A DNA stretch of 64,000 nucleotides. It comes from Ralstonia pickettii (GTDB lineage Bacteria; Pseudomonadota; Gammaproteobacteria; Burkholderiales; Burkholderiaceae). Positions within the stretch are counted from its first letter, which is position 1, and every line of letters begins with the position of its first letter. The notes beneath the pieces were generated by a model that saw only the letters and a list, made by a program, of their open reading frames with translations, searched no databases and was not told the origin of the DNA. Made by a program: the position numbers and the translations under genes. The DNA lies in contig NZ_JFZG01000024.1 in assembly GCF_000607165.1 (NCBI RefSeq), positions 682,001 through 746,000 of the forward strand, in the 5' to 3' direction. Shown here in pieces: positions 1 to 64,000 of this stretch.

Positions 1-1240
1 CCACCACATAACCCAGGCCGGTGCCGCGATAGACCACGTTGTCCCACGCCAGCGGCGTGTCGTCGTGTTCGGGCGGAAAGCCATCGATGAGCAGGTTCGC
101 GAGCAGCCACGGTGCGGCTTCGGGCAACTCGGCGGCGGGCACATCAAAGCCATCGACGATGTGCTTGGCGACGTGCAGCGGCATGGCGCTGACCACGTGA
201 TCGGCCAACAGGCGCACAACGCGGCCGTCTGCCTGCAGCACATCAGCGAAGACGCGTGCGCCGGCTTCGTTCGTCGTGCCGATGCGCGCGGCGCCGCCAG
301 GTAGCAAGCGGCCCGGTTCGTTCAATCCGGCGGCTTCGAACAGCCGCTCGGCCATCCAGTCCAGCCCTTCCGGCCACGTGAGCACGGTGCCTTGCTCGGC
401 GTTGCTCGCCATGCCGCCGCGGCTGGCGAAGTACGCAATGCCGGCCCAGGCGGAAACATGATCGGCCGTGGCGCCGTAGTCGTCGCGGCAGCAATAGTCG
501 GCATACCAGTGCAACGTGGCGGCGTGGTAGCCCTCGCGGTGCAGCCAGTCGCGGAAGGTGAGTGCATCGAGCGCACGCCATGCCGGGTCTGCGGACGAGA
601 GCGCTGTCGGCACGGCAAAGATGCGACGGCCGTCGGCGCCCTTGGTCTGGCGCAGGCTGTCGATCTGGGCGAAGAAGCGGGTGTGCTCGGCGCGCTCATC
701 GGGCGTGATGCCCTCGTGCGGCACAAAGCCGTCTTGCCAGCGATTGCCTAGCCACAGGCGTTCATCGGGGGCGTGAACAAGCACGCGTTCGTCGTACGTC
801 GGGCGCAGCGCAAATGGATTGCGCTCGATCACGCCAAAGTCGGCCAGCATCTCGCGCACGTGCGTCGATTCCATCGACGGCAGCGGCAGGTAATGTGCAC
901 CGGTCGGGAACCGCTGCGTACCGAACGCACCGCCTGCGGCATTGCCATAGCGCTCCGGGCCTTCCACGACCACCACGTCGTGCCGCCCGCTTTTTGCCAG
1001 CCGCCAAGCGCAGCTCAATCCGCCGATGCCGCTACCGCAGATGGCCACACCCACGCGGCGCGTTTCCGACGGCGCAGGCAACGCGCGCAAGTCGCGCAAT
1101 CGATGGCCCGCCGCCTGACCCGGCATGCGCACGTTGGGTGTGATTTCCGTGAAGGCCCGAAAGCCCGCCCACGAAGCGGCACCCGCCGCGGCCACACCGG
1201 CCGCAGCTGCGCCCACCAGAAAGCTGCGTCTGCTGTTCAT
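1..1240 (-). CDS. Tat-exported FAD-dependent amine-oxidase-like protein, C-terminus beyond window edge
   Basis: The reading frame runs leftward off the window, so the C-terminus is missing. The ATG at 1240 opens a twin-arginine signal (NSRRSFLVGAAAAG) and the protein is probably folded with its cofactor before export. Around residue 65 a dinucleotide-binding motif appears (VGVAICGSGIGGLSCAWRLA, GxGxxG), typical of flavin amine oxidases and protoporphyrinogen/phytoene-type oxidoreductases. The start lies 13 bp downstream of the stop of the membrane-fused spermidine-synthase-like gene, so the two are likely co-transcribed. Family membership (NAD(P)/FAD-binding, amine-oxidase fold) is fairly secure. 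A polyamine-related substrate is only inferred from the neighbour. Confidence 0.8.
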   Translation of the reverse strand, partial: MNSRRSFLVGAAAAGVAAAGAASWAGFRAFTEITPNVRMPGQAAGHRLRDLRALPAPSETRRVGVAICGSGIGGLSCAWRLAKSGRHDVVVVEGPERYGNAAGGAFGTQRFPTGAHYLPLPSMESTHVREMLADFGVIERNPFALRPTYDERVLVHAPDERLWLGNRWQDGFVPHEGITPDERAEHTRFFAQIDSLRQTKGADGRRIFAVPTALSSADPAWRALDALTFRDWLHREGYHAATLHWYADYCCRDDYGATADHVSAWAGIAYFASRGGMASNAEQGTVLTWPEGLDWMAERLFEAAGLNEPGRLLPGGAARIGTTNEAGARVFADVLQADGRVVRLLADHVVSAMPLHVAKHIVDGFDVPAAELPEAAPWLLANLLIDGFPPEHDDTPLAWDNVVYRGTGLGYVV

Positions 1241-1253
1241 GATGTGCCGGTCA

Positions 1254-2831
1254 TCAGCGCAGCACGCCGTGCCAGTCTTCTTCGAAATACCGCACCAGCG
1301 ATTGGTTGTTCAGCCGGTTCGGCTCCACCTGCGGGCGCGGCATGTCGGGCGCGAAGCTGAACATCTGGTGTGTGGTGTCGGCATCCAGGAAGCGTGTCGG
1401 CACGCGGTACGACGTGGGCGGCTGGAAATCCGCGCGGCCGGGTGCGGCCAGGATGAAGCCCCATTCACCAAAGGACGGCACGAGCGCGTGGTACGGCCAC
1501 GTGCGATAGCCGGCTTCCTTCAAAGTTGCATCCACACACCAGTACGAACGCGGCGCGAAATACGGTGACGTGGCTTGAATGACGACCAAGCCCGTATCCG
1601 CCACATGGCGCGATAGCAGCCGATAGAACGGCACCGAATACAGCTTGCCGATGCTAAAGTTCGACGGGTCTGGAAAATCCACGATGGCCACGTCGAACAT
1701 GTCGGTGGCGGTCTGCATCCATTGCGCGGCATCGGCGTTGACCACCGTCACGCGCGGGTCGCTGAACGCATGCTGATTGAGCGCGACCAGCGCTTCCGCG
1801 TGCGAGAACAGGTTCGTCATGCGCGGGTCCAGGTCAACCAGCGTGACGTGCTCAATCTGCGGGTACTTCAGGATCTGCCGCAGCGCGAGGCCGTCCCCAC
1901 CGCCCAGCACCAGCACGCGCCGCGCACCCCGCACCGATTCCAGCGCGGGCAGCACCAGCGCCTCGTGATAGCGGTATTCGTCGCGCGACGAAAATTGCAG
2001 GTTGCCGTTGATGTACAGCCGCAGGTCGTCTTTCCAGCGCGTCACCACCAGCCGCTGATACGGCGACGAAATCGCGTGGATGATCTCGTCGCCAAAGAGC
2101 GCACGTTCAGACCAGTGCGTGAGCTTGTCCGATGCGCCAAAGCCCGCGAGCAATGCCGCTGCCACTGCGCCTGCGCGCCACGCCATTGCCGTGCGCATGC
2201 GGGCCGTGAGCGCCAGCTCGGCGCGGAAGTGCCAGAGCGTCCAGACCGCAATCGCAGTATTGAACAGGCCGAACAGGAAGCCGGTGCGCACCAGCCCCAG
2301 GCGTGGCGCAAGCACCAGCGGAAAGAGCAGGGACACCGCCAGCGCGCCCAGGTAATCGAACGTCAGCACGCGGCTGACGAGATCGGAGAACTTTGCCTGG
2401 CGCCGATGCAGCATGCGCATCACCAGCGGGATCTCCATGCCGACCAGCACGCCGATCACCATCACCAGCGCATACAGCACCAGCCGGAACGGGGCCGATT
2501 CCAGCGCAAACAACGCGAACAGAGCTGCAGCGGATACGCCGCCGAACAGCCCGACCAGCAATTCCAGATCGACAAAGCGGGCGAGCAGCGCGTCATCCGC
2601 CACGTAGCGCGAGAGCCACGAGCCGATCCCCATCGCAAATAGATAGGCACCGATGATGGAAGAGAACTGCAGGATGGAATCACCCAGCAGATACGAAGCC
2701 AATGCCCCGGCAATCAATTCGTAAGCGAGCCCGCACGAGGCGACCACGAAGACGGCGAGGACCAGCAAGGCATTGCCGCGGCCCGCAGGCTGCGTGGGTT
2801 CGTATGTGGCGTCAGGCTGCGGCGTCGACAT
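1254..2831 (-). CDS. speE: Membrane-fused spermidine synthase-like aminopropyltransferase
   Basis: This 525-residue protein has about seven hydrophobic helices in residues 20-230 (for example NALLVLAVFVVASCGLAYEL). A soluble Rossmann domain follows with the aminopropyltransferase signatures VLVLGGGDGLALRQI, VTLVDLDPRM and DVAIVDFPDPSNFSIGKLYS. It would transfer aminopropyl groups from decarboxylated S-adenosylmethionine to a polyamine at the inner membrane. Soluble SpeE is about 285 residues, so this is the long membrane-anchored class. The frame stays open upstream to 3494. I chose the ATG at 2831 because the conserved hydrophobic N-terminus begins there. speD, which makes the aminopropyl donor, closes the divergent operon at 6240-6665. 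Confidence 0.85.
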   Translation of the reverse strand: MSTPQPDATYEPTQPAGRGNALLVLAVFVVASCGLAYELIAGALASYLLGDSILQFSSIIGAYLFAMGIGSWLSRYVADDALLARFVDLELLVGLFGGVSAAALFALFALESAPFRLVLYALVMVIGVLVGMEIPLVMRMLHRRQAKFSDLVSRVLTFDYLGALAVSLLFPLVLAPRLGLVRTGFLFGLFNTAIAVWTLWHFRAELALTARMRTAMAWRAGAVAAALLAGFGASDKLTHWSERALFGDEIIHAISSPYQRLVVTRWKDDLRLYINGNLQFSSRDEYRYHEALVLPALESVRGARRVLVLGGGDGLALRQILKYPQIEHVTLVDLDPRMTNLFSHAEALVALNQHAFSDPRVTVVNADAAQWMQTATDMFDVAIVDFPDPSNFSIGKLYSVPFYRLLSRHVADTGLVVIQATSPYFAPRSYWCVDATLKEAGYRTWPYHALVPSFGEWGFILAAPGRADFQPPTSYRVPTRFLDADTTHQMFSFAPDMPRPQVEPNRLNNQSLVRYFEEDWHGVLR

Positions 2832-2876
2832 GCTGCGAAGTGGAAAATGAAGGTGCGTTAACAAACGGCGGATGCC

Positions 2877-2906
2877 AAGGCGAGCGCGATTGTGCCGCCT
2901 TTTTTC
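2877..2906 (+). other. Weak hairpin plus T-run between speE and DUF350 gene
   Basis: AAGGCG (2877-2882) can pair with CGCCTT (2896-2901) and is followed by further T residues. It lies in the divergent region rather than after a gene, so it may be a leader hairpin or chance. Confidence 0.25.
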
Positions 2907-2969
2907 CCTGCCTGCGAGCCGGCTGGTGCATGGCCGCATCGGGGGGTACGCAAGCGGCGCATCAGCCGC

Positions 2970-2975
2970 TATAGT
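2970..2975 (+). promoter_or_regulatory. Possible -10 box for the DUF350 operon
   Basis: TATAGT sits about 30 bp upstream of the ATG at 3006, which would give a leader of roughly 24 nt. No convincing -35 hexamer is visible, so an activator or alternative sigma factor is possible. This is inferred from one element only. Confidence 0.35.
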
Positions 2976-3005
2976 GACGCCACCTATGTACTGCACGGCC
3001 TTCCC

Positions 3006-3404
3006 ATGCCCGACATGACCGCTCCCGTGATCGCCTACGCCTCGCACCTGCTGGCAGGCGCCGTGGTGTTCTCCGGCTTCTTTTTCGTCTATCTGCGCCT
3101 GACGCCGTATGACGAGTTCAAGCTGATCCGTGAAGGCAATATTGCGGCGGCGCTGTCGCTGTCCGGTGCGCTGCTCGGCTTCGTGCTCACCATTGCGTCG
3201 AGCATCACGCATGCCGATGGCCTGGTGCCCTTTCTGTTCTGGGCGGTGATGGCGTCGGTGGTGCAATTGATCGTCTTTCTGGTGCTCACGCGGCTGATGC
3301 CGGACTACCGCCTGCAGATCGAGCACAACAATATCGCCGCCGGTATGCTGTTTGGCGTGAGCGCGCTGGCCGTGGGCGTGATCAACGCGGCGTGCCTGTC
3401 CTGA
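3006..3404 (+). CDS. DUF350 inner-membrane protein (YjfL family)
   Basis: This 132-residue protein has four hydrophobic helices, at roughly residues 8-30, 45-66, 75-96 and 110-130. This matches the DUF350/YjfL family, small integral membrane proteins of unknown function. In E. coli yjfL lies with a PspA-like protein and the glutathionylspermidine-synthetase-like yjfC, so a polyamine link recurs across species. The frame is open back to 2892. I chose ATG 3006 because it precedes the first conserved helix; ATG 3015 is also possible. It is the first gene of a rightward operon ending in speD. Confidence 0.82.
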   Translation: MPDMTAPVIAYASHLLAGAVVFSGFFFVYLRLTPYDEFKLIREGNIAAALSLSGALLGFVLTIASSITHADGLVPFLFWAVMASVVQLIVFLVLTRLMPDYRLQIEHNNIAAGMLFGVSALAVGVINAACLS

Positions 3405-3453
3405 CCTTGTTCTGATTGTTCCTGCCCCGCGAATCATCGCGAAGGAGTTTGCT

Positions 3454-4524
3454 GTGAGCCTGTCCAGTTTCATCAAGAAGCAGTTCATCGACATCCTGCA
3501 ATGGACGGAGAGCGAAGATGGCGTGCTTGCCTGGCGCTATCCGATGCAGGACATGGAAATCCAGAGCGGCGGCACCCTGGTCGTGCGCGACTCGCAGATG
3601 GCGATGTTCGTCAACGAAGGCCAGATCGCCGACGTGTTCAGCGCCGGCACCTTCAAGCTGACCACGCAGACGCTGCCCGTTCTCACGTACCTGAAGAACT
3701 GGGACAAGCTGTTCGAGTCCCCCTTCAAGTCCGATGTCTATTACTTCAGCACGCGCCAGCAACTCGGCCGCCGCTGGGGCACGCCGCAGCCGGTGACGGT
3801 GCGCGACAAGGATTTCGGCATGGTGCGCCTGCGCGCCTTTGGCGTGTATGCCTACCACGTGGCCGATCCGAAGCTGTTCTACCAGCAGGTGAGCGGCACG
3901 CGCGACATCTACACCGTGGATGAAGTCGAGGCGCAGCTTGGCCCCGTCATCATGGGGGCGATGGCCACCGCGTTTGGCGAATCCGGCGTGCCGTTCCTGG
4001 ACCTAGCCGCCAACCAGATGCTGATGTCGAACAAGGTGCGCGAGGCGCTGCTCCCGCAGTTCACGCAGTACGGCCTGGCGCTCGACAGCTTCCAGGTGTC
4101 CAGTGTGACGCTGCCAGATGAGTTGCAGGCCGCGCTGGATCGCCGCATCAGCATGGACATGACCGGCGACATGCAGCGCTTCACGCAATACCAGACGGCC
4201 GAATCGCTGCCGCTGGCCGCGCGCAACGAGGGCGGCATCGCCGGCACGGGCGCGGGTTTGGCGGCAGGGCTGGCGATGGGCCAGGCGATGGCCGACAGCC
4301 TGCGCACGGCGGTGCAAGGCAACGCAGGTGGTGTGGCCGCGCCGGCGGCTCAGCCTGCAGCTCCAGCGGCTCCAGCGGCTCCAGCGGCTCCAGCGGCTCC
4401 AGCAGCGGATGATCCGACCGCACGCCTGGCCAAGCTCAAGGAATTGCTCGACAAGGGCCTCATCACGCAAGCCGACTTTGATGCCGGCAAGGCTGCCGTG
4501 CTCAAGGCACTGACCGGAGGCTGA
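3454..4524 (+). CDS. SPFH/Band-7 protein with C-terminal SHOCT domain
   Basis: The GTG at 3454 is preceded by a good ribosome site (AAGGAG at 3442-3447). The 356-residue product begins SLSSFIKKQFIDIL and carries an SPFH/virion-core-like domain over residues 1-230 (VEAQLGPVIMGAMATAF and a coiled region near RRISMDMTGDMQRF). A Gly/Ala stretch (GAGLAAGLAMGQAMAD) and an Ala-Pro linker follow. The end (ARLAKLKELLDKGLITQADF) is a SHOCT oligomerisation module. Such proteins organise or sense membranes. There is no signal peptide, so it is probably cytoplasmic and membrane-peripheral. The neighbours suggest a role in membrane stress with polyamines; the biochemical role is unknown. Confidence 0.85.
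   Translation: MSLSSFIKKQFIDILQWTESEDGVLAWRYPMQDMEIQSGGTLVVRDSQMAMFVNEGQIADVFSAGTFKLTTQTLPVLTYLKNWDKLFESPFKSDVYYFSTRQQLGRRWGTPQPVTVRDKDFGMVRLRAFGVYAYHVADPKLFYQQVSGTRDIYTVDEVEAQLGPVIMGAMATAFGESGVPFLDLAANQMLMSNKVREALLPQFTQYGLALDSFQVSSVTLPDELQAALDRRISMDMTGDMQRFTQYQTAESLPLAARNEGGIAGTGAGLAAGLAMGQAMADSLRTAVQGNAGGVAAPAAQPAAPAAPAAPAAPAAPAADDPTARLAKLKELLDKGLITQADFDAGKAAVLKALTGG
4360..4403 (+). repeat. 9-bp tandem repeat encoding an Ala-Ala-Pro linker
   Basis: About five copies of GCTCCAGCG in tandem encode (AAP)n between the SPFH core and the SHOCT tail. The near-perfect nucleotide identity suggests copy number may vary by slippage, changing linker length without breaking the frame. Confidence 0.85.
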
Positions 4525-4549
4525 GCTTCGGCCCCGCTGATCGGATGAC

Positions 4550-4577
4550 CGGGCGGCACCGCAAGCCGCCCGTTTTT
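4550..4577 (+). terminator. Intra-operon Rho-independent terminator
   Basis: A perfect 8-bp stem, CGGGCGGC (4550-4557) with GCCGCCCG (4565-4572), has a 7-nt loop and is followed by TTTTT. It lies between the SPFH gene and the DUF4178 gene of what otherwise reads as one operon. It may act as an attenuator lowering expression of the DUF4178-speD half, or a second promoter may follow it. Confidence 0.8.
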
Positions 4578-4612
4578 CTGCGCAATTTTTCGCGCAATCG
4601 AACGACCTGACC

Positions 4613-6061
4613 ATGTTTCATGCCAACTGCCCGGCGTGTGGCGCGCCGGTGGAACTGAAGTCTGCTGCTGCCGTCATGGCGGTGTGCAGCTTCTGCAAAA
4701 GCACGCTGCTGCGCGACGGCGAGACGCTGTCCGACATCGGCAAGATGTCTGCCGTGCTGGAGGACTACGCACGCGTGCAGATCGGTACCACCGGGCGCTA
4801 CAAGAACAAGGCGTTCACAGTCGTCGGGCGCATCCAGTTGCGTTACGACGCGGGTTTCTGGAACGAGTGGTACGTGCTGTTTGACGACGGCACCGATGGC
4901 TGGCTCGCAGAAGCGTCGGGGCAGGTCACGATGACGTTCGCGCGAGGCACGCCGGCCAATGCGGTGGCGTTCGAGGCGCTGCGCCCCGGCCAGCTCTATG
5001 ACGCCGAGGGCGCGCAATTCACGCTGTCCGACGTGCGCGAGGCCGATTGCACAGGCGGTCAGGGGGAATTGCCGTTCCGCGTGGGTGAGGGCTGGCATGC
5101 GCGCGTGGCCGACGGGCGTCGCGAAGACGCCTTCATCACGCTGGATTACTCCGACGGCACGGCCCCCACGCTCTACGTGGGTGAAGCCACCACGCTCGAC
5201 GTGCTCAAGTGTCAGCTTCTGCGTACCGACGCCGAGATCAAGGAAACCGCCGGCCGCGTCCCGCGCAAGCTCACGAATCTCGATTGCCCGCAGTGCGGCA
5301 CGTCGATTCCGTTCAGCCCCGGCCTGACGGGCCACGTGCTGTGCCCCGGCTGCGGCGCCGCCATCGATGCGGCCACGCCGCGCGGCGACATCATTGCGCG
5401 CGCACGCTCGGTGCCGCAGGTGGCCACCACGTTGGAGCTGGGCGACAAGGCGCTCATCGACGGCCAGCAGTGGCAGGTGATCGGCGTGATGCGCCGCGCG
5501 GTGGTCGACGGCGGCGGCGGATGGTTCGAATACCTGCTGTACACGCCCAAGCGCGGTTTCAGCTGGATGGTCGAAACCGATGACGGCTGGTTCCGCGCGA
5601 GTGTGCTCGACCGCTGGCCCACCCAGAAGGACGGCCGCACCGCGGTGCTCGACGGCAAGGTCTACGCCCGCGACGAGGACTACACCTCGCGCGTGACCTA
5701 CGCCGCTGGCGCCTTCAACTGGCGCGTTCAGGCTGGTGACCAGACGCGTGTTGTCGAATACACCGCGGGCCAGGAAAGCCTGGCTGCAGAGAGCGACGCG
5801 CATGAACTGACGTGGTCCAAAAGCACGCCGGTGAGCGCTGCGCAGATCAAGGCCTGGTTCGGCAAGGTGGTGGCGGAGCCGGCCAAGACTTCGTCGTCGA
5901 GCTACATGACGGTGGCTGTGGTCGCCTGCGTATTGCTCGGTTTGCTGAACCTCGTACCGTTCTTCATGGCGCCGGGTTCGGTGTTCGGTATCACGTTCTT
6001 CGCGGCACTGCTGTTGCTGGTGCCCGCGTGGCTGGTTGCCAAGATCGGGGGCGGTGAATGA
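4613..6061 (+). CDS. DUF4178 protein with two zinc ribbons and C-terminal membrane helices
   Basis: This 482-residue protein starts MFHANCPACGAPVEL with a CxxC...CxxC zinc ribbon (residues 6-28). DUF4178-type beta-rich segments follow, at about residues 60-190 and 265-400, each containing W-Y-V-L/E-Y-L-L patterns. A second ribbon (CPQCG...CPGCG) lies near residues 225-255. Two helices (AVVACVLLGLLNLVPFF and FAALLLLVPAWLVA) anchor the C-terminus. The function of DUF4178 is unknown. Its recurrent association with DUF350, SPFH/PspA proteins and polyamine enzymes is known family context. Its stop overlaps the next start (ATGA), so translation is coupled. Confidence 0.85.
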   Translation: MFHANCPACGAPVELKSAAAVMAVCSFCKSTLLRDGETLSDIGKMSAVLEDYARVQIGTTGRYKNKAFTVVGRIQLRYDAGFWNEWYVLFDDGTDGWLAEASGQVTMTFARGTPANAVAFEALRPGQLYDAEGAQFTLSDVREADCTGGQGELPFRVGEGWHARVADGRREDAFITLDYSDGTAPTLYVGEATTLDVLKCQLLRTDAEIKETAGRVPRKLTNLDCPQCGTSIPFSPGLTGHVLCPGCGAAIDAATPRGDIIARARSVPQVATTLELGDKALIDGQQWQVIGVMRRAVVDGGGGWFEYLLYTPKRGFSWMVETDDGWFRASVLDRWPTQKDGRTAVLDGKVYARDEDYTSRVTYAAGAFNWRVQAGDQTRVVEYTAGQESLAAESDAHELTWSKSTPVSAAQIKAWFGKVVAEPAKTSSSSYMTVAVVACVLLGLLNLVPFFMAPGSVFGITFFAALLLLVPAWLVAKIGGGE

Positions 6062-6243
6062 AGAACTGGTTCGTTCTCTACGCCGTGGCCGTGGTGATTG
6101 GCGCGACCTATATGGATTGGAAGGCCGGCTTTACCGCGCCGCGCACGCCGTCGTACGGCAGCAGCACGGGCGGCTCGTCTTACTGGGGCGGCTCGTCGGG
6201 CGGCAGCGGTTATGGCGGCGGCTTCAGCGGGGGCCACAAGTGA
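6058..6243 (+). CDS. Short membrane-anchored Gly/Ser/Tyr-rich protein
   Basis: This 61-residue protein starts with a hydrophobic helix (WFVLYAVAVVIGATYMDW). A low-complexity tail rich in Gly, Ser and Tyr follows, ending GYGGGFSGGHK. The start overlaps the DUF4178 stop by 4 bp and the end overlaps the speD start by 4 bp, so it is firmly within the operon. Comparable low-complexity proteins accompany DUF350/DUF4178 loci (YjfM-like). No function can be assigned. The tail could mediate weak multivalent assembly at the membrane, but that is speculative. Confidence 0.75.
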   Translation: MKNWFVLYAVAVVIGATYMDWKAGFTAPRTPSYGSSTGGSSYWGGSSGGSGYGGGFSGGHK

Positions 6244-6665
6244 CGCGGACTGACGCAGCGCTTTCAGTGGAGGAAGCATCCGCCGCCGTGGGTGAGCATC
6301 TTCTGCTCGATCTGTACGGCGTGGCGCCTGCGTTGCTGCGCGATGCCGCTGCACTGGAAGCCGCGCTGCGCGATGCTGCCGACGCGCTCGGCGCCACGAT
6401 CCTGCATGCGCATCTGCATCGTTTCGATTCCGTGCGCACGGGGTTGTCCGCTGGCGAGCAAGGCGGCGTGACCGGCGTGTTGCTGCTTGCTGAATCGCAT
6501 CTTTCCATTCACACGTGGCCCGAGCACGGCTTTGCGGCCATCGACGCGTTCATGTGCGGCACTGGCACGACGCATGCCGCGCGCGCGGTGTTCGAGCGTG
6601 CGTTGGCGCCGGAACGTGTTGACGTGCGCGTCGCCCGCCGCGGCGGCGAGCCGGCCCCGAATTGA
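6240..6665 (+). CDS. speD: S-adenosylmethionine decarboxylase proenzyme
   Basis: This 141-residue protein matches the short class-1B SpeD enzymes. The self-cleavage region ESHLSIHTWPEHG is present around residue 84. The Ser after Glu becomes the pyruvoyl cofactor, followed by the conserved AxxDxFxCG pattern (AAIDAFMCG). It decarboxylates S-adenosylmethionine to provide the aminopropyl donor for the SpeE-like enzyme encoded at 1254-2831. The GTG start at 6240 overlaps the preceding stop (GTGA). The frame is open further left, but upstream codons lie inside the previous genes. Confidence 0.9.
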   Translation: MTRTDAALSVEEASAAVGEHLLLDLYGVAPALLRDAAALEAALRDAADALGATILHAHLHRFDSVRTGLSAGEQGGVTGVLLLAESHLSIHTWPEHGFAAIDAFMCGTGTTHAARAVFERALAPERVDVRVARRGGEPAPN

Positions 6666-6666
6666 T

Positions 6667-7713
6667 TTACACCGGCTGGCCGTCGAATATCACGCGATTG
6701 CGCCCCAGCCGTTTGGCAGCCAGCAGCGCGGCATCGGCACGCATGATGAGGTCTGTGGGTGTGCAGAGGTTGCGCCCCGGCTCGCAGCTCGCCAGGCCCA
6801 GGCTGATGGTGCAGCGGATGGGGCCCTCCAGTGTGGCAATCTCCAGAGCCTCCACCGTGCTGCGCAAGCGCTCCGCAATGCTGGTGGCCTGCAGGGTGGT
6901 CGTATCGGGCAGCACCACCAGGAATTCTTCGCCGCCGTAGCGGCCCACCGAGTCGATGGGGCGCGAATTCACCCGCAGCGTGCGTGCGATCTCAATCAAG
7001 ACCGCATCGCCTGCGGGATGGCCGTAGGTATCGTTCACGCGCTTGAAGTGGTCAACGTCCACCACCAGCAATGAAAGGGGCTGCCTATGCAGCATCGCGT
7101 GGCCGCATTCGCGCGCGAGCAGTTCCATTGCGGCGCGCCGGTTCCAGATGCTCAGCATCGGATCGGTCAGGCTCTCATGGCGCGCGACCTGCAGCTCGGT
7201 CAGGATGGACCGCTGCGTTTCGCTCAGTTCGCGTTCGCGAAAACCCGATTCCACCCAACTGGCCAAGTCGTTGAGCAGTTCTTGCTCGGCCTGGCCAAAT
7301 GTGCGCGGCTTCTGGTCGATCACGCAGAGCGTGCCGACGGCGTAGCCCGCGAGGTTCCTGACGGGCCGCCCGGCGTAGAAGCGGATGTGCGGCGCGCCGG
7401 TAACGAGCGGGTTATCGGCAAAGCGGGGGTCTGCCATGGTGTCGGGAATGACCAGCATCTGGTCTTCGGCCACGGCATGTCCGCAGAACGAGATGTCGCG
7501 CGGGGTCTCGCGCACGCTCAGACCGATGCACGATTTGAACCACTGGCGCTGGGCGTCGATGAGCGACACGAGCACCGTGGGGGCGTCAAACACCCGCTTG
7601 GTTGTGCGCGTGACGCGGTCGAACAGTTCCTCATCCGGCGTGGACAGCAACAGCATGTCCTGGAGGGAGGCCAGACGTTCTGCTTCGTTATCCGGAATCG
7701 GGGCGGGTTTCAT
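6667..7713 (-). CDS. GAF-GGDEF diguanylate cyclase
   Basis: From ATG 7713 the product is 348 residues. A GAF sensor domain (about 20-170, with FCGHAVAEDQMLVIPDT and the cysteine/histidine pattern of small-molecule GAFs) is followed by a GGDEF domain (about 190-348). The active site is RYGGEEF, with the substrate-binding NDTYGHPAGDA upstream. An RxxD inhibitory site (RPID) sits five residues before GGEEF, so it is probably a product-inhibited c-di-GMP synthase. No membrane helix is evident. The frame is open upstream to 7869, but the conserved part starts near 7713. Its 3' end meets speD tail-to-tail. Confidence 0.88.
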   Translation of the reverse strand: MKPAPIPDNEAERLASLQDMLLLSTPDEELFDRVTRTTKRVFDAPTVLVSLIDAQRQWFKSCIGLSVRETPRDISFCGHAVAEDQMLVIPDTMADPRFADNPLVTGAPHIRFYAGRPVRNLAGYAVGTLCVIDQKPRTFGQAEQELLNDLASWVESGFRERELSETQRSILTELQVARHESLTDPMLSIWNRRAAMELLARECGHAMLHRQPLSLLVVDVDHFKRVNDTYGHPAGDAVLIEIARTLRVNSRPIDSVGRYGGEEFLVVLPDTTTLQATSIAERLRSTVEALEIATLEGPIRCTISLGLASCEPGRNLCTPTDLIMRADAALLAAKRLGRNRVIFDGQPV

Positions 7714-7810
7714 GCGCAGGGGGGGCGCCGGTCGGGCCGGCGCGCTTGAAACGGGCAATGGGAGAGGAATCGCCCACGCATAGCAAGCCGCAGGCCCGCC
7801 ATACATCACG

Positions 7811-9196
7811 TCAGCGGCCGACCATGTTCTCTGGCCGCACCCACGCATCGAACTGCTCGGGCGTGACATAGCCCAGCGCCAGGGCGGCTTCGCGCAGGCT
7901 CGTGCCTTCCTTGTGCGCTTTCTTGGCGATCTGCGCCGATTTGTCGTAACCGATATGCGGGTTGAGCGCCGTCACCAGCATCAGAGAGCGCTGCACCAAC
8001 TCGTCGATACGGTCGCGGTTCGGCTCGATTCCCACCGCGCAATGGTCGTTGAAGCTGCGCATGCCGTCGGCCAGCAGGCGCACGCTGTGCAGGAAGTTGT
8101 AGGCGATCATCGGGCGGAACACGTTCAGTTCGAAGTTGCCCGACGCGCCGCCGATGTTCACTGCAACGTCGTTGCCGAAGACCTGTGCACACAGCATCGT
8201 TACGGCTTCGCTCTGCGTGGGGTTGACCTTGCCCGGCATGATGGACGAGCCCGGCTCGTTTTCGGGAATGGAGATCTCGCCCAGCCCGCTGCGTGGGCCG
8301 CTGGCCAGCCAACGGATGTCGTTGGCAATCTTGGTGAGGCTGGCGGCCAGCGTCTTCAGCGCGCCGTGCGCATGCACGAGGCCGTCGGCCGATGCCATGC
8401 TCTCGAACTTGTTCGGCGAGGTGATGAAGGGCAGGCCGGTCAGTTGCGCCAGTTCTGCCGCCACCTGTTCTGCGTAGCCGCTGGGGGCGTTCAGGCCCGT
8501 GCCGACGGCCGTGCCGCCCAGCGCCAGTTCGCACAGGTGGGGCAGGGCGGCGTTCAGGTGCGTCTCGTTGTGCTGCAACTGGGCGACGTAGCCGGAGAAC
8601 TCTTGGCCCAGCGTGAGCGGCGTCGCGTCCTGCAGATGCGTGCGGCCGATCTTGATGATGTCGTTGAAGTCCTCGGCTTTCTTGGCGAGCGTCTCGCGCA
8701 GCGTGCGCAGCGAGGGCAGCAGGTGCTGGGTGATGGCCGTCACGGCCGCCACGTGCATTGCCGTGGGGAACACGTCGTTGGACGACTGGCTGCGGTTCAC
8801 GTCATCGTTCGGATGCACGAGGCGCGCTTCGCCACGCTCGCCGCCGAGCAGTTCACTGGCGCGGTTGGCTAGCACCTCGTTCATGTTCATGTTGGTCTGC
8901 GTGCCCGAGCCCGTTTGCCAGACCACCAGCGGAAATTCATTCGGGTGCTTGCCGGCGATGACTTCATCGGCTGCACCCACGATGGCGTTGGCTTTCTCCG
9001 CGGGCAGCAGCCCGAGCCGCTGGTTGACGACGGCGCTGGCACGTTTGATGCGAGCGAGCGCGTCGATCAGCTCGCGCGGCATGCGGTCGCCGGCAATGTC
9101 GAAGTTCTGCAGCGAGCGTTGCGTTTGTGCGCCCCACAGGTGGTCGGCAGGGACTTCAATGGGGCCAAAAGTGTCGCGTTCGGTACGGGTGGTCAT
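7811..9196 (-). CDS. fumC: Fumarate hydratase class II
   Basis: The 461-residue product matches class II fumarases in length and motifs: [20 protein letters not shown] at the start, the [14 protein letters not shown] substrate loop, and the signature [13 protein letters not shown]. It interconverts fumarate and malate in the TCA cycle in the cytoplasm without an iron-sulfur cluster. The frame continues upstream to 9373, but ATG 9196 gives the family N-terminus ([11 protein letters not shown]). It is divergent from a DHA2 exporter. Confidence 0.95.
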
Positions 9197-9331
9197 GGCA
9201 GAAGGAAAGGCACGAGGTGACTGGGATGAACGCTCCAGTATAGGCAGAGCCCAGTGCCCTTGTTGGCGGTAGGGCGGATACGTCTGCTCGGCCCGGTACA
9301 GCGTTTGCGGGCTCGGGCGAGGCACGCCACA

Positions 9332-10804
9332 ATGACGGCTGCCTCGCACACCGTGCTGCCCCTGCCCCGCCACATGCCCGCCACGCCCTCCGCCTCCGTC
9401 GACAAATCGCTGAAACCGCTCCTCTGGCTGGTGGCGATGGGTCTGTTCATGCAGACGCTCGATTCCACCATCGTCAACACCGCGCTGCCGGCCATGGCGC
9501 GCAGCCTGTCCGAAAGCCCGCTGAAGATGCAGTCGGTCATCATCGCGTACACGCTGACGACCGCCATGCTGATGCCGGCTTCAGGCTGGCTGGCCGATCG
9601 CTTTGGCACGCGAAAGATGTTCTTCGCCGCCATCTTCCTGTTCACCATTGGTTCCTTGCTCTGCGCGGAATCACGCAGCCTCGATATGCTGATTGCCTCG
9701 CGCGTGGTGCAGGGTGTGGGCGGCGCGCTGTTGATGCCTGTGGGGCGGCTGACGGTGCTGCGCGTGGTGCCGCGCGAGCAGTTCTTGCCCGCCATGAGTT
9801 TCGTCACCATCCCGGGGCTGATCGGCCCGCTGATCGGCCCGACATTGGGGGGCTGGCTGGTGGAGGCGGTGTCGTGGCATTGGATCTTCCTGATCAACAT
9901 TCCCGTGGGCGTGATCGGCGCGCTGGTGACGCTCAAGGTGATGCCCGATGTGCACGCTGAAGATGACAACGGTTTCGACTGGTCCGGCTACCTGATGCTG
10001 GCCTTTGGCATGGCGGCGGTGTCGTTTTCACTCGATGGGCTGTCCGAGCTGGGCTTCCAGCACGCGACGGTGCTGGTGCTGCTGGTCTTCGGTCTGGCCG
10101 CGCTCACGGCGTACTGGCTGCACGCGGGGCGCGTGGCCGGGCCGCTCTTTCCGCGCACGCTGTTCGGCATTCCGAGCTTTTCCATTGGTGTGCTGGGCAA
10201 CCTGTTTGCGCGCATCGGCAGCGGCGGGATGCCGTTCCTCATTCCACTGCTGCTGCAGGTGAGCCTGGGGTATACGCCCCTGCAGGCCGGGCTGATGATG
10301 GTGCCGGTGGCTGCCGCCGGCATGGCCGCCAAGCCGTTGGGCACGTGGGCCATCAAGCGCTACGGCTATCGCCGCATGCTCTCTGTCAACACGGTCATGG
10401 TCGGCCTGATGATGGCCAGCTTTGCCGTGATGACGCCCAATGTGCCGGTGTGGCTGCGCATCGTGCAATTGGCGGTGTTCGGCACGTTCAATTCGATGCA
10501 GTTCACGGCCATGAACACGCTCACGCTCAAAGACCTGAGCGGCCCGCTGGCCAGCGCGGGCAACAGCATGCTCTCGATGGTGATGATGCTGTCGATGAGT
10601 CTGGGTGTGGCCGCAGCGGGCGCGTTGCTCACGGGCTTTACCGACTTCACCGCCGGGCCGGAAGGGCGCGACACGCTGGCTGCGTTCCACAAGACGTTCG
10701 TCTGCGTGGGCGTCATGACCTGTGCGGCCGCGTGGATCTTCGCGCAGCTCTCGCGCTTCGAGTCAACGCACGTCGTCAAGCGGCCCGAGATGGAAGTGCA
10801 TTGA
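9332..10804 (+). CDS. DHA2-family MFS drug exporter (MdtD/EmrB-like)
   Basis: The product has about 14 hydrophobic helices. It carries the antiporter signatures [17 protein letters not shown] in helix 1, [13 protein letters not shown] in loop 2-3 and [13 protein letters not shown]. These place it in the proton-coupled DHA2 multidrug family. ATG 9332 gives 490 residues and ATG 9374 gives 476. Neither has a strong ribosome site, and the open frame extends to a GTG at 9254. It is divergent from fumC. Its substrate cannot be read from sequence. Confidence 0.85.
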
Positions 10805-10829
10805 TTGCGCGCTTCGGCCGCCGCGCTGG

Positions 10830-12980
10830 CTACTTTTTCCAGTAGCCGCGCATCTTCTGGCTCAGGTCTACCTTGGCTGCGGCACGCGCTTCTGCCGCAG
10901 GGTCCGCGCCGGGCTCCGGTTCCGGCCATGCACACGCTTCGAACATCGGCAGCAGCGCAGGCGGAATGAACCGCGTGCGCGACGCGTAGATGTGCCGATC
11001 GCCATTGGGTGTTTGCTGCGTGACGTAGAAGCGCTGGGGCACCAGGATGTCCAGGTGCTCGCGCGCACGGGTCATCGCCACGTAGAGCAGCCGGCGTTCT
11101 TCTTCCAGTTCTTCATGCGAACCGGCGCCCAGATCGGCCGGCATGCAGCCGTCCACGGCGTTCAGCACATACACCGCCTTCCACTCCTGGCCTTTCGATG
11201 AGTGGATGGTCGAGAGGATCAGGTAGTCCTCATCGCGGTACGGGTCGCCCGATTCATCGCTGGTCAGCTCGGGCGGGTCGAGTGTCATCTCGGTCAGGAA
11301 GCGCTCGCGCGTGGCGTACGTGGCGGCCATGCGGGCGAGCTGATCCAGATCGCCCTGGCGCACGGCTGCGTCGTCGTGCAGGCGTTCCATGTGCGGCGCG
11401 TACCAGGCGCCTACGGCTTCGAGTTCGCCGGCCCATTGCAGGCTGTCTTTGGGCGCGCGCAGGGTTTGCATGAGCGCGATCAGCGTAGACCAGTCGCCGG
11501 CCAGGCGTGCCGGTGGCTCGTAGGCAAGCAGAGCGGCAATCGGGTCCGCCGCTTCGGCCATGGCGTCGAGCACGCGTGCCGCCGTGGCAGGGCCTGCACC
11601 CGGCAGCAGCTGGATCACGCGAAACCCGGCGATGCGGTTGCGCGGGTTCTCGGCCCAGCGCAGCACCGAGAGCACATCCTTCACATGCGCGGCTTCCAGA
11701 AACTTGAGGCCGCCGTATTTCACGAACGGGATGTTGCGGCGCGTGAGTTCGATCTCCAGCGGCGCGCTGTGGCTCGCGGTGCGGAACAGCACCGCCTGCG
11801 ATTTCAGCGTCAGCCCGCCTTCCCGGTGATGCAGCACCTGCTCGGCCACGCAACGCGCCTGCTCGGCTTCATCGCGCACCGAAATCAAACGCGGACGATG
11901 CGTCGATGCGCGGTCCGTCCACAACGTCTTGGCAAAGCGCTCCGTTGCGAAGCGCATCACGCCGTTGGAGGCATCCAGAATCGGCTGCGTCGAACGGTAA
12001 TTGCGCTCCAGCAGCACCGTGTGCGCGGGCCGCGAAAAGTGGCGCGGAAAGTCGAGGATGTTGCGCACCGTCGCGGCGCGAAATGCGTAGATCGATTGTG
12101 CGTCATCGCCCACCACGGTAACGCCGCGGCCGTCGGGTCGCAGCGCACGCAGGATGGACGACTGCAGCCGGTTCGTGTCCTGGTATTCGTCGACGAGGAT
12201 GTGGTCGAAGCGTGCGCCAATCTCGGCCGCCAGTTCCGCGTCGGACACCATCGCGTGCCAGTAGAGCAGCAGGTCGTCGTAGTCGAGCACGTGCTGCGCC
12301 TGCTTGGCTTCGACATACGCATCGAACAGCGTGCGCAACTGCGTTTCCCACATCGCGCACCACGGAAAGTGGTGCTTGAGCACGGCGTTCAGCGGGCTCT
12401 CGGCGTTGATGGCGCGCGAGTAGATCGCGATGCACGTCTGCTTGAGCGGGAAGCGGCGCTCCTTGGTCGACAGGTTGAGCTCATGGCGCACGACGTTGAG
12501 CAGATCGGCCGAGTCGCTGCGGTCATGGATGGTGAAATCGGGCGCGAGGCCGACGCGCTCGGCGTATTCACGCAGCAGGCGCGCGCCGATGCCGTGGAAG
12601 GTGCCGGCCCAGGGCAGGGTGGTTTTGTAGGACGTGCCGGCCGAATTGAGGGCGTTGTTTGATCGCTCGCCCTGCATGGCGCGCGCCAGCAGGTGGCCGG
12701 CGCGGTTGGACAGCTCGCTCGCCGCCCGCCGGGAGAACGTCAGCAGCAGGATGCGTTGCGGATCGGCCCCGTTGGCTACCAGATGCGCCACGCGCCAGCC
12801 CAGCGTGTGCGTCTTGCCGGACCCAGCACCGGCCAGCACGAGGAGCGGCCCGGTTTCCGCCGCGTCCGCCCCGGAAATGCCGAACTCGACCGCCTGGCGC
12901 TGTTGGTCGTTCAGTTGGGCCAGGTAACCGGGGCTGGCCGGGGCATTGGCGGTGTCTGGGGGGGAGGAGGCGGCAAGCAC
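10830..12980 (-). CDS. UvrD/Rep-family superfamily 1 DNA helicase
   Basis: This 716-residue protein contains the ordered SF1A motifs: Q-motif LNDQQRQAVEF, Walker A LAGAGSGKTHT, DEYQDTN (motif II), VVGDDAQSIYAFRAA (motif III), LERNYRST (motif IV), LSTIHSSKGQEWKAV (motif V) and RRLLYVAMTRAREHL (motif VI). It is an ATP-driven 3'-5' translocase acting in repair or fork rescue. The GTG at 12980 is taken as the start because the LexA-type box lies only 23-38 bp upstream. The C-terminal region is shorter than in UvrD/PcrA, so I do not use the symbol uvrD. Confidence 0.92.
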   Translation of the reverse strand: MLAASSPPDTANAPASPGYLAQLNDQQRQAVEFGISGADAAETGPLLVLAGAGSGKTHTLGWRVAHLVANGADPQRILLLTFSRRAASELSNRAGHLLARAMQGERSNNALNSAGTSYKTTLPWAGTFHGIGARLLREYAERVGLAPDFTIHDRSDSADLLNVVRHELNLSTKERRFPLKQTCIAIYSRAINAESPLNAVLKHHFPWCAMWETQLRTLFDAYVEAKQAQHVLDYDDLLLYWHAMVSDAELAAEIGARFDHILVDEYQDTNRLQSSILRALRPDGRGVTVVGDDAQSIYAFRAATVRNILDFPRHFSRPAHTVLLERNYRSTQPILDASNGVMRFATERFAKTLWTDRASTHRPRLISVRDEAEQARCVAEQVLHHREGGLTLKSQAVLFRTASHSAPLEIELTRRNIPFVKYGGLKFLEAAHVKDVLSVLRWAENPRNRIAGFRVIQLLPGAGPATAARVLDAMAEAADPIAALLAYEPPARLAGDWSTLIALMQTLRAPKDSLQWAGELEAVGAWYAPHMERLHDDAAVRQGDLDQLARMAATYATRERFLTEMTLDPPELTSDESGDPYRDEDYLILSTIHSSKGQEWKAVYVLNAVDGCMPADLGAGSHEELEEERRLLYVAMTRAREHLDILVPQRFYVTQQTPNGDRHIYASRTRFIPPALLPMFEACAWPEPEPGADPAAEARAAAKVDLSQKMRGYWKK

Positions 12981-13002
12981 GGCAGGGCGTCACAAAAAAT
13001 AA

Positions 13003-13018
13003 CTGTATGAATATACAG
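13003..13018. promoter_or_regulatory. LexA (SOS) operator upstream of the helicase gene
   Basis: CTGTATGAATATACAG matches the proteobacterial LexA consensus CTGT-N8-ACAG exactly. It lies 23 bp before the helicase start codon on the minus strand. This predicts that the helicase is repressed by LexA and induced by DNA damage. Confidence 0.88.
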
Positions 13019-13068
13019 CACTGTGTCGCCTGCTTTCGGAAAGTGAGGGCGGTGAATGGAAGGGCCGA

Positions 13069-13386
13069 TCAGATCCCGTCCCGCAGCGTCTTCGCGAAGT
13101 CCTGCGGTGAAGCCCGCCGGTTGACGGCTTCCACCAGGTCCGCCAGGAACCAGGGCAGCACGAGCTGCGTGCCCGGATCACTCAGACCGACGCGTAGCCG
13201 GTCAGGAGATGCCGGTTCGGCGGCTTTGGCGGGCTGGATCGGCTGGGCCGGCTGGCTGTGCGCGAGCATCCCCTGCAAGTCCTGATCGGTGAACGTGAAG
13301 GTCGACGTGGTCAGGGCCGAAGCGGACATTGCTGCCGACATCAGCGTGGCGGCCACGACAAGGTGTTTGAGGGTGTTGGCAGGCAT
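13069..13386 (-). CDS. Small periplasmic protein of unknown function
   Basis: This 105-residue product starts with a clear signal peptide (MPANTLKHLVVAATLMSAAMSASA, cleavage near ASA-LTT). A Pro/Ala-rich linker (PAQPIQPAKAAEPASP) and a short C-terminal segment ending FAKTLRDGI follow. The ribosome site GGAGG sits 5 nt before the ATG. I do not recognise the family. The segment from WFLADLVEAVNRR on could be a small helical domain. It lies upstream of the LexA box in the same orientation as the helicase but is probably a separate transcript. Confidence 0.7.
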   Translation of the reverse strand: MPANTLKHLVVAATLMSAAMSASALTTSTFTFTDQDLQGMLAHSQPAQPIQPAKAAEPASPDRLRVGLSDPGTQLVLPWFLADLVEAVNRRASPQDFAKTLRDGI

Positions 13387-13528
13387 CGTGGCCTCCAGAA
13401 CAGAACGGTTGGGTGAGTAGGTGACCGGCGCGCAGCGCGATGGCCGCAGCCATGATCCCCCCTCCGATCCTGGCGGTGGCTTAGGGTTCCGTTTCGCTCA
13501 GGAAAACCTAAATATCTGCGCAATTCGA

Positions 13529-13861
13529 TCAGTTGGCCTGCGGTTGCAGGGCGATCACCGCCATGCCCGTCAGCGCAATGGCCGCGCCGCCGATGTCCCA
13601 GCGCGTGAGCGTCACCCCGTCGACCAGGCGCAGCCACGCCAGCGCCACGGCGATATACATGCCGCCGTATGCGGCATAGGTGCGGCCGGCTGCGGTCGGG
13701 TGCAATGTCAGCAACCATGCAAACAGCGCCAGCGAGGCGGCCGCCGGCAGTAAGAGCCAGACCGGCTTGCCCTGCCGCAGCACGAGCCAGGGCAGATAGC
13801 AACCGACGATTTCCGCCACGGCGGTGACGGCAAACAGCATGGCAATGCGAAGCAGTTCCAA
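13529..13861 (-). CDS. YnfA/UPF0060 small membrane protein
   Basis: The conserved UPF0060 sequence is evident: [54 protein letters not shown] and [16 protein letters not shown], making four helices. Family length is 107-110 residues. The first ATG (13840) gives 103, lacking the usual five or six N-terminal residues. I therefore favour TTG at 13861, which gives [10 protein letters not shown] and 110 residues. The family resembles small-multidrug-resistance fold proteins; transport of toxic cations has been proposed for YnfA. Confidence 0.88.
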
Positions 13862-13932
13862 AGCGGGCCCCGAAGCAATCAAAACGCGGACGGCGCAGAT
13901 TGTGGCATGCGCCGCCACGATGCCACGTGGTC

Positions 13933-14880
13933 TTAGGCGTGCGAGGCGGCGTGCGCCTGCAGCAGTGCATCGACTTCCTCTTGCGTGCCCGCATACGCGC
14001 CGGCGCGCGTGGCGGTGAGGGCGGCCGCTGCAGCGGCTTGGCGCAAGTGCGCTTGCACGGGCGCGTCGGGCGATTGCAGCAGGCTCGCCAGCCAGCTCCC
14101 CATGGCGGCATCGCCGCAGCCGACGGTGTCCGCCACCGGCACGGCAAAGGCCGGTTGCGGGATGCGGGCATCGTCTTCCCCTCGGTGCGCCGCTGCCAGC
14201 CATTCCATGCCATCGGCCCCGAGCGTGAGCAGGATGTCGGCTTGCGGCGCGAGGGTGCGCAGCGTACTCAGCGGATCGGCATCCCTGGGAAAAAGCTGGC
14301 GCAGATCTTCATCGGACACCTTGATGACAGACGCGATGGCGGCCATGCGCAGCAGCAGCGGCGCGTAGTGCGGTGCGTCCATCGCCGTGCGCCAGTTCGG
14401 GTCGAAGGTGATGCGCGTGCCTTGCGCGGCCAGCGTCTCGGCCAGCGCCACCAGGCGGCTGCCCAGCGGCTCGCGCGCGAGGCTGATGCAGCCGAAGTGG
14501 GCGATCTCCACGGCGGTTTGCCAGCCGGCGGGCAGGGCTTGCGCATCGAAATGCAGATCGGCGCTGTCATCGCCCACGAAGAAATAGTGCGGCGGCTGGG
14601 TGGACGTGACCATTGCCAGCAGCGGCGATCGGTCGACGCGCTGCAGAAAGCGCAGGTCGAGGCCAGCCGCCTGGGAATCTGCGAAGAGCGCATCGCCGAA
14701 CACGTCGTTGCTGATGGCGCCCGCGTAGCCCGTGGGCACACCCAGACGCGCCGCCACGCGCGCCACATTCCAGCACGCGCCGCCCGGCCGGGCGAGCCAC
14801 TGGCCGTTGCCCTGGTGCAGAAAATCGGTCAGCGCTTCGCCAAAGACGACGAGGCGGGGCAATGGCAGGGCGTCGGTCAT
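13933..14880 (-). CDS. mtlZ: PfkB-family fructokinase of the polyol operon
   Basis: This 315-residue PfkB/ribokinase-fold kinase has the N-terminal substrate motif ([19 protein letters not shown]) and the C-terminal catalytic signature [14 protein letters not shown], with the anion-hole Gly and base Asp. In the Pseudomonas mtlEFGKDYZ operon the equivalent last gene encodes fructokinase, which phosphorylates fructose made from mannitol. The ATG overlaps the xylB stop by 4 bp. The symbol follows that operon analogy. Other PfkB sugars cannot be excluded. Confidence 0.85.
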
Positions 14881-16376
14881 GCGGGCAAGGGCAGGTCAGT
14901 CGTGTGGGCGGAAGGCGTAACCGGCAGCGGCGAGGCACGCCGATACAGCGCACGGAATGTCGTCAGCCGTTCAGCAAGGCGCGCGTGGCGTGCGGCATCG
15001 GGCCGATACGTGGCTTGCACGGGTGGTTTGGCGCAGACGGCGGCTTCGATGCCGCCATCGGCCATCCAGCCCAGGCGCGCGGCACCGAGCGCGCCACCGG
15101 CTTCGCTGCCGATATGCGTTGTCAGTTCGGTGTTGAGCGTGTCGGCCAGCAACTGCGCCCAGAATGGACTGCGCGAGCCGCCGCCCACAAACGAGAGCGA
15201 TGCAACCTGCGTGCCCGCCGCGCGCAATGCGTCCAGGCCATCCGCCATGCCGAAGGCGACGCCCTCGATCACGGCGTAACCGAGTGCGGCACGGTCGCTG
15301 GCGTGTGTGAGGTTGTGGAAATGGCCCTGCGCAAACGCATCGTTGTGCGGCGTGCGCTCACCGCAGAGGTAGGGCAGGAAGAACGGCGCCGACTGGCGTT
15401 CGGATTCGGCCAGCGCGGCAATCTCCGGCAGCAGCGTGGCTTCCGGCACGCTCGTCAGACGGCAGAACCAGCGCAGGCAGCTTGCAGCAGACAGCATCAC
15501 GCTCATCTGGTGCCAACGCCCCGGCAGTGCATGGCAGAACGCGTGCACGGCTTGGGCAGGGTTTGGGCGAAAGCGGTCGTTGACCACAAAGATCACGCCC
15601 GACGTGCCCAGCGAGAGGAAGCCATCGCCGGGCTGTGTCGCGCCGATGCCCACAGCGCTGGCCGCGCCGTCGCCGCCGCCGCCTGCAACGATGACGCCAT
15701 GCGCCAGGCCCCACGCATCGGCCACCTCGGGCAGCAGCGTGCCGCTGGGCGCGCTGCCTTCCACCAGGCTTGGCATCTGGCGGCGTGACAAGCCCGTCGC
15801 GGCGAGCAGTTCGTCTGACCACGCGCGCCGTGCAACGTCCAGCCACAGCGTGCCGCCCGCATCGGATGGGTCGGATGCGCGCTCGCCCGTCAGGCGAAGG
15901 CGCAGGTAATCCTTGGGCAGCAGCACGCAATCGATGGCGTTGAACACATCGCGCTCATGGCGTGCGCTCCACAGCAGCTTCGGCGCGGTAAAACCGGGCA
16001 TCGCCAGGTTGCCGGCGACGGTGTGCAGGTTGGGCACGCGGCGGGTGAGTTCAAGGCATTCGGCGGTGCTGCGCGTGTCGTTCCAGAGCATGGCGGGACG
16101 CAGCACGCGGTTGCGTGCGTCGAGCAGCACCGCGCCGTGCATCTGGCCCGACAGGCCGATCGCGCGTGTGGCGGCAAAAGCTTCCGGTGCGGCCTCGCGC
16201 AGTTTTCCGATGGCGGCACTAGTGGCCTGCCACCAATCTTCCGGCGTCTGCTCGGCCCAGCCCGGGTGCAGTCGCGATACGGTGAGCGGCTCGCCCGCCG
16301 TGCCGAGGATGGCGCCCGCTGCATCAAGCAGCAGCACTTTGACTTCCGAGGTTCCGAGATCGATGCCGAGGTACAT
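14877..16376 (-). CDS. xylB: Xylulokinase
   Basis: This 499-residue FGGY kinase opens MYLGIDLGTSEVKVLLLD (phosphate-1 loop). It has the FGGY hallmarks ATRAIGLSGQMHGAVLLD, AMLWNDTRS, VAGGGGDGAASAVGIG and FVGGGSRSPFWAQLLAD. The MHG in the sugar site is typical of D-xylulose kinases. It would phosphorylate the D-xylulose produced from D-arabinitol by the dehydrogenase encoded immediately upstream, feeding the pentose phosphate pathway. Start ATG 16376 was chosen over upstream codons because the conserved strand begins at residue 1. Confidence 0.92.
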   Translation of the reverse strand: MYLGIDLGTSEVKVLLLDAAGAILGTAGEPLTVSRLHPGWAEQTPEDWWQATSAAIGKLREAAPEAFAATRAIGLSGQMHGAVLLDARNRVLRPAMLWNDTRSTAECLELTRRVPNLHTVAGNLAMPGFTAPKLLWSARHERDVFNAIDCVLLPKDYLRLRLTGERASDPSDAGGTLWLDVARRAWSDELLAATGLSRRQMPSLVEGSAPSGTLLPEVADAWGLAHGVIVAGGGGDGAASAVGIGATQPGDGFLSLGTSGVIFVVNDRFRPNPAQAVHAFCHALPGRWHQMSVMLSAASCLRWFCRLTSVPEATLLPEIAALAESERQSAPFFLPYLCGERTPHNDAFAQGHFHNLTHASDRAALGYAVIEGVAFGMADGLDALRAAGTQVASLSFVGGGSRSPFWAQLLADTLNTELTTHIGSEAGGALGAARLGWMADGGIEAAVCAKPPVQATYRPDAARHARLAERLTTFRALYRRASPLPVTPSAHTTDLPLPA

Positions 16377-16444
16377 GGGGCCGCCGGGTCCGGTTGCTTG
16401 AACCGTGGATTGTCGCGCGAATCCGCTGATACGTTTGTTGGCAA

Positions 16445-17860
16445 CTAACCGGCCGTGGCGGCTTGCTCGACTGCCAGCCACGCCCTCACACGCTCGATGG
16501 CGTTGCGAACAAGGCCGGTGAGCGCTTCCGTGCCCGCGAGGTTGCCCCACAGTGCGGCGTTCCGGCAGTACACCGCAACCGGGTCATCTGCGGAGAGCAT
16601 GGCTTGCGCGGCAACCGGATCGAACTGGCCATCCTGGTAGACATACGGCAGGGCGCCCGCATGCCAGCGCTCCAGAAATACGAAGAACAGCGCCGGCAGC
16701 ATCGCCGTGGCAAGCGGCACATGCCCGCGAGCGAAGGACTCCGCCAGTGTGGGCGTGATGAACCCGGGAATTTTCGAAAAGCCGTCTGCTGCCACGCGCT
16801 GGTTGGTGTCGCCGATGTGCGGATTGGCGAAACGGTCGAGCACTGTGTCGCGGTAGGCGGCCAAATCGATGGGGCTGGGCTGATTGGCGGTGAGACACGG
16901 GATGACATCGTCGGTCACGTAGTTGCCCGCCATGCGGTGGATGGACGGCACAGCAACGCTCTCATCAATGGTGTGCAGCCCCAGCAGCGTGCCGGCCCAG
17001 GCGATGCAGCTATGGCTGGCGTTGAGCACGCGAATCTTCGCTTCCTCGTACGGCAGCACCGAAGGGACGAACTCGACGCCCACGCGTTCGAGCGCAGGCC
17101 GCCCGGCACGGAAGTCATCTTCCACCACCCATTGCGCAAAGGTTTCGGCCATCACGGGGCAGCGGTCTTGCCAGCCGGTCTGTGCGGCCACGCGATTGCG
17201 CAGGGCGTCGGTTGGGCGTGGTGTGATGCGGTCGACCATCGTGTTGGGCGTGCTTGCATGTGCGTCGAGCCATGCAACGAGGCCGCTGTCGCCAGGCTCG
17301 CCGCGTAACGCGAGGAACTGGCGCAGGCCACTGCGGAAGCGCTCGCCGTTGTGGCGCAGGTTGTCGCAGTTGAGTAGCGTGAGGGGCGCGCCGCCACGCT
17401 GCAAGCGCAGGTGCAGCAGACGGGCCAGTGCACCGTAGAGCGTGCCGGTACCGCCGCGCAGGTCAGCGGCAATGTCCGGCTGTGTTGCGTCGAGTTGGTG
17501 CTGCTGGTCGAGGTAGTAGCCGCCCTCCGTCACGGTGAAGGAGATCACCCGCGTGTCGGGCGACGCCCCGATCTCGCACAGCGCCGCGAGTTCGGCATCC
17601 CACGGCACGACGGTATCGATGGACTGGATGGGCGTGTACGCGCGATGCCCGGCGGTATCGACGGTCTCCAGCGTGTAGGCGCCGTGCTGGGCGGCAAGGT
17701 CACGCAGCAGCGTGCCGGCATCGTCGCGGATATTGCCAAGCGCCAGGCGCCACGACGTGTCGCCGCTCTCGCGAAGGCGATGCAGATACCACGCCTGGTG
17801 CGCGCGATGGAAGGAGCCGGCACCCAGGTGCAGCCACGTGGAGGAGTTGGGGGAAGGCAT
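16445..17860 (-). CDS. dalD: D-arabinitol 4-dehydrogenase (long-chain polyol dehydrogenase)
   Basis: The 471-residue protein is a long-chain NAD-dependent polyol dehydrogenase. It aligns by eye along its length with enterobacterial Dal[84 protein letters not shown] and [15 protein letters not shown]. The catalytic Lys lies in the EEAKIR segment. It oxidises D-arabinitol to D-xylulose and probably also D-mannitol to D-fructose. The downstream xylulokinase and fructokinase fit both products. ATG 17860 matches the family N-terminus. Confidence 0.9.
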
Positions 17861-17888
17861 GATCGTGTGCAACGTTGGGGTATGGGCC

Positions 17889-18989
<1,101 letters not shown>

Positions 18990-19023
18990 GTCGAGGTCTC
19001 CTTGTGCGTGTTCGGTGTGCGGA

Positions 19024-19740
19024 TCAGGCGGGCGTGGCGAGGGTCGACGAAAGCGCGTCGGCGAGTGCCCGCATGTCGGTAAAGACGTGCCGCGCGCCGG
19101 CGGCCAGCAGACGCTGCGTGGCGACAGCCGGCACATGCGCGACGCCGGCAAAGCCGAATACGGTCAGGCCGGCGGCTCGCGCGGCACGCACGCCGGTGTC
19201 ACTGTCTTCAATGACGAGGCATTGCGCGGGGCTGGCACCCAGGCCCGCACACGCGGCGAGATACACGTCGGGTGCCGGTTTGGGCCGCGGTGTTTCGTAG
19301 GCGCTATAGATATGGTCGCCAAACAGCTCGCGCAGCCCGGCGCGGCGCAGGCTCGCTTCAATGCGCGGGCGGCTGCTGTTGCTGGCAACGGCCTTCGGCT
19401 GCGGCAGGGTGGCGAGCAGGTTCGCAATGCCGGGCACCGGCTGCGATTGCGTGGCGCAGTCGTGTTCGACATCGGCCAGCACGGTGGCCAGTTGCGCGTC
19501 GGACAGATGAAAGCCAATGCTGCTCTGCAACTCGCTCAGCAGTGCCATGGTGTTCATGCCCAGGCGCGGTTCAAGCATGTCTTCCAGCGCGGCGGATGAA
19601 AGATGCGGTATGTGCGGACCCAGCGTGCGGATCAGCGCGCGCAACGCCACCGACTCGCTGTCGATCAAGACGCCGTCGCAGTCGCAGATCAGGTAGGCGG
19701 GGGCGCGTTCGTTGGCATATTCGTTGGCGTGTGGCGTCAT
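19024..19740 (-). CDS. HAD-superfamily phosphatase inside the polyol operon
   Basis: This 238-residue protein has the HAD subfamily IA motifs: DCDGVLIDSE (nucleophile and acid/base Asp), SNSSRPRIEASLRRAGL (motif II Ser), KPAPDVYLAA (motif III Lys) and VIEDSDTGVRAARAAG (motif IV). It probably dephosphorylates a sugar or polyol phosphate. The ATG overlaps the permease stop (ATGA), so it is co-translated with the importer. It may relieve sugar-phosphate stress, but the substrate is unknown. An HAD gene between mtlG and mtlK is not part of the minimal Pseudomonas operon. Confidence 0.88.
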   Translation of the reverse strand: MTPHANEYANERAPAYLICDCDGVLIDSESVALRALIRTLGPHIPHLSSAALEDMLEPRLGMNTMALLSELQSSIGFHLSDAQLATVLADVEHDCATQSQPVPGIANLLATLPQPKAVASNSSRPRIEASLRRAGLRELFGDHIYSAYETPRPKPAPDVYLAACAGLGASPAQCLVIEDSDTGVRAARAAGLTVFGFAGVAHVPAVATQRLLAAGARHVFTDMRALADALSSTLATPA

Positions 19741-20558
19741 TTCACGGCCCCGAATGTCAGGCCGCGCACAAGTTGCCGTTGTGCCAGCCAACCCAGCACC
19801 AGGATCGGCGCAATGGCCAGTACCGAGGCCGCCGACAGCTTCGCCCAGAACAGCCCCTCGGGGTTGGAGTACGACGCAATGAACACGGTGAGCGGCGCAG
19901 CGTCGATGCTGGTCAGGTTCAGGCTCCAGAACGCTTCGTTCCACGACAGGATGAGCAGGAGCAGCGCGGTGGAGGCCAGCCCCGGCAGCATCGTCGGCAG
20001 CAACACGTAGACCAGTTCCTGCCAGAGGTTGGCGCCGTCCATGCGCGCGGCCTCCAGAATCTCGCGCGGCACGTCGTTGCAGTAGGTGAAGACCATCCAC
20101 ACGGCAATCGGCAGGTTGGCGAGCGTGTAGACGATCACGAGCGCGGTGATCGAGTCCAACAGCCCCGCCGTCTTCGCCAGCAGGTACACCGGCAGCAGCA
20201 CGCCCACGGCCGGCATCATCTTGGTCGACAGCATCCAGAGCAGCACCTGCTGCGTGCGCTTGTTCGGGAAGAACGCCATCGCATATCCCGCCGGAATGGC
20301 AATCGCCAGCGCCAGCAGCGTGGAGAGGATCGACACCGCCAGCGAGTTGCCGAGAAAGCTCGGGTAGTGCGCGCGCTCCAGCACTTCGCGGAAGCTGTCG
20401 AGCGTGGGCGTAAACCACAGCGTGGGCGTATAGGCGTCCTGCTCGGTCTTGAAGGCAGTGAGCGCTGCCCACGCGATGGGGAAGAACAGCACCAGGGCGA
20501 TCGCCCAGGCCAGCACGCCGGCAAGCCGCGTGCGCCAGGTTGAGGTGAGGGCGCTCAT
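19737..20558 (-). CDS. mtlG: Polyol ABC importer permease, MalG type
   Basis: The 273-residue protein has six hydrophobic helices (for example LAGVLAWAIALVLFFPIAWAALTAF). The EAA loop EAARMDGANLWQELVYVLLP contacts the ATPase. It matches CUT1-family inner permeases of mannitol/sorbitol importers. The start overlaps the mtlF stop by 4 bp and its own stop overlaps the HAD gene start by 4 bp. Confidence 0.92.
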   Translation of the reverse strand: MSALTSTWRTRLAGVLAWAIALVLFFPIAWAALTAFKTEQDAYTPTLWFTPTLDSFREVLERAHYPSFLGNSLAVSILSTLLALAIAIPAGYAMAFFPNKRTQQVLLWMLSTKMMPAVGVLLPVYLLAKTAGLLDSITALVIVYTLANLPIAVWMVFTYCNDVPREILEAARMDGANLWQELVYVLLPTMLPGLASTALLLLILSWNEAFWSLNLTSIDAAPLTVFIASYSNPEGLFWAKLSAASVLAIAPILVLGWLAQRQLVRGLTFGAVK

Positions 20559-21514
20559 TGCTCGTGCACTCCCTTCAGGTTGCGGGCCAGCATGCGGACG
20601 AGGAAGAACGCCACCACGTTTGCCAGCACGACTGCCACGATGCCGCCCGCCGACGCAATGCCGATGTCGAACTGCTGCAAGCCGAGGCTGTAGACGAAGT
20701 AGGCGAGGTTGGTCGTGGCCGTGCCGGGGCCGCCTGCGGTGGTGGTGTGGATTTCGGCAAAGATCGAGAGCAGGAAGATGGTCTCGATCATCACCACCAC
20801 GGCAATCGCGCGCTTCAGGTGTGGCAGCACGATGTGCCAGAAGATGCGCACGGGGCTCGCGCCGTCAAGCTGCGCGGCCTCCTTCTGCTCGGGGTCGAGC
20901 GATTGCAACGCCGTCAACAGGATCAGGAAGGCGAATGGCGTCCACTGCCACGCAACGATGATGATCACGGAGAGCATCGGCTGTGTCGCGAGCCAATCCA
21001 CCGGCTCGACGCCGAACAGGCGCGCCACCCACGCGGCCAGACCGTACACGGGGTGCAGCATCATGTTCTTCCAGATGAGCGCTGCCACCGTCGGCATGAC
21101 AAAGAACGGGCTGATCACCAGAATGCGCGCCACACCGCGCCCCGCAAACGGCAGGTCGAACAGCACGGCCAGCAACGTGCCCGCCACGACGCTGATCACC
21201 AACACCGAGCCGATCAGCACTAGCGTGTTGCCGATGGCCGGCCAGAAGGCGGGGTCTTCGATCAGGAAGCGGTAGTTGTCGAGCCCTGCCAGGCCGGTCT
21301 GATCAGGGTTGAGCAGGTTGTAGCGGCTGACGGAGAAATACAGCGTCATCGCCAGCGGCACCGTCATCCACAACAGCAGGACCAGCACCGACGGCGACAC
21401 CAGCAGCGTTGGCAGCCAGTGCCGGGCGCGTTGGGCTGGCACCGATGCCGGTGAGGGCGTGCCACCCACGCCGCTCATCTGCGATTTCGGGTGCGACTCC
21501 AATACGTGTTCCAT
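20555..21514 (-). CDS. mtlF: Polyol ABC importer permease, MalF type
   Basis: The 319-residue permease has six helices (WLPTLLVSPSVLVLLLWMTV and onward) and the EAA loop EAAQLDGASPVRIFWHIVLP. The ATG at 21514 is chosen over the upstream ATGs because GGAGG lies 4 nt before it. It pairs with MtlG to form the channel. The gap to the mtlE stop is 29 bp, so it is in the same operon. Confidence 0.92.
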   Translation of the reverse strand: MEHVLESHPKSQMSGVGGTPSPASVPAQRARHWLPTLLVSPSVLVLLLWMTVPLAMTLYFSVSRYNLLNPDQTGLAGLDNYRFLIEDPAFWPAIGNTLVLIGSVLVISVVAGTLLAVLFDLPFAGRGVARILVISPFFVMPTVAALIWKNMMLHPVYGLAAWVARLFGVEPVDWLATQPMLSVIIIVAWQWTPFAFLILLTALQSLDPEQKEAAQLDGASPVRIFWHIVLPHLKRAIAVVVMIETIFLLSIFAEIHTTTAGGPGTATTNLAYFVYSLGLQQFDIGIASAGGIVAVVLANVVAFFLVRMLARNLKGVHEQ

Positions 21515-21543
21515 GAAACCTCCGGGGCGCAGCAGCGGCTGCA

Positions 21544-22893
21544 TCACTTCAGATAGCCGCCTTGGCGCATCGCCCGCTGTGCCTGCGATTGCGAGACACG
21601 GAGCGCGTCGTCCACGGTCGTCTTACCCGTGAGCGCGCCGGCAATCGCCTGGCCAACCACCGTGCCCAGCGACTGGAACTCAGGAATCGTCACGAACTGC
21701 ACGCCGGTGTACGGCACCTTCTGCGCGGACGGATCGTTCGGGTTGGCGGTCTCGATGGCGTGGCGCACGAAGCTCGAGAACGGCGCGGCCTTCTGGTAGG
21801 CCGGGTCGTCATACGTCGATGCGCGCGTGCCCGGCGGCACCTCGCCCCAGCCCTGGGCGCTTGCGACGGCGCGGATGTATTCCTTGGATGTCGCCCACGC
21901 CGCAAACGTCTTGGCGGCCTCCGGTGATTTCGACGATTTCGGCACCGCAAGCGCCCAGATCCACAGCCAGTGCGAGCCCTTCGGTGTGCTGGCGATGGGT
22001 GCATTCGCAAAGCCCACCTTGTCGGCCACCTTGGAATCCTTCGCGCTGCTGACCATACCCGCGGCGACGGTCGCGTCGATCCACATGCCGCACTTGCCGC
22101 CCGAGAACAGCACGAGGTTTTCATTGAAGCCGTTGCTGCTCGCGCCAGGGGGGCCGTACTTCTTCAGCAGGTCGACATACGTGTTGACCGCCTGTTTCCA
22201 CTGCGGCGTGTCGATGGTCGGTTGCCATTTCTCGTCGAACCAGCGGCCGCCGAACGTGTTGACCATGGTGGACACCAGCGCCATGTTTTCGCCCCAGCCC
22301 GCCCGGCCGCGCAGGCAGATGCCGTACACACCCTTGGCGGGGTCGTGCAGCTTGGCGGCGAACTTGGCAATGTCGTCATACGTGGGCTGCTCGGGCATCT
22401 TCAGGCCCGCCGCGCTGAACAGATCGCGCCGGTAATACGTCATCGAGCTTTCGGCATAGAACGGCACGGCGAAGAGCTTGCCGCCCTGCGAGAGCCCGTC
22501 GCGCACGGTCGGCAGCAGGTCGGCCGTGTCGTAGCTGGCGGGCATGTCCAGCGGGGCGAGCCAGCCTTTCTTGGCCCACAGCGGCGCTTCGTAGCCGCCG
22601 ATCGTCATCAGGTCGAACTGGCCGCTGCCGGTGGCGATGTCGGTGGTCACGCGCTGGCGCAGCACACCTTCTTCCAGCGTGACCCAGCGCAGTTTGATGT
22701 CGGGGTGCGCCTGCTCGAACTGGCTCGACAGCTTCTGCAACACGATCATGTCGGGGTTGTTGATCGTGGCGATCGTGAGCGTGGTGGGCGCGGCGTGCGC
22801 AGAGACAGCGCAGAGAGCGGGGAGGGCAGCGAGGGCGGTCAGCTTGAGTAGTTGGGATGGGCGGGCCATCCCGCGCAGAAGCGTGCGGAACAT
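21544..22893 (-). CDS. mtlE: Polyol ABC importer periplasmic substrate-binding protein
   Basis: The 449-residue protein has a cleavable signal peptide (LLKLTALAALPALCAVSAHA, cut before APTTL). A cluster-B/CUT1 solute-binding fold follows (LTIATINNPDMIVLQKLSSQFEQ, QFDLMTIGGYEAPLWAKKGWL). It is the first gene of the leftward operon, with a good ribosome site (GGAGAC). By context it binds mannitol, arabinitol or sorbitol. Confidence 0.92.
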   Translation of the reverse strand: MFRTLLRGMARPSQLLKLTALAALPALCAVSAHAAPTTLTIATINNPDMIVLQKLSSQFEQAHPDIKLRWVTLEEGVLRQRVTTDIATGSGQFDLMTIGGYEAPLWAKKGWLAPLDMPASYDTADLLPTVRDGLSQGGKLFAVPFYAESSMTYYRRDLFSAAGLKMPEQPTYDDIAKFAAKLHDPAKGVYGICLRGRAGWGENMALVSTMVNTFGGRWFDEKWQPTIDTPQWKQAVNTYVDLLKKYGPPGASSNGFNENLVLFSGGKCGMWIDATVAAGMVSSAKDSKVADKVGFANAPIASTPKGSHWLWIWALAVPKSSKSPEAAKTFAAWATSKEYIRAVASAQGWGEVPPGTRASTYDDPAYQKAAPFSSFVRHAIETANPNDPSAQKVPYTGVQFVTIPEFQSLGTVVGQAIAGALTGKTTVDDALRVSQSQAQRAMRQGGYLK

Positions 22894-22954
22894 GCAGTCG
22901 TCTCCTTTCTTGGAATTTGGCGATGCGGGCGCACCGCCTGGACTTGCTTCAGGA

Positions 22955-23020
22955 TTTGAGCAATTGTCCTTGTTGTGAGCAAATAATCGGATGTGAGTTT
23001 GCGCTTGTCAAGCAAATGCT
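22955..23020. promoter_or_regulatory. Probable operator region of the SorC-type polyol regulator
   Basis: Between mtlE and the divergent regulator lie related elements: TTTGAGCAATT (22955-22965), TGTGAGCAAAT (22974-22984) and TCAAGCAAATGCT (23008-23020). The first two are spaced 19 bp apart. A perfect dyad GCTTG-T-CAAGC (23003-23013) overlaps the third. Direct repeats and a dyad in a 190-bp divergent promoter region fit binding by an oligomeric SorC regulator and autoregulation. Confidence 0.6.
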
Positions 23021-23085
23021 CGGTGAAAGGGCAAAAGCACGCTACGATGCATGCGATATCGCCAGGGTTCTAGAGGAGGCGCTGC

Positions 23086-24039
23086 GTGTCCAAGCAGCAG
23101 GAAAAACGAGACCAGGCCGCGCGCGCGGCGTGGCTTTACTACGTGGGCAACCACACGCAACACGACATCGCCGAGCAGTTGGGCGTGTCGCGCCAGATCG
23201 CCCAGCGGCTGATTGCCTATGCGGTAGAGCATGGGCTGGTGAAGGTGCGTGTGACGCACCCGGTGTCAGCGTGTCTGGAGTTGGCAGAGAACCTGCGCAG
23301 CCGTTTCCGGCTGGAGACCTGCCATGTGGTGCCGGCCAGTGCCGACGATGCAGGCGCCGCACAACGCATGATTGCAGTGGCCGCCGCGGAAATCATGGAG
23401 CGCCACCTGTTGGCCGACGCGCCGCGCGTGGTGAATGTCGGCTCGGGCCGCACGCTGCGCGCCGCGATCGACCAATTGCCGGACCTTGACCGGCCGCAGC
23501 ATCGCATCGTCTCGATGGTCGGGGCGATTGCGGCGGATGGCTCGTCCAACCGCTACGATGTCGCGCTCGCCGCGGCGGAGAAAACCCGCAGCCGCTATTA
23601 CCTGCTCCCTGCGCCGCTCGTTGCCGACAGCGCCGAAGACACACGGCAGTGGTGCCAGCACAGGCTCTACGGCGTGGTGGCCGATTTGGCTGCGCAGGCG
23701 GATGTCACCTTCATTGGTGTCGGCACGATCGGCCCCGGTTGCGCATTGCAGGTCGATGGCTTCATCAGCGCGAAGGATGTGGAAGATCTGCTTGCCCATG
23801 GCGCGGCAGGCGAGCTGATTGGCCGGCCAATCGACGCCCAGGGGCGCTTGCTGGATGTGCCACTGCAGACCCGCACCACCAGCTTGCCGCTCAAGCCGAT
23901 GCCATCTCGCCCGGTAATCGCCATTGCTGGCGGCGTGGCCAAGGCGGGCGCGATCGGGGCGGCGTTGCGAGGCGGCTGGCTGACCGGTCTTGTGACCGAC
24001 GAAGCGTGTGCGCAGCGGATGCTGGCTGCAACGGACTGA
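23086..24039 (+). CDS. SorC/DeoR-type transcriptional regulator of the polyol operon
   Basis: The 317-residue protein starts at GTG 23086 after a strong AGAGGAGG. Residues 10-50 form a helix-turn-helix (NHTQHDIAEQLGVSRQIAQRLI). The remainder is the SorC sugar-binding domain (VVNVGSGRTLRAAIDQLPDL, VTFIGVGTIGPGC, IAIAGGVAKAGAIGAALRGGWL). SorC proteins sense phosphorylated sugars or free polyols and control the adjacent catabolic operon. Divergent placement from mtlE strongly supports that job here. Pseudomonas uses an AraC-type MtlR instead. Confidence 0.9.
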   Translation: MSKQQEKRDQAARAAWLYYVGNHTQHDIAEQLGVSRQIAQRLIAYAVEHGLVKVRVTHPVSACLELAENLRSRFRLETCHVVPASADDAGAAQRMIAVAAAEIMERHLLADAPRVVNVGSGRTLRAAIDQLPDLDRPQHRIVSMVGAIAADGSSNRYDVALAAAEKTRSRYYLLPAPLVADSAEDTRQWCQHRLYGVVADLAAQADVTFIGVGTIGPGCALQVDGFISAKDVEDLLAHGAAGELIGRPIDAQGRLLDVPLQTRTTSLPLKPMPSRPVIAIAGGVAKAGAIGAALRGGWLTGLVTDEACAQRMLAATD

Positions 24040-24060
24040 ACTCACCCCACCGAGGACGTG

Positions 24061-24369
24061 ATGCTGGAACTCCGCCCAACCTGCGAACACTGCAACACGG
24101 CGCTGCCGCCCGATGCGACCCACGCGCGCATCTGCTCATTCGAATGCACGTTCTGCACGACGTGCGCGGACGGCGTGTTCGGCAATGTGTGCCCGAACTG
24201 CGGGGGCGGCTTTACGGCACGGCCGATCCGCCCGTCGAAAGATTGGAAGAACGGCAATTTCCTCGGCGGGCACCCGGCCAGCACGATGGTCAAGCATCGT
24301 CGGGCCGACCTGGCCGCGCATGCCGAACTGGCAGCGGCTGTCGGATCGACGCCGCCGCAAAGGCGCTGA
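24061..24369 (+). CDS. DUF1272 zinc-ribbon protein
   Basis: The 102-residue product starts MLELRPTCEHCNTALPP and contains C-x2-C, CSFECTFCTTC and CPNCGG. This is the conserved metal-binding pattern of DUF1272. GAGG lies just upstream. Residues after about 60 (ARPIRPSKDW onward) are an extended, basic tail. Function is unknown. It follows the regulator by 21 bp in the same direction and could be co-transcribed. Confidence 0.82.
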   Translation: MLELRPTCEHCNTALPPDATHARICSFECTFCTTCADGVFGNVCPNCGGGFTARPIRPSKDWKNGNFLGGHPASTMVKHRRADLAAHAELAAAVGSTPPQRR

Positions 24370-24387
24370 CCGGATAACGCGTACGGG

Positions 24388-25416
24388 CTAACGCGGTACC
24401 GCCGGCGGCAACACTGGCGTGACCTTGTATCCGCGCGCGGCCAGCAGCGCCGGAATCCCCTTGGGCCCGATCATGTGCAACGCGCCCACAGCGCCAAACA
24501 CGCGCTGGCCGCTGTTGTGCACGCGTGCAATGTTTTCAGCCATGGCGCGGTTGCGGTTCGTCACCAGGCGTTGGAAGGCGCGTTTATCCGTCGCCGTCTT
24601 CAGGCAATCGCACCACTGCGGATAGTGCTCCAGCGTGCTGATGTCGCTGTCGGCCCAGGCATTGGCGAGCGTGAGCGTCTGCGTGCGCGCCTCGCCCGAT
24701 TCAATCGCGTCGAGCACGGTATCGAATTGCTGCGCAACCTCGTTCTTCGGCACGATCTCGTTGAGCACGCGCACCTGCTGCGCCAGCGTTTCGAGCGGCA
24801 CGATGGGCAAGTGCACGCTCTTGGCGTAGGTCGTGAGAAACAGGTCGATGCCGAAATCGGGATAGAGCCCGTCCGTGCGCACCCCCAGCACCGCCAGCGA
24901 GGCCAACTGCATGGTCGGCTGGAACTTGCGGATCTGTATGAGGGCCGTGTCGGGCAGGCACGCCGCAGAGAGCAGCTTGTTGAAGCGTTCACCGCGCCGG
25001 CCCGCCATGAGGCGGCGGTCTTCGGCGGGGTTGCTCGTGGTGAGCGGCTTGCGGTCGGTGTCCTTGTCGAGCAGGTCGAGTTCGAGCGCGATGCTGTCAA
25101 CCTGCTGAAGCGCGCTGCGCACGGCCGGGCCGGGCAGCATCCAGTCGGCCCGCGCGACATGGATCGTCCCGTAGAGCCACGAGGTGTGACCGTTCTTTTC
25201 GATACGCCAGAGCAGGCCGTGGTCGGTCGCGCGTTGCGCGGCGGCGGCCCAGCCGTCCTTGGGGATGAAGCTGGAGGCCGGGGGCGGACAGTTCGTGGCC
25301 GGGGCCTGTGCTTGTGTTTGTGCGGGCGTTGCGTCTTGCGCGAGGGCGGCGCCTGCGCCCGTCAGCAGAAAAAACGCGGCCGCCAGCGCGCGCCACGTGG
25401 TGCGATTGCCTGCCAT
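24388..25416 (-). CDS. TraB/GumN-family exported protein
   Basis: The 342-residue product has a signal peptide (ALAAAFFLLTGAGAALA, cleavage before QDAT). A TraB/GumN domain follows: SWLYGTIHVAR near the start and RVFGAVGALHMIGPKGIPALL near the end. The paired GTxH and GALH motifs resemble the metal-ligand arrangement of TIKI-type metalloproteases. Ribosome site GGGGAG precedes ATG 25416. It is convergent with DUF1272. The substrate is unknown. Confidence 0.85.
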   Translation of the reverse strand: MAGNRTTWRALAAAFFLLTGAGAALAQDATPAQTQAQAPATNCPPPASSFIPKDGWAAAAQRATDHGLLWRIEKNGHTSWLYGTIHVARADWMLPGPAVRSALQQVDSIALELDLLDKDTDRKPLTTSNPAEDRRLMAGRRGERFNKLLSAACLPDTALIQIRKFQPTMQLASLAVLGVRTDGLYPDFGIDLFLTTYAKSVHLPIVPLETLAQQVRVLNEIVPKNEVAQQFDTVLDAIESGEARTQTLTLANAWADSDISTLEHYPQWCDCLKTATDKRAFQRLVTNRNRAMAENIARVHNSGQRVFGAVGALHMIGPKGIPALLAARGYKVTPVLPPAVPR

Positions 25417-25457
25417 TTGGCTGCTCCCCGAAATATTGTTGTGGTCGTCTGTGCAGT

Positions 25458-26069
25458 TTAGCGGGCGCAGACCATCGCGTCCCACGCGGCCATCGCGCAA
25501 TCGACGGTCGCGATCAATGCTTCACGCGGGGCGCCGTCGCGCGCCTGGATCGACAGGCCGTTGAGCACGGTCGCGTAGTAACCGCCAAGTGCATCGGCGT
25601 TGGCCGTGGCAGGCACGTCGCCTTCATCCATACCGCGGCGGATGCGCGTTCGGATGGCCTCGATGGTTTCCAACCGGATCGCGCGCAAGTCCTCCTGCAC
25701 CTGCCGATTGGGGGCCGAACACAGCAGCGCGCCGAGCACGACCATGCATCCGCGCGGCGCGTCGGGCTGGCTGAAGGCAAGGGCGTTGCTGCGCAAAAGC
25801 GCGTCGATGGATTCGCGCGCCGTAGCAGGTTCCGTCAGGGCGATGGCCGTGGTGCTGCCCGCCGTCTGCCGGTACAGCGCAACGGCCTCGCGAAAGAGCG
25901 CTTCCTTCGAACCAAATGCCGCGTAGAAGCTTGGCGCGGTGATGCCGCCCATCGCCAGCTTGAGTTCGTCGAGCGTGGTGCCTTCGTAGCCGCGCGCCCA
26001 GAACACGGTCATGGCCTGGCGCAAGGCTTCGTCGCGATCAAAGGTGCGGGGGCGTCCTCGTGTCGCCAT
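25458..26069 (-). CDS. TetR/AcrR-family repressor
   Basis: The 203-residue protein has the N-terminal HTH (DEALRQAMTVFWARGYEGTTLDELKLAMG, then ITAPSFYAAFGSKEALF) and an all-helical ligand domain. It is divergent from a DHA2 exporter with a 22-bp dyad between them, the usual repressor-pump arrangement. A hydrophobic drug or metabolite is the likely inducer. Confidence 0.92.
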   Translation of the reverse strand: MATRGRPRTFDRDEALRQAMTVFWARGYEGTTLDELKLAMGGITAPSFYAAFGSKEALFREAVALYRQTAGSTTAIALTEPATARESIDALLRSNALAFSQPDAPRGCMVVLGALLCSAPNRQVQEDLRAIRLETIEAIRTRIRRGMDEGDVPATANADALGGYYATVLNGLSIQARDGAPREALIATVDCAMAAWDAMVCAR

Positions 26070-26117
26070 GATGAAGTCCTGAAATCCCTATTTCTGTACT
26101 GGTCAATATATTAATCC

Positions 26118-26146
26118 TTGACGCCGGTCGTGTCGCCTCGTTAATT
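26118..26146 (+). promoter_or_regulatory. Promoter of the DHA2 exporter
   Basis: TTGACG (26118-26123), a 17-bp spacer and TTAATT (26141-26146) form a sigma-70-like promoter. The -10 element abuts the TetR-type dyad, so bound repressor would block polymerase. Confidence 0.5.
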
Positions 26147-26166
26147 TGTATACCGATCGATACAAA
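26145..26166. promoter_or_regulatory. TetR-type operator
   Basis: TTTGTAT (26145-26151) and ATACAAA (26160-26166) form a perfect 7-bp inverted repeat with an 8-bp centre. It lies 14 bp before the exporter start and 75 bp from the repressor start. Size and position are typical of TetR-family operators. Confidence 0.75.
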
Positions 26167-26180
26167 AATAAGAGGCTCCC

Positions 26181-27701
26181 TTGAATACGACGATTTCGCA
26201 TCGCCCAGAGCACGCCGGGCGCTGGCTGGTGCTCGCGGCGGTTTGCATGGCGGGGCTGGTCCTGCCGCTGTCTTTCACCGGTGCGGCGGTGGCCACGCCG
26301 GCCATCGGACGTGCGCTGGGCGGCAGTGCCACGGCGCTCAACTGGGTCGTCAACGGCTTCATGCTGGCCTTCGGCAGTTGCCTGATGGTGGCAGGAGCGA
26401 TGGCCGATTCGTATGGCCGCAAGCGCGTGTTCGCCAGCGGGATCGCGCTGTTCGTGCTGGCATCGATTGGCGTCGCGCTGGCGCCCAGCGTGAACGCCAT
26501 CGGGTGGTTGCGCGCGCTGCAGGGCGTGGCGGCGGCGATGTCGCTGGCGGGTGGCTCGGCTGCGCTGGCACAGGAGTTTGATGGGCATGCGCGCATTCGC
26601 GCCTTCAGCCTGCTGGGGACGACCTTTGGCGTGGGTTTGGCCTTCGGGCCGTTGATTGCGGGCGCGCTGGTGCAGACGCAAGGCTGGCGCGCCATCTTCG
26701 TGCTGTGCGCGGCGGTGGGCGCGCTGGCTTTTGTGTTTGGCGTGCCGCGCATGCGGGAAACGCGCGATCCCGATGCGCGTGGCGTGGATTGGGCCGGCGC
26801 CGCAAGCTTTACGGCCACGCTTGTCCTGCTCACGTGGGCGCTGATGGAAGTGCCCGAGCGCGGCTGGGGCGACGGCATGGTGCTGGCGTTGTTCACTGCG
26901 TCAGCGCTTGGGCTGGCCGTGTTCGTCGCCATCGAGCAGCGCGTGGTCAGGCCGATGCTCGATCTCTCGCTCTTCCGTTTCCGTCGTTTTGTCGGCGTGC
27001 AGTTCTTGCCGCTCGCCACGGCGTGCTATGTGGCGATGCTGGTGCTGCTGCCCGCACGCCTCATCGGCATCGAGGGGCAGGGCGAAACCGAGGCAGGCAT
27101 CACGATGATTGCCTTGTCGCTCCCGTTGCTGGTGGTGCCGCTGCTGGCGGTGCAACTCGCGCATCGGTGGTCCGCGGCGGCGCTCACGTGTGGCGGGCTG
27201 CTGGTGGCGGCGATGGGCTTCTGGTGGCTGGGCGATGTCGCGCCAGGTCAGCCGGCAGCCGCATGGATTCTGCCGATGCTGCTAACAGGCTTCGGCACCG
27301 GTTTCGCGTGGGGGCTGATGGATGGCCTGTCGGTGAGCGTGGTGCCCAATGAGCGCGCGGGTATGGCCACCGGCATCTTCAGCACCACGCGCGTGGCTGG
27401 GGAAGCGGTTACGCTGGCCGTGGTGGGCGCAGTGCTGACGGCGCTCATCGTTTCGCAGGCCGGCGCGTCCGGCAGCGCGAACGTGGCGACCTGGATGGAG
27501 GCCGCACACCGCACCGCCATGGGCAACGTGCCCGCAGCGTTGGCGCTGCTGCCGGCCGGATCGGCGCCGACGCTCATCTCGGCCTACGTTGTCGCGTTTG
27601 CGCAGATTGCCCATGCGCTGGCCGTCGTATCCGTGGTGTCGGCGGCGGTGGTGTGGGGCCTGCTCGGCCGCACGCAGGCGGTGCCGGTGGCAGCGGTTTG
27701 A
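26181..27701 (+). CDS. DHA2-family MFS exporter under TetR control
   Basis: The 506-residue protein has about 14 helices with MFS signatures (FTGAAVATPAIGRALGGSATALNW, MADSYGRKRVFASG). I take TTG 26181 as start because AGAGG lies 5 nt upstream. The next in-frame ATG (26249) would remove part of helix 1. It is predicted to export a toxic compound sensed by the adjacent repressor. Confidence 0.88.
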   Translation: MNTTISHRPEHAGRWLVLAAVCMAGLVLPLSFTGAAVATPAIGRALGGSATALNWVVNGFMLAFGSCLMVAGAMADSYGRKRVFASGIALFVLASIGVALAPSVNAIGWLRALQGVAAAMSLAGGSAALAQEFDGHARIRAFSLLGTTFGVGLAFGPLIAGALVQTQGWRAIFVLCAAVGALAFVFGVPRMRETRDPDARGVDWAGAASFTATLVLLTWALMEVPERGWGDGMVLALFTASALGLAVFVAIEQRVVRPMLDLSLFRFRRFVGVQFLPLATACYVAMLVLLPARLIGIEGQGETEAGITMIALSLPLLVVPLLAVQLAHRWSAAALTCGGLLVAAMGFWWLGDVAPGQPAAAWILPMLLTGFGTGFAWGLMDGLSVSVVPNERAGMATGIFSTTRVAGEAVTLAVVGAVLTALIVSQAGASGSANVATWMEAAHRTAMGNVPAALALLPAGSAPTLISAYVVAFAQIAHALAVVSVVSAAVVWGLLGRTQAVPVAAV

Positions 27702-27713
27702 CGATCAGAGGCG

Positions 27714-28904
27714 CTACTTGCTCAACCGCGGCGGCACGGCATGGGCGCCCCGCGTCTCGCGAAACCACAGCGCCAGGCTTTCGTCTTCCAGCGCGTAGGC
27801 GCCGCGTGACTCCTTCCAGATCAGGTTCTTGTCGCGTAGCGCGTCAAGCGCGGCTTGCACCGTGGCGGTGGAAAACTCGCTGTGGCCCAGCTTTGCCGCA
27901 TACGCCTTCATCGAGTCTTCAGAAAAAGGCGAATAGCCTTGCCCGCGCTCGATCAGCACCGCCAGCACGGCACGCTGGATTTCCGTCAGCGCGCTGTAAT
28001 CGCTTTCGATCTCGCCCCAGATGCGATCGCGAAAACCCTGCGCGCCGCGCTTGAGCAACTCGCCCAGGCTGGCGGCTTCGCCCAGCTCCAGGGCGATCTC
28101 GCTGACGATGCCCTTGAGCATCTCCGGCCGGTGGCCGACCAACTGGAAGGCGGCAAACATGTCGTCCTCCTTGAACTGGTTATTCGGCGCCAGGTGCTGG
28201 TTGACCCACGCCGTGTACGCCGACACATACGGCCGGCCCAGCAGCGGGAAGTTGGTCACGCGCGAGCCGAAAAACGGCTGCGTGCGATTGAGCAGCAGGT
28301 TGGCAAGCTTGTCGCGGTTCGACCCTGTAAAGACGAGGAACAGGCGGGGCTCGTCCACACCCTGGTTCATCTGGTCCCGCGCTGCCTTGAGCGCGAACAT
28401 GGCGTTGGTGCCTGCCTCGGTAGACAGCGCGTGCTGCGCCTCATCGATGATCAGCACGACGGGCCGCTGCGCCGCCTTGTAGAGCACGTCCAGCGCGTCG
28501 GCCAGCGTGATGCCCGGCGGCAGCCCAATCTTGCCGAGGTTGAAGGTGAAGGTGCGCAGCACGTCGACCTTTTCCATGCCGGCCTGCTTGGCGAGCTTCG
28601 CGATCGGCCCGTCGAACTGGGCCAGCTTCGATTTGATGGCATCGGCGATCAGGAGGCCTGGGTCGCGCGCGCGGTCGGCCCATAAATCCACGTAGATGGC
28701 GATCCACTTGCGGCGCTCGACCTCGGGCACCAGATCTTCGCGCAGGAACGTGCTTTTGCCCGTGCGCCGGGGCGCCGCCAGGAAGAGCCCCGAACGCGCG
28801 TCGGCCAAGCCCTTGCCTTCCAGGCTGTCGCACAGCGTGTTGGCAAGGTCCTGGCGGTGGAAGTTGAAGCGGCCGGTGTCGCCGGAGTCGATTCGGGAAT
28901 CCAT
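27714..28904 (-). CDS. AAA/STAND-like ATPase with C-terminal winged helix
   Basis: The 396-residue protein has Walker A at about residues 44-52 (APRRTGKST), Walker B VVLIIDEAQHALS and a sensor-like FTGSNRDKLANLL. The C-terminal region (TEIQRAVLAVLIERGQGYSPF, STATVQAALDALRDKNLIW) looks like a winged helix. It resembles ORC/Cdc6-like or MNS-type prokaryotic ATPases, which occur alone or with mobile and defence genes. No partner is adjacent: a DHA2 exporter converges on one side and a copper-type operon diverges on the other. The function is unknown. Confidence 0.8.
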   Translation of the reverse strand: MDSRIDSGDTGRFNFHRQDLANTLCDSLEGKGLADARSGLFLAAPRRTGKSTFLREDLVPEVERRKWIAIYVDLWADRARDPGLLIADAIKSKLAQFDGPIAKLAKQAGMEKVDVLRTFTFNLGKIGLPPGITLADALDVLYKAAQRPVVLIIDEAQHALSTEAGTNAMFALKAARDQMNQGVDEPRLFLVFTGSNRDKLANLLLNRTQPFFGSRVTNFPLLGRPYVSAYTAWVNQHLAPNNQFKEDDMFAAFQLVGHRPEMLKGIVSEIALELGEAASLGELLKRGAQGFRDRIWGEIESDYSALTEIQRAVLAVLIERGQGYSPFSEDSMKAYAAKLGHSEFSTATVQAALDALRDKNLIWKESRGAYALEDESLALWFRETRGAHAVPPRLSK

Positions 28905-28945
28905 GGAAAGCCCTGTTTTAGACCTGATTATGGAAATCGGTATAA

Positions 28946-28987
28946 ATTATAGTCGAATCTATAATTAGGCCTAATTCGGCTCGAATT
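28946..28987. promoter_or_regulatory. Three overlapping palindromes upstream of the ATPase gene
   Basis: Within an AT-rich island are ATTATAG-N6-CTATAAT (28946-28965), the perfect 14-bp palindrome AATTAGGCCTAATT (28963-28976) and AATTCG-N3-CGAATT (28973-28987). Each overlaps the next by 3-4 bases. They lie 42-83 bp before the ATPase start and 91-132 bp before the DUF2946 start. Such density suggests a regulator-binding array. Confidence 0.65.
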
Positions 28988-29048
28988 GAACGTTCTTTGA
29001 TCTGCGTGGCAGTCCGTCGCAGGCAAATTGTGGAATCTTGTGTAGCGC

Positions 29049-29054
29049 TATACT
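29049..29054 (+). promoter_or_regulatory. Possible -10 box of the copper-type operon
   Basis: TATACT is placed about 24 bp before the DUF2946 start, with a weak TTGTGG 15 bp upstream of it. Transcription would start near 29061, leaving a very short leader in front of the DUF2946 ORF. Confidence 0.45.
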
Positions 29055-29077
29055 CGCGCAGCTTGCCACCCGTCTCC

Positions 29078-29479
29078 ATGTTCTCTCGCCGCTGGCTCTT
29101 CCTCGTCTGGCTTGCGATCGTACTGAACGTACTGTCGCCGGTGCTCGCTTCCGCTCGCGCGGCGGCCACGGGCACGCTTGCCGTCGAGCTGTGCAGCGCA
29201 ACGGCACCGCATGGCACCACCGTGCAGGTTGCCATCGACCTCCAAGGCGATGGCTCCGCCGACGATTCGGCGGCCCACCACAGCGTGGCGCACTGTCTGT
29301 ATTGCCCGGGGTTTGCAGCCGGGCTGGCGCTGGCCTCGTTGCCGGCGCTGGATGTTCCTTCCGCCCATTTCGTCTATCGCGTGCGGCAGCCGGCCACCCC
29401 GGCGCCCGTCTACGCGCGCAGCGCGCTGCGCGTGGCCGAGTCGCGCGCGCCTCCTGTGTCTCCGTCGTTGTCGATCTGA
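29078..29479 (+). CDS. DUF2946 protein, candidate CruR-like copper-sensing leader ORF
   Basis: This 133-residue product has an N-terminal hydrophobic export segment (WLFLVWLAIVLNVLSPVLA). A His-rich stretch leads into HHSVAHCLYCPGF, a C73-x2-C76 site with His68, His69 and His72. This is the DUF2946 hallmark. In Bordetella a DUF2946 ORF ahead of the TonB receptor gene bfrG (CruR) is reported to act as a copper-responsive upstream ORF whose translation controls the downstream genes. Here too it is the first ORF, 84 nt before a TonB receptor. ATG 29078 is chosen at the start of the signal segment; the open frame extends to 28997. Confidence 0.78.
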   Translation: MFSRRWLFLVWLAIVLNVLSPVLASARAAATGTLAVELCSATAPHGTTVQVAIDLQGDGSADDSAAHHSVAHCLYCPGFAAGLALASLPALDVPSAHFVYRVRQPATPAPVYARSALRVAESRAPPVSPSLSI

Positions 29480-29563
29480 CGCGCCTGCGGGGATGAGCTC
29501 CGTGGCGCCTTTGCGTCTGGCCCCGCCTGGGGCCAACGCCATCGCAATCCGGAGATCTTTCCG

Positions 29564-31882
29564 ATGTCATTCCACAAGCGCGCCAGGGCCGCCGCCCCTA
29601 AGCGCACGCTGGTGTGCCGTGCTGCGCTCGCCCTGAGCGCGGCGGCACCGTTGTCTGTTGTCGCTGCTGAAGACGCGGCCCCCGTGCCCGTGCCTGTTAC
29701 ACAGGAACTCGCGCCCACCGTGGTGCGGGCCAACGCCAACCCCACTCCATTCGCCCGCAATACGCCGGCGGTCGTGCAAAACGTGACGGCCGATCAACTG
29801 GCTGACCGCAACGTCGTCACCACCGAAGACGCGGTCAAATACCAGCCCAACGTGATGGTGCGCCGCCGCTTCATCGGCGACCGCAACTCCATCTTTGCCG
29901 GCCGCGATTTCAACGAGATTCAAAGTGCACGCGGCCTGCTGTATGCCGACGGCATCCTGCTCTCGAACCTGCTTGGCTCCAGCTACAGCTACCCGCCGCG
30001 CTGGTCGATGGTCGGGCCGGATGACCTTGCGCGCGTAGATATTTTGTATGGACCGTTCTCGGCGCTGCTGCCGGGCAACTCGATGGGTACGACCATCGCG
30101 ATGACGTTGCGCCGCCCCGAAAAATTCGAGGCCGCCGCGCAGACGCAGGTGATGAGCCAGCATTACAACGATGCATATGGCTTTTCGCGCAACGTCACCG
30201 GAAACCACGAAAGCGCATCGCTGGGCGACCGCATCGGCAAGTTCTGGTATGCGCTGTCAGTCGACCGGCTGGAGAACGATAGCCAGCCGATGCAATACGC
30301 CACGCCCAACTCCAGGTTCACGGCAGGCGGTACGCCGGTGCCGGTCACGGGTGCGCGGCAGGATGTGGGCCCCAACGGCCAGCCGCGCGTGATTCTCGGG
30401 CCGCAGATGCTGGAGCGGACCCAGCAACTGCAAGAGACGGTGCGCCTGGGTTACGTCTTCAGCGACAGCCTGGAGGCGTCGCTCACGCTGGGCCACTGGG
30501 AAAACCATTTCAACGATCAGGCGCTCAGCTTCCTGCGCGATGCCGCCGGCAACACTGTCACGGGCGGCAATGTGCTGATCAACGGCACGCCGTACACCAT
30601 CGCCCCGAACACCTTTGCGCCGCAAAACGGCGATCAGGAAAACTGGCTCTACGGCCTGGGCGTGAAAGGCAAGATCGGTGGCTGGAAGATCGACACCAAC
30701 GCGTCGGCCTACAACGTCACGCGCGACATCCTGCGCGCGTCCAACACGGCGGCTGGCAATGGGCCCGGCACGGTGTTCTACGGCGACGGCACGGGCTGGT
30801 CCAACTTCGACATCAAGGCGACGTCGCCCACGGTGTCCGGCCATACCTTCACGACCGGCTACCACTACGACCAATACCACCTGCGTAACCAGACCTTCAA
30901 CGCGACCAACTGGTCGACGGAAACGCTATCGACGCTCAAATCCAGCTACCAGGGCGACACGCAAACGCAGGCCGTCTTCATGCAGGACGCGTGGGCGTTT
31001 GCACCGCGCTGGCTCGCCACGCTGGGCCTGCGCTACGAAAGCTGGCGCGCCTACAACGGCCAACTGGGCAACGGCACGAGCACGTTGGGCTACGCCAGCC
31101 GCACCGAAGACGCGTTCTCGCCCAAGGCCGCCATCCAATGGCAGGCCACGCAAGACACGCTGCTGCGCCTGTCGTACGGCCGTGCGGTGCGTTTTCCGAC
31201 GGTGGCCGAACTGTTCCAGGGCACGATCAGCGGCAACACGATCGTCAACAACGACCCGAACCTCAAGCCTGAACGCGCCAATGATCTCGACTTCACCGTC
31301 GAACAGGCCGTGCCCTACGGCGTGCTGCGTACCAGCCTGTTCCAGAGCGACGTGCGCGACAGCATCTACACGCAGACCAACATCACGGTCACGCCCAACG
31401 TGACGAACGTACAGAACGTGGACCACGTGCGCACGCGCGGCATCGAACTGGCGTATTCGGGGCAGGACGTTCTGCAGGATGCGGGTGTGCGCGGCGTGGA
31501 CGTTGAAGCCAACGTCGCCTTCACGCAATCGAAAACGCTGGCCGACGCCGCCAACCCCACCTACGTCGACAAGACCTGGCCACGCATGCCGCGCGTGCGT
31601 GCCAACCTGTTTGCCAGTTGGCACGCCACGCAGGACTGGACGGTGGGCGCAGGCGTGCGCTATTCGGGGCGGCAATACGGCACCCTCGACAACACCGATG
31701 TGCTGCCGAACGTCTACGGTGGCACCAGCAGCTTCTTCACCGTGGACCTCAAGGCCAGCTACCGCATCGACAAGCACATCACGCTGGCGCTGGGCGTCGA
31801 CAACCTGACCGACCGGCGGTACTTCGTGTACCACCCGTATCCGTCACGCACCCTCTATGGACAACTGAAATGGCGCCTGTAA
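29564..31882 (+). CDS. TonB-dependent outer-membrane receptor
   Basis: The 772-residue protein has a signal peptide ending SVVAA, a plug domain (ELAPTVVRANANPTPFARN, AVVQNVTADQLADRNVVTTEDAVKYQPNVMV, DDLARVDILYGPFSAL) and a 22-strand barrel. The barrel ends LALGVDNLTDRRYFVYHPYPSRTLYGQLKWRL, with the terminal aromatic-containing strand. GGAGAT precedes ATG 29564. With the DUF2946 leader and a His-rich plus CxxC-containing downstream pair, it resembles the copper-regulated BfrG operon. The ligand could be a copper or other metal complex. Confidence 0.92.
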   Translation: MSFHKRARAAAPKRTLVCRAALALSAAAPLSVVAAEDAAPVPVPVTQELAPTVVRANANPTPFARNTPAVVQNVTADQLADRNVVTTEDAVKYQPNVMVRRRFIGDRNSIFAGRDFNEIQSARGLLYADGILLSNLLGSSYSYPPRWSMVGPDDLARVDILYGPFSALLPGNSMGTTIAMTLRRPEKFEAAAQTQVMSQHYNDAYGFSRNVTGNHESASLGDRIGKFWYALSVDRLENDSQPMQYATPNSRFTAGGTPVPVTGARQDVGPNGQPRVILGPQMLERTQQLQETVRLGYVFSDSLEASLTLGHWENHFNDQALSFLRDAAGNTVTGGNVLINGTPYTIAPNTFAPQNGDQENWLYGLGVKGKIGGWKIDTNASAYNVTRDILRASNTAAGNGPGTVFYGDGTGWSNFDIKATSPTVSGHTFTTGYHYDQYHLRNQTFNATNWSTETLSTLKSSYQGDTQTQAVFMQDAWAFAPRWLATLGLRYESWRAYNGQLGNGTSTLGYASRTEDAFSPKAAIQWQATQDTLLRLSYGRAVRFPTVAELFQGTISGNTIVNNDPNLKPERANDLDFTVEQAVPYGVLRTSLFQSDVRDSIYTQTNITVTPNVTNVQNVDHVRTRGIELAYSGQDVLQDAGVRGVDVEANVAFTQSKTLADAANPTYVDKTWPRMPRVRANLFASWHATQDWTVGAGVRYSGRQYGTLDNTDVLPNVYGGTSSFFTVDLKASYRIDKHITLALGVDNLTDRRYFVYHPYPSRTLYGQLKWRL

Positions 31883-33135
31883 TGCAGTCGATTCCTCGAT
31901 TCCTTGCCGGTGCGCTGCTGGCTCTTGCGGCAACGGTGGCGCTTGCGCACGAAGGCCATGACCACGGCGCCATGGCAGGCAAGGCTGCCGCAAAACCGCA
32001 GCTTGCGACGACCGCGGCGTTCGACAAGGCAGGGCGCTTGTGGGTGACCTGGGCGGAAGGCCAGCACGTAGTGATCGCCTCGTCCGACGATCTCGGCAAG
32101 ACGTTCTCCAGGCCGCAGCGCATCAACCCCCAACCCGAGCCGATCTATACCGACGGCGAGAACCGTCCGAAGGTCATCGTCAGCCCGGACGGTGCGTTGT
32201 ATGTGAGCTGGTCGCGCCCGCTCGATGCGCCGTACACGGGCTTCGTGCGTTTCTCGCGCTCGCTTGACGGCGGCACGACGTGGAGCGCGCCGATCACCGT
32301 CCACCACGACCGCCAGCCGATCACGCACCGCTTCGATTCGATCGCGGTCGACAGCGCGGGCCACATCTTCATCACGTGGATCGACAAGCGCGACCTGCTG
32401 CGCGCGCAGGCGGCTAAACAGCCGTACGACGGCGCGGCGGTGTACTACACCGTTTCGACCGACCGCGGCGCCACCTTCGCGCCCGAGCGCAAGGTCATCG
32501 ACCAGACCTGCGAATGCTGCCGCATTGCGCTGGCGCCCGATGCCGACGGCCACATGCTCGCGCTGTGGCGCAACGTGTTTGCCGGGCAGATTCGCGACCA
32601 CGCATTGGCGACATTACCGATCGATAACACGCCGCTTGCCGTCACGCGCGCAACGTTCTCGGAATGGCGCGTCGATGCGTGTCCGCACCATGGCCCCGCG
32701 TTGGCCGTCACGGCCGATGGCGTGCGGCACATGGCGTGGTTCTCGGTGCTGCAGGACAAGCCTGGCCTGTTTTACCGCCGGCTCTCGGCCGACGGCAAGC
32801 CGATCGGCGGCGCATGGTCCTTTGCCGGTTCGGCACAGGCCGGTGCGCAGGCATCGCACCCCGCGCTGCTGGCGGCGGACGGCGCACTGTGGCTGGTGTG
32901 GAAACAGTTTGCCGAAGACCGCATGCAGATCCTGCTGCGCAAATCCACCGACGGCGGCACGCACTGGACAGCGCCGGCCAGCATTGCAAACACCGATGGC
33001 GGCAGCGATCACCCGCAACTGCTCGCGCGCGATGGCCATGTCTACCTGTCGTGGCGCACGCAGGCCGAGGGCTATCGGCTGATCGATGTCAGTAATGTCG
33101 CCCTGTCCAATCCATCATTGGAGGCATCGAAATGA
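31882..33135 (+). CDS. Exported His-rich BNR/sialidase-fold protein
   Basis: From ATG 31882 (TAATG overlap with the receptor stop) the product is 417 residues with a signal peptide (FLAGALLALAATVALA) and a mature N-terminus HEGHDHGAMAG. The remainder has BNR/Asp-box repeats (SDDLGKTFSRP, SLDGGTTWSAP, STDRGATFAPE, STDGGTHWTAP) of a six-bladed propeller. A Cys pair appears in DQTCECCRIAL. The His-rich start and CxCC suggest metal binding rather than sialidase activity. ATG 31870 is an alternative start. Confidence 0.82.
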   Translation: MQSIPRFLAGALLALAATVALAHEGHDHGAMAGKAAAKPQLATTAAFDKAGRLWVTWAEGQHVVIASSDDLGKTFSRPQRINPQPEPIYTDGENRPKVIVSPDGALYVSWSRPLDAPYTGFVRFSRSLDGGTTWSAPITVHHDRQPITHRFDSIAVDSAGHIFITWIDKRDLLRAQAAKQPYDGAAVYYTVSTDRGATFAPERKVIDQTCECCRIALAPDADGHMLALWRNVFAGQIRDHALATLPIDNTPLAVTRATFSEWRVDACPHHGPALAVTADGVRHMAWFSVLQDKPGLFYRRLSADGKPIGGAWSFAGSAQAGAQASHPALLAADGALWLVWKQFAEDRMQILLRKSTDGGTHWTAPASIANTDGGSDHPQLLARDGHVYLSWRTQAEGYRLIDVSNVALSNPSLEASK

Positions 33136-33674
33136 ACATTCGATGGAAATCTTTTGCGATGGGCGTGGCGCTATCCGCCGCCGCCTTCACCGCCACCTTC
33201 GCCGCCACCTTCGCCGCCACCTTCGCCGCGCAGGCCGCAGGCGCGCTGCAGTTCCAGCCGCTGCGTGCGCGCGATGTGCCTGCGCTGCTGCAGACGCCGC
33301 ACGCGCGCCCGCTCATCGTCGAAATCTGGTCATTGGAATGCAGCTACTGCCGCGAGAACATCGCCCGTATCGCGCAATGGCGGCGCACCGCCAAGCAAGA
33401 TGTGGATGTGGTGATGGTGTCGATGGACGGCCCCGACCAGGCCGAGATGCTGAACCGCGCGCTGGCGCCGCTGGCCCGCGACGGAAAGATCGGCATTACA
33501 CGTGTGCCGCAATACGCCAATGCCGAAGACATGCCGGAGCGCCTGCGTGCTGCGCTCGACCCTGGCTGGCAGGGCGAGATGCCGCGCACGATCATCCTGC
33601 GTCCTGACGGCAAGCGCCATGTATCGAGCGGGTTGCTGACGCTGCAGGCGCTGGACACGGCGCTCAGGGATTAA
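33132..33674 (+). CDS. Periplasmic thioredoxin-fold protein
   Basis: The 180-residue product has a signal segment containing a triple TFAA repeat. A thioredoxin fold follows with the active site WSLECSYC (Cys70-x2-Cys73), and a cis-Pro region at EMPRTIILRPDG. It likely reduces or metallates a partner, perhaps the CxCC of the BNR protein encoded just upstream. The start overlaps the previous stop (ATGA). Confidence 0.85.
   Translation: MNIRWKSFAMGVALSAAAFTATFAATFAATFAAQAAGALQFQPLRARDVPALLQTPHARPLIVEIWSLECSYCRENIARIAQWRRTAKQDVDVVMVSMDGPDQAEMLNRALAPLARDGKIGITRVPQYANAEDMPERLRAALDPGWQGEMPRTIILRPDGKRHVSSGLLTLQALDTALRD
33192..33227 (+). repeat. Three perfect 12-bp tandem repeats in a signal-peptide region
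   Basis: GCCACCTTCGCC occurs three times in a row and encodes ATFA units within the hydrophobic export segment of the thioredoxin-like protein. Copy-number change would lengthen or shorten the signal peptide in frame. Confidence 0.9.
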
Positions 33675-33732
33675 TCAGAAAACGACGCGGACCCCCCTCG
33701 TTGTTGGGGTATGGCGGGGGGCGCGCACTTTT

Positions 33733-33738
33733 TATAAT
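33733..33738 (+). promoter_or_regulatory. Consensus -10 box of the candidate small RNA
   Basis: A perfect TATAAT stands 7 nt before the first base of the 5' stem of the downstream RNA. No clear -35 TTGACA exists at 17 bp spacing, so an activator may be involved. Confidence 0.65.
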
Positions 33739-33744
33739 GGCCTC

Positions 33745-33858
33745 GCTTTGTGAATTCCGGCGCATTGCTCGTTCACAAAGCACACCCGACCATCTTTCGT
33801 CGTCAAAGGCTGAAGATGTTAAGCCCGCCCGCCCCCCGGCCCGCGGGCTTTTTCTTTG
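33745..33858 (+). ncRNA. Candidate structured small RNA with intrinsic terminator
   Basis: Starting exactly where TATAAT would initiate, GCTTTGTGAA (33745-33754) pairs perfectly with TTCACAAAGC (33772-33781) around a 17-nt loop. A second hairpin pairs CATCTT (33791-33796) with AAGATG (33813-33818), and its loop contains CGTCGTC. A GC-rich terminator stem (33821-33850) and T-run close the unit. No ORF with coding character covers it. It matches no RNA family I can recognise (not 6S, SRP, tmRNA or RNase P). The size is about 114 nt. Confidence 0.68.
33821..33858 (+). terminator. Rho-independent terminator of the small RNA
   Basis: AAGCCCGC and GCGGGCTT form an 8-bp stem around a C-rich loop, followed by TTTCTTT. 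It may also end read-through from the copper-type operon. Confidence 0.75.
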
Positions 33859-33922
33859 CCCGGTCCATACTGGATTTGTATTGAACGGGCCTGTGCTGCG
33901 GGGGGCGGATGATAGCGCGCCC

Positions 33923-34207
33923 TCAGCGCGTTGTCGCGTGCGAAGAAGGGGGGTATTGCTCGGACGCGCGCTCCGCATCATTGGATGCCGCACCCAGGCC
34001 CACCGCCACGGCGGCCAGCAAGAGAGCAACACCACGCGCGATGTAGAACACCGCTTGCGCACCGGCCATTTCCGGCTTGTCAGATGGGGTATCACCAAGA
34101 TGGGCGTGCCAGGTATTGCGCGTGGCCCGATCCCGATGGGGCAGCGGATCACGATAGGCGCGTGGTGCGTGCGTGCGGTGCGTCGGATGAGGCTGCATGT
34201 GCGACAT
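33923..34207 (-). CDS. Small single-helix membrane protein downstream of the TSUP gene
   Basis: The 94-residue product has a His/Arg-rich N-terminal half (MSHMQPHPTHRTHAPR and onward). One clear membrane helix follows (AVFYIARGVALLLAAVAVGLG) and then a short polar tail. AGGAG lies 7 nt before ATG 34207. The start is only 17 bp after the TSUP transporter stop, so it is likely the second gene of that operon. I do not recognise the family. The His-rich face could bind metal, but this is a guess. Confidence 0.6.
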   Translation of the reverse strand: MSHMQPHPTHRTHAPRAYRDPLPHRDRATRNTWHAHLGDTPSDKPEMAGAQAVFYIARGVALLLAAVAVGLGAASNDAERASEQYPPSSHATTR

Positions 34208-34224
34208 GGCGGTTCTCCTCATGC

Positions 34225-34983
34225 TTAAACGTGCGACCAGGCGCGCCAGAACAGCAGCGCTGTCATCGAAAAGCCGAAGGTGGAAATCAACGCCCGGACA
34301 ACCGGCACCGGCAAACGCTTGCCGACGTGCGCGCCCAGATAACCGCCCAGTGCGGCAGCCACCAGCATGACCAGCGTCTGTGGCCACCACACCATCCTGG
34401 CAAGTGCAAAACAGGCTACGGCCACGAGGTTCGTCGCGCCCACCAGCAGCGTGCGCGAGGCGTTCAATGCTTTGATGTCGTCGTGGCCGAACAGTGCCCA
34501 GACCGCCATCATCATGATCCCCACCGCGCCACCAAAATAGCCGCCATAGATGGCCAACGCACCTTGCGCGACGAGCAGTGTTGTCCGCCCGATCTGCATG
34601 CGCTGGCGCAGCCACACACCGGCCTGTTTGCCGAACGTGAATGCGAGCGAGCCGATCAGCAGAAGCCACGGCACGATGAAATCGAACGCGCGGGACGACG
34701 TGTTCATCAACAGCAGCGCGCCGAGCAGCCCGCCCACCAGGCTGATCCCCACCATGGCGCGCATCGAGACCTGCCCGAACCCGCGATAGTCCGCGCGATA
34801 CGCCCACGCTGAAGTGGCCGCGCCGGGTAACAGCGCGACCGTGCTCGACGCATTGGCAAACACCGACGGCACACCCGCGAACATGAGCGCAGGCAGGGTG
34901 ACAAACGAGCCACCGCCCGCCAGCGCATTCATCATGCCGGCGAGCAGGCCCGCGCCAAAAAGCAGCAGCGTGGCGGATTCCAT
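34225..34983 (-). CDS. TSUP/TauE-SafE family membrane transporter
   Basis: The 252-residue protein has about eight helices. It carries the two TSUP half-repeats: AGLLAGMMNALAGGGSFVTLPAL near the start and IYGGYFGGAVGIMMMAV in the second half. The family exports sulfite, sulfoacetate or other organic anions. ATG 34983 is the first residue of the conserved helix. A LysR gene diverges from it. Confidence 0.9.
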   Translation of the reverse strand: MESATLLLFGAGLLAGMMNALAGGGSFVTLPALMFAGVPSVFANASSTVALLPGAATSAWAYRADYRGFGQVSMRAMVGISLVGGLLGALLLMNTSSRAFDFIVPWLLLIGSLAFTFGKQAGVWLRQRMQIGRTTLLVAQGALAIYGGYFGGAVGIMMMAVWALFGHDDIKALNASRTLLVGATNLVAVACFALARMVWWPQTLVMLVAAALGGYLGAHVGKRLPVPVVRALISTFGFSMTALLFWRAWSHV

Positions 34984-35008
34984 GGGGGGCGAATTTGGAT
35001 ATGTTTTG

Positions 35009-35112
35009 TTTTTGAGATGCCTCAGTTTCCGGCACTGGTGGTTACGCTGCAATCTGCGATAAATTGACCTTGCCTCAGCACGAAACTGAGGCTCATGCCA
35101 ATTTTGAGATGC
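35009..35112. promoter_or_regulatory. LysR-type operator repeats between TSUP and LysR genes
   Basis: CCTCAGTTTC (35020-35029) and GAAACTGAGG (35082-35091) are a perfect inverted repeat. GCCTCAG-N7-CTGAGGC (35072-35092) forms a compact dyad. TGCCTCAG also repeats directly (35018 and 35071), and TTTTGAGATGC occurs at 35010-35020 and 35102-35112. These fit recognition and activation sites of the divergent LysR regulator. Confidence 0.65.
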
Positions 35113-36000
35113 ATCGTGCGCTTTGACCTGACCGACCTCCGACTCTTCCTCCATACCGCCGAAGCCGGCAGCATCACTGCGGGGGCCGAGCGTGCGCACC
35201 TGACATTGGCGTCGGCCAGCGCACGCATCCGCGGCATGGAAGACACGCTCGGCGTGCCGTTGCTCACGCGCAACCGGCGCGGCGTGGAAACGACCGCCGC
35301 CGGCCGCACGCTCGTCCACCACGCGCGCGTTGTCCTGCAGCAGATGGATCGCATGCGCGGTGAGCTTGGCGAATACGCGCGTGGCCTCAAGGGCTACGTG
35401 CGGCTGCTTTCCAACACGGCGGCCATGACCGAGTTCTTGCCGGAAACGCTCAGCGCTTTCCTGGCTGCACATCCTGAAGTCGACATCGACCTGGAAGAGC
35501 TGGTCAGCCATGAGATTGTCGAAGCGATTGCGCAGGGGCGGGCAGACATCGGCATCGTCAACGATGCGGTCGACTTGTCCGGGCTGGAGACCTTTCCGTT
35601 CCGCCACGACCGTCTGGTGCTGGTGACCGCGCGCGACCACCCGCTGGCCGAGCGCCGCGAGCTGGCCTTCGTTGAAACCTTGCAGGAAGATTTTGTTGGG
35701 CTGACAGGCGATAACGCCTTGCAGGCCTATCTGGCGGGGCATGCCGCGCGCGCCGGCCATCGGCTCAAATACCGCGTGCGGCTGCGCAGTTTCGACGCCG
35801 TGTGCCGCATGGTGGAGCGCAACGTGGGCGTGGGCGTCATTCCCGAGCATGCGGCAATCCGCCTGCAGCGTTCCATGGGCATCCGCCGCGTGCGATTGAC
35901 CGACGCCTGGGCGACGCGCCTGCTGCGCATCTGCGTGCGCCATTTCGATGATCTGCCCGCCTTCGCACGCCAGTTGATCGAGCATTTGCGCGAGGCCTGA
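35095..36000 (+). CDS. LysR-family regulator divergent from the TSUP transporter
   Basis: The 301-residue protein has the LysR wHTH (LTDLRLFLHTAEAGSITAGAER, LTLASASARIRGMEDTLGVPL) and a periplasmic-binding-like effector domain. The ATG at 35095 has no ribosome site, and GTG 35116 (MRFDLTDLRL) is an alternative that removes seven residues. It probably controls the TSUP transporter operon and itself. Confidence 0.9.
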   Translation: MPILRCIVRFDLTDLRLFLHTAEAGSITAGAERAHLTLASASARIRGMEDTLGVPLLTRNRRGVETTAAGRTLVHHARVVLQQMDRMRGELGEYARGLKGYVRLLSNTAAMTEFLPETLSAFLAAHPEVDIDLEELVSHEIVEAIAQGRADIGIVNDAVDLSGLETFPFRHDRLVLVTARDHPLAERRELAFVETLQEDFVGLTGDNALQAYLAGHAARAGHRLKYRVRLRSFDAVCRMVERNVGVGVIPEHAAIRLQRSMGIRRVRLTDAWATRLLRICVRHFDDLPAFARQLIEHLREA

Positions 36001-36145
36001 GTGCGTGGCGCGTCCGTCATTTGGCGGAGGGATGCTGTTTGAACTCGCGCGGGTGAAAACGCGTCGGTACACTGCAAGCAGTTGCGGGCCGCACAGCGCC
36101 ATAGACGTGCGGTGCCGCACCAACCCTCCGCTCATGGAGCACATC

Positions 36146-36667
36146 ATGGCGTCTGCCGGTGTTCCCCCTGGTGTTCCGCCGATTGGCCTGCTGCACGCGG
36201 CGCGTGCGTTGCGCATCTATCGGCGCCACGAGATCAATGCGCTGGCGTGGATCGCGCTGGGCGTGTGCCTGCGCACTCCGGCGCCCATGGCGGCCATCAG
36301 CGTTGCGTTGCTCATCGTGTGCGCGTGGTCGCTCACGCGGCACATCCAATATCTGAAGCCCCTGTATGAACTGCCGGTGTTCAGCCGCCTGCTGGCACAC
36401 AGCGGCATGGCGTTCGCGGCGATCAATGCGGCGCTGCTGGCGGTGGAGCTGGCCACGGGTGCCGGACGCGGTGCATGGTTCGACGCCGACGGCTGGCTTG
36501 CGCCCGCCTGGCCGCAGATTCTCCCGGACATGGCCGGCACGATTGAGCTGATGCTGGTCAGCGCCCAGTGGATCGTCGTGCTGGGTGTCGTGGTTGCCGC
36601 AACGGCCTGGGCGTGGCTGAGCCTGGGTGGCGGCCGCTCGCTGCGTTTTCCGCCGCGCTCGCAATGA
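36146..36667 (+). CDS. Integral membrane protein of unknown function
   Basis: The 173-residue product begins MASAGVPPGVPPIGL, with GGAG 5 nt upstream of the start. It has about four hydrophobic segments (LAWIALGVCLRTPAPMAAISVALLIVCAW, SGMAFAAINAALLAVELA, LMLVSAQWIVVLGVVVAATAWAWL) and ends in a basic tail. I do not recognise the family. It stands alone between a LysR gene and an acyl-CoA synthetase. Confidence 0.65.
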   Translation: MASAGVPPGVPPIGLLHAARALRIYRRHEINALAWIALGVCLRTPAPMAAISVALLIVCAWSLTRHIQYLKPLYELPVFSRLLAHSGMAFAAINAALLAVELATGAGRGAWFDADGWLAPAWPQILPDMAGTIELMLVSAQWIVVLGVVVAATAWAWLSLGGGRSLRFPPRSQ

Positions 36668-36816
36668 GTGCATGGCTCGGGAGAATCCGGGCTGGTCTGG
36701 CGGAAGAATTCCTCCTATAAGTGGCGATGTCGGTTGCAGGTGCGTTTCCGTAGCGCCCGGACGAGGCGCGTGCAGTTAGAGCGTGCACAACACGCTCCGA
36801 ACCCCAGGAGACAGGC

Positions 36817-38514
36817 ATGACATCGCTGGACGCCTTCCTGCGGTGCCGCGACTTTCTGCTCGCGCACCGTGAGGATTACGACACCGCTGTGCGCGATTTT
36901 GCGTGGCCCGAGTTGGACCGCTTCAACTGGGCGCTGGATTATTTCGACGCCATGGCGCGCGGCAACGACGGCATCGCCCTCTGGGTGGTCGACGATCAGG
37001 GCAACGAGACGCGGCTGTCGTTCGCGCAGATGGCCGAGCGCTCGGCGCGCGTGGCCAACCACTTGCGGGCGCTTGGTGTGCAGCGCGGTGATCGCATCCT
37101 GCTCATGCTCGGCAACGTGCCGGGGCTCTGGGATGTGATGCTCGCCAGCATCAAGATCGGCGCGGTCATCATCCCGGCCACGACACTGCTCACCGCCGAA
37201 GACTTGCGTGAGCGCATTGCCATGGGTGAGGTGAGCCACGTGGTGGCGGGCGCATCGGATTGCGCCAAGCTGGACGCCGTATCGGGCACGTTCACACGCA
37301 TCGCAGTCGGTGCGGACAAGGCGCCGCCCGGCTGGCACCGCTTTGAAGATGCCTACGAGGCATCCGCCGAATTCACGCCCGATGCACCAACGCAGGCCAA
37401 CGATCCGTTGCTGCTGTACTTCACTTCCGGCACCACGTCCAAACCCAAACTCGTGATGCATACGCATGCGAGCTATCCGGTCGGGCATTTGTCCACGCTG
37501 TACTGGATCGGCTTACGCCCGGGTGATGTGCACTGGAACATCAGTTCGCCGGGCTGGGCCAAGCACGCGTGGAGCTGCTTCTTCGCGCCGTGGAATGCCG
37601 GCGCCACCGTCTTCGTCTACAACTACGCGCGCTTCGAGCCCAAGGCGGCGCTGGATGTGCTCTGCCGCGCCAAGGTGACGACGCTGTGCGCACCGCCCAC
37701 GGTGTGGCGCATGCTGATCCAGGAAGACCTGGCCGCATGGAAGCCCGCGCTGCGCGAACTCGTGGGCGCCGGTGAGCCGCTCAATCCCGAGGTGATCGAA
37801 CGCGTGCGCGCGGCCTGGGGCATCACCATCCGCGACGGCTACGGCCAGACCGAAACCACCTGTCAGATCGGCAACAGCCCCGGGCAACCGGTCAAGGCAG
37901 GCTCGATGGGCCGGCCGCTGCCGGGCTACCGCATCACGCTGCGCGACCCCGACGGCCACGAGGCGGAAGAGGGCGAGATCTGCATCGAATTGAATTCACG
38001 CCCGACCGGCCTGATGGAGGGCTACGCCGGCAATGCGGACAAAACCGCCGAAGCCATGCGCGGCGGTGTGTATCACACCTCCGACATTGCCGCGCGCGAT
38101 GCCGGCGGCTACCTGACCTACGTCGGCCGCGCCGATGACGTGTTCAAGGCATCGGATTACCGTGTCAGCCCATTCGAGCTGGAGAGCGTGCTGATCGAAC
38201 ACCCGGCCATCGCCGAAGCCGCCGTCGTGCCAAGCCCCGACCCGTTGCGCCTGGCCGTGCCGAAAGCGTTCCTGGTCCTGCGTGCAGGACACGAAGCCGG
38301 CCCGGAGCTGGCGCGCGACATCCTCCGGTTTTGCCGCAGCCGATTGGCTTCCTACAAGCGCGTGCGCCGCATCGAATTTGCCGATCTGCCCAAAACCATC
38401 TCGGGCAAAATCCGGCGCGTCGAACTGCGCATGCGTGAAGCCACGCGCAGCGAAAGCGCCGCGGGCGTACGCAACCTGCAGGAATATTGGGAAGAGGATT
38501 TCCCGGCCGATTGA
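36817..38514 (+). CDS. AMP-forming acyl-CoA synthetase
   Basis: The 565-residue ANL-superfamily enzyme has the P-loop YFTSGTTSKPKLVMHTH, motif GYGQTETT, YHTSDIAARDAGGYLTYVGRADDVFKASDYRVSP and the catalytic Lys in PKTISGKIRR. It activates a carboxylic acid to an adenylate and then a thioester. The overall form resembles medium-chain or acetyl/propionyl-type acyl-CoA synthetases. The substrate is not readable. AGGAG precedes the ATG. Confidence 0.88.
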   Translation: MTSLDAFLRCRDFLLAHREDYDTAVRDFAWPELDRFNWALDYFDAMARGNDGIALWVVDDQGNETRLSFAQMAERSARVANHLRALGVQRGDRILLMLGNVPGLWDVMLASIKIGAVIIPATTLLTAEDLRERIAMGEVSHVVAGASDCAKLDAVSGTFTRIAVGADKAPPGWHRFEDAYEASAEFTPDAPTQANDPLLLYFTSGTTSKPKLVMHTHASYPVGHLSTLYWIGLRPGDVHWNISSPGWAKHAWSCFFAPWNAGATVFVYNYARFEPKAALDVLCRAKVTTLCAPPTVWRMLIQEDLAAWKPALRELVGAGEPLNPEVIERVRAAWGITIRDGYGQTETTCQIGNSPGQPVKAGSMGRPLPGYRITLRDPDGHEAEEGEICIELNSRPTGLMEGYAGNADKTAEAMRGGVYHTSDIAARDAGGYLTYVGRADDVFKASDYRVSPFELESVLIEHPAIAEAAVVPSPDPLRLAVPKAFLVLRAGHEAGPELARDILRFCRSRLASYKRVRRIEFADLPKTISGKIRRVELRMREATRSESAAGVRNLQEYWEEDFPAD

Positions 38515-38592
38515 TCCGAGCGTTGCGCTTTGGCACCCACGGAACGTGCGGCCCCCCGACCGCACGTTCCGCTGCGCCAGCGCTGACGGATA

Positions 38593-38934
38593 TCAGCGCG
38601 ACGAGCGTGGGACCAGGCGCAGTTGACGCGCGCGATCCAGATCGTAAGCCGGCACGCCACCGTGCGGCAGCGATGCACGTGAAGCGGCCAGGTCGCGGCC
38701 GCGCACGATGACCGGGGCGAGCGAGCCAGCGCGGATCAGGTCCGACGCCGCCAGTTCGATCCAGTCGCGGTAATTGCGATAGACCTCTTCGGCCGTGATC
38801 TTCTGATGCGCGCAATCGCAGAGCGACAGCGCTTCGGACGTGACGAAACAACTCACGACCTTGCCGTCGACAATGGCTTGGAAGAACAGGTCGCCTACGG
38901 ACCTGAAGGTCTTGCCGGTGAATGAAATGTTCAT
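38593..38934 (-). CDS. DUF1488 family protein
   Basis: The 113-residue product begins MNISFTGKTFRSVGDLFFQAIVDGKVV and matches the DUF1488 pattern: short strands, C-F-V-T-S-E-A-L, and a central helix QKITAEEVYRNYRDW. Residues after about 75 are a variable basic tail. GGGGGAG precedes ATG 38934. Function is unknown. Confidence 0.78.
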   Translation of the reverse strand: MNISFTGKTFRSVGDLFFQAIVDGKVVSCFVTSEALSLCDCAHQKITAEEVYRNYRDWIELAASDLIRAGSLAPVIVRGRDLAASRASLPHGGVPAYDLDRARQLRLVPRSSR

Positions 38935-39821
38935 GATGCTCCCCCATTGATCAGGCGTGCCGTTTGAGCGGCGTGCCCCACATGCCGCTTTCGCGGCGCA
39001 GTGGCCACATGCAGGAGCGTTATTTCCGAATGGAGGGATGACGATGCTCCAGATGTTGAATCCATCCGGATGCGATTGACCCAGTGAAGCGGGTCGGACT
39101 ATCCCTCGGTGCCGTTATACGGTCTGTCAATTCGGTAGTTGACTGCGGGTTCGCTCTCGCGCTGCGACCTTCCCCGTACAAAATTCCGTTATGTTTTTTT
39201 GGTTACCACAATTGGTGCATCAGCCCGACACCGACGGTAATCGAGATGGCCAGAAGCCAAAGCAAAACGGTGGAGGCGCGCGTCGCCGGAAGGCGTGTTT
39301 GAAAAAGGCGCCGACGCGTAGGAATTACCTGCCAATTAGCAGGGTGACGTTCCCACCCCAGGCGAGCACTCAAGCTCACTGTTCCCCGTTTGATTGTTCC
39401 CATGGCCCGCTCCCGAAAGCTCGCCGCTGCCGCGTATTTACTTATATTTAACTCTACTATTCTTGGGTTGCATTCTAGGACACTCTACGCAGACCGCTAG
39501 CGACCCTTGGCATGATTCTTATCCTCCATTTGGCTCATAACGGGAGGTTTAGGACATATTGGGGGTTCAAATATGAAGCGATTTTCATCACCTGCCAAGA
39601 TGATTAATCGATGCGCAAACGCTTACGTTTGAAACGCACGCCGATCGTGCCTCGCAACCTGCCCGCAAGGTACCGTCGATACAGTCATGCGCGTCCGGGT
39701 CCCATATGTTGCAAGACTGCACAGCAACAGGCGCCCCAGCGTAAAACAGCGAAATGCCGCGCGCGCTGCGGTACAGTGCCGCCGGGCTGGCAAGGCACCA
39801 GAGAACGAGCAGGACATCGAC
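38935..39821. other. Long mostly non-coding stretch with lower GC
   Basis: About 890 bp separate DUF1488 from the beta-lactamase-like gene. From about 39,100 to 39,600 the base composition is noticeably more AT-rich than the neighbours (runs such as TTTTTTT and TTTATATTTAAC). The only ORF with any gene character is the 66-codon minus-strand frame at 39203-39403. No repeat ends, tRNA or transposase fragment could be recognised. Confidence 0.5.
39203..39403 (-). CDS. Possible small tail-anchored membrane protein
   Basis: The 66-residue frame has a basic N-terminal part and a strong C-terminal hydrophobic helix (STVLLWLLAISITVGVGLMHQLW). GGGAG lies 7 nt before the ATG. It sits in an AT-rich gap without competing genes. 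The tail-anchor topology supports a real gene, but there is no family match I can recognise. Confidence 0.35.
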   Translation of the reverse strand: MGTIKRGTVSLSARLGWERHPANWQVIPTRRRLFQTRLPATRASTVLLWLLAISITVGVGLMHQLW

Positions 39822-40880
39822 ATGACGCAAGCAAGACGCGCCCGAAATAGCAGGGCGTTCGCAGGATTCGGGCGAGGGGGGAGCGCCGCTTTGATGGCAT
39901 TGGCAGCGTTGGTGGCAACGGCCGCCGCGCACGCTGCCGCGCCGAGCCTGGCAATGCGCCGTGCCGCCGTGGAATCCACACTCGCGAATGCCGGCAGTTG
40001 TCAGCGTCTGGGCGATTACTACTGGGAAATCGGTGACGCCCATGGCGAGCTGATGCACGGGCAGCGGGGCCAGCGGATCGGCCCGAACAAGACGGTGCGG
40101 CTGGCATCGGCATCCAAATGGGTGTTTGGTGCCTACGTGGTGGAGCGTGCGCAAGGCAAGCCCACACCTGCCGAAATCGACGCCCTCACCATGCGCTCTG
40201 GCTACGACGGGCTCAATCCGTTGCTGTGCAATCGCAACGACACCGTGCAAAGCTGCTTTGGGCGCGGTCGCAACGCCACCTTCACGCCGGGCCACGTCGG
40301 CCGTTTCAGCTACAACGGCGGCCATGATCAGAAGCTGCTGATGGATCTCGGTCTGGGCCGGGCCGACGCCGAGGCACTCAACAACGACCTCGACCGCCAG
40401 CTTGCCAATGCGCCGGGCCTGCGCGATGCCGGCCGGCCGCTCGGCATCCGCTACCTCGCACCCGAGCCGGCGGGCGGAATGATCGCCACGCCGGCGGCTT
40501 ATGGCCAGTTCCTGCGTCGCCTCATTCGCGGCGAATACCAGCTCGGCAAGATGCTCGGCCAGCATGCCGTGTGCACCGAGCCGGGCACGTGCTCGACCGC
40601 TGTCAGCACCCCGGCCGCGCTGCCGTGGCATTACGCGCTCAACTACTGGATCGAGGACCAGCCCGGCGGCGACGGCGCGTTCAGCTCGGCCGGCGCATTC
40701 GGCTTCTACCCGTGGATCACCGCTGACAAGCGCCACTACGGCATGCTCGTGCGCGAGACCCTTGCCCCCCGGGCTTATGTGCGCAGCGCGGCATGCGGCG
40801 CACTGATCCGCCGCGCCTTTACCGAGGGCAAGCCGCAGCATGCCGCAGAAGGTGCCAGCAGCCCCGATTTCGCCGACTGA
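39822..40880 (+). CDS. Exported serine-beta-lactamase-like hydrolase
   Basis: The 352-residue product starts at ATG 39822 with an export signal (SAALMALAALVATAAAHA, cut before APSL). A penicillin-binding-type fold follows: S-x-x-K as SASK in VRLASASKWVFGAYV, Y-x-N as FSYNGGHD, and GAFGFYPWITAD in the place of the third motif. It is probably a periplasmic class-C-like hydrolase or esterase rather than a true beta-lactamase. It precedes two proteases in the same direction. Confidence 0.78.
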   Translation: MTQARRARNSRAFAGFGRGGSAALMALAALVATAAAHAAAPSLAMRRAAVESTLANAGSCQRLGDYYWEIGDAHGELMHGQRGQRIGPNKTVRLASASKWVFGAYVVERAQGKPTPAEIDALTMRSGYDGLNPLLCNRNDTVQSCFGRGRNATFTPGHVGRFSYNGGHDQKLLMDLGLGRADAEALNNDLDRQLANAPGLRDAGRPLGIRYLAPEPAGGMIATPAAYGQFLRRLIRGEYQLGKMLGQHAVCTEPGTCSTAVSTPAALPWHYALNYWIEDQPGGDGAFSSAGAFGFYPWITADKRHYGMLVRETLAPRAYVRSAACGALIRRAFTEGKPQHAAEGASSPDFAD

Positions 40881-41004
40881 CGAACCCCGTAGATCAAGCG
40901 GACGAGCCATCGCCTAACGTGGTTGCAGGTGGCGCCGCATCCTGTCGGCACCCTCGGCACGCCGGTTGCGACGCACGGGCCACCTACCTACATGGAGATG
41001 GCCC

Positions 41005-42603
41005 ATGGTCCGGCACCCCCTGCGCGGCAGCGAGCGCACCATTCCTGAAGACGCACGCATCCTCGGCGATGCGCATCCGACCGAGCAGATCCGGGCGCTC
41101 GTGCAATTGCGCCGCCCCAACGAGGCTGAACTCAATGCGCGCCTGTCCGGATTTGTCCACGCGCATGCCGCCGGGACGCCATCGCCCACACCCCTGACCC
41201 GCGAAGAGTGGGCCGCCCAGTTTGGCGCCACCACGGACGACATCGACGCCATCCGCACGTTTGCCCGCGAACATGGCCTGCAAGTGGTCGAAGTGAACGT
41301 GGCCGCCGCTACCGTCATGCTCGAAGGCTCCGTCGAACAGTTCTGCCGGGCGTTCGATACGCACCTGCATCGCGTGGCACATGGCGGCAGCGAATACCGT
41401 GGGCGTTCCGGCCCGCTGCGGTTGCCGGAGTCGTTGCAGGACGTGGTCGTGGCCGTGCTGGGGCTCGACTCGCGGCCGCAGGCGGCGCCGCACTTTCGCT
41501 TTGTGCCGTTGCCAACAGGGGTGATGGAGCCGGGAGGCATCCGGCCCGCGCGCGCGGCGCCCGCCGCGTCGTACACGCCAGTGCAGCTCGCGCAGCTCTA
41601 CGGCTTTCCGCAGGGCGACGGCGCAGGTCAGTGCATTGCGTTTGTTGAGCTTGGCGGTGGCTATCGGGAAGACGATCTGCGTGCGTATTTCCAAGAGCTG
41701 GGCGTGCCGACGCCCAAAGTGACGGCCATACCGGTCGGGCAGGGCGCCAACCGCCCAACGGGCGACCCAAGCGGGCCCGACGGCGAAGTCATGCTCGACC
41801 TGGAAGTGGCAGGCGCCGCGGCGCCGGGCGCCACGCTGGCCGTGTACTTCACCGTCAATACCGACGCCGGTTTTGTGCAGGCCATCAACGCCGCTATCCA
41901 TGACACCAAGCTGCGGCCCTCGGTGGTGTCCATCAGTTGGGGCGCGCCTGAGAGCGCTTGGACGCCGCAGGCCATGCAGGCCGTCAACGCCGCGTTGCAG
42001 AGCGCCGCAACGATGGGCGTGACAGTGTGTGTGGCCTCGGGCGACAGCGGCTCCAGTGACGGCCAGCCTGATCGCGCTGATCACGTCGACTTTCCCGCCT
42101 CCAGCCCGTACGCGCTGGCATGCGGCGGCACCAGCGTGCGCGCCAGCGGAAACCGCATCGCAGAGGAAACCGTCTGGAACGACGGCGCACGAGGCGGTGC
42201 GGGCGGCGGCGGGGTGAGCACCGTCTTTGCGTTGCCGAGTTGGCAGCAGGGCCTGGCCGCGCAGCAGACCGGCGGCGAGAGTGTGCCGCTGGCGCGGCGC
42301 GGCGTGCCCGATGTCTCGGCCGATGCCGACCCGCTGACCGGCTATGCCGTCCGCGTGGATGGCGAGTCCGGCGTGGTAGGTGGCACCAGCGCCGCGGCAC
42401 CGCTGTGGGCCGCGCTCATCGCACGCATCAACGCCATCAAGGGGCGGCCGGCGGGTTATCTGCATGCACGGCTGTATCAGAACCCCGGTGCGTTCAACGA
42501 CATCAAGCAGGGCAACAACGGCACCTTTGCCGCCGCGCCCGGTTGGGACGCCTGCACAGGCCTGGGCAGCCCCAAAGGCGACGCGATCGCGAACCTTTTC
42601 TAG
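41005..42603 (+). CDS. S53 sedolisin/kumamolisin-type acid peptidase
   Basis: The 532-residue proenzyme has an N-terminal pro-activation domain (about 1-180, PLTREEWAAQFGATTDD) and an S53 catalytic domain. The Glu/Asp pair lies in DGEVMLDLEVAGAAAPGA, the oxyanion Asp region in VASGDSGSSDG, and the nucleophile in GVVGGTSAAAPLWAAL. A Ca site sits near the C-terminus (NDIKQGNNG). No classical signal peptide is obvious after ATG 41005, which has GGAG upstream. It is active at low pH by family analogy. Confidence 0.9.
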   Translation: MVRHPLRGSERTIPEDARILGDAHPTEQIRALVQLRRPNEAELNARLSGFVHAHAAGTPSPTPLTREEWAAQFGATTDDIDAIRTFAREHGLQVVEVNVAAATVMLEGSVEQFCRAFDTHLHRVAHGGSEYRGRSGPLRLPESLQDVVVAVLGLDSRPQAAPHFRFVPLPTGVMEPGGIRPARAAPAASYTPVQLAQLYGFPQGDGAGQCIAFVELGGGYREDDLRAYFQELGVPTPKVTAIPVGQGANRPTGDPSGPDGEVMLDLEVAGAAAPGATLAVYFTVNTDAGFVQAINAAIHDTKLRPSVVSISWGAPESAWTPQAMQAVNAALQSAATMGVTVCVASGDSGSSDGQPDRADHVDFPASSPYALACGGTSVRASGNRIAEETVWNDGARGGAGGGGVSTVFALPSWQQGLAAQQTGGESVPLARRGVPDVSADADPLTGYAVRVDGESGVVGGTSAAAPLWAALIARINAIKGRPAGYLHARLYQNPGAFNDIKQGNNGTFAAAPGWDACTGLGSPKGDAIANLF

Positions 42604-42616
42604 CAGCGAGGCACGC

Positions 42617-44197
42617 ATGACTACCACTGACCAGCCGTTCTTCGACCCGACCGCTTACGGCAACGGCCCCGACGACAGCGTGACCGACACCAGCGAGGGC
42701 ATGGCGATCACGCACCACACCGTGCGCATTGGCAGACGCGACATCGCCTACACCGCGCATGCCGGCCACCTCGTCACGGTAGACCCGAGCAGCTCGCAGC
42801 CCGTGGCCAAGATGTTCCACGTGGCATTTGTGGCGGACACGCCCGCGGGCGGCGCGCAGGCGCGGCCGGTGACGTTCTTCTATAACGGCGGGCCGGGGTC
42901 TTCGGCGGTGTTCGTGCTGCTGGGGTCGTTTGCACCGCGCCGCATCGTGACGTCGATGCCGTCGTTCACGCCGCCCGCGCCGTATCGCATGGAAGACAAC
43001 CCCGACAGCCTGCTTGATCGCTCCGACCTTGTTTTCATCAACCCGGTCGGCACCGGCTATTCGACGGCCATTGCGCCCAAGCGCAACCTCGATTTCTGGG
43101 GCGTCGATCAGGACGCACGCAGCATCGCTCAGTTCATCAAGCGCTGGCTGACGGCCAATGATCGATGGAATTCGCCCAAGTTTCTGTTTGGCGAGTCTTA
43201 TGGCACGGCGCGTTCCTGCGTGCTCTCGTACGTGCTGCATGAAGACGGGGTGGACTTGAACGGCATCACGCTGCAGTCGTCCATCCTCGACTACACGCAG
43301 GCGGGCAACCCGGTTGGGCTCTTGCCGACGTGTGCCGCAGATGCGTGGTTCCACAAGCGTGCAACTTCACCCAAAGGCGGCCCGCTGCCCGCCGACGTGG
43401 GCGACTTTGCCGAAGCTGCCGCCGTATTTGCCAGCACCGATTACGAAAAAGCGCTCGCCAAACCCACGCATGCCGATCCGGCCGTGCTGAAAGCGTTGTC
43501 TGCCTACACCGGCATCGATGCGGCTACGTTGCAAGGCTGGCGGCTGGATGTGGCAGCGTCTGACGGCGCGGGCACGTCGCTGTTCCTGACCACGCTGCTG
43601 GCAGACAAGGGCTTGTCGCTGGGTGCGTACGACGGCCGCGTCACGGGCATCCACACCGGCATTGCGGCCAGTGTTGATCCGAACTCCGGTGGCAACGATC
43701 CGACCATGACGGCGGTGTCCGGCGTCTACACCGCCATGTGGAACACCTACCTGAACGACGACCTGAAGTTCACGTCCAACTCGGCCTTCACGGATCTGAA
43801 CGACCAGGCCTTCCGCCATTGGGACTTCCGCCACACCGACCCCACCGGCGCGCAAAAGGGGCTCGACGCCAACGGCAATGTCGCGCTCTACACCGCCGGC
43901 GACCTGGCCGCCACGATGAGCCTGAACGTGGATCTGAAAGTGTTCTCAGCCAACGGCTACTACGACTTCGTCACGCCGTTCTACCAGACCATGCTGGACC
44001 TGAAGGCGATGCCGTTGCTGGATGCGGGTGTGCGCAAGAACCTCTCGGCGGGGTTTTATCCATCGGGGCACATGGTGTACCTCGACGGCGGCTCGCGCAC
44101 GGCATTGAAGGCGGACCTGGCGCGCCTTTACGACGCCGCCACGACCGACCACCAGGCCGTCGCGCGCATCCGCATGCTGCAGGCGCGCAAGGCATAA
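42617..44197 (+). CDS. S10 serine carboxypeptidase family protein
   Basis: The 526-residue protein has the S10 motifs: the NGGPGSS oxyanion loop (FFYNGGPGSSAVFVLLG), nucleophile GESYGTARS, Asp in SANGYYDFVTPF and His in YPSGHMVYLDGG. It removes C-terminal residues from peptides, usually at acid pH. It starts 13 bp after the S53 stop, so endo- and exopeptidase are probably made together. No signal peptide is visible (MTTTDQPFFDP). Confidence 0.9.
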   Translation: MTTTDQPFFDPTAYGNGPDDSVTDTSEGMAITHHTVRIGRRDIAYTAHAGHLVTVDPSSSQPVAKMFHVAFVADTPAGGAQARPVTFFYNGGPGSSAVFVLLGSFAPRRIVTSMPSFTPPAPYRMEDNPDSLLDRSDLVFINPVGTGYSTAIAPKRNLDFWGVDQDARSIAQFIKRWLTANDRWNSPKFLFGESYGTARSCVLSYVLHEDGVDLNGITLQSSILDYTQAGNPVGLLPTCAADAWFHKRATSPKGGPLPADVGDFAEAAAVFASTDYEKALAKPTHADPAVLKALSAYTGIDAATLQGWRLDVAASDGAGTSLFLTTLLADKGLSLGAYDGRVTGIHTGIAASVDPNSGGNDPTMTAVSGVYTAMWNTYLNDDLKFTSNSAFTDLNDQAFRHWDFRHTDPTGAQKGLDANGNVALYTAGDLAATMSLNVDLKVFSANGYYDFVTPFYQTMLDLKAMPLLDAGVRKNLSAGFYPSGHMVYLDGGSRTALKADLARLYDAATTDHQAVARIRMLQARKA

Positions 44198-44234
44198 GCG
44201 GCGGGCATGCAGGCCGCGCCGCGCAATGCGTGGA

Positions 44235-44366
44235 TCAATAGCCGCGGTAATACGGATGGTAGTAGTGCGGGCGTTCGTAATAGCCGCCAGCCGGCACCAC
44301 CACGCATGCGCTCAGCGCAGAGGTAGCGGCAGCAGCAAGGATGAGCAGGGCGATGGTGCGTTTCAT
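44235..44366 (-). CDS. Very short lipoprotein with Tyr/His-rich tail
   Basis: A 43-codon gene reads MKRTIALLILAAAATSALSAC, with a lipobox LSAC, then a short segment rich in Tyr and His (ERPHYYHPYYRGY). Such mini-lipoproteins are common in Burkholderiaceae. It is convergent with the S10 gene. The lipobox is clear; function is unknown. Confidence 0.65.
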   Translation of the reverse strand: MKRTIALLILAAAATSALSACVVVPAGGYYERPHYYHPYYRGY

Positions 44367-44813
44367 GGTGAGGCTCCGTAGTGATCGTTGGACTTGGCCT
44401 CACTGTATGGAAACGGCTCGCAACTGCGCTTTACCGTTTGTAAGCAAAACTGTGACGCCCAGGCCGGTAATTCACCGTCTGCCCCAGGGGTGGCAACGCT
44501 TGCACCGCGGCCGCCGTAATTTGCCGTTACTTTTGCGATCAGACTGTGGAGCGGATCGGGTGCGGTCAGGCACTGTCAGCGCAGCGCCACAATGTTCCAC
44601 GAACTTACCGCCACACTATTGACAGATCGTCGAGATCGGCGGGAAATACAACAAACGGCAAACGTTGGGCTTCAGGTTTGAACGCCCGGCGCCGATAGCC
44701 GTCCATATAGATGTCAGGGCGTCTCGGCCCAGTCGAGACAGCGAAGCCCTGCGGGGACTATGCGATGCGCGCCGCCCAACCGTGCGCATCGGCAACACAT
44801 CGGGGGACGCATC
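44367..44813. other. Intergenic region without recognised genes
   Basis: About 450 bp separate the mini-lipoprotein from the small membrane protein. No ORF with coding character, tRNA or repeat was seen. Confidence 0.5.
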
Positions 44814-44960
44814 ATGACGAATTTTCTGGAATCCACCATTGCCTGGGTCGCACCGTGCCTGATTGCCACTGCGATCATCGTGCCGGTCATGTGGAGCAAG
44901 CTGCGTACGCGCCGTCTGCTCGAAGCCATGCACCAGGCACGCGAACACCGCGACGAGTGA
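44814..44960 (+). CDS. Short single-pass membrane protein
   Basis: The 48-residue product MTNFLESTIAWVAPCLIATA and onward has one membrane helix (residues 8-27), followed by a basic and then acidic tail. ATG 44814 has GGGGA upstream. A strong terminator follows about 55 bp downstream. No family was recognised. Confidence 0.55.
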   Translation: MTNFLESTIAWVAPCLIATAIIVPVMWSKLRTRRLLEAMHQAREHRDE

Positions 44961-45016
44961 TTTGTCGATCGGCCATCTGCGCCGATCCCACTTTCTAGCC
45001 ACGCCAGTAAAAACGA

Positions 45017-45049
45017 AAACGGGCGCCGCATTGCTGCTGGCGCCCGTTT
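45017..45049. terminator. Bidirectional Rho-independent terminator
   Basis: AAACGGGCGCC (45017-45027) and GGCGCCCGTTT (45039-45049) form a perfect 11-bp stem with an 11-nt loop and A/T-rich flanks. It separates the small membrane gene from the convergent azoR gene and can serve both. Confidence 0.85.
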
Positions 45050-45103
45050 GGCATTCTGCGAGGCGGAGTGCGGCGCGTCCCGTTGCTCCGCAATCGCGTT
45101 CGC

Positions 45104-45730
45104 TCAGGCAGCCACGGCCTGGCTCACAACGTCGCGCATGGCTGCGTGTGCTGCTTCCAACGCTTGCGTGCGGGCGTCCGGGCCCATCGCCAGGCGTTCT
45201 GCGCGTACGAACTGCACATCGGTGATGCCGAAGAAACCGAACACGGTCTTCAGATACGCCTCCTGGAAATCCATGGCGGCTGCGGGGCCGGCGGAGTACA
45301 TGCCGCCGCGTGTCGACGCAACGATCACCTTCTTGCCACCGGCCAAGCCAACAGGGCCGTTTTCCGTGTATTTGAACGTGCGGCCGGCTTGCGCCACGCG
45401 GTCGATCCAGGCCTTGAGCTGGCTCGGCACCGAGAAGTTGTACATCGGCGCGCCAACCACGATCACGTCGCTGGCGAGCAGTTCGTTTACGAGCGCTTCC
45501 GAGCGGGCGTGCTCGGCGCGGGTGGCGTCGTCAAAATCATCGGCGCCCGTGGCGCGGAAGCCGGCGGCAATGGCGCCGTCCAGGTGCGGAATCGCTTCGA
45601 CCGACAGGTCACGGTGGACAACGGTGGCGCTCGGGTGTTCGCGGCGCAGCTCGTCGACAATGGCGGCGCTCAGGATGCGCGAGGCCGAGGCGTCACCGAG
45701 GATGCTGGAATCAATGTGAAGGACTTGCAT
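45104..45730 (-). CDS. azoR: FMN-dependent NADH-azoreductase
   Basis: The 208-residue flavodoxin-fold enzyme begins MQVLHIDSSILGDASASRIL with the FMN phosphate loop. It has SDVIVVGAPMYNFSVPSQLKAWIDR, the conserved M-Y-N-F motif, and STRGGMYSAG. It reduces azo compounds and quinones by two-electron transfer in the cytoplasm. GGAGAG precedes ATG 45730. It is divergent from a LysR gene, the usual regulator pairing. Confidence 0.93.
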   Translation of the reverse strand: MQVLHIDSSILGDASASRILSAAIVDELRREHPSATVVHRDLSVEAIPHLDGAIAAGFRATGADDFDDATRAEHARSEALVNELLASDVIVVGAPMYNFSVPSQLKAWIDRVAQAGRTFKYTENGPVGLAGGKKVIVASTRGGMYSAGPAAAMDFQEAYLKTVFGFFGITDVQFVRAERLAMGPDARTQALEAAHAAMRDVVSQAVAA

Positions 45731-45857
45731 GGTGTCTCTCCAAGAAAAAGGTGGGTTGCTGGAAAGATAGTGCGATGCAGCGAGTTCCAGTAGTGGGTCT
45801 AATCGACACACATCGTTCTACCGGTGAGACAATGCGCCCGTGCTTCGGAGAACGGCC

Positions 45858-46805
45858 ATGGAAGACCTGAACGACCTCGTCCTGTTTGCCAGTGTGGTGA
45901 CGCACGGTAGCTTTTCCGGCGCCGCTCGGGCGCTGGGGATTCCAAAATCGCGCGTGAGCCGCCGCGTGGCCGATCTCGAAACGCGTCTGGGTGTGCGGCT
46001 GCTGCAGCGGTCAACGCGGGCGGTGCATGTGACGGACGTGGGCTCGGCGTTCTTTACGCATTGCGAATCGATGACGCAGGCCGCTCGCGCTGCCTTTGAG
46101 GTGGCCGAGCACGCCGGCGAAAAACCTTCCGGCCGCTTGCGCGTGAGCTGTCCGGTGGGCGTTGCGCACGTGTTCATCGCGCCCGTGCTGTCGAAGTTCC
46201 TGCGCGCGCAGCCCGATGTACGACTGGAGCTGGACGTGACAAACCGTCGTGTCGACGTGATTGGCGACGGCTACGACGTGGCGCTGCGCGTGCGCTCGGC
46301 GTTGGACGACTCCAACCTCGTCGTGCGCAGCTTTGGCGTGAGCGATCAGGTGCTCGTCGCCAGCCCCTCATTTGTTGCCGAGCATGGCCCGTTCGAGACG
46401 CCGGAATCGATGCGCGGCGCGATTGGCGTGGGCGTTGACGGTGCGGCCGGGGAGCGCACGCGCTGGCGCCTGACCGCCCCGGAAGGCGGCGCGGTCGATA
46501 TCGAATACACCCCCGCGCTGGTGACGGATGATCTGTACCTGATGGGGCAGACGGCGCTGGCCGGCATTGGCGTTGCGCAACTGCCGTTCAACCTGTGCGC
46601 GGAGCCGGTTCGCGATGGCCGGCTGGTCGTGCTGCTGCCGGAATATCGCTTGCCAGTGCACCAGTTTCACGCGGTGTTTCCGTCACGCCGCGGGCTGGTG
46701 CCGGCCGTGCGCGCGTTCATCGAATTCCTCGCAGAAGAGTTGCCCGGCATGACGGCAAATGTCAGCCGCTGTTATGAGGACATCGTCCGGCAACCCGATC
46801 GTTGA
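45858..46805 (+). CDS. LysR-family regulator divergent from azoR
   Basis: The 315-residue protein starts at ATG 45858 (GGAGA upstream). It has the wHTH LNDLVLFASVVTHGSFSGAAR, LGIPKSRVSRRVADLE. The effector domain follows the LrhA/AphB-like subgroup (SGRLRVSCPVGVAHVFIAPVL). It most likely controls azoR in response to quinones or oxidants. Confidence 0.92.
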   Translation: MEDLNDLVLFASVVTHGSFSGAARALGIPKSRVSRRVADLETRLGVRLLQRSTRAVHVTDVGSAFFTHCESMTQAARAAFEVAEHAGEKPSGRLRVSCPVGVAHVFIAPVLSKFLRAQPDVRLELDVTNRRVDVIGDGYDVALRVRSALDDSNLVVRSFGVSDQVLVASPSFVAEHGPFETPESMRGAIGVGVDGAAGERTRWRLTAPEGGAVDIEYTPALVTDDLYLMGQTALAGIGVAQLPFNLCAEPVRDGRLVVLLPEYRLPVHQFHAVFPSRRGLVPAVRAFIEFLAEELPGMTANVSRCYEDIVRQPDR

Positions 46806-46894
46806 CTCTGCAACGAATGGGAATCGGCAGTATCATCAACGGCTTCGCTTCTCCCATTGGCGCGGGTGCCTGAGCGGCATTCGCGCACATTCCC

Positions 46895-48475
46895 ATGTCT
46901 TCCCGCCCCAGCCTTGAACCGCCCAAGCCAGACACGCCTACCGCGCCCATCGCAGCGGTATCCAGCCCGCTGGATACGCCACCGGTGGCTGAAATTCCGG
47001 TGATGGCGGTGATGGGCGGGCTGATGCTCGCCATCTTGCTGGGCGCGCTGGAGCAAACCATTGTTGCCGTGGCGTTGCCCGTGATCGCGGGCGAATTCAA
47101 CGGCTTTGCGCTGATGGCGTGGCTGGTGTCGGCGTATCTGGTGGCGTCTACGGTGGTGACGCCCATCTACGGCAAGTTGAGTGACCTCTACGGCCGCCGC
47201 GCCATGCTGACGACGGCCATTGTCCTGTTCGTGCTGGCTTCGGTGGCATGTGCACTGGCGACCAGCATGCCGATGCTGCTGTTCGCACGCGTGCTGCAAG
47301 GGCTGGGCGGCGGCGGGCTGATTTCGGTATCGCAGGCCACGATTGCCGATGTGGTGCCGCTGCGCGAGCGTGGGCGCTATCAGGGCTACGTGAGCGGCAT
47401 GTGGGCAATGGCCAGCCTCGCCGGTCCGGTGATCGGCGGCTATCTCACGCATTACCTGTCGTGGCGCTGGATTTTCTGGATCAACCTGCCGCTGGGCATC
47501 GTCGCGCTGCTGGTCGTGCGCCGCACGCTGCGGCATCTGCCGGTGGCGCATCAGCGTCGCCCCATCGACGTGCCGGGCGTGGTGCTGTTTGCCGGGGGCC
47601 TGACTGCGCTGTTGTTGATGATTACCCGTGTGGGGCAGGGCACGCCGCTCACGCAGCCCGAAAACCTTGGCCTGCTGGCGGGTGCCGTGCTGCTGCTGGG
47701 CGCATTTGTCTGGCAAGAGAACCGTGCCGTCGAGCCGATCATTCCGCTGTCGATGTTCCGGGTGCGCACGGTCACGATTTGCTGCCTGGCGCTGTTCCTC
47801 TGCTTCTTCCAACTGATTGCCACGTCGGTGCTGATGCCGCTGCGTTTCCAGATGGTGGCGGGTGCCAGCCCCGATGCTGCGGCGCTGCGCCTCGTGCCGC
47901 TCACGCTGTCGATTCCGCTTGGCGCCTTCATTGCCGGCAAGTGGATGACGCACAGCGGCCGCTACAAGCCGCTCATGCTGGGTGGCGCATGCGTGGTGCC
48001 GTTTGCCGTGGCTTCGCTGGGTTTGTTGGACCCGCACAGCGTATTACCGCTGACCCTGGCGATGATCGTGCTCGGCCTGGCGATTGGCGTGCAGTTTCCG
48101 ACCGGCCTGGTGGCCACGCAAAATGCGGTGCCGCCGCAGACGGTGGGCCTGGCCACGGCGCTTACCGCCTTCTCGCGTCTGCTGGGTGGCGCGGTGGGTG
48201 TGGCGGTGCTGACTTCCGTGCTGATTGCGCTGCTGCGTCAGGCTGCGCCTGAAGCGCATGTGGCGGCCGGCGGCGATGTGCTGATGGACCTCTTTCACGC
48301 AGCGCTTGCCAGCAGCGGTGCCGATGCCGAGGCCTTGCAGCGCGCGGGCGAGAGCGCCTTCAGGCATCTGTTCTTCTTTGCGGCTGCGGTGTCGGTGGTC
48401 TCGCCGCTGCTGATCATCCGGCTGGAAGAGAAGGTGCTGCGCGGCAAGGTGTCGCTTGCCGAAGCCATCGAGTAG
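46895..48475 (+). CDS. DHA2-family MFS multidrug exporter (EmrB/QacA type)
   Basis: The 526-residue protein has a Pro-rich cytoplasmic N-tail, then about 14 helices with LEQTIVAVALPVIAGEFNG, GKLSDLYGRRAML, GGGGLISVSQATIADVV and SWRWIFWINLPLG. It is a proton-coupled exporter. The third DHA2 pump of the window, it is not obviously paired with a regulator. It may share a transcript with the LysR gene 89 bp upstream. Confidence 0.9.
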   Translation: MSSRPSLEPPKPDTPTAPIAAVSSPLDTPPVAEIPVMAVMGGLMLAILLGALEQTIVAVALPVIAGEFNGFALMAWLVSAYLVASTVVTPIYGKLSDLYGRRAMLTTAIVLFVLASVACALATSMPMLLFARVLQGLGGGGLISVSQATIADVVPLRERGRYQGYVSGMWAMASLAGPVIGGYLTHYLSWRWIFWINLPLGIVALLVVRRTLRHLPVAHQRRPIDVPGVVLFAGGLTALLLMITRVGQGTPLTQPENLGLLAGAVLLLGAFVWQENRAVEPIIPLSMFRVRTVTICCLALFLCFFQLIATSVLMPLRFQMVAGASPDAAALRLVPLTLSIPLGAFIAGKWMTHSGRYKPLMLGGACVVPFAVASLGLLDPHSVLPLTLAMIVLGLAIGVQFPTGLVATQNAVPPQTVGLATALTAFSRLLGGAVGVAVLTSVLIALLRQAAPEAHVAAGGDVLMDLFHAALASSGADAEALQRAGESAFRHLFFFAAAVSVVSPLLIIRLEEKVLRGKVSLAEAIE

Positions 48476-48487
48476 CGCGCGGACGCA

Positions 48488-49384
48488 CTAGCTCGTGGCG
48501 GGCGCCAGTGCGCGGTGTCGAGCCCGGCGCGCGACGCTACCCTCGTAGAGCGCCCAGCGCAGCGTGGGCGCCACGGTGCGCATGGCCGCTGACGCAATGG
48601 CCGCCTGCAGCGGCGGCCGCTTGAGATCGAGCATTTGTATTGCCCACGGCGGCAGCAACTGGATGCCCGCATCCAGGAAGAGGCGTACTGCCGGGCGCAA
48701 CCCCGGGCGCGGCGCCTGCCACGTCATCAACACCTCCACCACCGTGCGCGTGCGATCGCTGGCCACCAGCTCGGCGCGCATCGCATTCAGATAGGTCTGC
48801 ACGGCCGCCCGCGATTTCGGCACGTCGCGCGCGCCGAGCATCTCGGCCACAAGCGCGGTCTCTTCAAAATAACGATCCTGCTGGGTGATACTCAGGTTGC
48901 CATCCACGTAGCGCAGATAGCCTGCCAGGAAGCTCGACATCTCGGCCACGTGCACCCAGGTGAGCAGGTCTGGGTCGTTGGCTGAATACGGCCGGCCATC
49001 GGGCGCGATGCCCTGCACGCGGTCGTGGATGGTCTTCACGCGCTCGATGAGCGCCAAGGCATCATGCCGGCTGCCATACGTGGTGCCGGCTACGAACTGC
49101 GCGGTACGGCCCAGGCGCCCCTGCAGGTCTTCGCGAAAGTTCGAGTGGTCCCATACGCCGGCCAGCGCGCGCGGGTGCAGCGCCTGCAACAACAGCGCGC
49201 TGATGCCACCGGCCATCATCGCCGGAAAATCGGCATGCACCTTCCAGCAGACGGCGTCGGGGCCAAACAGGCCCGGATCGCCCGGCGGCGAGGCAATGTC
49301 GAGGGTGAGGCTGCCGGTGGCACGCGTAAGGCCGCGGACCTGGTTGGCGATGCGTTCGCGAATGGCGGCGAGTGGCGAGGGCAT
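48488..49384 (-). CDS. DUF2236 (MpaB/latex-clearing-like) oxygenase
   Basis: The 298-residue protein matches the DUF2236 family, which includes MpaB and the haem-b rubber oxygenase Lcp. It has ADFPAMMAGGISALLLQALHPRALAGV, REDLQGRLGRTAQFVAGTTYG, the R-x3-IHDRVQG segment and DLLTWVHVAEMSSFLAGYLR, whose His may bind haem. The substrate is unknown. ATG 49384 was chosen over an upstream GTG. Confidence 0.82.
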   Translation of the reverse strand: MPSPLAAIRERIANQVRGLTRATGSLTLDIASPPGDPGLFGPDAVCWKVHADFPAMMAGGISALLLQALHPRALAGVWDHSNFREDLQGRLGRTAQFVAGTTYGSRHDALALIERVKTIHDRVQGIAPDGRPYSANDPDLLTWVHVAEMSSFLAGYLRYVDGNLSITQQDRYFEETALVAEMLGARDVPKSRAAVQTYLNAMRAELVASDRTRTVVEVLMTWQAPRPGLRPAVRLFLDAGIQLLPPWAIQMLDLKRPPLQAAIASAAMRTVAPTLRWALYEGSVARRARHRALAPATS

Positions 49385-49572
49385 GGTGCCGGAAGTGCCG
49401 GGAAGCACGAGGCGAAGAAGCGTTCATTTTACCGAGCCGCATCGGAGCACGCCTTGGCTGTCGTGATGACAGAACGCCGCATGGCCGATGTGCATCCGCA
49501 GGCCCATTTGTTGCGAGACTGTGGGCGTTAGCGCCTCCTAGAATGAAGACCAATTCCACAAAAACGCCGTTT

Positions 49573-50490
49573 ATGACCTTGCACCGACATCCCGCTTGGC
49601 TGCGCCCGATTGCCCTGCTTGCGCTCGTGGCCGGCCTATGCCTGAGCACTGCCTCGCGCGCGGCAGACAATGCGCAGGGCCTGCGCGACAAATATGAGAG
49701 CGTGGCGTCCCAGTTGGCTGACAACCCGTTCCACCGCCCGCTGGTGTTGGAATCCACCGAGACGCCCGACATGCTCCAGGGCGACATCTACAGCGTGATC
49801 GATTACCCGTTCGCTACGGTGAGCGGCGCCTTGAGTGACGCGACGCAAGGCCCCGGCAACTGGTGCGACGTGCTGATCCTGCACCTGAACATCAAGTATT
49901 GCCGCGCCGGGTCCGGGCCCCGTGGCACCGTGCTCGACGTGAATCTGGGCCGCAAGGTTGAGCAGAGCTTGTCGAGCAGCTATCGGCTGGAGTTCAACTA
50001 CCGCCCCGTTGCCAGCAGCGCGGGCTACTTCCGCGTGGAACTGAATGCCGGGTCCGGCCCGTTCAGCACGAAGGATTACCGCATCATGCTGGAGGCCATT
50101 CCGGCCCCGGCCGGCGGCAATCACACCTTTCTGCATCTGACGTACTCGTACGGTTATGGCACCGCAGGGCGGCTCGCCATGCGCACGTATCTGGGCACGG
50201 TCGGCAGCGACAAAGTGGGTTTTACAAAGACGGCAGAATCCTCAGCCGCCACACCTGAATACGTGGGCGGGGTGCGCGGCTTGCTTGAGCGCAACACAAT
50301 GCGCTACTACCTCGCCATCGATGCCTATCTGAAGGCGCTGTCGGCGCCGCCCGACAAGCGCCTGCAGCAGCGGCTGAACACGTGGTTCAACGCCACCGAG
50401 CAGTACCCGCGCCAGTTGCATGAAGTGGAGCGGCAGGACTACCTGCAGATGAAGCGCCACGAAGCCGAGCGCCAGCAGACGGCGCAGTAA
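49573..50490 (+). CDS. Exported protein of unknown function
   Basis: From ATG 49573 the 305-residue product has a signal peptide (LRPIALLALVAGLCLSTASRA, cut before ADNA). A mixed alpha/beta domain follows with two Cys (NWCDVLILHLNIKYCRAG) likely to form a disulfide. It contains the pattern THTFLHLTYSYGYGTAGRLAMRTYL near residue 185 (actual first residues NHTF). ATG 49543 is an alternative start ten codons upstream. I do not recognise the family. Confidence 0.72.
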   Translation: MTLHRHPAWLRPIALLALVAGLCLSTASRAADNAQGLRDKYESVASQLADNPFHRPLVLESTETPDMLQGDIYSVIDYPFATVSGALSDATQGPGNWCDVLILHLNIKYCRAGSGPRGTVLDVNLGRKVEQSLSSSYRLEFNYRPVASSAGYFRVELNAGSGPFSTKDYRIMLEAIPAPAGGNHTFLHLTYSYGYGTAGRLAMRTYLGTVGSDKVGFTKTAESSAATPEYVGGVRGLLERNTMRYYLAIDAYLKALSAPPDKRLQQRLNTWFNATEQYPRQLHEVERQDYLQMKRHEAERQQTAQ

Positions 50491-50494
50491 CGCT

Positions 50495-50926
50495 TCAGAC
50501 GGGCCGGTAGACCTTGGCGAAGCGCTGCGCCTGCACGACCCCGTAGTCGCCGGGGGCGTATTGGAGTACCCAGTCACCGGCCTGGCCGTGCAGCACATCG
50601 CCGGCTTCGGAGCGCGCCATCGAGAACGCTTCGCTCATCTGCCTGGCAAGCACCACGCTCGGGCGGTTGCGATAAGCGCCGGCCTGCCCATGTGCGAGCG
50701 ATGCATCGGCGGGGACGTACTTCGCATCGAAACGTTCGCGCGAGACCACCCAGCGGTCGCCCGTTGAACCGGTGATCAGCGCATCGTCGGGAGCATAGCG
50801 GTTGGGGCCTTCCAGGCTCATCAGCTCGCCGGCTTCGGTGGCAAAGTCGACGTGGACGGTCTCGTCCTTGACGAAGGGGCGGGCGGCGGGGTCCGTGCGT
50901 AGGTCGACGTGTTGCAGCGTGGGCAT
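50495..50926 (-). CDS. PGDYG-domain protein
   Basis: The 143-residue protein carries the PGDYG motif in QYAPGDYGVVQAQRFAKVYRPV at its C-terminus and an internal repeat-like segment (LEGPNRYAPDDALITGSTGD). This fits the small PGDYG family of unknown function seen in proteobacteria. ATG 50926 is the first in-frame start after the long open frame. It converges with the exported protein gene, 4 bp between stops. Confidence 0.8.
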   Translation of the reverse strand: MPTLQHVDLRTDPAARPFVKDETVHVDFATEAGELMSLEGPNRYAPDDALITGSTGDRWVVSRERFDAKYVPADASLAHGQAGAYRNRPSVVLARQMSEAFSMARSEAGDVLHGQAGDWVLQYAPGDYGVVQAQRFAKVYRPV

Positions 50927-51139
50927 GAGGTGACGCAAAGGCGATGAAAGCGAGGTCAGGCGGAAGGCCGTAAGCGTAGCGCAAATGGCGTCGCTACAGC
51001 GTGGTGGGATTGCCGTTGCGGCTGCTTTCCAGCATCTTGTGGCGTGTCGGACAGTCAGATCGTGCGCGATTTTGCCCAGACAGCATTCGCTGAATGACAC
51101 CGGCTTCTTTCGTCGATGTCTCACACCAAGGATTCCATC

Positions 51140-51649
51140 GTGAACGCACGTGAACCCCACACGCCATCCCAACTGACCGATCTCGATATGGCACTGTTGC
51201 GCCAGGCGATTGCGGTGGCCGACGACGCACGCAAGCGCGGCCGTCATCCGTTCGGCGCACTGGTGGCCGATGAACACGGCAACGTGATCGCCAGCGCGGG
51301 CAATAACTCGATGCCGCCCGAAGGCGACCCCACGCAGCATGCCGAGCTGGCGGCCGCGGCGGCAGCAGCCAAGATCTTGTCTCCTGAGCAGCTTGCGCGT
51401 TGCACGCTGTACACCAGTGCCGAGCCTTGCTGCATGTGCTCGGGCGCCATCTACTGGTGCAACATCGGCCGCGTGGTCTATGCGCTGTCGGAGCATCACC
51501 TGTTGACGCTTACGGGCGACCACCCAGAAAACCCGACGTTCTCGCTGCCGTGCCGCGAGGTGTTTGTACGCGGCCAGCGCCAAATCGACGTGCACGGCCC
51601 GCTCATCGAAGACGAAGCCGCGCAATCGCACATCGGCTTCTGGGAGTGA
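51140..51649 (+). CDS. Zinc-dependent nucleoside deaminase
   Basis: The protein has the cytidine-deaminase-fold signatures HAE (THPTQHAELAAA region) and PCCMC (TSAEPCCMCSGAIYWCNIGRVV). His, Glu and two Cys form the zinc site. It resembles guanine deaminase/tRNA adenosine deaminase-like nucleoside deaminases. GTG 51140 (169 residues) follows AAGGA by 7 nt, better placed than ATG 51116 (177 residues). The pathway is unclear. Confidence 0.85.
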   Translation: MNAREPHTPSQLTDLDMALLRQAIAVADDARKRGRHPFGALVADEHGNVIASAGNNSMPPEGDPTQHAELAAAAAAAKILSPEQLARCTLYTSAEPCCMCSGAIYWCNIGRVVYALSEHHLLTLTGDHPENPTFSLPCREVFVRGQRQIDVHGPLIEDEAAQSHIGFWE

Positions 51650-51864
51650 GCGCCATGAACGTCAAGATCGTCATGCTTTGTAGGGGCGTGTAAGCAACGG
51701 CGATAGAGCGATGGGCCGATCGCGCGCACAAGACCGCAGCTCAATTTTGCGGGGTGCGCATGCTCATCGATCGGTCCGTCATCGCCACGTACAAGGCCGA
51801 CGCGCTGCAAGACACGATCGTCCACATGTAAGGCTGGGCGATGCCGCTTGAGGCTGACCCGTCA

Positions 51865-51927
51865 GTCGAGACTGGCCAGATTCTGGGCGGCAACTACCGG
51901 CGCGTGTTCGAGGCGACGGTGGATTGA
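51865..51927 (+). pseudogene. C-terminal remnant of an M19 membrane dipeptidase
   Basis: The frame reads VETGQILGGNYRRVFEATVD then stop, the typical end of renal-dipeptidase-like M19 enzymes (ILGGNxxRVxE). No upstream domain is present. The rest of 51650-52070 holds only short broken frames. Confidence 0.6.
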
Positions 51928-52070
51928 TCGAGGCCCGTGCTCTTTCTCACGGGCCAACGCGTGGTACGCAAGCGCTATAGGGCAGAAGCGATGGCGCCCA
52001 TAGAGTGGTCTCGCCCTCTGCGGTTTGCTGTCTGTCGGGGGCATTTCTTTCACTCTTTGCGGAGCCCACC

Positions 52071-52373
52071 ATGCCCCAAGCATTGCGCATCTATCAACTG
52101 GAATTCACCCAGAACAACGTCTCGGCCGGCAGCCTGCATACCAATCTGCAGACGTACGCTGCGCCCATCGCCCTGAGTGATCAGCGTTTCATCGTCGGTA
52201 TTCGGCTCAACGAGCGCGGACTCCGCGATCTGCTCGGACACTTCTACTCCAACGGCCCCGCCATCATGCGTGTCGAGCACACCGACCGAGATGACTACGA
52301 CCGCGCCGTCTGGACGCAGATCAACAACATCGTGAACAACGCCACCAATGCCAACATTGAGGTCGATTGGTAG
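52071..52373 (+). CDS. Small protein of unknown function
   Basis: The 100-residue protein begins MPQALRIYQLEFTQNNVSAG and ends ANIEVDW, without a signal or membrane helix. GGAG lies 6 nt before ATG 52071. The composition and strong ribosome site support a real gene. It lies between two fragments of an M19 dipeptidase, so the segment has been rearranged. No family was recognised. Confidence 0.6.
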   Translation: MPQALRIYQLEFTQNNVSAGSLHTNLQTYAAPIALSDQRFIVGIRLNERGLRDLLGHFYSNGPAIMRVEHTDRDDYDRAVWTQINNIVNNATNANIEVDW

Positions 52374-52379
52374 GCTTGG

Positions 52380-52430
52380 AACCGGGCAGCGGCGCCCGGC
52401 CCATGATGGCGCGGACGTAGTAGAAGATCG
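52380..52430 (-). pseudogene. 5' remnant of a second NIPSNAP-family gene
   Basis: Read on the minus strand from 52430, ATCTTCTACTACGTCCGC parallels the start of the intact NIPSNAP gene at 56589 (ATCACCTGCCACGTCCGC). The start codon position holds ACG instead of ATG. The homology fades after about ten codons. It is attached to the duplicated upstream region 52431-52502. Confidence 0.5.
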
Positions 52431-52502
52431 TGGCGCGTGCATGCGGGTGGGTGAGCGCGCCAGCCTAAACGTCCGCCCGCCGTCCGGTCAATGCCGCATG
52501 CG
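52431..52502. repeat. 72-bp dispersed direct repeat, copy 1
   Basis: This copy and 56589-56660 differ at only three of 72 positions (positions 6, 16 and 51). Both begin TGGCG and end CGCATGCG. Copy 2 is the upstream region of the intact NIPSNAP gene; copy 1 flanks the NIPSNAP remnant. Confidence 0.85.
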
Positions 52503-52504
52503 CG

Positions 52505-52724
52505 CGCGGTAGCGGACATTGGCGGTGTGATTGGCGTGTGGCCCAATACGGCGGATCTTCCCAATCTCGATGCCATGGCGATGGGCATCAAGCGCATGGC
52601 CGATGTGGTGGGCGTGGCGCACGTGGGGCTGGACACCGACATGCGCGGTTTTACCCGGCCGCCGGTGTTCACCAGCTATGCGCAGTTGCCGGCGCGTGTT
52701 CGAGACGACGGTGGGTTGATCGTG
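52505..52724 (+). pseudogene. Internal fragment of an M19 dipeptidase with a deletion and frameshift
   Basis: The frame reads AVADIGGVIGVWPN, then MADVVGVAHVGLDTDMRGFT, the M19 metal-site region (HVGL-x-TDM-x-G), and FTSYAQLPA. It then jumps in another frame to the C-terminal end RVFETTVG and stop. The junction shares CCGGCG with the homologous segment at 51897, suggesting deletion between short repeats. Confidence 0.65.
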
Positions 52725-52809
52725 GCCCGCAGGGCGCCCGGCATGACGCCTTGCGGGCCCGATCACCGCACTTCCCCGTGTGTGCCCTGCGTTGCTGCGT
52801 TCCTGCGTA

Positions 52810-54912
52810 TTAGCGGTCGTATTCGACCGACGTGGTGAAGTTCAGATCCAGCGGGTCTGCCCACGACATGTTGGTGAACGACATGTCTTGCGTGCCCGAC
52901 CAGCCCGTCACTGCGGGGAAAGCCACCCCCTGGTCGCCCGCTACATTGACGGTGAGCGTGGTCCCGGGCGCGGCCGGTGCGGCGCGGCCCACCCCGTTCA
53001 CGAATACCGTCGGCTGGCCCGAAGCCGTTGCGCGAATCTGCACGTTGACGCGCTTCACGAAGGGCACGCCCGCCTTGGTCGTCCACGTGACGGGCAAGGT
53101 GGCGCCGCCTGCAAACGTTGATGCCGTGCCCGGGGTGAGGATGTCGCGCGTGGTCTGCGAGATGTCCTGCCACGTGTATTGGCGCAGCGCATCGGGCGAG
53201 GGCGACGGCGTGCGCAGCCGCACCGTGTACGTCTTGGACGGCTGGCTGGTGACACCGCCCTGATAGATGGCGATCGTGTACGCACTGAACGGCGTGATGG
53301 TCGCCAGCTCCGATGCCGTCAGTTGCGGCTTGGCCCAGGCCGTGTTGTTGCGCGGTGCATCGCCGGGCCACGTGAAGCTGCCCTGGTTGGCCGGGTCTTG
53401 TGCCACGCCTGCCAGGCGGAAGTTATTGCGGCAGGCGCTTTGCTTGGCCAGCAAGGCAAGCTGTGCTGCCGTCTGGCTCGCGCCAACCTGGGCGCGGATG
53501 TTGAGTGTGTCGCACGTGCCTGACGACGGCTGCAGGAACACGCCATTGCGCAGGCCGGGGCCGGTAACAATCGCAAAGTCGACGGGCGTGCCAGCGGCAT
53601 CCACGACGCCCACCTGCATGTTGATCGAATCGACAAACGCGTTGGTGCCCGTCATTGCGGTGGCGCTGTTCAGCCAGTCCCACTTCTGCGCATTGGCATT
53701 GACTTTTGTGAACACGGCGCGCTGGTTGCCGACGATGCGCCAGCCATTGTCGCCGCTGGCGCGCGAGGCAGGTTGTACCGCCACTTGCACATGCTGCTGC
53801 ATGCCGTCGCGAAGGCCATCGGCGCGGGTCCAGGCGAGCTTGACCCACAGCGTGTCACCGCTGTTGGACGCCACGCGGATGATCTCCGGCAGGCTGAAGC
53901 TGGCGTTGTTCATCGCGTCATCGGCAAACAGGCCCGGGTTGCCCCCGCCCGATGCGGGCCCGAATTCCTGGTCGGCCGTCATGCCGTTGTTCAAGTAGGC
54001 CGACGGCACGCCGTTGATGAGCGCGCCATTGGCCACGTCATCCACGAAGATCTGGCCGCAAACGGGCACGCTGCCCCCTGTGCGCGCCGAGCCTGTCGAG
54101 CCGGCAAAACACTGGTTGAGCGCGGTTTGCAACGCGGCCAGGTCCGAGGCGGTCGGCAGATTGGCGACGGGGTTGCCATTGATGGTCGCCACGCTCGGCA
54201 GGCTCGCCTTGTCGCTGGGCTGTGGAGCGACGCCCGGCGCGAGCTGCAATTGCGCAGGCGTATCGCTGGACGCGCCTGCCACGGAGCTGATCTGCACGCT
54301 GCCGTCCGGCAGCACGTTCACCTTCAGCTGATCGAGCAGGCGATCGAGGCCCGGTGCGCCGGCCGTCAACGGGCCCGAGATCAGATCCACTCCGGTGTTG
54401 CCGGTGGCGGCCAGCAGGTCGGCCAGGGCGGCGGCATAGGCGGCCACCGTGCTTGAGACGGTTTGCGCGGTCACCTTGCTCTGCAGCAGGCCCGTGTTGC
54501 CCAGGAGCTTGCTCGGGTTGTCGCCCACGATGGTGGCGGCAATGGCATTGGTGATGGGCGTGATGTTGATCGTCTGGCTGCCGGCACTGGCGGACAGCGC
54601 GATCAGCGTGGCTTGCGAGTCGGCCACGTTGCCGGCCGCCGACAGCACGAACGGCGCGGCAAGACCCGTGACCGTGCACTGGAAAGCCCCCGTGGTGGCG
54701 TTGGCCGGGCAGTCGACCGACTTGCCGGCTGCGTCCATCAGCGTGACCGTCGCGCTTTGCATGGCCGCGCCCGCGGCGGCGACGCCGCTGACGGTCTGTG
54801 CTGCCGGAACGTTGGTGCCGGGCGATGTGCTGGCGCTGCTGCCGGAATCGCTGCCGCCGCAGCCCGACAGGGCAAGCGTGGCCAGTGCGATTGCAATGGG
54901 GGTGAGTTTCAT
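52810..54912 (-). CDS. Large outer-membrane or periplasmic lipoprotein
   Basis: The 700-residue product has a lipoprotein signal (IAIALATLALSGC) and a Gly/Ser-rich linker. A carboxypeptidase-regulatory/DUF4382-like beta-sandwich start (AQTVSGVAAAGAAMQSATVTLMDAAGK) and a long beta-rich body follow. Several Cys may form disulfides. GGAGG precedes ATG 54912. Family members of this type occur with surface or adhesive functions, but I cannot assign a role. A LuxR regulator diverges 245 bp away. Confidence 0.8.
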   Translation of the reverse strand: MKLTPIAIALATLALSGCGGSDSGSSASTSPGTNVPAAQTVSGVAAAGAAMQSATVTLMDAAGKSVDCPANATTGAFQCTVTGLAAPFVLSAAGNVADSQATLIALSASAGSQTINITPITNAIAATIVGDNPSKLLGNTGLLQSKVTAQTVSSTVAAYAAALADLLAATGNTGVDLISGPLTAGAPGLDRLLDQLKVNVLPDGSVQISSVAGASSDTPAQLQLAPGVAPQPSDKASLPSVATINGNPVANLPTASDLAALQTALNQCFAGSTGSARTGGSVPVCGQIFVDDVANGALINGVPSAYLNNGMTADQEFGPASGGGNPGLFADDAMNNASFSLPEIIRVASNSGDTLWVKLAWTRADGLRDGMQQHVQVAVQPASRASGDNGWRIVGNQRAVFTKVNANAQKWDWLNSATAMTGTNAFVDSINMQVGVVDAAGTPVDFAIVTGPGLRNGVFLQPSSGTCDTLNIRAQVGASQTAAQLALLAKQSACRNNFRLAGVAQDPANQGSFTWPGDAPRNNTAWAKPQLTASELATITPFSAYTIAIYQGGVTSQPSKTYTVRLRTPSPSPDALRQYTWQDISQTTRDILTPGTASTFAGGATLPVTWTTKAGVPFVKRVNVQIRATASGQPTVFVNGVGRAAPAAPGTTLTVNVAGDQGVAFPAVTGWSGTQDMSFTNMSWADPLDLNFTTSVEYDR

Positions 54913-55157
54913 GGAGTCCTCCGCTGGATCGTGGGTGCGCCGTGCATGCGGCGCCGTTATTCGGCACGGAGATTCTCAAAGGGGGCACCACGCGCCCGCA
55001 TCATTCATTTGGAGGAAAGCGTCGCCAAAAGAACGATGTTGAGCAACGCACACACGTGTTACGTTTGCGCGCATAACATGACCGCAGCCACTTGGCTCTC
55101 ACCGAGTGAGCATGGCGGGCGCCAAGGCCAGACAGCCATCCTTCGGGGGAGGGACGC

Positions 55158-56276
55158 GTGCTCAAAGACCAGCTTATTGGTGATCTGTACGAAGCTGCGG
55201 TAACGCAGGAAGGGTTTCTGGACGTGTTCCAGGGCGTGACCGAATCGCTTGGTGCCGACCTGTTCCACATGTTCAGTTGGGATGCCGTGCGCAATGCGCC
55301 TCAGCTTTCGGTCTACTCCCCGAAGCGGGGACTGGACGACACCATCGGACTGTATGACAGGTACTACGGCGCATTGGACCCCCGCCGCAGTTTTGTCGAA
55401 CGTGCGGGCGTGCGCGAGTTTGCCTTCTGCCAGGATCACCTGTCCGATGCGTATGTTGAGCGCAGCGAATTCTTCCAGGACTATCAGATTCCGGCGGGCT
55501 TCCGTTACCTGATGGGCGTGCGCTTGGAGCGTCCCGGCAGCAGCGACATCCTGCTCGGTATGTTGCGAGCACACGGCCGGACGCCATTTTCCGACCAGGA
55601 TCGCTTCAACGCGGCCGGCATGACCGACCACCTGCAGCGCACGATCAACCTCTGGCGGGATACACGCGTGCTGCATCGCGATGCAGCACTCGGCGCCGAA
55701 TTGATGGAGCAGCTTGGCCTGGCCGTATTCGCGCTCGGGCGAGACCAGCGCGTGCTGTTTGCCAATGCGCAAGCCGAAGCGTTGCTGCGCGCATCGACTT
55801 GCCTGCGGCTGGAGCATGGCCGATTGGCTGCGGCGTTTGCTGCCGACAACGACGGTCTGCAAGCCGCACTGGCGCGGGTGACGAAGTCACGCAAGGGCGA
55901 GAGCTTTGCCGTGCGGCCGGCGCTCGGGGCGCCACACGAGATATTTCTCGGTATTTCGCAATTGCCCGTCAATGCCGCGCAGGCCGCGTTTGGCGATGCC
56001 GCCATGCTGGTTACGGCCCGGCGCAAGGGCGATGCCGCACCGGTGACAGCCATGCAGTTGCGCCAGGCGTTCGGTCTGTCAGCGGCAGAGGCGGCGGTGG
56101 GCGAAGCGCTGATCGCCGGCAAGACACCCGACGAATATGCGGCCGACGCCAACGTCGCCATGTCGACCGTGCGCTCGCAACTGCGGGCCATCTTCGAGAA
56201 GACCTGCACGCGCTCCCAGGCAGAAGCCGTGGGGGCGATGCTTTGGGTGCTGTCGCAGCGCAGGCCGCAGGGCTAG
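55158..56276 (+). CDS. LuxR-type regulator with PAS-like sensor region
   Basis: The 372-residue protein starts at GTG 55158 after GGGGGAGGGA. Residues 1-290 form a PAS-like region without receiver motifs. The C-terminal HTH is LRQAFGLSAAEAAVGEALIAGKTPDEYAADANVAMSTVRSQLRAIFEKT, split here by the standard LuxR turn. It may control the divergent lipoprotein. Confidence 0.85.
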   Translation: MLKDQLIGDLYEAAVTQEGFLDVFQGVTESLGADLFHMFSWDAVRNAPQLSVYSPKRGLDDTIGLYDRYYGALDPRRSFVERAGVREFAFCQDHLSDAYVERSEFFQDYQIPAGFRYLMGVRLERPGSSDILLGMLRAHGRTPFSDQDRFNAAGMTDHLQRTINLWRDTRVLHRDAALGAELMEQLGLAVFALGRDQRVLFANAQAEALLRASTCLRLEHGRLAAAFAADNDGLQAALARVTKSRKGESFAVRPALGAPHEIFLGISQLPVNAAQAAFGDAAMLVTARRKGDAAPVTAMQLRQAFGLSAAEAAVGEALIAGKTPDEYAADANVAMSTVRSQLRAIFEKTCTRSQAEAVGAMLWVLSQRRPQG

Positions 56277-56283
56277 GCGAGCG

Positions 56284-56589
56284 TCAAGAAAGCACGGGGC
56301 GGAAGAAGCTGCGCTCGTAGCTGACGATGCAGCCGGTTTCCTCGGCGTAGCGGATGGCCGCCATGCAATCGGGGTCGGTCTTCGCGCGTTCGCGGTAGAC
56401 CTCGTAAGCCGCCAGACTCGGGAACGAAAACAGTGTCAGCGCGACGTTGTTGGCCCCTTCCGACGGGAGGAAGTAGCCGTGGTGCTGGCCGCCGAATTTC
56501 TCGACCAGCGGGATCCACATCTTTCCGTAGGCTTCGAATTCAGCGAGCCGTGCCGGGTTGATGATGTAGCGGACGTGGCAGGTGATCAT
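56284..56589 (-). CDS. NIPSNAP-family protein
   Basis: The 101-residue dimeric alpha/beta-barrel type protein begins MITCHVRYIINPARLAEFEAYGKMWIPLVEKFGG and continues with HHGYFLPSEGANNVALTLFSFPSLAAYE. This is the NIPSNAP pattern. Function is uncertain. Its upstream 72 bp are duplicated near 52.4 kb. It lies downstream of cydB in the same direction. Confidence 0.85.
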   Translation of the reverse strand: MITCHVRYIINPARLAEFEAYGKMWIPLVEKFGGQHHGYFLPSEGANNVALTLFSFPSLAAYEVYRERAKTDPDCMAAIRYAEETGCIVSYERSFFRPVLS

Positions 56590-56660
56590 GGCGTGTGCAT
56601 GCGTGTGGGTGAGCGCGCCAGCCTAAACGTCCGCCCGCAGTCCGGTCAATGCCGCATGCG
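56589..56660. repeat. 72-bp dispersed direct repeat, copy 2
   Basis: Partner of 52431-52502. It spans the NIPSNAP start and upstream region. Only in this copy does CCGCCCGC (56631-56638) pair with GCGGGCGG (56658-56665) to form an 8-bp hairpin just beyond the cydB stop, possibly a transcription or stability element. Confidence 0.85.
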
Positions 56661-56670
56661 GGCGGCGTGC

Positions 56671-57702
56671 TCAGTAGTAACGCAGCTCCGTCGCCTTGCC
56701 GTGGAACACTTTGTACGAATAGATCGTGTAGCCAACGATGGTCGGCAGCACGATGGCCACGCCCACCAGCATGAACTCGAGCGATTCCGGCGCGCTGGCG
56801 GCCTGCCAGATGTCGAGCCTGTCCACCACAAGATACGGAAAGAGGCTGTAAGCCAGGCCATTGAAGGCCAGCAGGAAGATGGCGCCGGTGCCGACGAACG
56901 GCGCCCAGATCAGGTGTTCGTCACCCTTGGCAATCTGCTGTGGCAGGCGGCGCAGTACCCAGTCGATCAGCAGGAACAGCACGATCGTCACCAGCGGCAC
57001 GGGCGCCAGCAGGATGATGTTCGGCAGCGCAAACCATTTGTCGAACACGCGCGTACTGACCCACGGCGTTGCCAGCGACACCGCAGCCACGCCTAGCGCA
57101 GTGAACCACAGGCTGCCGCGTGCCCACTGTACCGCGCGCAATTGCAGCGCACCTTCCGTCTTCATGATGAGCCACGTGGCGCCCAGCAGCAGGTAGCCGG
57201 CAATCAGGCCGCCCGCCGTGCAGATCGCAAAGATGACGTTGGCCGCGTCGTACTGGAAGCCCGTGATGTACAGCCCCAGCATCAGGCCCTGCGCAGCGGT
57301 GGCGATGACGGAGCCGGCATAGAACGCGCGGTTCCACCACGGCTTGTGGTGCGCGCGCGCCTTGACGCGAAAGTCGAAGGCCACCCCGCGCAGGATGAGG
57401 CCGAACAGCATCAGCGCCACCGGCAAATACAACGCGCCCAGAATCTCGCCATGCGCGGCCGGAAACGCCACCAGCAGCAGTCCGACCCCGAGCACGAGCC
57501 AGGTTTCGTTGGCGTCCCAGAACGGGCCGATGGAGGCGATCATGGTGTCTTTCTCGGCGTCGTCCGCGCGGCGCAGCAGGATGCCGACGCCCAGGTCGTA
57601 GCCGTCGAGCACGACGTAGGCGAGCACGGCAATTCCCATCAGGGCCATGAAGACCACCGGCAGCCAGCCGGCAGGTTGGGTGAGGTCAGGAATGGTGCTC
57701 AT
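56671..57702 (-). CDS. cydB: Cytochrome bd-type quinol oxidase subunit II (CIO type)
   Basis: The 343-residue protein has nine or so helices and CydB hallmarks: VLDGYDLGVGIL, GPFWDANETWLVLGVG, FPAAHGEILGALYLPVALMLFGLILRGVAFDFR. ATG 57702 overlaps the cydA stop by 4 bp. It pairs with CydA to reduce oxygen to water using quinol. No cydX-like mini-gene follows. Confidence 0.93.
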   Translation of the reverse strand: MSTIPDLTQPAGWLPVVFMALMGIAVLAYVVLDGYDLGVGILLRRADDAEKDTMIASIGPFWDANETWLVLGVGLLLVAFPAAHGEILGALYLPVALMLFGLILRGVAFDFRVKARAHHKPWWNRAFYAGSVIATAAQGLMLGLYITGFQYDAANVIFAICTAGGLIAGYLLLGATWLIMKTEGALQLRAVQWARGSLWFTALGVAAVSLATPWVSTRVFDKWFALPNIILLAPVPLVTIVLFLLIDWVLRRLPQQIAKGDEHLIWAPFVGTGAIFLLAFNGLAYSLFPYLVVDRLDIWQAASAPESLEFMLVGVAIVLPTIVGYTIYSYKVFHGKATELRYY

Positions 57703-59072
57703 GCGTGGCTCGCGACGGGCGCAGAAAGTTGGGAGGTGTGCTTGGCGGGGATGTCGGCATCCGTCGGATCGATGGCGCCCCCGGCCTTGCGAGCCAAATA
57801 GAAGACCACGCCAACATACGAGGCGATGAGGAACGCGTATAGCGCGAGATACATCGCCAGCGTGCTGCCGATCATCCGCGCGGGCACGGACGACGCAGCT
57901 TGCGCGGTGGTCAGCACGCCATAGACGAGCCACGGTTGCCGGCCGATCTCGGTAACGTACCAGCCGGCCACCACGGCCACCCAGCCGGAGAACGTCATGG
58001 CGACGAGGGCGCGTGCCAGCCAGTTCGGCAGTTCACCATTGCGGCGGAGGCGCCAAGTGCTGGTCCACGACACCGCCAGCATCAGCAGCCCCACGCCCAC
58101 CATCAGGCGGAAGGCGAAGAACACCGGCAGCACGGGCGGGTGCTGGTCGAACTGATCGAGCCCCCGCACCTCGCCGTCGAGCGAGTGCGTGAGATACAGC
58201 GACGCCAACTTCGGCACCGCGATCTCGTAGCGGTTGCTGCGCGAAGCCGCATCCGGGATGCCAAACAGCACGGCGGGCACGCCACGTTCGGTTTGCCAGA
58301 TGCCTTCCATCGCGGCCAGCTTGGCCGGTTGATGCTCCAGCGTGTTGAGACCGTGCGCGTCACCGGCGGTAATCTGCAGCGGGATCAGCATGGCGGCGAG
58401 CACCACGCCTGTCTTGAGCGCTGCACGCACATCGCCACCGCGGTCGTTGCGCAGCCAGCGGTAAGCCGATACCCCCGCCAGCAGGAACGACACCGTCAGC
58501 CCCGAGGCCAGCAGCATGTGCGTGAACCGATACGGGAACGACGGGTTGAAGATGATCGCCAGCCAGCTTTGCGGATGAGCGCGGCCGTCGATCATCACGT
58601 AGCCGGCGGGTGTCTGCATCCACGAGTTGAGCGCGATGATCCAGAACACCGAGATGGTCGTGCCCAGCGCGACGAGGAACGTCGCAAATGTATGGATGCG
58701 CGGGCTCACACGGCCTGTTCCGAACAGCATGATCCCGAGAAAGCTGGCCTCCAGAAAGAACGCAGTCAGCACTTCATACGCCAGCAGCGGCCCGGCGATG
58801 TTGCCGACGGTATTCATATAGCCTGGCCAGTTCGTGCCGAACTGGAAGCTCATCGTCACGCCGGACACCACGCCCAGCGCGAACGTCAATGCAAAGACCT
58901 TCACCCAAAGGCGATATGCGGCCATCCAGGCCTCGTCACCGGTCTTGCGATAGCGCAGCTTGAAGAAGAGCAGTACCCATGCAAGCGCGATGCTGATGGT
59001 GGGAAAGAGGATGTGGAACGTGATGTTGGCGCCAAACTGGATGCGCGCCAGGACAACGGGATCGAGCGACAT
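57699..59072 (-). CDS. cydA: Cytochrome bd-type quinol oxidase subunit I, short Q-loop
   Basis: The 457-residue protein has haem-ligand His in ANITFHILFP and RFTHMLLASG, the conserved LALGVVSGVTMSFQFGTNWP and GWYVTEIGRQPW. At 457 residues it lacks the long Q-loop of E. coli CydA (522), as in cyanide-insensitive (CioA) oxidases. It helps respiration at low oxygen or under inhibitors such as nitric oxide and cyanide. It follows the regulator gene by 18 bp. Confidence 0.94.
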   Translation of the reverse strand: MSLDPVVLARIQFGANITFHILFPTISIALAWVLLFFKLRYRKTGDEAWMAAYRLWVKVFALTFALGVVSGVTMSFQFGTNWPGYMNTVGNIAGPLLAYEVLTAFFLEASFLGIMLFGTGRVSPRIHTFATFLVALGTTISVFWIIALNSWMQTPAGYVMIDGRAHPQSWLAIIFNPSFPYRFTHMLLASGLTVSFLLAGVSAYRWLRNDRGGDVRAALKTGVVLAAMLIPLQITAGDAHGLNTLEHQPAKLAAMEGIWQTERGVPAVLFGIPDAASRSNRYEIAVPKLASLYLTHSLDGEVRGLDQFDQHPPVLPVFFAFRLMVGVGLLMLAVSWTSTWRLRRNGELPNWLARALVAMTFSGWVAVVAGWYVTEIGRQPWLVYGVLTTAQAASSVPARMIGSTLAMYLALYAFLIASYVGVVFYLARKAGGAIDPTDADIPAKHTSQLSAPVASHA

Positions 59073-59090
59073 GGTTTTTCTTGATACGGG

Positions 59091-59651
59091 CTACTTCGAT
59101 TTGCCGCCAACGACAACGGCAAGCTTGTTCTTCATCTCCAGCAGCTTGTGCACCTTGGCACCCATCTTCATGAGTTGCTGCAACGATTCGGCGTCGAGCT
59201 TCTGCACGTCGTCAAACCAGTTGGTCATGAGCGTGATGAGTTGGTACATCTCTTTCATGCGCGCCTGGGCGTGGCGGTCATCCGGATCGGTCGGGGATTC
59301 GAGCATGACGTCGCGCAGCAGCGAGAGCGTGGGGTCGATCTCGCGCTTGCGGCGCTCCTCGGCCAGCGTGCGGAAGATGGTCCAAACGTCGTCCGGGGCG
59401 GAGAAGTATTCGCGCCGGTCGCCCGGCTTGTGCGACAGCCGCACGAGCTTCCACGACTCCAGCTCCTTCAGCCCGATGCTCACGTTCGAGCGGGAGAAGC
59501 CCAGCGCCTCGGCGATCTCGTCCGCGTTGATCGGCTCGCGCGCGGCGTAGAGCAATGCGTAGATCTGCCCGACGGTGCGGTTGATGCCCCAGCGGCTGCC
59601 CATCTCGCCGAAATGCAGGACGAAGCGCTGTTTCAAGGGGGAGAGTTGCAT
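59091..59651 (-). CDS. MarR/GbsR-like regulator of the cyd operon
   Basis: The 186-residue protein has a winged HTH (MGSRWGINRTVGQIYALLYA, INADEIAEALGFSRSNVSIGLKELESWKLV) and a helical C-terminus, matching GbsR-like MarR relatives. It is the first gene of the cydAB operon. A perfect dyad lies 17 bp upstream of the start. ATG 59651 gives MQLSPLKQRFVLHFGEMG; a TTG at 59669 would add six residues. Confidence 0.88.
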   Translation of the reverse strand: MQLSPLKQRFVLHFGEMGSRWGINRTVGQIYALLYAAREPINADEIAEALGFSRSNVSIGLKELESWKLVRLSHKPGDRREYFSAPDDVWTIFRTLAEERRKREIDPTLSLLRDVMLESPTDPDDRHAQARMKEMYQLITLMTNWFDDVQKLDAESLQQLMKMGAKVHKLLEMKNKLAVVVGGKSK

Positions 59652-59667
59652 TGTTTTGATCTTTCTC

Positions 59668-59691
59668 AACTTTCAGTAATTTCTGAAAGTT
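59668..59691. promoter_or_regulatory. Inverted-repeat operator of the cyd operon
   Basis: AACTTTCAG (59668-59676) and CTGAAAGTT (59683-59691) form a perfect 9-bp inverted repeat with a 6-bp AT centre (TAATTT). It lies directly upstream of the regulator-cydAB operon and is the natural autoregulatory site. Confidence 0.85.
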
Positions 59692-60231
59692 TAGCCCCCC
59701 TTGCCGGACTTGGGATGTGACGCGCTGTCGCGGGGCGTTCTCGCGCGGCCAGATAGCCGGCAGACGTAATCCAAGGCTGGCGAGAAAATTGCGGAAGGTG
59801 CTGAAGAAAGAGCGTCTGACGAACGTTTCTTTTCACGCCATGTCTTTCGCGCAGGACTTTTCTTCCGGGCGCGCAGCCCGTCCTGGTGTCTAGGTGTCGG
59901 CTCGTTTTTAGGGCGCGCGCAGGAATGCGAATGCCTCGCACTGCTGCCGAGCGTGACGGCGCACATCGTTCAAGCGGCCCGCGAATGTAGCGATATCTGC
60001 GACGTGCCAGCAGCAATCAGCGCGGTCGACGAGCATCCTGCTGCCAAGTTTGTCTTTCGTCGGCGATGGAGCGCTGTGTTGCACCCGCTGCAGCATGTGC
60101 GCTTATCTGTGAAGTAGAGAAATGCGCCGCGCTTTGCGGGGAACGATGTCGGCCTGCCAGGCCCTGAATATCGTGCCGGCTACCCTTGAAGGTCGCGCAC
60201 CATGCGGAAAGTGCTGTGAAGCGCGTTCGCT
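59692..60231. other. Intergenic region without recognised genes
   Basis: About 540 bp beyond the cyd operator. Frames on both strands lack ribosome sites and family features. No repeat or RNA structure stood out. Confidence 0.5.
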
Positions 60232-61632
60232 CTAGCGAATGGCGACGGCGTTCCTGCCTGCGCGCTTGGCGTCATAGAGCGCCATATCAGCTCGGGCGAG
60301 GACCTCTGCTGTAACCCGTGCGGCGGTGCCTTGGTAAGTCTGGCCGACCACGTCGCGCTCGGTTGGAATGTAGGTCGCTACTCCAATGCTGATCGTCACA
60401 ACGCGACCCGCAGACGGCGCAGGCAAGGCCGCACCCTCTACATCACTGCGTACCCTCTCGGCAACCTGTTGCGCACCGGAGCGCTCGGTGTTTGGGAGCA
60501 GCACGACAAATTCTTCACCGCCATACCGGGCAACGAAGTCGCTCCCACGCTGTGTGGCGACGCCTGAGAGGATGCTCGCGACCGCCACCAGATAGGCATC
60601 GCCGCGGCCATGGCCGAAGGTATCGTTAATTCGTTTGAAGTGGTCAATGTCGATCATCAGAACCGACAGCGGAGTTCCATCTCGTTCGGCCCGCCGCCAT
60701 TCCGTTTCCCAACGCGTGTCAAACGCTTGGCGGTTCGCTATCTGCGTCAAACCATCCAGCAGTGCCTGTTTTTCGAGTTGCCGATTGGCAGTAATGAGCG
60801 CGCGGTACAGGCGAGTGATTTCTGCAATCAACATTGAGAGCACCACGCCCGATGACAGAACACTCAGGAGTCGGGCTGCATACCAGCCTAACGTGTACCT
60901 CGCGCCGCCGTGCAGGGTCAGTACTGCGTCAGCAAGGCTGGCCACGAGTGCCACGCAAACCCATACATCCACCGAGCGGCGTAGTCGGGTCAGCACGACA
61001 TAGCCGACAAGGGCAGCGGCATTCGCGCCAATTACGGGCAAGCCAAGAGTGTGAACAAGGTTTGCGTAGGTTCCGCCCTGAATGAGTTGCGGCAAAACGC
61101 TCGTGCCCCAGATGGAAAGCGGCACCACGACTGCCGCCGCGATTGGGCCGACCCAGCGCACAGCTTGAACGTCAGGGAACATACGTGTTTGCGGCTGTGC
61201 GCGCGCATAGAGACCTCGGCTCAGTCCGGCTAGCAACACCAAAAGGGGATAGCCGGAATGCCAGAACGTCCACAGCCACACGGCTGTTTGGGCGCCGGCG
61301 CCGAGCAAGCCTCCTTCTGAAAACACGCCCGGAAAAGTGGGGAGCTGCGCTGCGGCCCCGGCCGCAGCAAACACGTAGGCGCCAGCAAGTGCTCCGTAGA
61401 AGGGGGCTCCCGTCAAGCGGGCGCGTTGCAGGAGAAGATAGCCGGTCAAGCCTTCAAAGATGACGACCGTCGTGAGGAAGATAGGGAGGAACGGCCTGAC
61501 TTCCGGCAGCAGGACGCGTGCGTAGCTGAAGGCTAAAACTGCCAAGGCAACAATGGCCGCCGAAACCGCTGCGGCAGTAAAAAGCTCAGGTCGGGAAGGA
61601 GCGATGCCTTCCACTTGTACGGTCTCGGTCAT
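60232..61632 (-). CDS. MASE-type membrane sensor diguanylate cyclase
   Basis: From ATG 61632 the 466-residue protein has about eight helices (residues 20-290, MASE4-like: FTAAAVSAAIVALAVLAFSY, FLPIFLTTVVIFEGLTGYLLL, FWHSGYPLLVLLAGL). A GGDEF domain follows with RYGGEEF and NDTFGHGRGDA. An RGSD inhibitory site lies five residues before GGEEF. It makes c-di-GMP in response to a membrane signal. A GTG at 61656 is an alternative start. Confidence 0.9.
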   Translation of the reverse strand: MTETVQVEGIAPSRPELFTAAAVSAAIVALAVLAFSYARVLLPEVRPFLPIFLTTVVIFEGLTGYLLLQRARLTGAPFYGALAGAYVFAAAGAAAQLPTFPGVFSEGGLLGAGAQTAVWLWTFWHSGYPLLVLLAGLSRGLYARAQPQTRMFPDVQAVRWVGPIAAAVVVPLSIWGTSVLPQLIQGGTYANLVHTLGLPVIGANAAALVGYVVLTRLRRSVDVWVCVALVASLADAVLTLHGGARYTLGWYAARLLSVLSSGVVLSMLIAEITRLYRALITANRQLEKQALLDGLTQIANRQAFDTRWETEWRRAERDGTPLSVLMIDIDHFKRINDTFGHGRGDAYLVAVASILSGVATQRGSDFVARYGGEEFVVLLPNTERSGAQQVAERVRSDVEGAALPAPSAGRVVTISIGVATYIPTERDVVGQTYQGTAARVTAEVLARADMALYDAKRAGRNAVAIR

Positions 61633-61876
61633 GAATCTGGGGGCGCGGGTGGTCAATGTGAAGTATCGACGGTCCCGCCGCAGTCTTTAGTTTTCGCAGT
61701 GCGCTACCGCGGAAATGACTTCAAATTGCGCGATGAGACCATCCATCTACAACGCCGCTCTCTATCAATGTCTTCCGGTCGCAGCGGATAGAGGAAGGGG
61801 CGCTTTTTGTACTTCTCAGGGGCAGTGTCTCCGGGTGAGGGTCATCCCGAAAACGAAGACATCCGACTTGTCGCGA

Positions 61877-61928
61877 CAACTTTGAGGCGGTGGCCGGGTG
61901 GTGGCCGCAACTTTGAGGTTGTGCAGCA
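61877..61928. repeat. Short direct repeat CAACTTTGAGG
   Basis: Two identical 11-mers are 41 bp apart, flanked by GGTGGCC repeats. They may be a relic of a mobile element boundary, but no terminal inverted repeat or transposase fragment is visible. Confidence 0.35.
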
Positions 61929-62100
61929 CCCACTGTAAGACTGTGCTCGCCAAGTGCTTAATCTTACGGGCTCGGAAGCAACCACGTTGAGAGGCGACCG
62001 GGCGCATGGGGGCTCTCAGGCCCTGGAAGGGCCTGATGTGAGACGGGCTCACAAGAAAACGTATGGTGTCTCGCTATTACGTTTTATATTTTATCGAGCC

Positions 62101-62108
62101 GCCGATAA
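62101..62108 (+). promoter_or_regulatory. Upstream GCCGATAA box
   Basis: A perfect sigma-28 -10 element (GCCGATAA) without a clear TAAA at the expected -35 position. It may be a secondary flagellar-class promoter or chance. Confidence 0.35.
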
Positions 62109-62273
62109 TTAATGTGAATAAGGTATTAACGAGCTTTGTGTGCTGCGGTGTTTCCGGCTGCTTGCCGTAAATGCGCAGGATAAAGCGGATAAGAATCATT
62201 TTCATGACGTAGTATCTGCTCTGGCAAGCGAACGGATTGGGATCTGGTGAGCGCAAAAAAAGGGTATTCGGTC

Positions 62274-62300
62274 TTAATAAATCCAGTTATGTGCCGATAA
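62274..62300 (+). promoter_or_regulatory. Sigma-28 (FliA)-like promoter of aer
   Basis: TTAA (62274-62277), 15 bp, then GCCGATAA (62293-62300) fits the sigma-28 consensus TAAA-N15-GCCGATAA with one mismatch. It lies 38 bp before the aer start, as expected for a late flagellar/chemotaxis gene. Confidence 0.65.
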
Positions 62301-62337
62301 TCCGTTGCGAAGTAAATCATCAAAGGAGATCCCCCCC

Positions 62338-63882
62338 ATGCGTGTCAACGAACCTGTCACCCAGCGCGAATACGAGTTCCCCGACAACGCCACGCTCATG
62401 TCGACCACCGACACCCAAAGCTACATCGCCTATGCGAATGCAGCGTTTGTGGAGGTGAGCGGCTTTTCCCGCGAAGAGATTGAAGGCCAGCCACATAACA
62501 TCGTGCGCCACCCGGATATGCCAACCGAGGCATTTGCCGATATGTGGGCCACGCTCAAGGCGGGGCAGCCATGGACGGCGCTGGTCAAGAACCGTCGCAA
62601 GAACGGCGACCATTATTGGGTGCGTGCCAACGCCACGCCCGTGGTGCGTAACGGACGGGCCAGCGGCTATATGTCGGTACGCACCAAGCCCACGCGCGAG
62701 GAAATCGCGGCGGCCGAGGCGCTCTATAAGGATTTCCGCGCCGGCCAGGCGGGTAACCGCAAGTTTCACAAGGGCCTGATCGTGCGAACTGGGTTGATGG
62801 CCTGGCGTTCGGTGTTTCAGGTGATGCCGGTGCGCTGGCGCATCCGGCTCACTTTTCTTACATTGCTGCCCGCGTTGCTGGCCACGGCGTGGGCGTTTGG
62901 CCTCTCCGGTGCGGCGCTCGGCGGTTTTGCCGGTGCGTTGCTCGTGGCCCTGGCGCTGGCCTCGTGGTCATTGAAGGTGCAGATCGCCACGCCGCTTGAA
63001 AAGCTTCAGGAACTTGCGCTGAGCGTGGCCTCGGGCGAGAGCCGGAAAGTCGCCATCGCAGACCGCGTGGACGAGATCGGCATGACGCTGCGCACGATCA
63101 GCCAGCTCGGGCTGATGTTCCGCTGGTTGATCGACGACGTGGCAGAGCAGGTCATCAATGTGCAATCGGCCAGCCAGGAGATCGCCAAGGGCAACGGCGA
63201 CATCAACACCCGCACCGAGCAGGCTGCCGCGAGCCTGGAAGAAACCTCCAGCTCCATGACGCAGATGACCGCCACGGTGGCCAGCAATGCCGAAACGGCT
63301 GGGCAGGCAAACACGTTGTCGAGTGTGGCTACGCAGGCGGCGGTCAATGGCGGCCGTGCGATGGAGCAGGTCGTGGCCACCATGAGCGCCATCACGCAGA
63401 GTGCCAAGCAGATTGCCGACATCATCGGCGTGATCGACAGCATTGCCTTTCAGACCAACATCCTGGCGCTCAATGCGGCCGTGGAGGCGGCGCGCGCCGG
63501 CGAACAAGGGCGAGGTTTTGCTGTCGTGGCGGGCGAGGTGCGTGCGCTTGCGCAGCGCAGCGCCGGTGCAGCCAAGGAGATCAAGGAGCTGATCGGCACC
63601 AGCGTCGACAAGGTCGAATCGGGCTCGCGGCTGGTGGACGATGCCGGCAAGACCATGGACGACATCGTCGAGCAGGTCAAAAAGGTCTCGACCATGATTG
63701 CCGACATCAGCCTGGCAACGGCGCAGCAGACCGACGGCATCACGCAGGTCAGCCAGGCGGTCAACCATCTGGATCAGGTCACGCAGGAGAACGCCACGCT
63801 GGTCGGCCAGAGCGCGGCGGCGGCCGAGGGCCTGCGCATTCAGGCTACGCGCCTGGTGGAGGCGGTCAACGTGTTCCGTTGA
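62338..63882 (+). CDS. aer: Aer-type PAS chemoreceptor
   Basis: The 514-residue protein has an N-terminal PAS domain ([40 protein letters not shown]; the Aer FAD-PAS pattern). Two adjacent membrane helices follow (residues about 180-220), then a HAMP region and a class-36H-type signalling domain with [41 protein letters not shown], here the universal hairpin tip. It senses redox or energy state and signals to CheA/CheW. AAAGGAGA precedes ATG 62338. Confidence 0.92.
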
Positions 63883-63994
63883 GCACGATGCAATTGCAAA
63901 AACCGTGTGAGCGCCACATCGCGATTGTGCTGTCTTCGCCTACTATGCCTGTGCGGTAACGTCCCTCAAAACGCACATTCTTTGGAGCGCGAAC

Positions 63995-64000
63995 ATGGCC
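63995..64000 (+). CDS. Start of a further gene cut by the window edge
   Basis: ATGGCC follows TTTGGAGCGCGAAC, a reasonable ribosome site. Only two codons are visible, so nothing can be said about the product. Confidence 0.4.

Follow-up and report, generated by a model that had tools for sequence, protein, structure and literature searches.

Does the short intergenic region that follows a copper-type operon in Ralstonia pickettii hold a gene of its own, and is the product of that gene an RNA? The region is bounded by an AhpC/TSA gene, which ends at 33674, and by a small convergent gene whose end is at 33923, within a 64,000-nucleotide stretch (the window; positions 682,001 to 746,000 of contig NZ_JFZG01000024.1) that is part of a 1.03-Mb contig in a genome of 5.75 Mb. 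A preliminary description of the window had proposed a free-standing sRNA gene of about 114 nt at this site, consisting of a −10 element, a stem, a further hairpin and finally a GC-rich terminator plus T-run. Our analysis leads to the same reading, to which we assign a probability of about 0.92: positions 33745-33858 constitute an sRNA gene, in which a −10 element of its own (without a −35) and an intrinsic terminator bound a stable fold in intergenic sequence.

The hexamer TATAAT occupies 33733-33738 and the first stem begins at 33745, leaving 6 nt in between. Folding of 33745-33858, a check that the preliminary description had proposed, gave three hairpins with a free energy of −47.6 kcal/mol and a z-score of −5.93 (none of 200 shuffled sequences folded as well), arranged as a 5′ hairpin (SL1), a second hairpin (SL2) and a GC-rich terminator followed by a U-run. 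Fold and coordinates thus confirmed the described succession of elements, the SL1 arm comprising 10 Watson-Crick pairs and one U-G pair. The features of the candidate transcription unit are the following:

33692-33713, forward strand: conserved block CCCCCC-N8-GGGGTATG, centred near −42 (alignment)
33733-33738, forward strand: −10 hexamer TATAAT within the invariant TTTTTATAATGG (sequence, alignment)
33745-33781, forward strand: 5′ hairpin SL1, arms 33745-33755 and 33771-33781 (fold)
33782-33790, forward strand: linker ACACCCGAC, unpaired and invariant (fold, alignment); candidate seed for base pairing
33791-33818, forward strand: hairpin SL2, 7 + 3 bp (fold)
33821-33857, forward strand: intrinsic terminator with an 8-bp outer stem (33821-33850) and the U-tract UUUUUCUUU (33849-33857) (fold, alignment)

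Taken by itself the SL1 stem proves little, because the GC-rich 64-kb window abounds in inverted repeats of this length: we counted 99 pairs of 10 nt or more at short distance; 23 of the 25 longest are overlapping palindromes and the SL1 repeat is not among these 25. What goes beyond chance is the combination of elements and above all its conservation. A consensus scanner listed neither the promoter of the sRNA, which lacks a −35, nor its terminator.

Two blocks of the promoter region, TTTTTATAATGG with the −10 and TTGGGGTATG at −41 to −32, are invariant in all 16 genomes of the genus, and five of the six columns of a C-run at −53 to −48 are invariant as well. Beyond these invariant blocks promoter conservation is lost, with 19 of the 45 columns of 33700-33744 variable, and by eye no −35 hexamer is present 16-18 nt before the −10. 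The missing −35 combined with the invariant TTGGGGTATG block suggests an activator. Activators that touch RNA polymerase often bind near −42, and the block at 33692-33713 is, judging from its position and conservation, probably an activator site taking the place of a −35. The R. pickettii genome has a single occurrence of TTGGGGTATG linked to TATAAT; looser forms of the upstream block numbered 11, itself included, against 10 for the control, and at this control level no regulon was found. The upstream block was also considered as a terminator of the preceding operon and rejected, its RNA fold being no better than that of shuffled sequences (z +0.38).

The RNA is present as a single copy in each of the 16 genus genomes searched, at 97-100 % identity; no plant-pathogenic Ralstonia species is named among the matching records. 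The 16 copies comprise 8 distinct sequences and differ at five of 114 columns, namely one deletion in the SL1 loop, one change in the terminator's internal loop and three within stems. The stem changes are one-sided and preserve pairing, converting U-G to U-A or U-A to U-G, and two pair-preserving changes in SL2 occur together in one genome. Across the 8 distinct sequences all 280 pair cells are intact, the linker is invariant and the loops are nearly so. Stem arms varying without compensation among relatives, which the preliminary description had named as evidence that would speak against an RNA, were not what we observed: variation was very low and every stem change kept its pair. The stems show no compensatory double change among the 16 genomes, and covariation proper cannot be demonstrated because no pair changes on both sides; a shuffle control for the pairing of the stem changes returned 500 of 500 and is uninformative.

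The surroundings of the RNA vary far more in the same relatives. Pooling the nearby TonB receptor, LysR and AMP-ligase genes (16, 15 and 15 sequences, respectively), 34 % of columns vary, the LysR gene showing 19, 8 and 80 % variability at codon positions 1, 2 and 3. The BNR gene (41 %) and the AhpC gene (54 %) lie above this pool; the TSUP gene was left out of the comparison, its 76 % being inflated by a truncated match in one genome. At a rate of 34 %, five or fewer variable columns among 114 would be expected with a probability of 9e-15, a rough figure that takes columns as independent and must be read with the relatedness of the genomes in mind. The RNA is thus better conserved than the sequence around it. 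Where the assembly consists of 2-4 contigs, as in four genomes, the contig carrying the RNA measures 1.36-1.98 Mb and is never the largest, suggesting a location on the second replicon.

As far as is detectable, the RNA is restricted to one genus. Neither blastn nor a covariance model returned a convincing homologue in 233 genomes of the family from outside the genus. With blastn (as a rule only three candidates per genome were scored) 19 of the 233 gave matches at E ≤ 0.01, extending over only 19-42 nt and falling in the terminator in 16 of the 19 cases. The covariance model gave matches at E ≤ 0.1 in 66 of the 233, and 10 of 14 that we inspected end in a terminator with TTTTTCTTTG. By eye, none of the 14 is similar in sequence beyond the terminator, and we rejected all as homologues; the best (E 3e-7) differs in its 5′ hairpin and is not preceded by a TATAAT within 60 nt. 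The second match of the model in the R. pickettii genome itself proved to be a terminator after a tRNA gene. Short 20-nt-piece matches in one Deltaproteobacteria and one Clostridia record share only 20-23 nt and were dismissed as chance. No match at E ≤ 1e-5 was obtained in collections of plasmids and phages, a silence that says little for the plasmid set, which contains no TSUP relative above 60 % identity and seems to lack this region of the genus. Five of the 14 inspected matches represent a different three-hairpin RNA-like element of about 96 nt, alike in five genomes of another genus of the family (g10), for which no Rfam match at gathering score was found at the one locus tested.

A search of the whole window against Rfam 15, likewise proposed at the outset, yielded no match at gathering score, in line with the earlier remark that no known family was recognised in it; such scores as there are fall below threshold. 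The best is Trp_leader (RF00513; 16.5 bits against a gathering score of 41), which matches largely through the terminator and differs from the present locus, where the RNA contains no leader frame and the next gene is convergent. OxyS, at about 109 nt, has several stem-loops and an activator-dependent promoter. The candidate RNA resembles such trans-acting, Hfq-type intergenic sRNAs of Proteobacteria in its size, its own promoter, its stem-loops, its intrinsic terminator with U-tail and the apparent activator site instead of a −35; no sequence relation to them was found. A second sub-threshold match is RF02278, the Betaproteobacteria toxic sRNA or bdhR1 (13.6 bits against 50, at 33787-33856), and this family, with Bordetella S17, is alike in bacterial class, size range and terminator. 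According to excerpts of a report on Bordetella, S17S appears to arise by processing of a longer transcript and no promoter was identified adjoining it (PMC11722255), whereas the candidate RNA has a predicted promoter of its own. Within open-licence PubMed Central, titles and abstract openings of the sRNA literature on the genus revealed none about this RNA, and no paper dedicated to the sRNAs of the genus stood out. Excerpts of a Burkholderia sRNA prediction indicate that Ralstonia genomes were used there for comparison (PMC3521395). The best reading is of a free-standing, genus-restricted sRNA that is new to the literature as far as we have seen.

How might such an RNA be made and act? We infer its transcription, its start (from the distance to the −10), its stability and its activator. 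Transcription would proceed from a sigma-70 −10 without a −35, starting at or next to 33745, probably with the aid of an activator occupying a site around −42, and termination at the intrinsic terminator would give an RNA of about 110-114 nt. With a hairpin right at its 5′ end, the molecule should be shielded from 5′-end-dependent decay. A hairpin with a U-tail is the usual landing site of Hfq, and the hairpin with its UUUUUCUUU tail is the only Hfq-type feature seen in the candidate RNA. Because the protected 5′ end, the terminator with U-tail and the invariant unpaired stretches fit a trans-acting sRNA, we propose that the RNA probably acts in trans by base pairing with mRNAs, most likely through the invariant linker, the hairpin loops or both. 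Base pairing and the identity of its targets are the least certain part of this proposal.

Limited searches for targets, covering two seed patterns and nine neighbouring starts, gave no site that held. The complement of the linker is not enriched in the 16 genomes, which contain 65 non-self sites for it and 75 for its reversed control. The complement of 12 nt of the SL1 loop has 158 non-self sites against 14 for its reversed control, which is a poor one for coding DNA because the reversed word carries TAA. Eleven of the 12 non-self loop-complement sites in the R. pickettii genome fall in open frames of at least 260 codons on either strand. The twelfth is intergenic, with a 17-nt pairing that includes one G-U, and its region is present in all 16 genomes. 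This site was rejected as a target: each of six alignable divergent rows carries at least one change in it and has lost the start codon that follows, a seventh divergent row having been left out of the alignment for its short locus.

The main rival is that the RNA works by binding a protein, either to titrate a regulator or as part of a particle, with fold and loops together acting as the ligand. The near-invariance of the full 114 nt, stems and loops alike, would suit such a role, as would the lack of a conserved target in these limited searches. The sequence shows by eye no repeated protein-binding motif of the GGA kind recognised by CsrA, however, its fold has no large internal bulge of the 6S kind, and the absence of an Rfam match tells against it too. 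We regard a protein ligand as unlikely, and as the alternative to be taken most seriously.

A second alternative concerns the operon upstream, whose genes and those beyond the RNA are arranged as follows:

29078-29479, forward strand: opening gene of the operon, a DUF2946/CruR-like leader ORF containing CLYC and RAPP motifs (ATG start chosen; the listed ORF begins at 28997)
29564-31882, forward strand: TonB-dependent receptor of the same operon (domain search)
31882-33135, forward strand: BNR-repeat protein (domain search)
33132-33674, forward strand: AhpC/TSA (thioredoxin-like) protein, last gene of the operon (22.9, below the Pfam gathering score of 26)
33923-34207, reverse strand: predicted small protein that contains a hydrophobic stretch; its gene separates the RNA from the TSUP gene
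34225-34980, reverse strand: TauE/SafE (TSUP) permease, convergent (domain search, relatives)

The first ORF scores 54.0 bits against DUF2946, with a cut-off of 23.7. In excerpts of work on Bordetella pertussis, CLYC and RAPP are features for copper sensing and translation arrest by CruR (PMC9426467). The receptor reached no NCBIfam type at cut-off, and TIGR01778, a copper receptor, gave 54 bits against 472. Homology of the leader ORF to DUF2946/CruR, and not the receptor, thus marks the operon as of the copper type, as the preliminary description had held. Excerpts of PMC12914433 place a PepSY_TM gene after more than 75 % of crtA receptor genes, whereas here a BNR protein follows the receptor. 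The adjoining operon is of the same type as the CruR (DUF2946) copper operons; CruR itself is a leader peptide with a Rho switch, whereas the candidate RNA is a separate unit after the operon. It goes unmentioned in the available passages of PMC9426467 and PMC12914433, those of the latter containing neither ‘sRNA’ nor ‘Ralstonia’.

Several further observations were made on these genes. AT-rich inverted repeats (AATTAGGCCTAATT and neighbours) at 28940-28980, upstream of the DUF2946 ORF, are possibly the operator of the CruR-like operon. A 12-bp tandem repeat of 4.5 copies at 33176-33229 encodes repeated TFAA in the signal-peptide region of the AhpC/TSA protein, where matches in relatives span fewer bases. 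The gene for the small protein is fast-evolving, with 47-88 % identity where found and no counterpart found in one of 15 relatives; the protein (scanned as 33923-34210) has no Pfam or NCBIfam match at E 0.001.

The RNA begins 70 nt after the last gene of this operon on the same strand, and the operon lies upstream of it in 16 of 16 genomes, so that it could be regarded as the 3′ end or terminator of a read-through operon transcript. It has however an invariant −10 and upstream block of its own, and invariance of SL1, SL2 and the linker is more than a plain terminator would call for. The order DUF2946, TonB receptor, BNR, AhpC/TSA and RNA is retained throughout (the window and 15 stretches of other genomes), with the TSUP gene at most 1 kb after the RNA in 15 of the 16. 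Three genomes carry an extra 0.8-0.9 kb between operon and RNA, containing a 234-amino-acid ORF in the one inspected, and a fourth has about 5.5 kb between the RNA and the small gene. The RNA and its −10 are intact in all four, and since it remains intact where a neighbour is separated from it, it looks like a unit of its own. Outside the genus, where a BNR relative was found in 21 of 110 genomes searched, a scan with filters off did not detect the RNA in about 0.9 kb downstream of a related operon at ten loci (in the genera g12, probably Cupriavidus, g14 and g3 of the family), the best score there, 15.3 bits (E 0.021), lying inside the BNR gene. We consider an origin as the operon's 3′ end very unlikely. 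Intactness beside displaced neighbours, together with presence in every genus genome, five variable columns, pair-preserving changes and an invariant −10, gives good support to the free-standing sRNA gene of about 114 nt.

For the suggestion that the RNA might be co-regulated with the operon or the TSUP locus we obtained no support. Near these loci the window has no further copy of the promoter block, and complementarity of four RNA segments to nine neighbouring starts (eight genes) was no better than that to random window pieces, none falling below the 5th percentile of 600 such pieces, a weak test in that the random pieces are probably richer in GC than the starts.

That the RNA encodes a short peptide, or belongs to a protein gene, is extremely improbable: one frame is open through the RNA from a GTG at 33750, yet translations viewed by eye show no start-to-stop frame (ATG, GTG or TTG) of more than one codon within it, a single base is missing in one genome (possibly through an assembly error), and 109 of 114 columns are invariant with no third-position pattern. 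Equally hard to credit is a DNA operator in place of an RNA hairpin. Half sites of the CRP type do resemble TTTGTGAA...TTCACAAA, but the arms stand 15-17 nt apart, too far for such a site, and the linker, SL2 and terminator are conserved as much as the arms.

The 114 nt of the RNA are nearly frozen across species in which a third of the columns of nearby genes vary, and being so unusually frozen marks the RNA as important to the genus, for which it is a useful and well-founded first sRNA candidate. One specific role would be that of a copper-sparing regulator, switched on at copper scarcity with the CruR-type operon and repressing mRNAs of dispensable copper proteins, RyhB being its iron-sparing counterpart. 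We hold this role to be improbable: the one observation in its favour is that all 16 genomes have the RNA in a fixed position beside the operon, neither a shared operator nor a target came to light, and the link to copper is only positional. That fixed place by a CruR-type operon nevertheless provides a directly testable condition, copper starvation, and if the copper-sparing reading were true the RNA would be a copper counterpart of the RyhB type.
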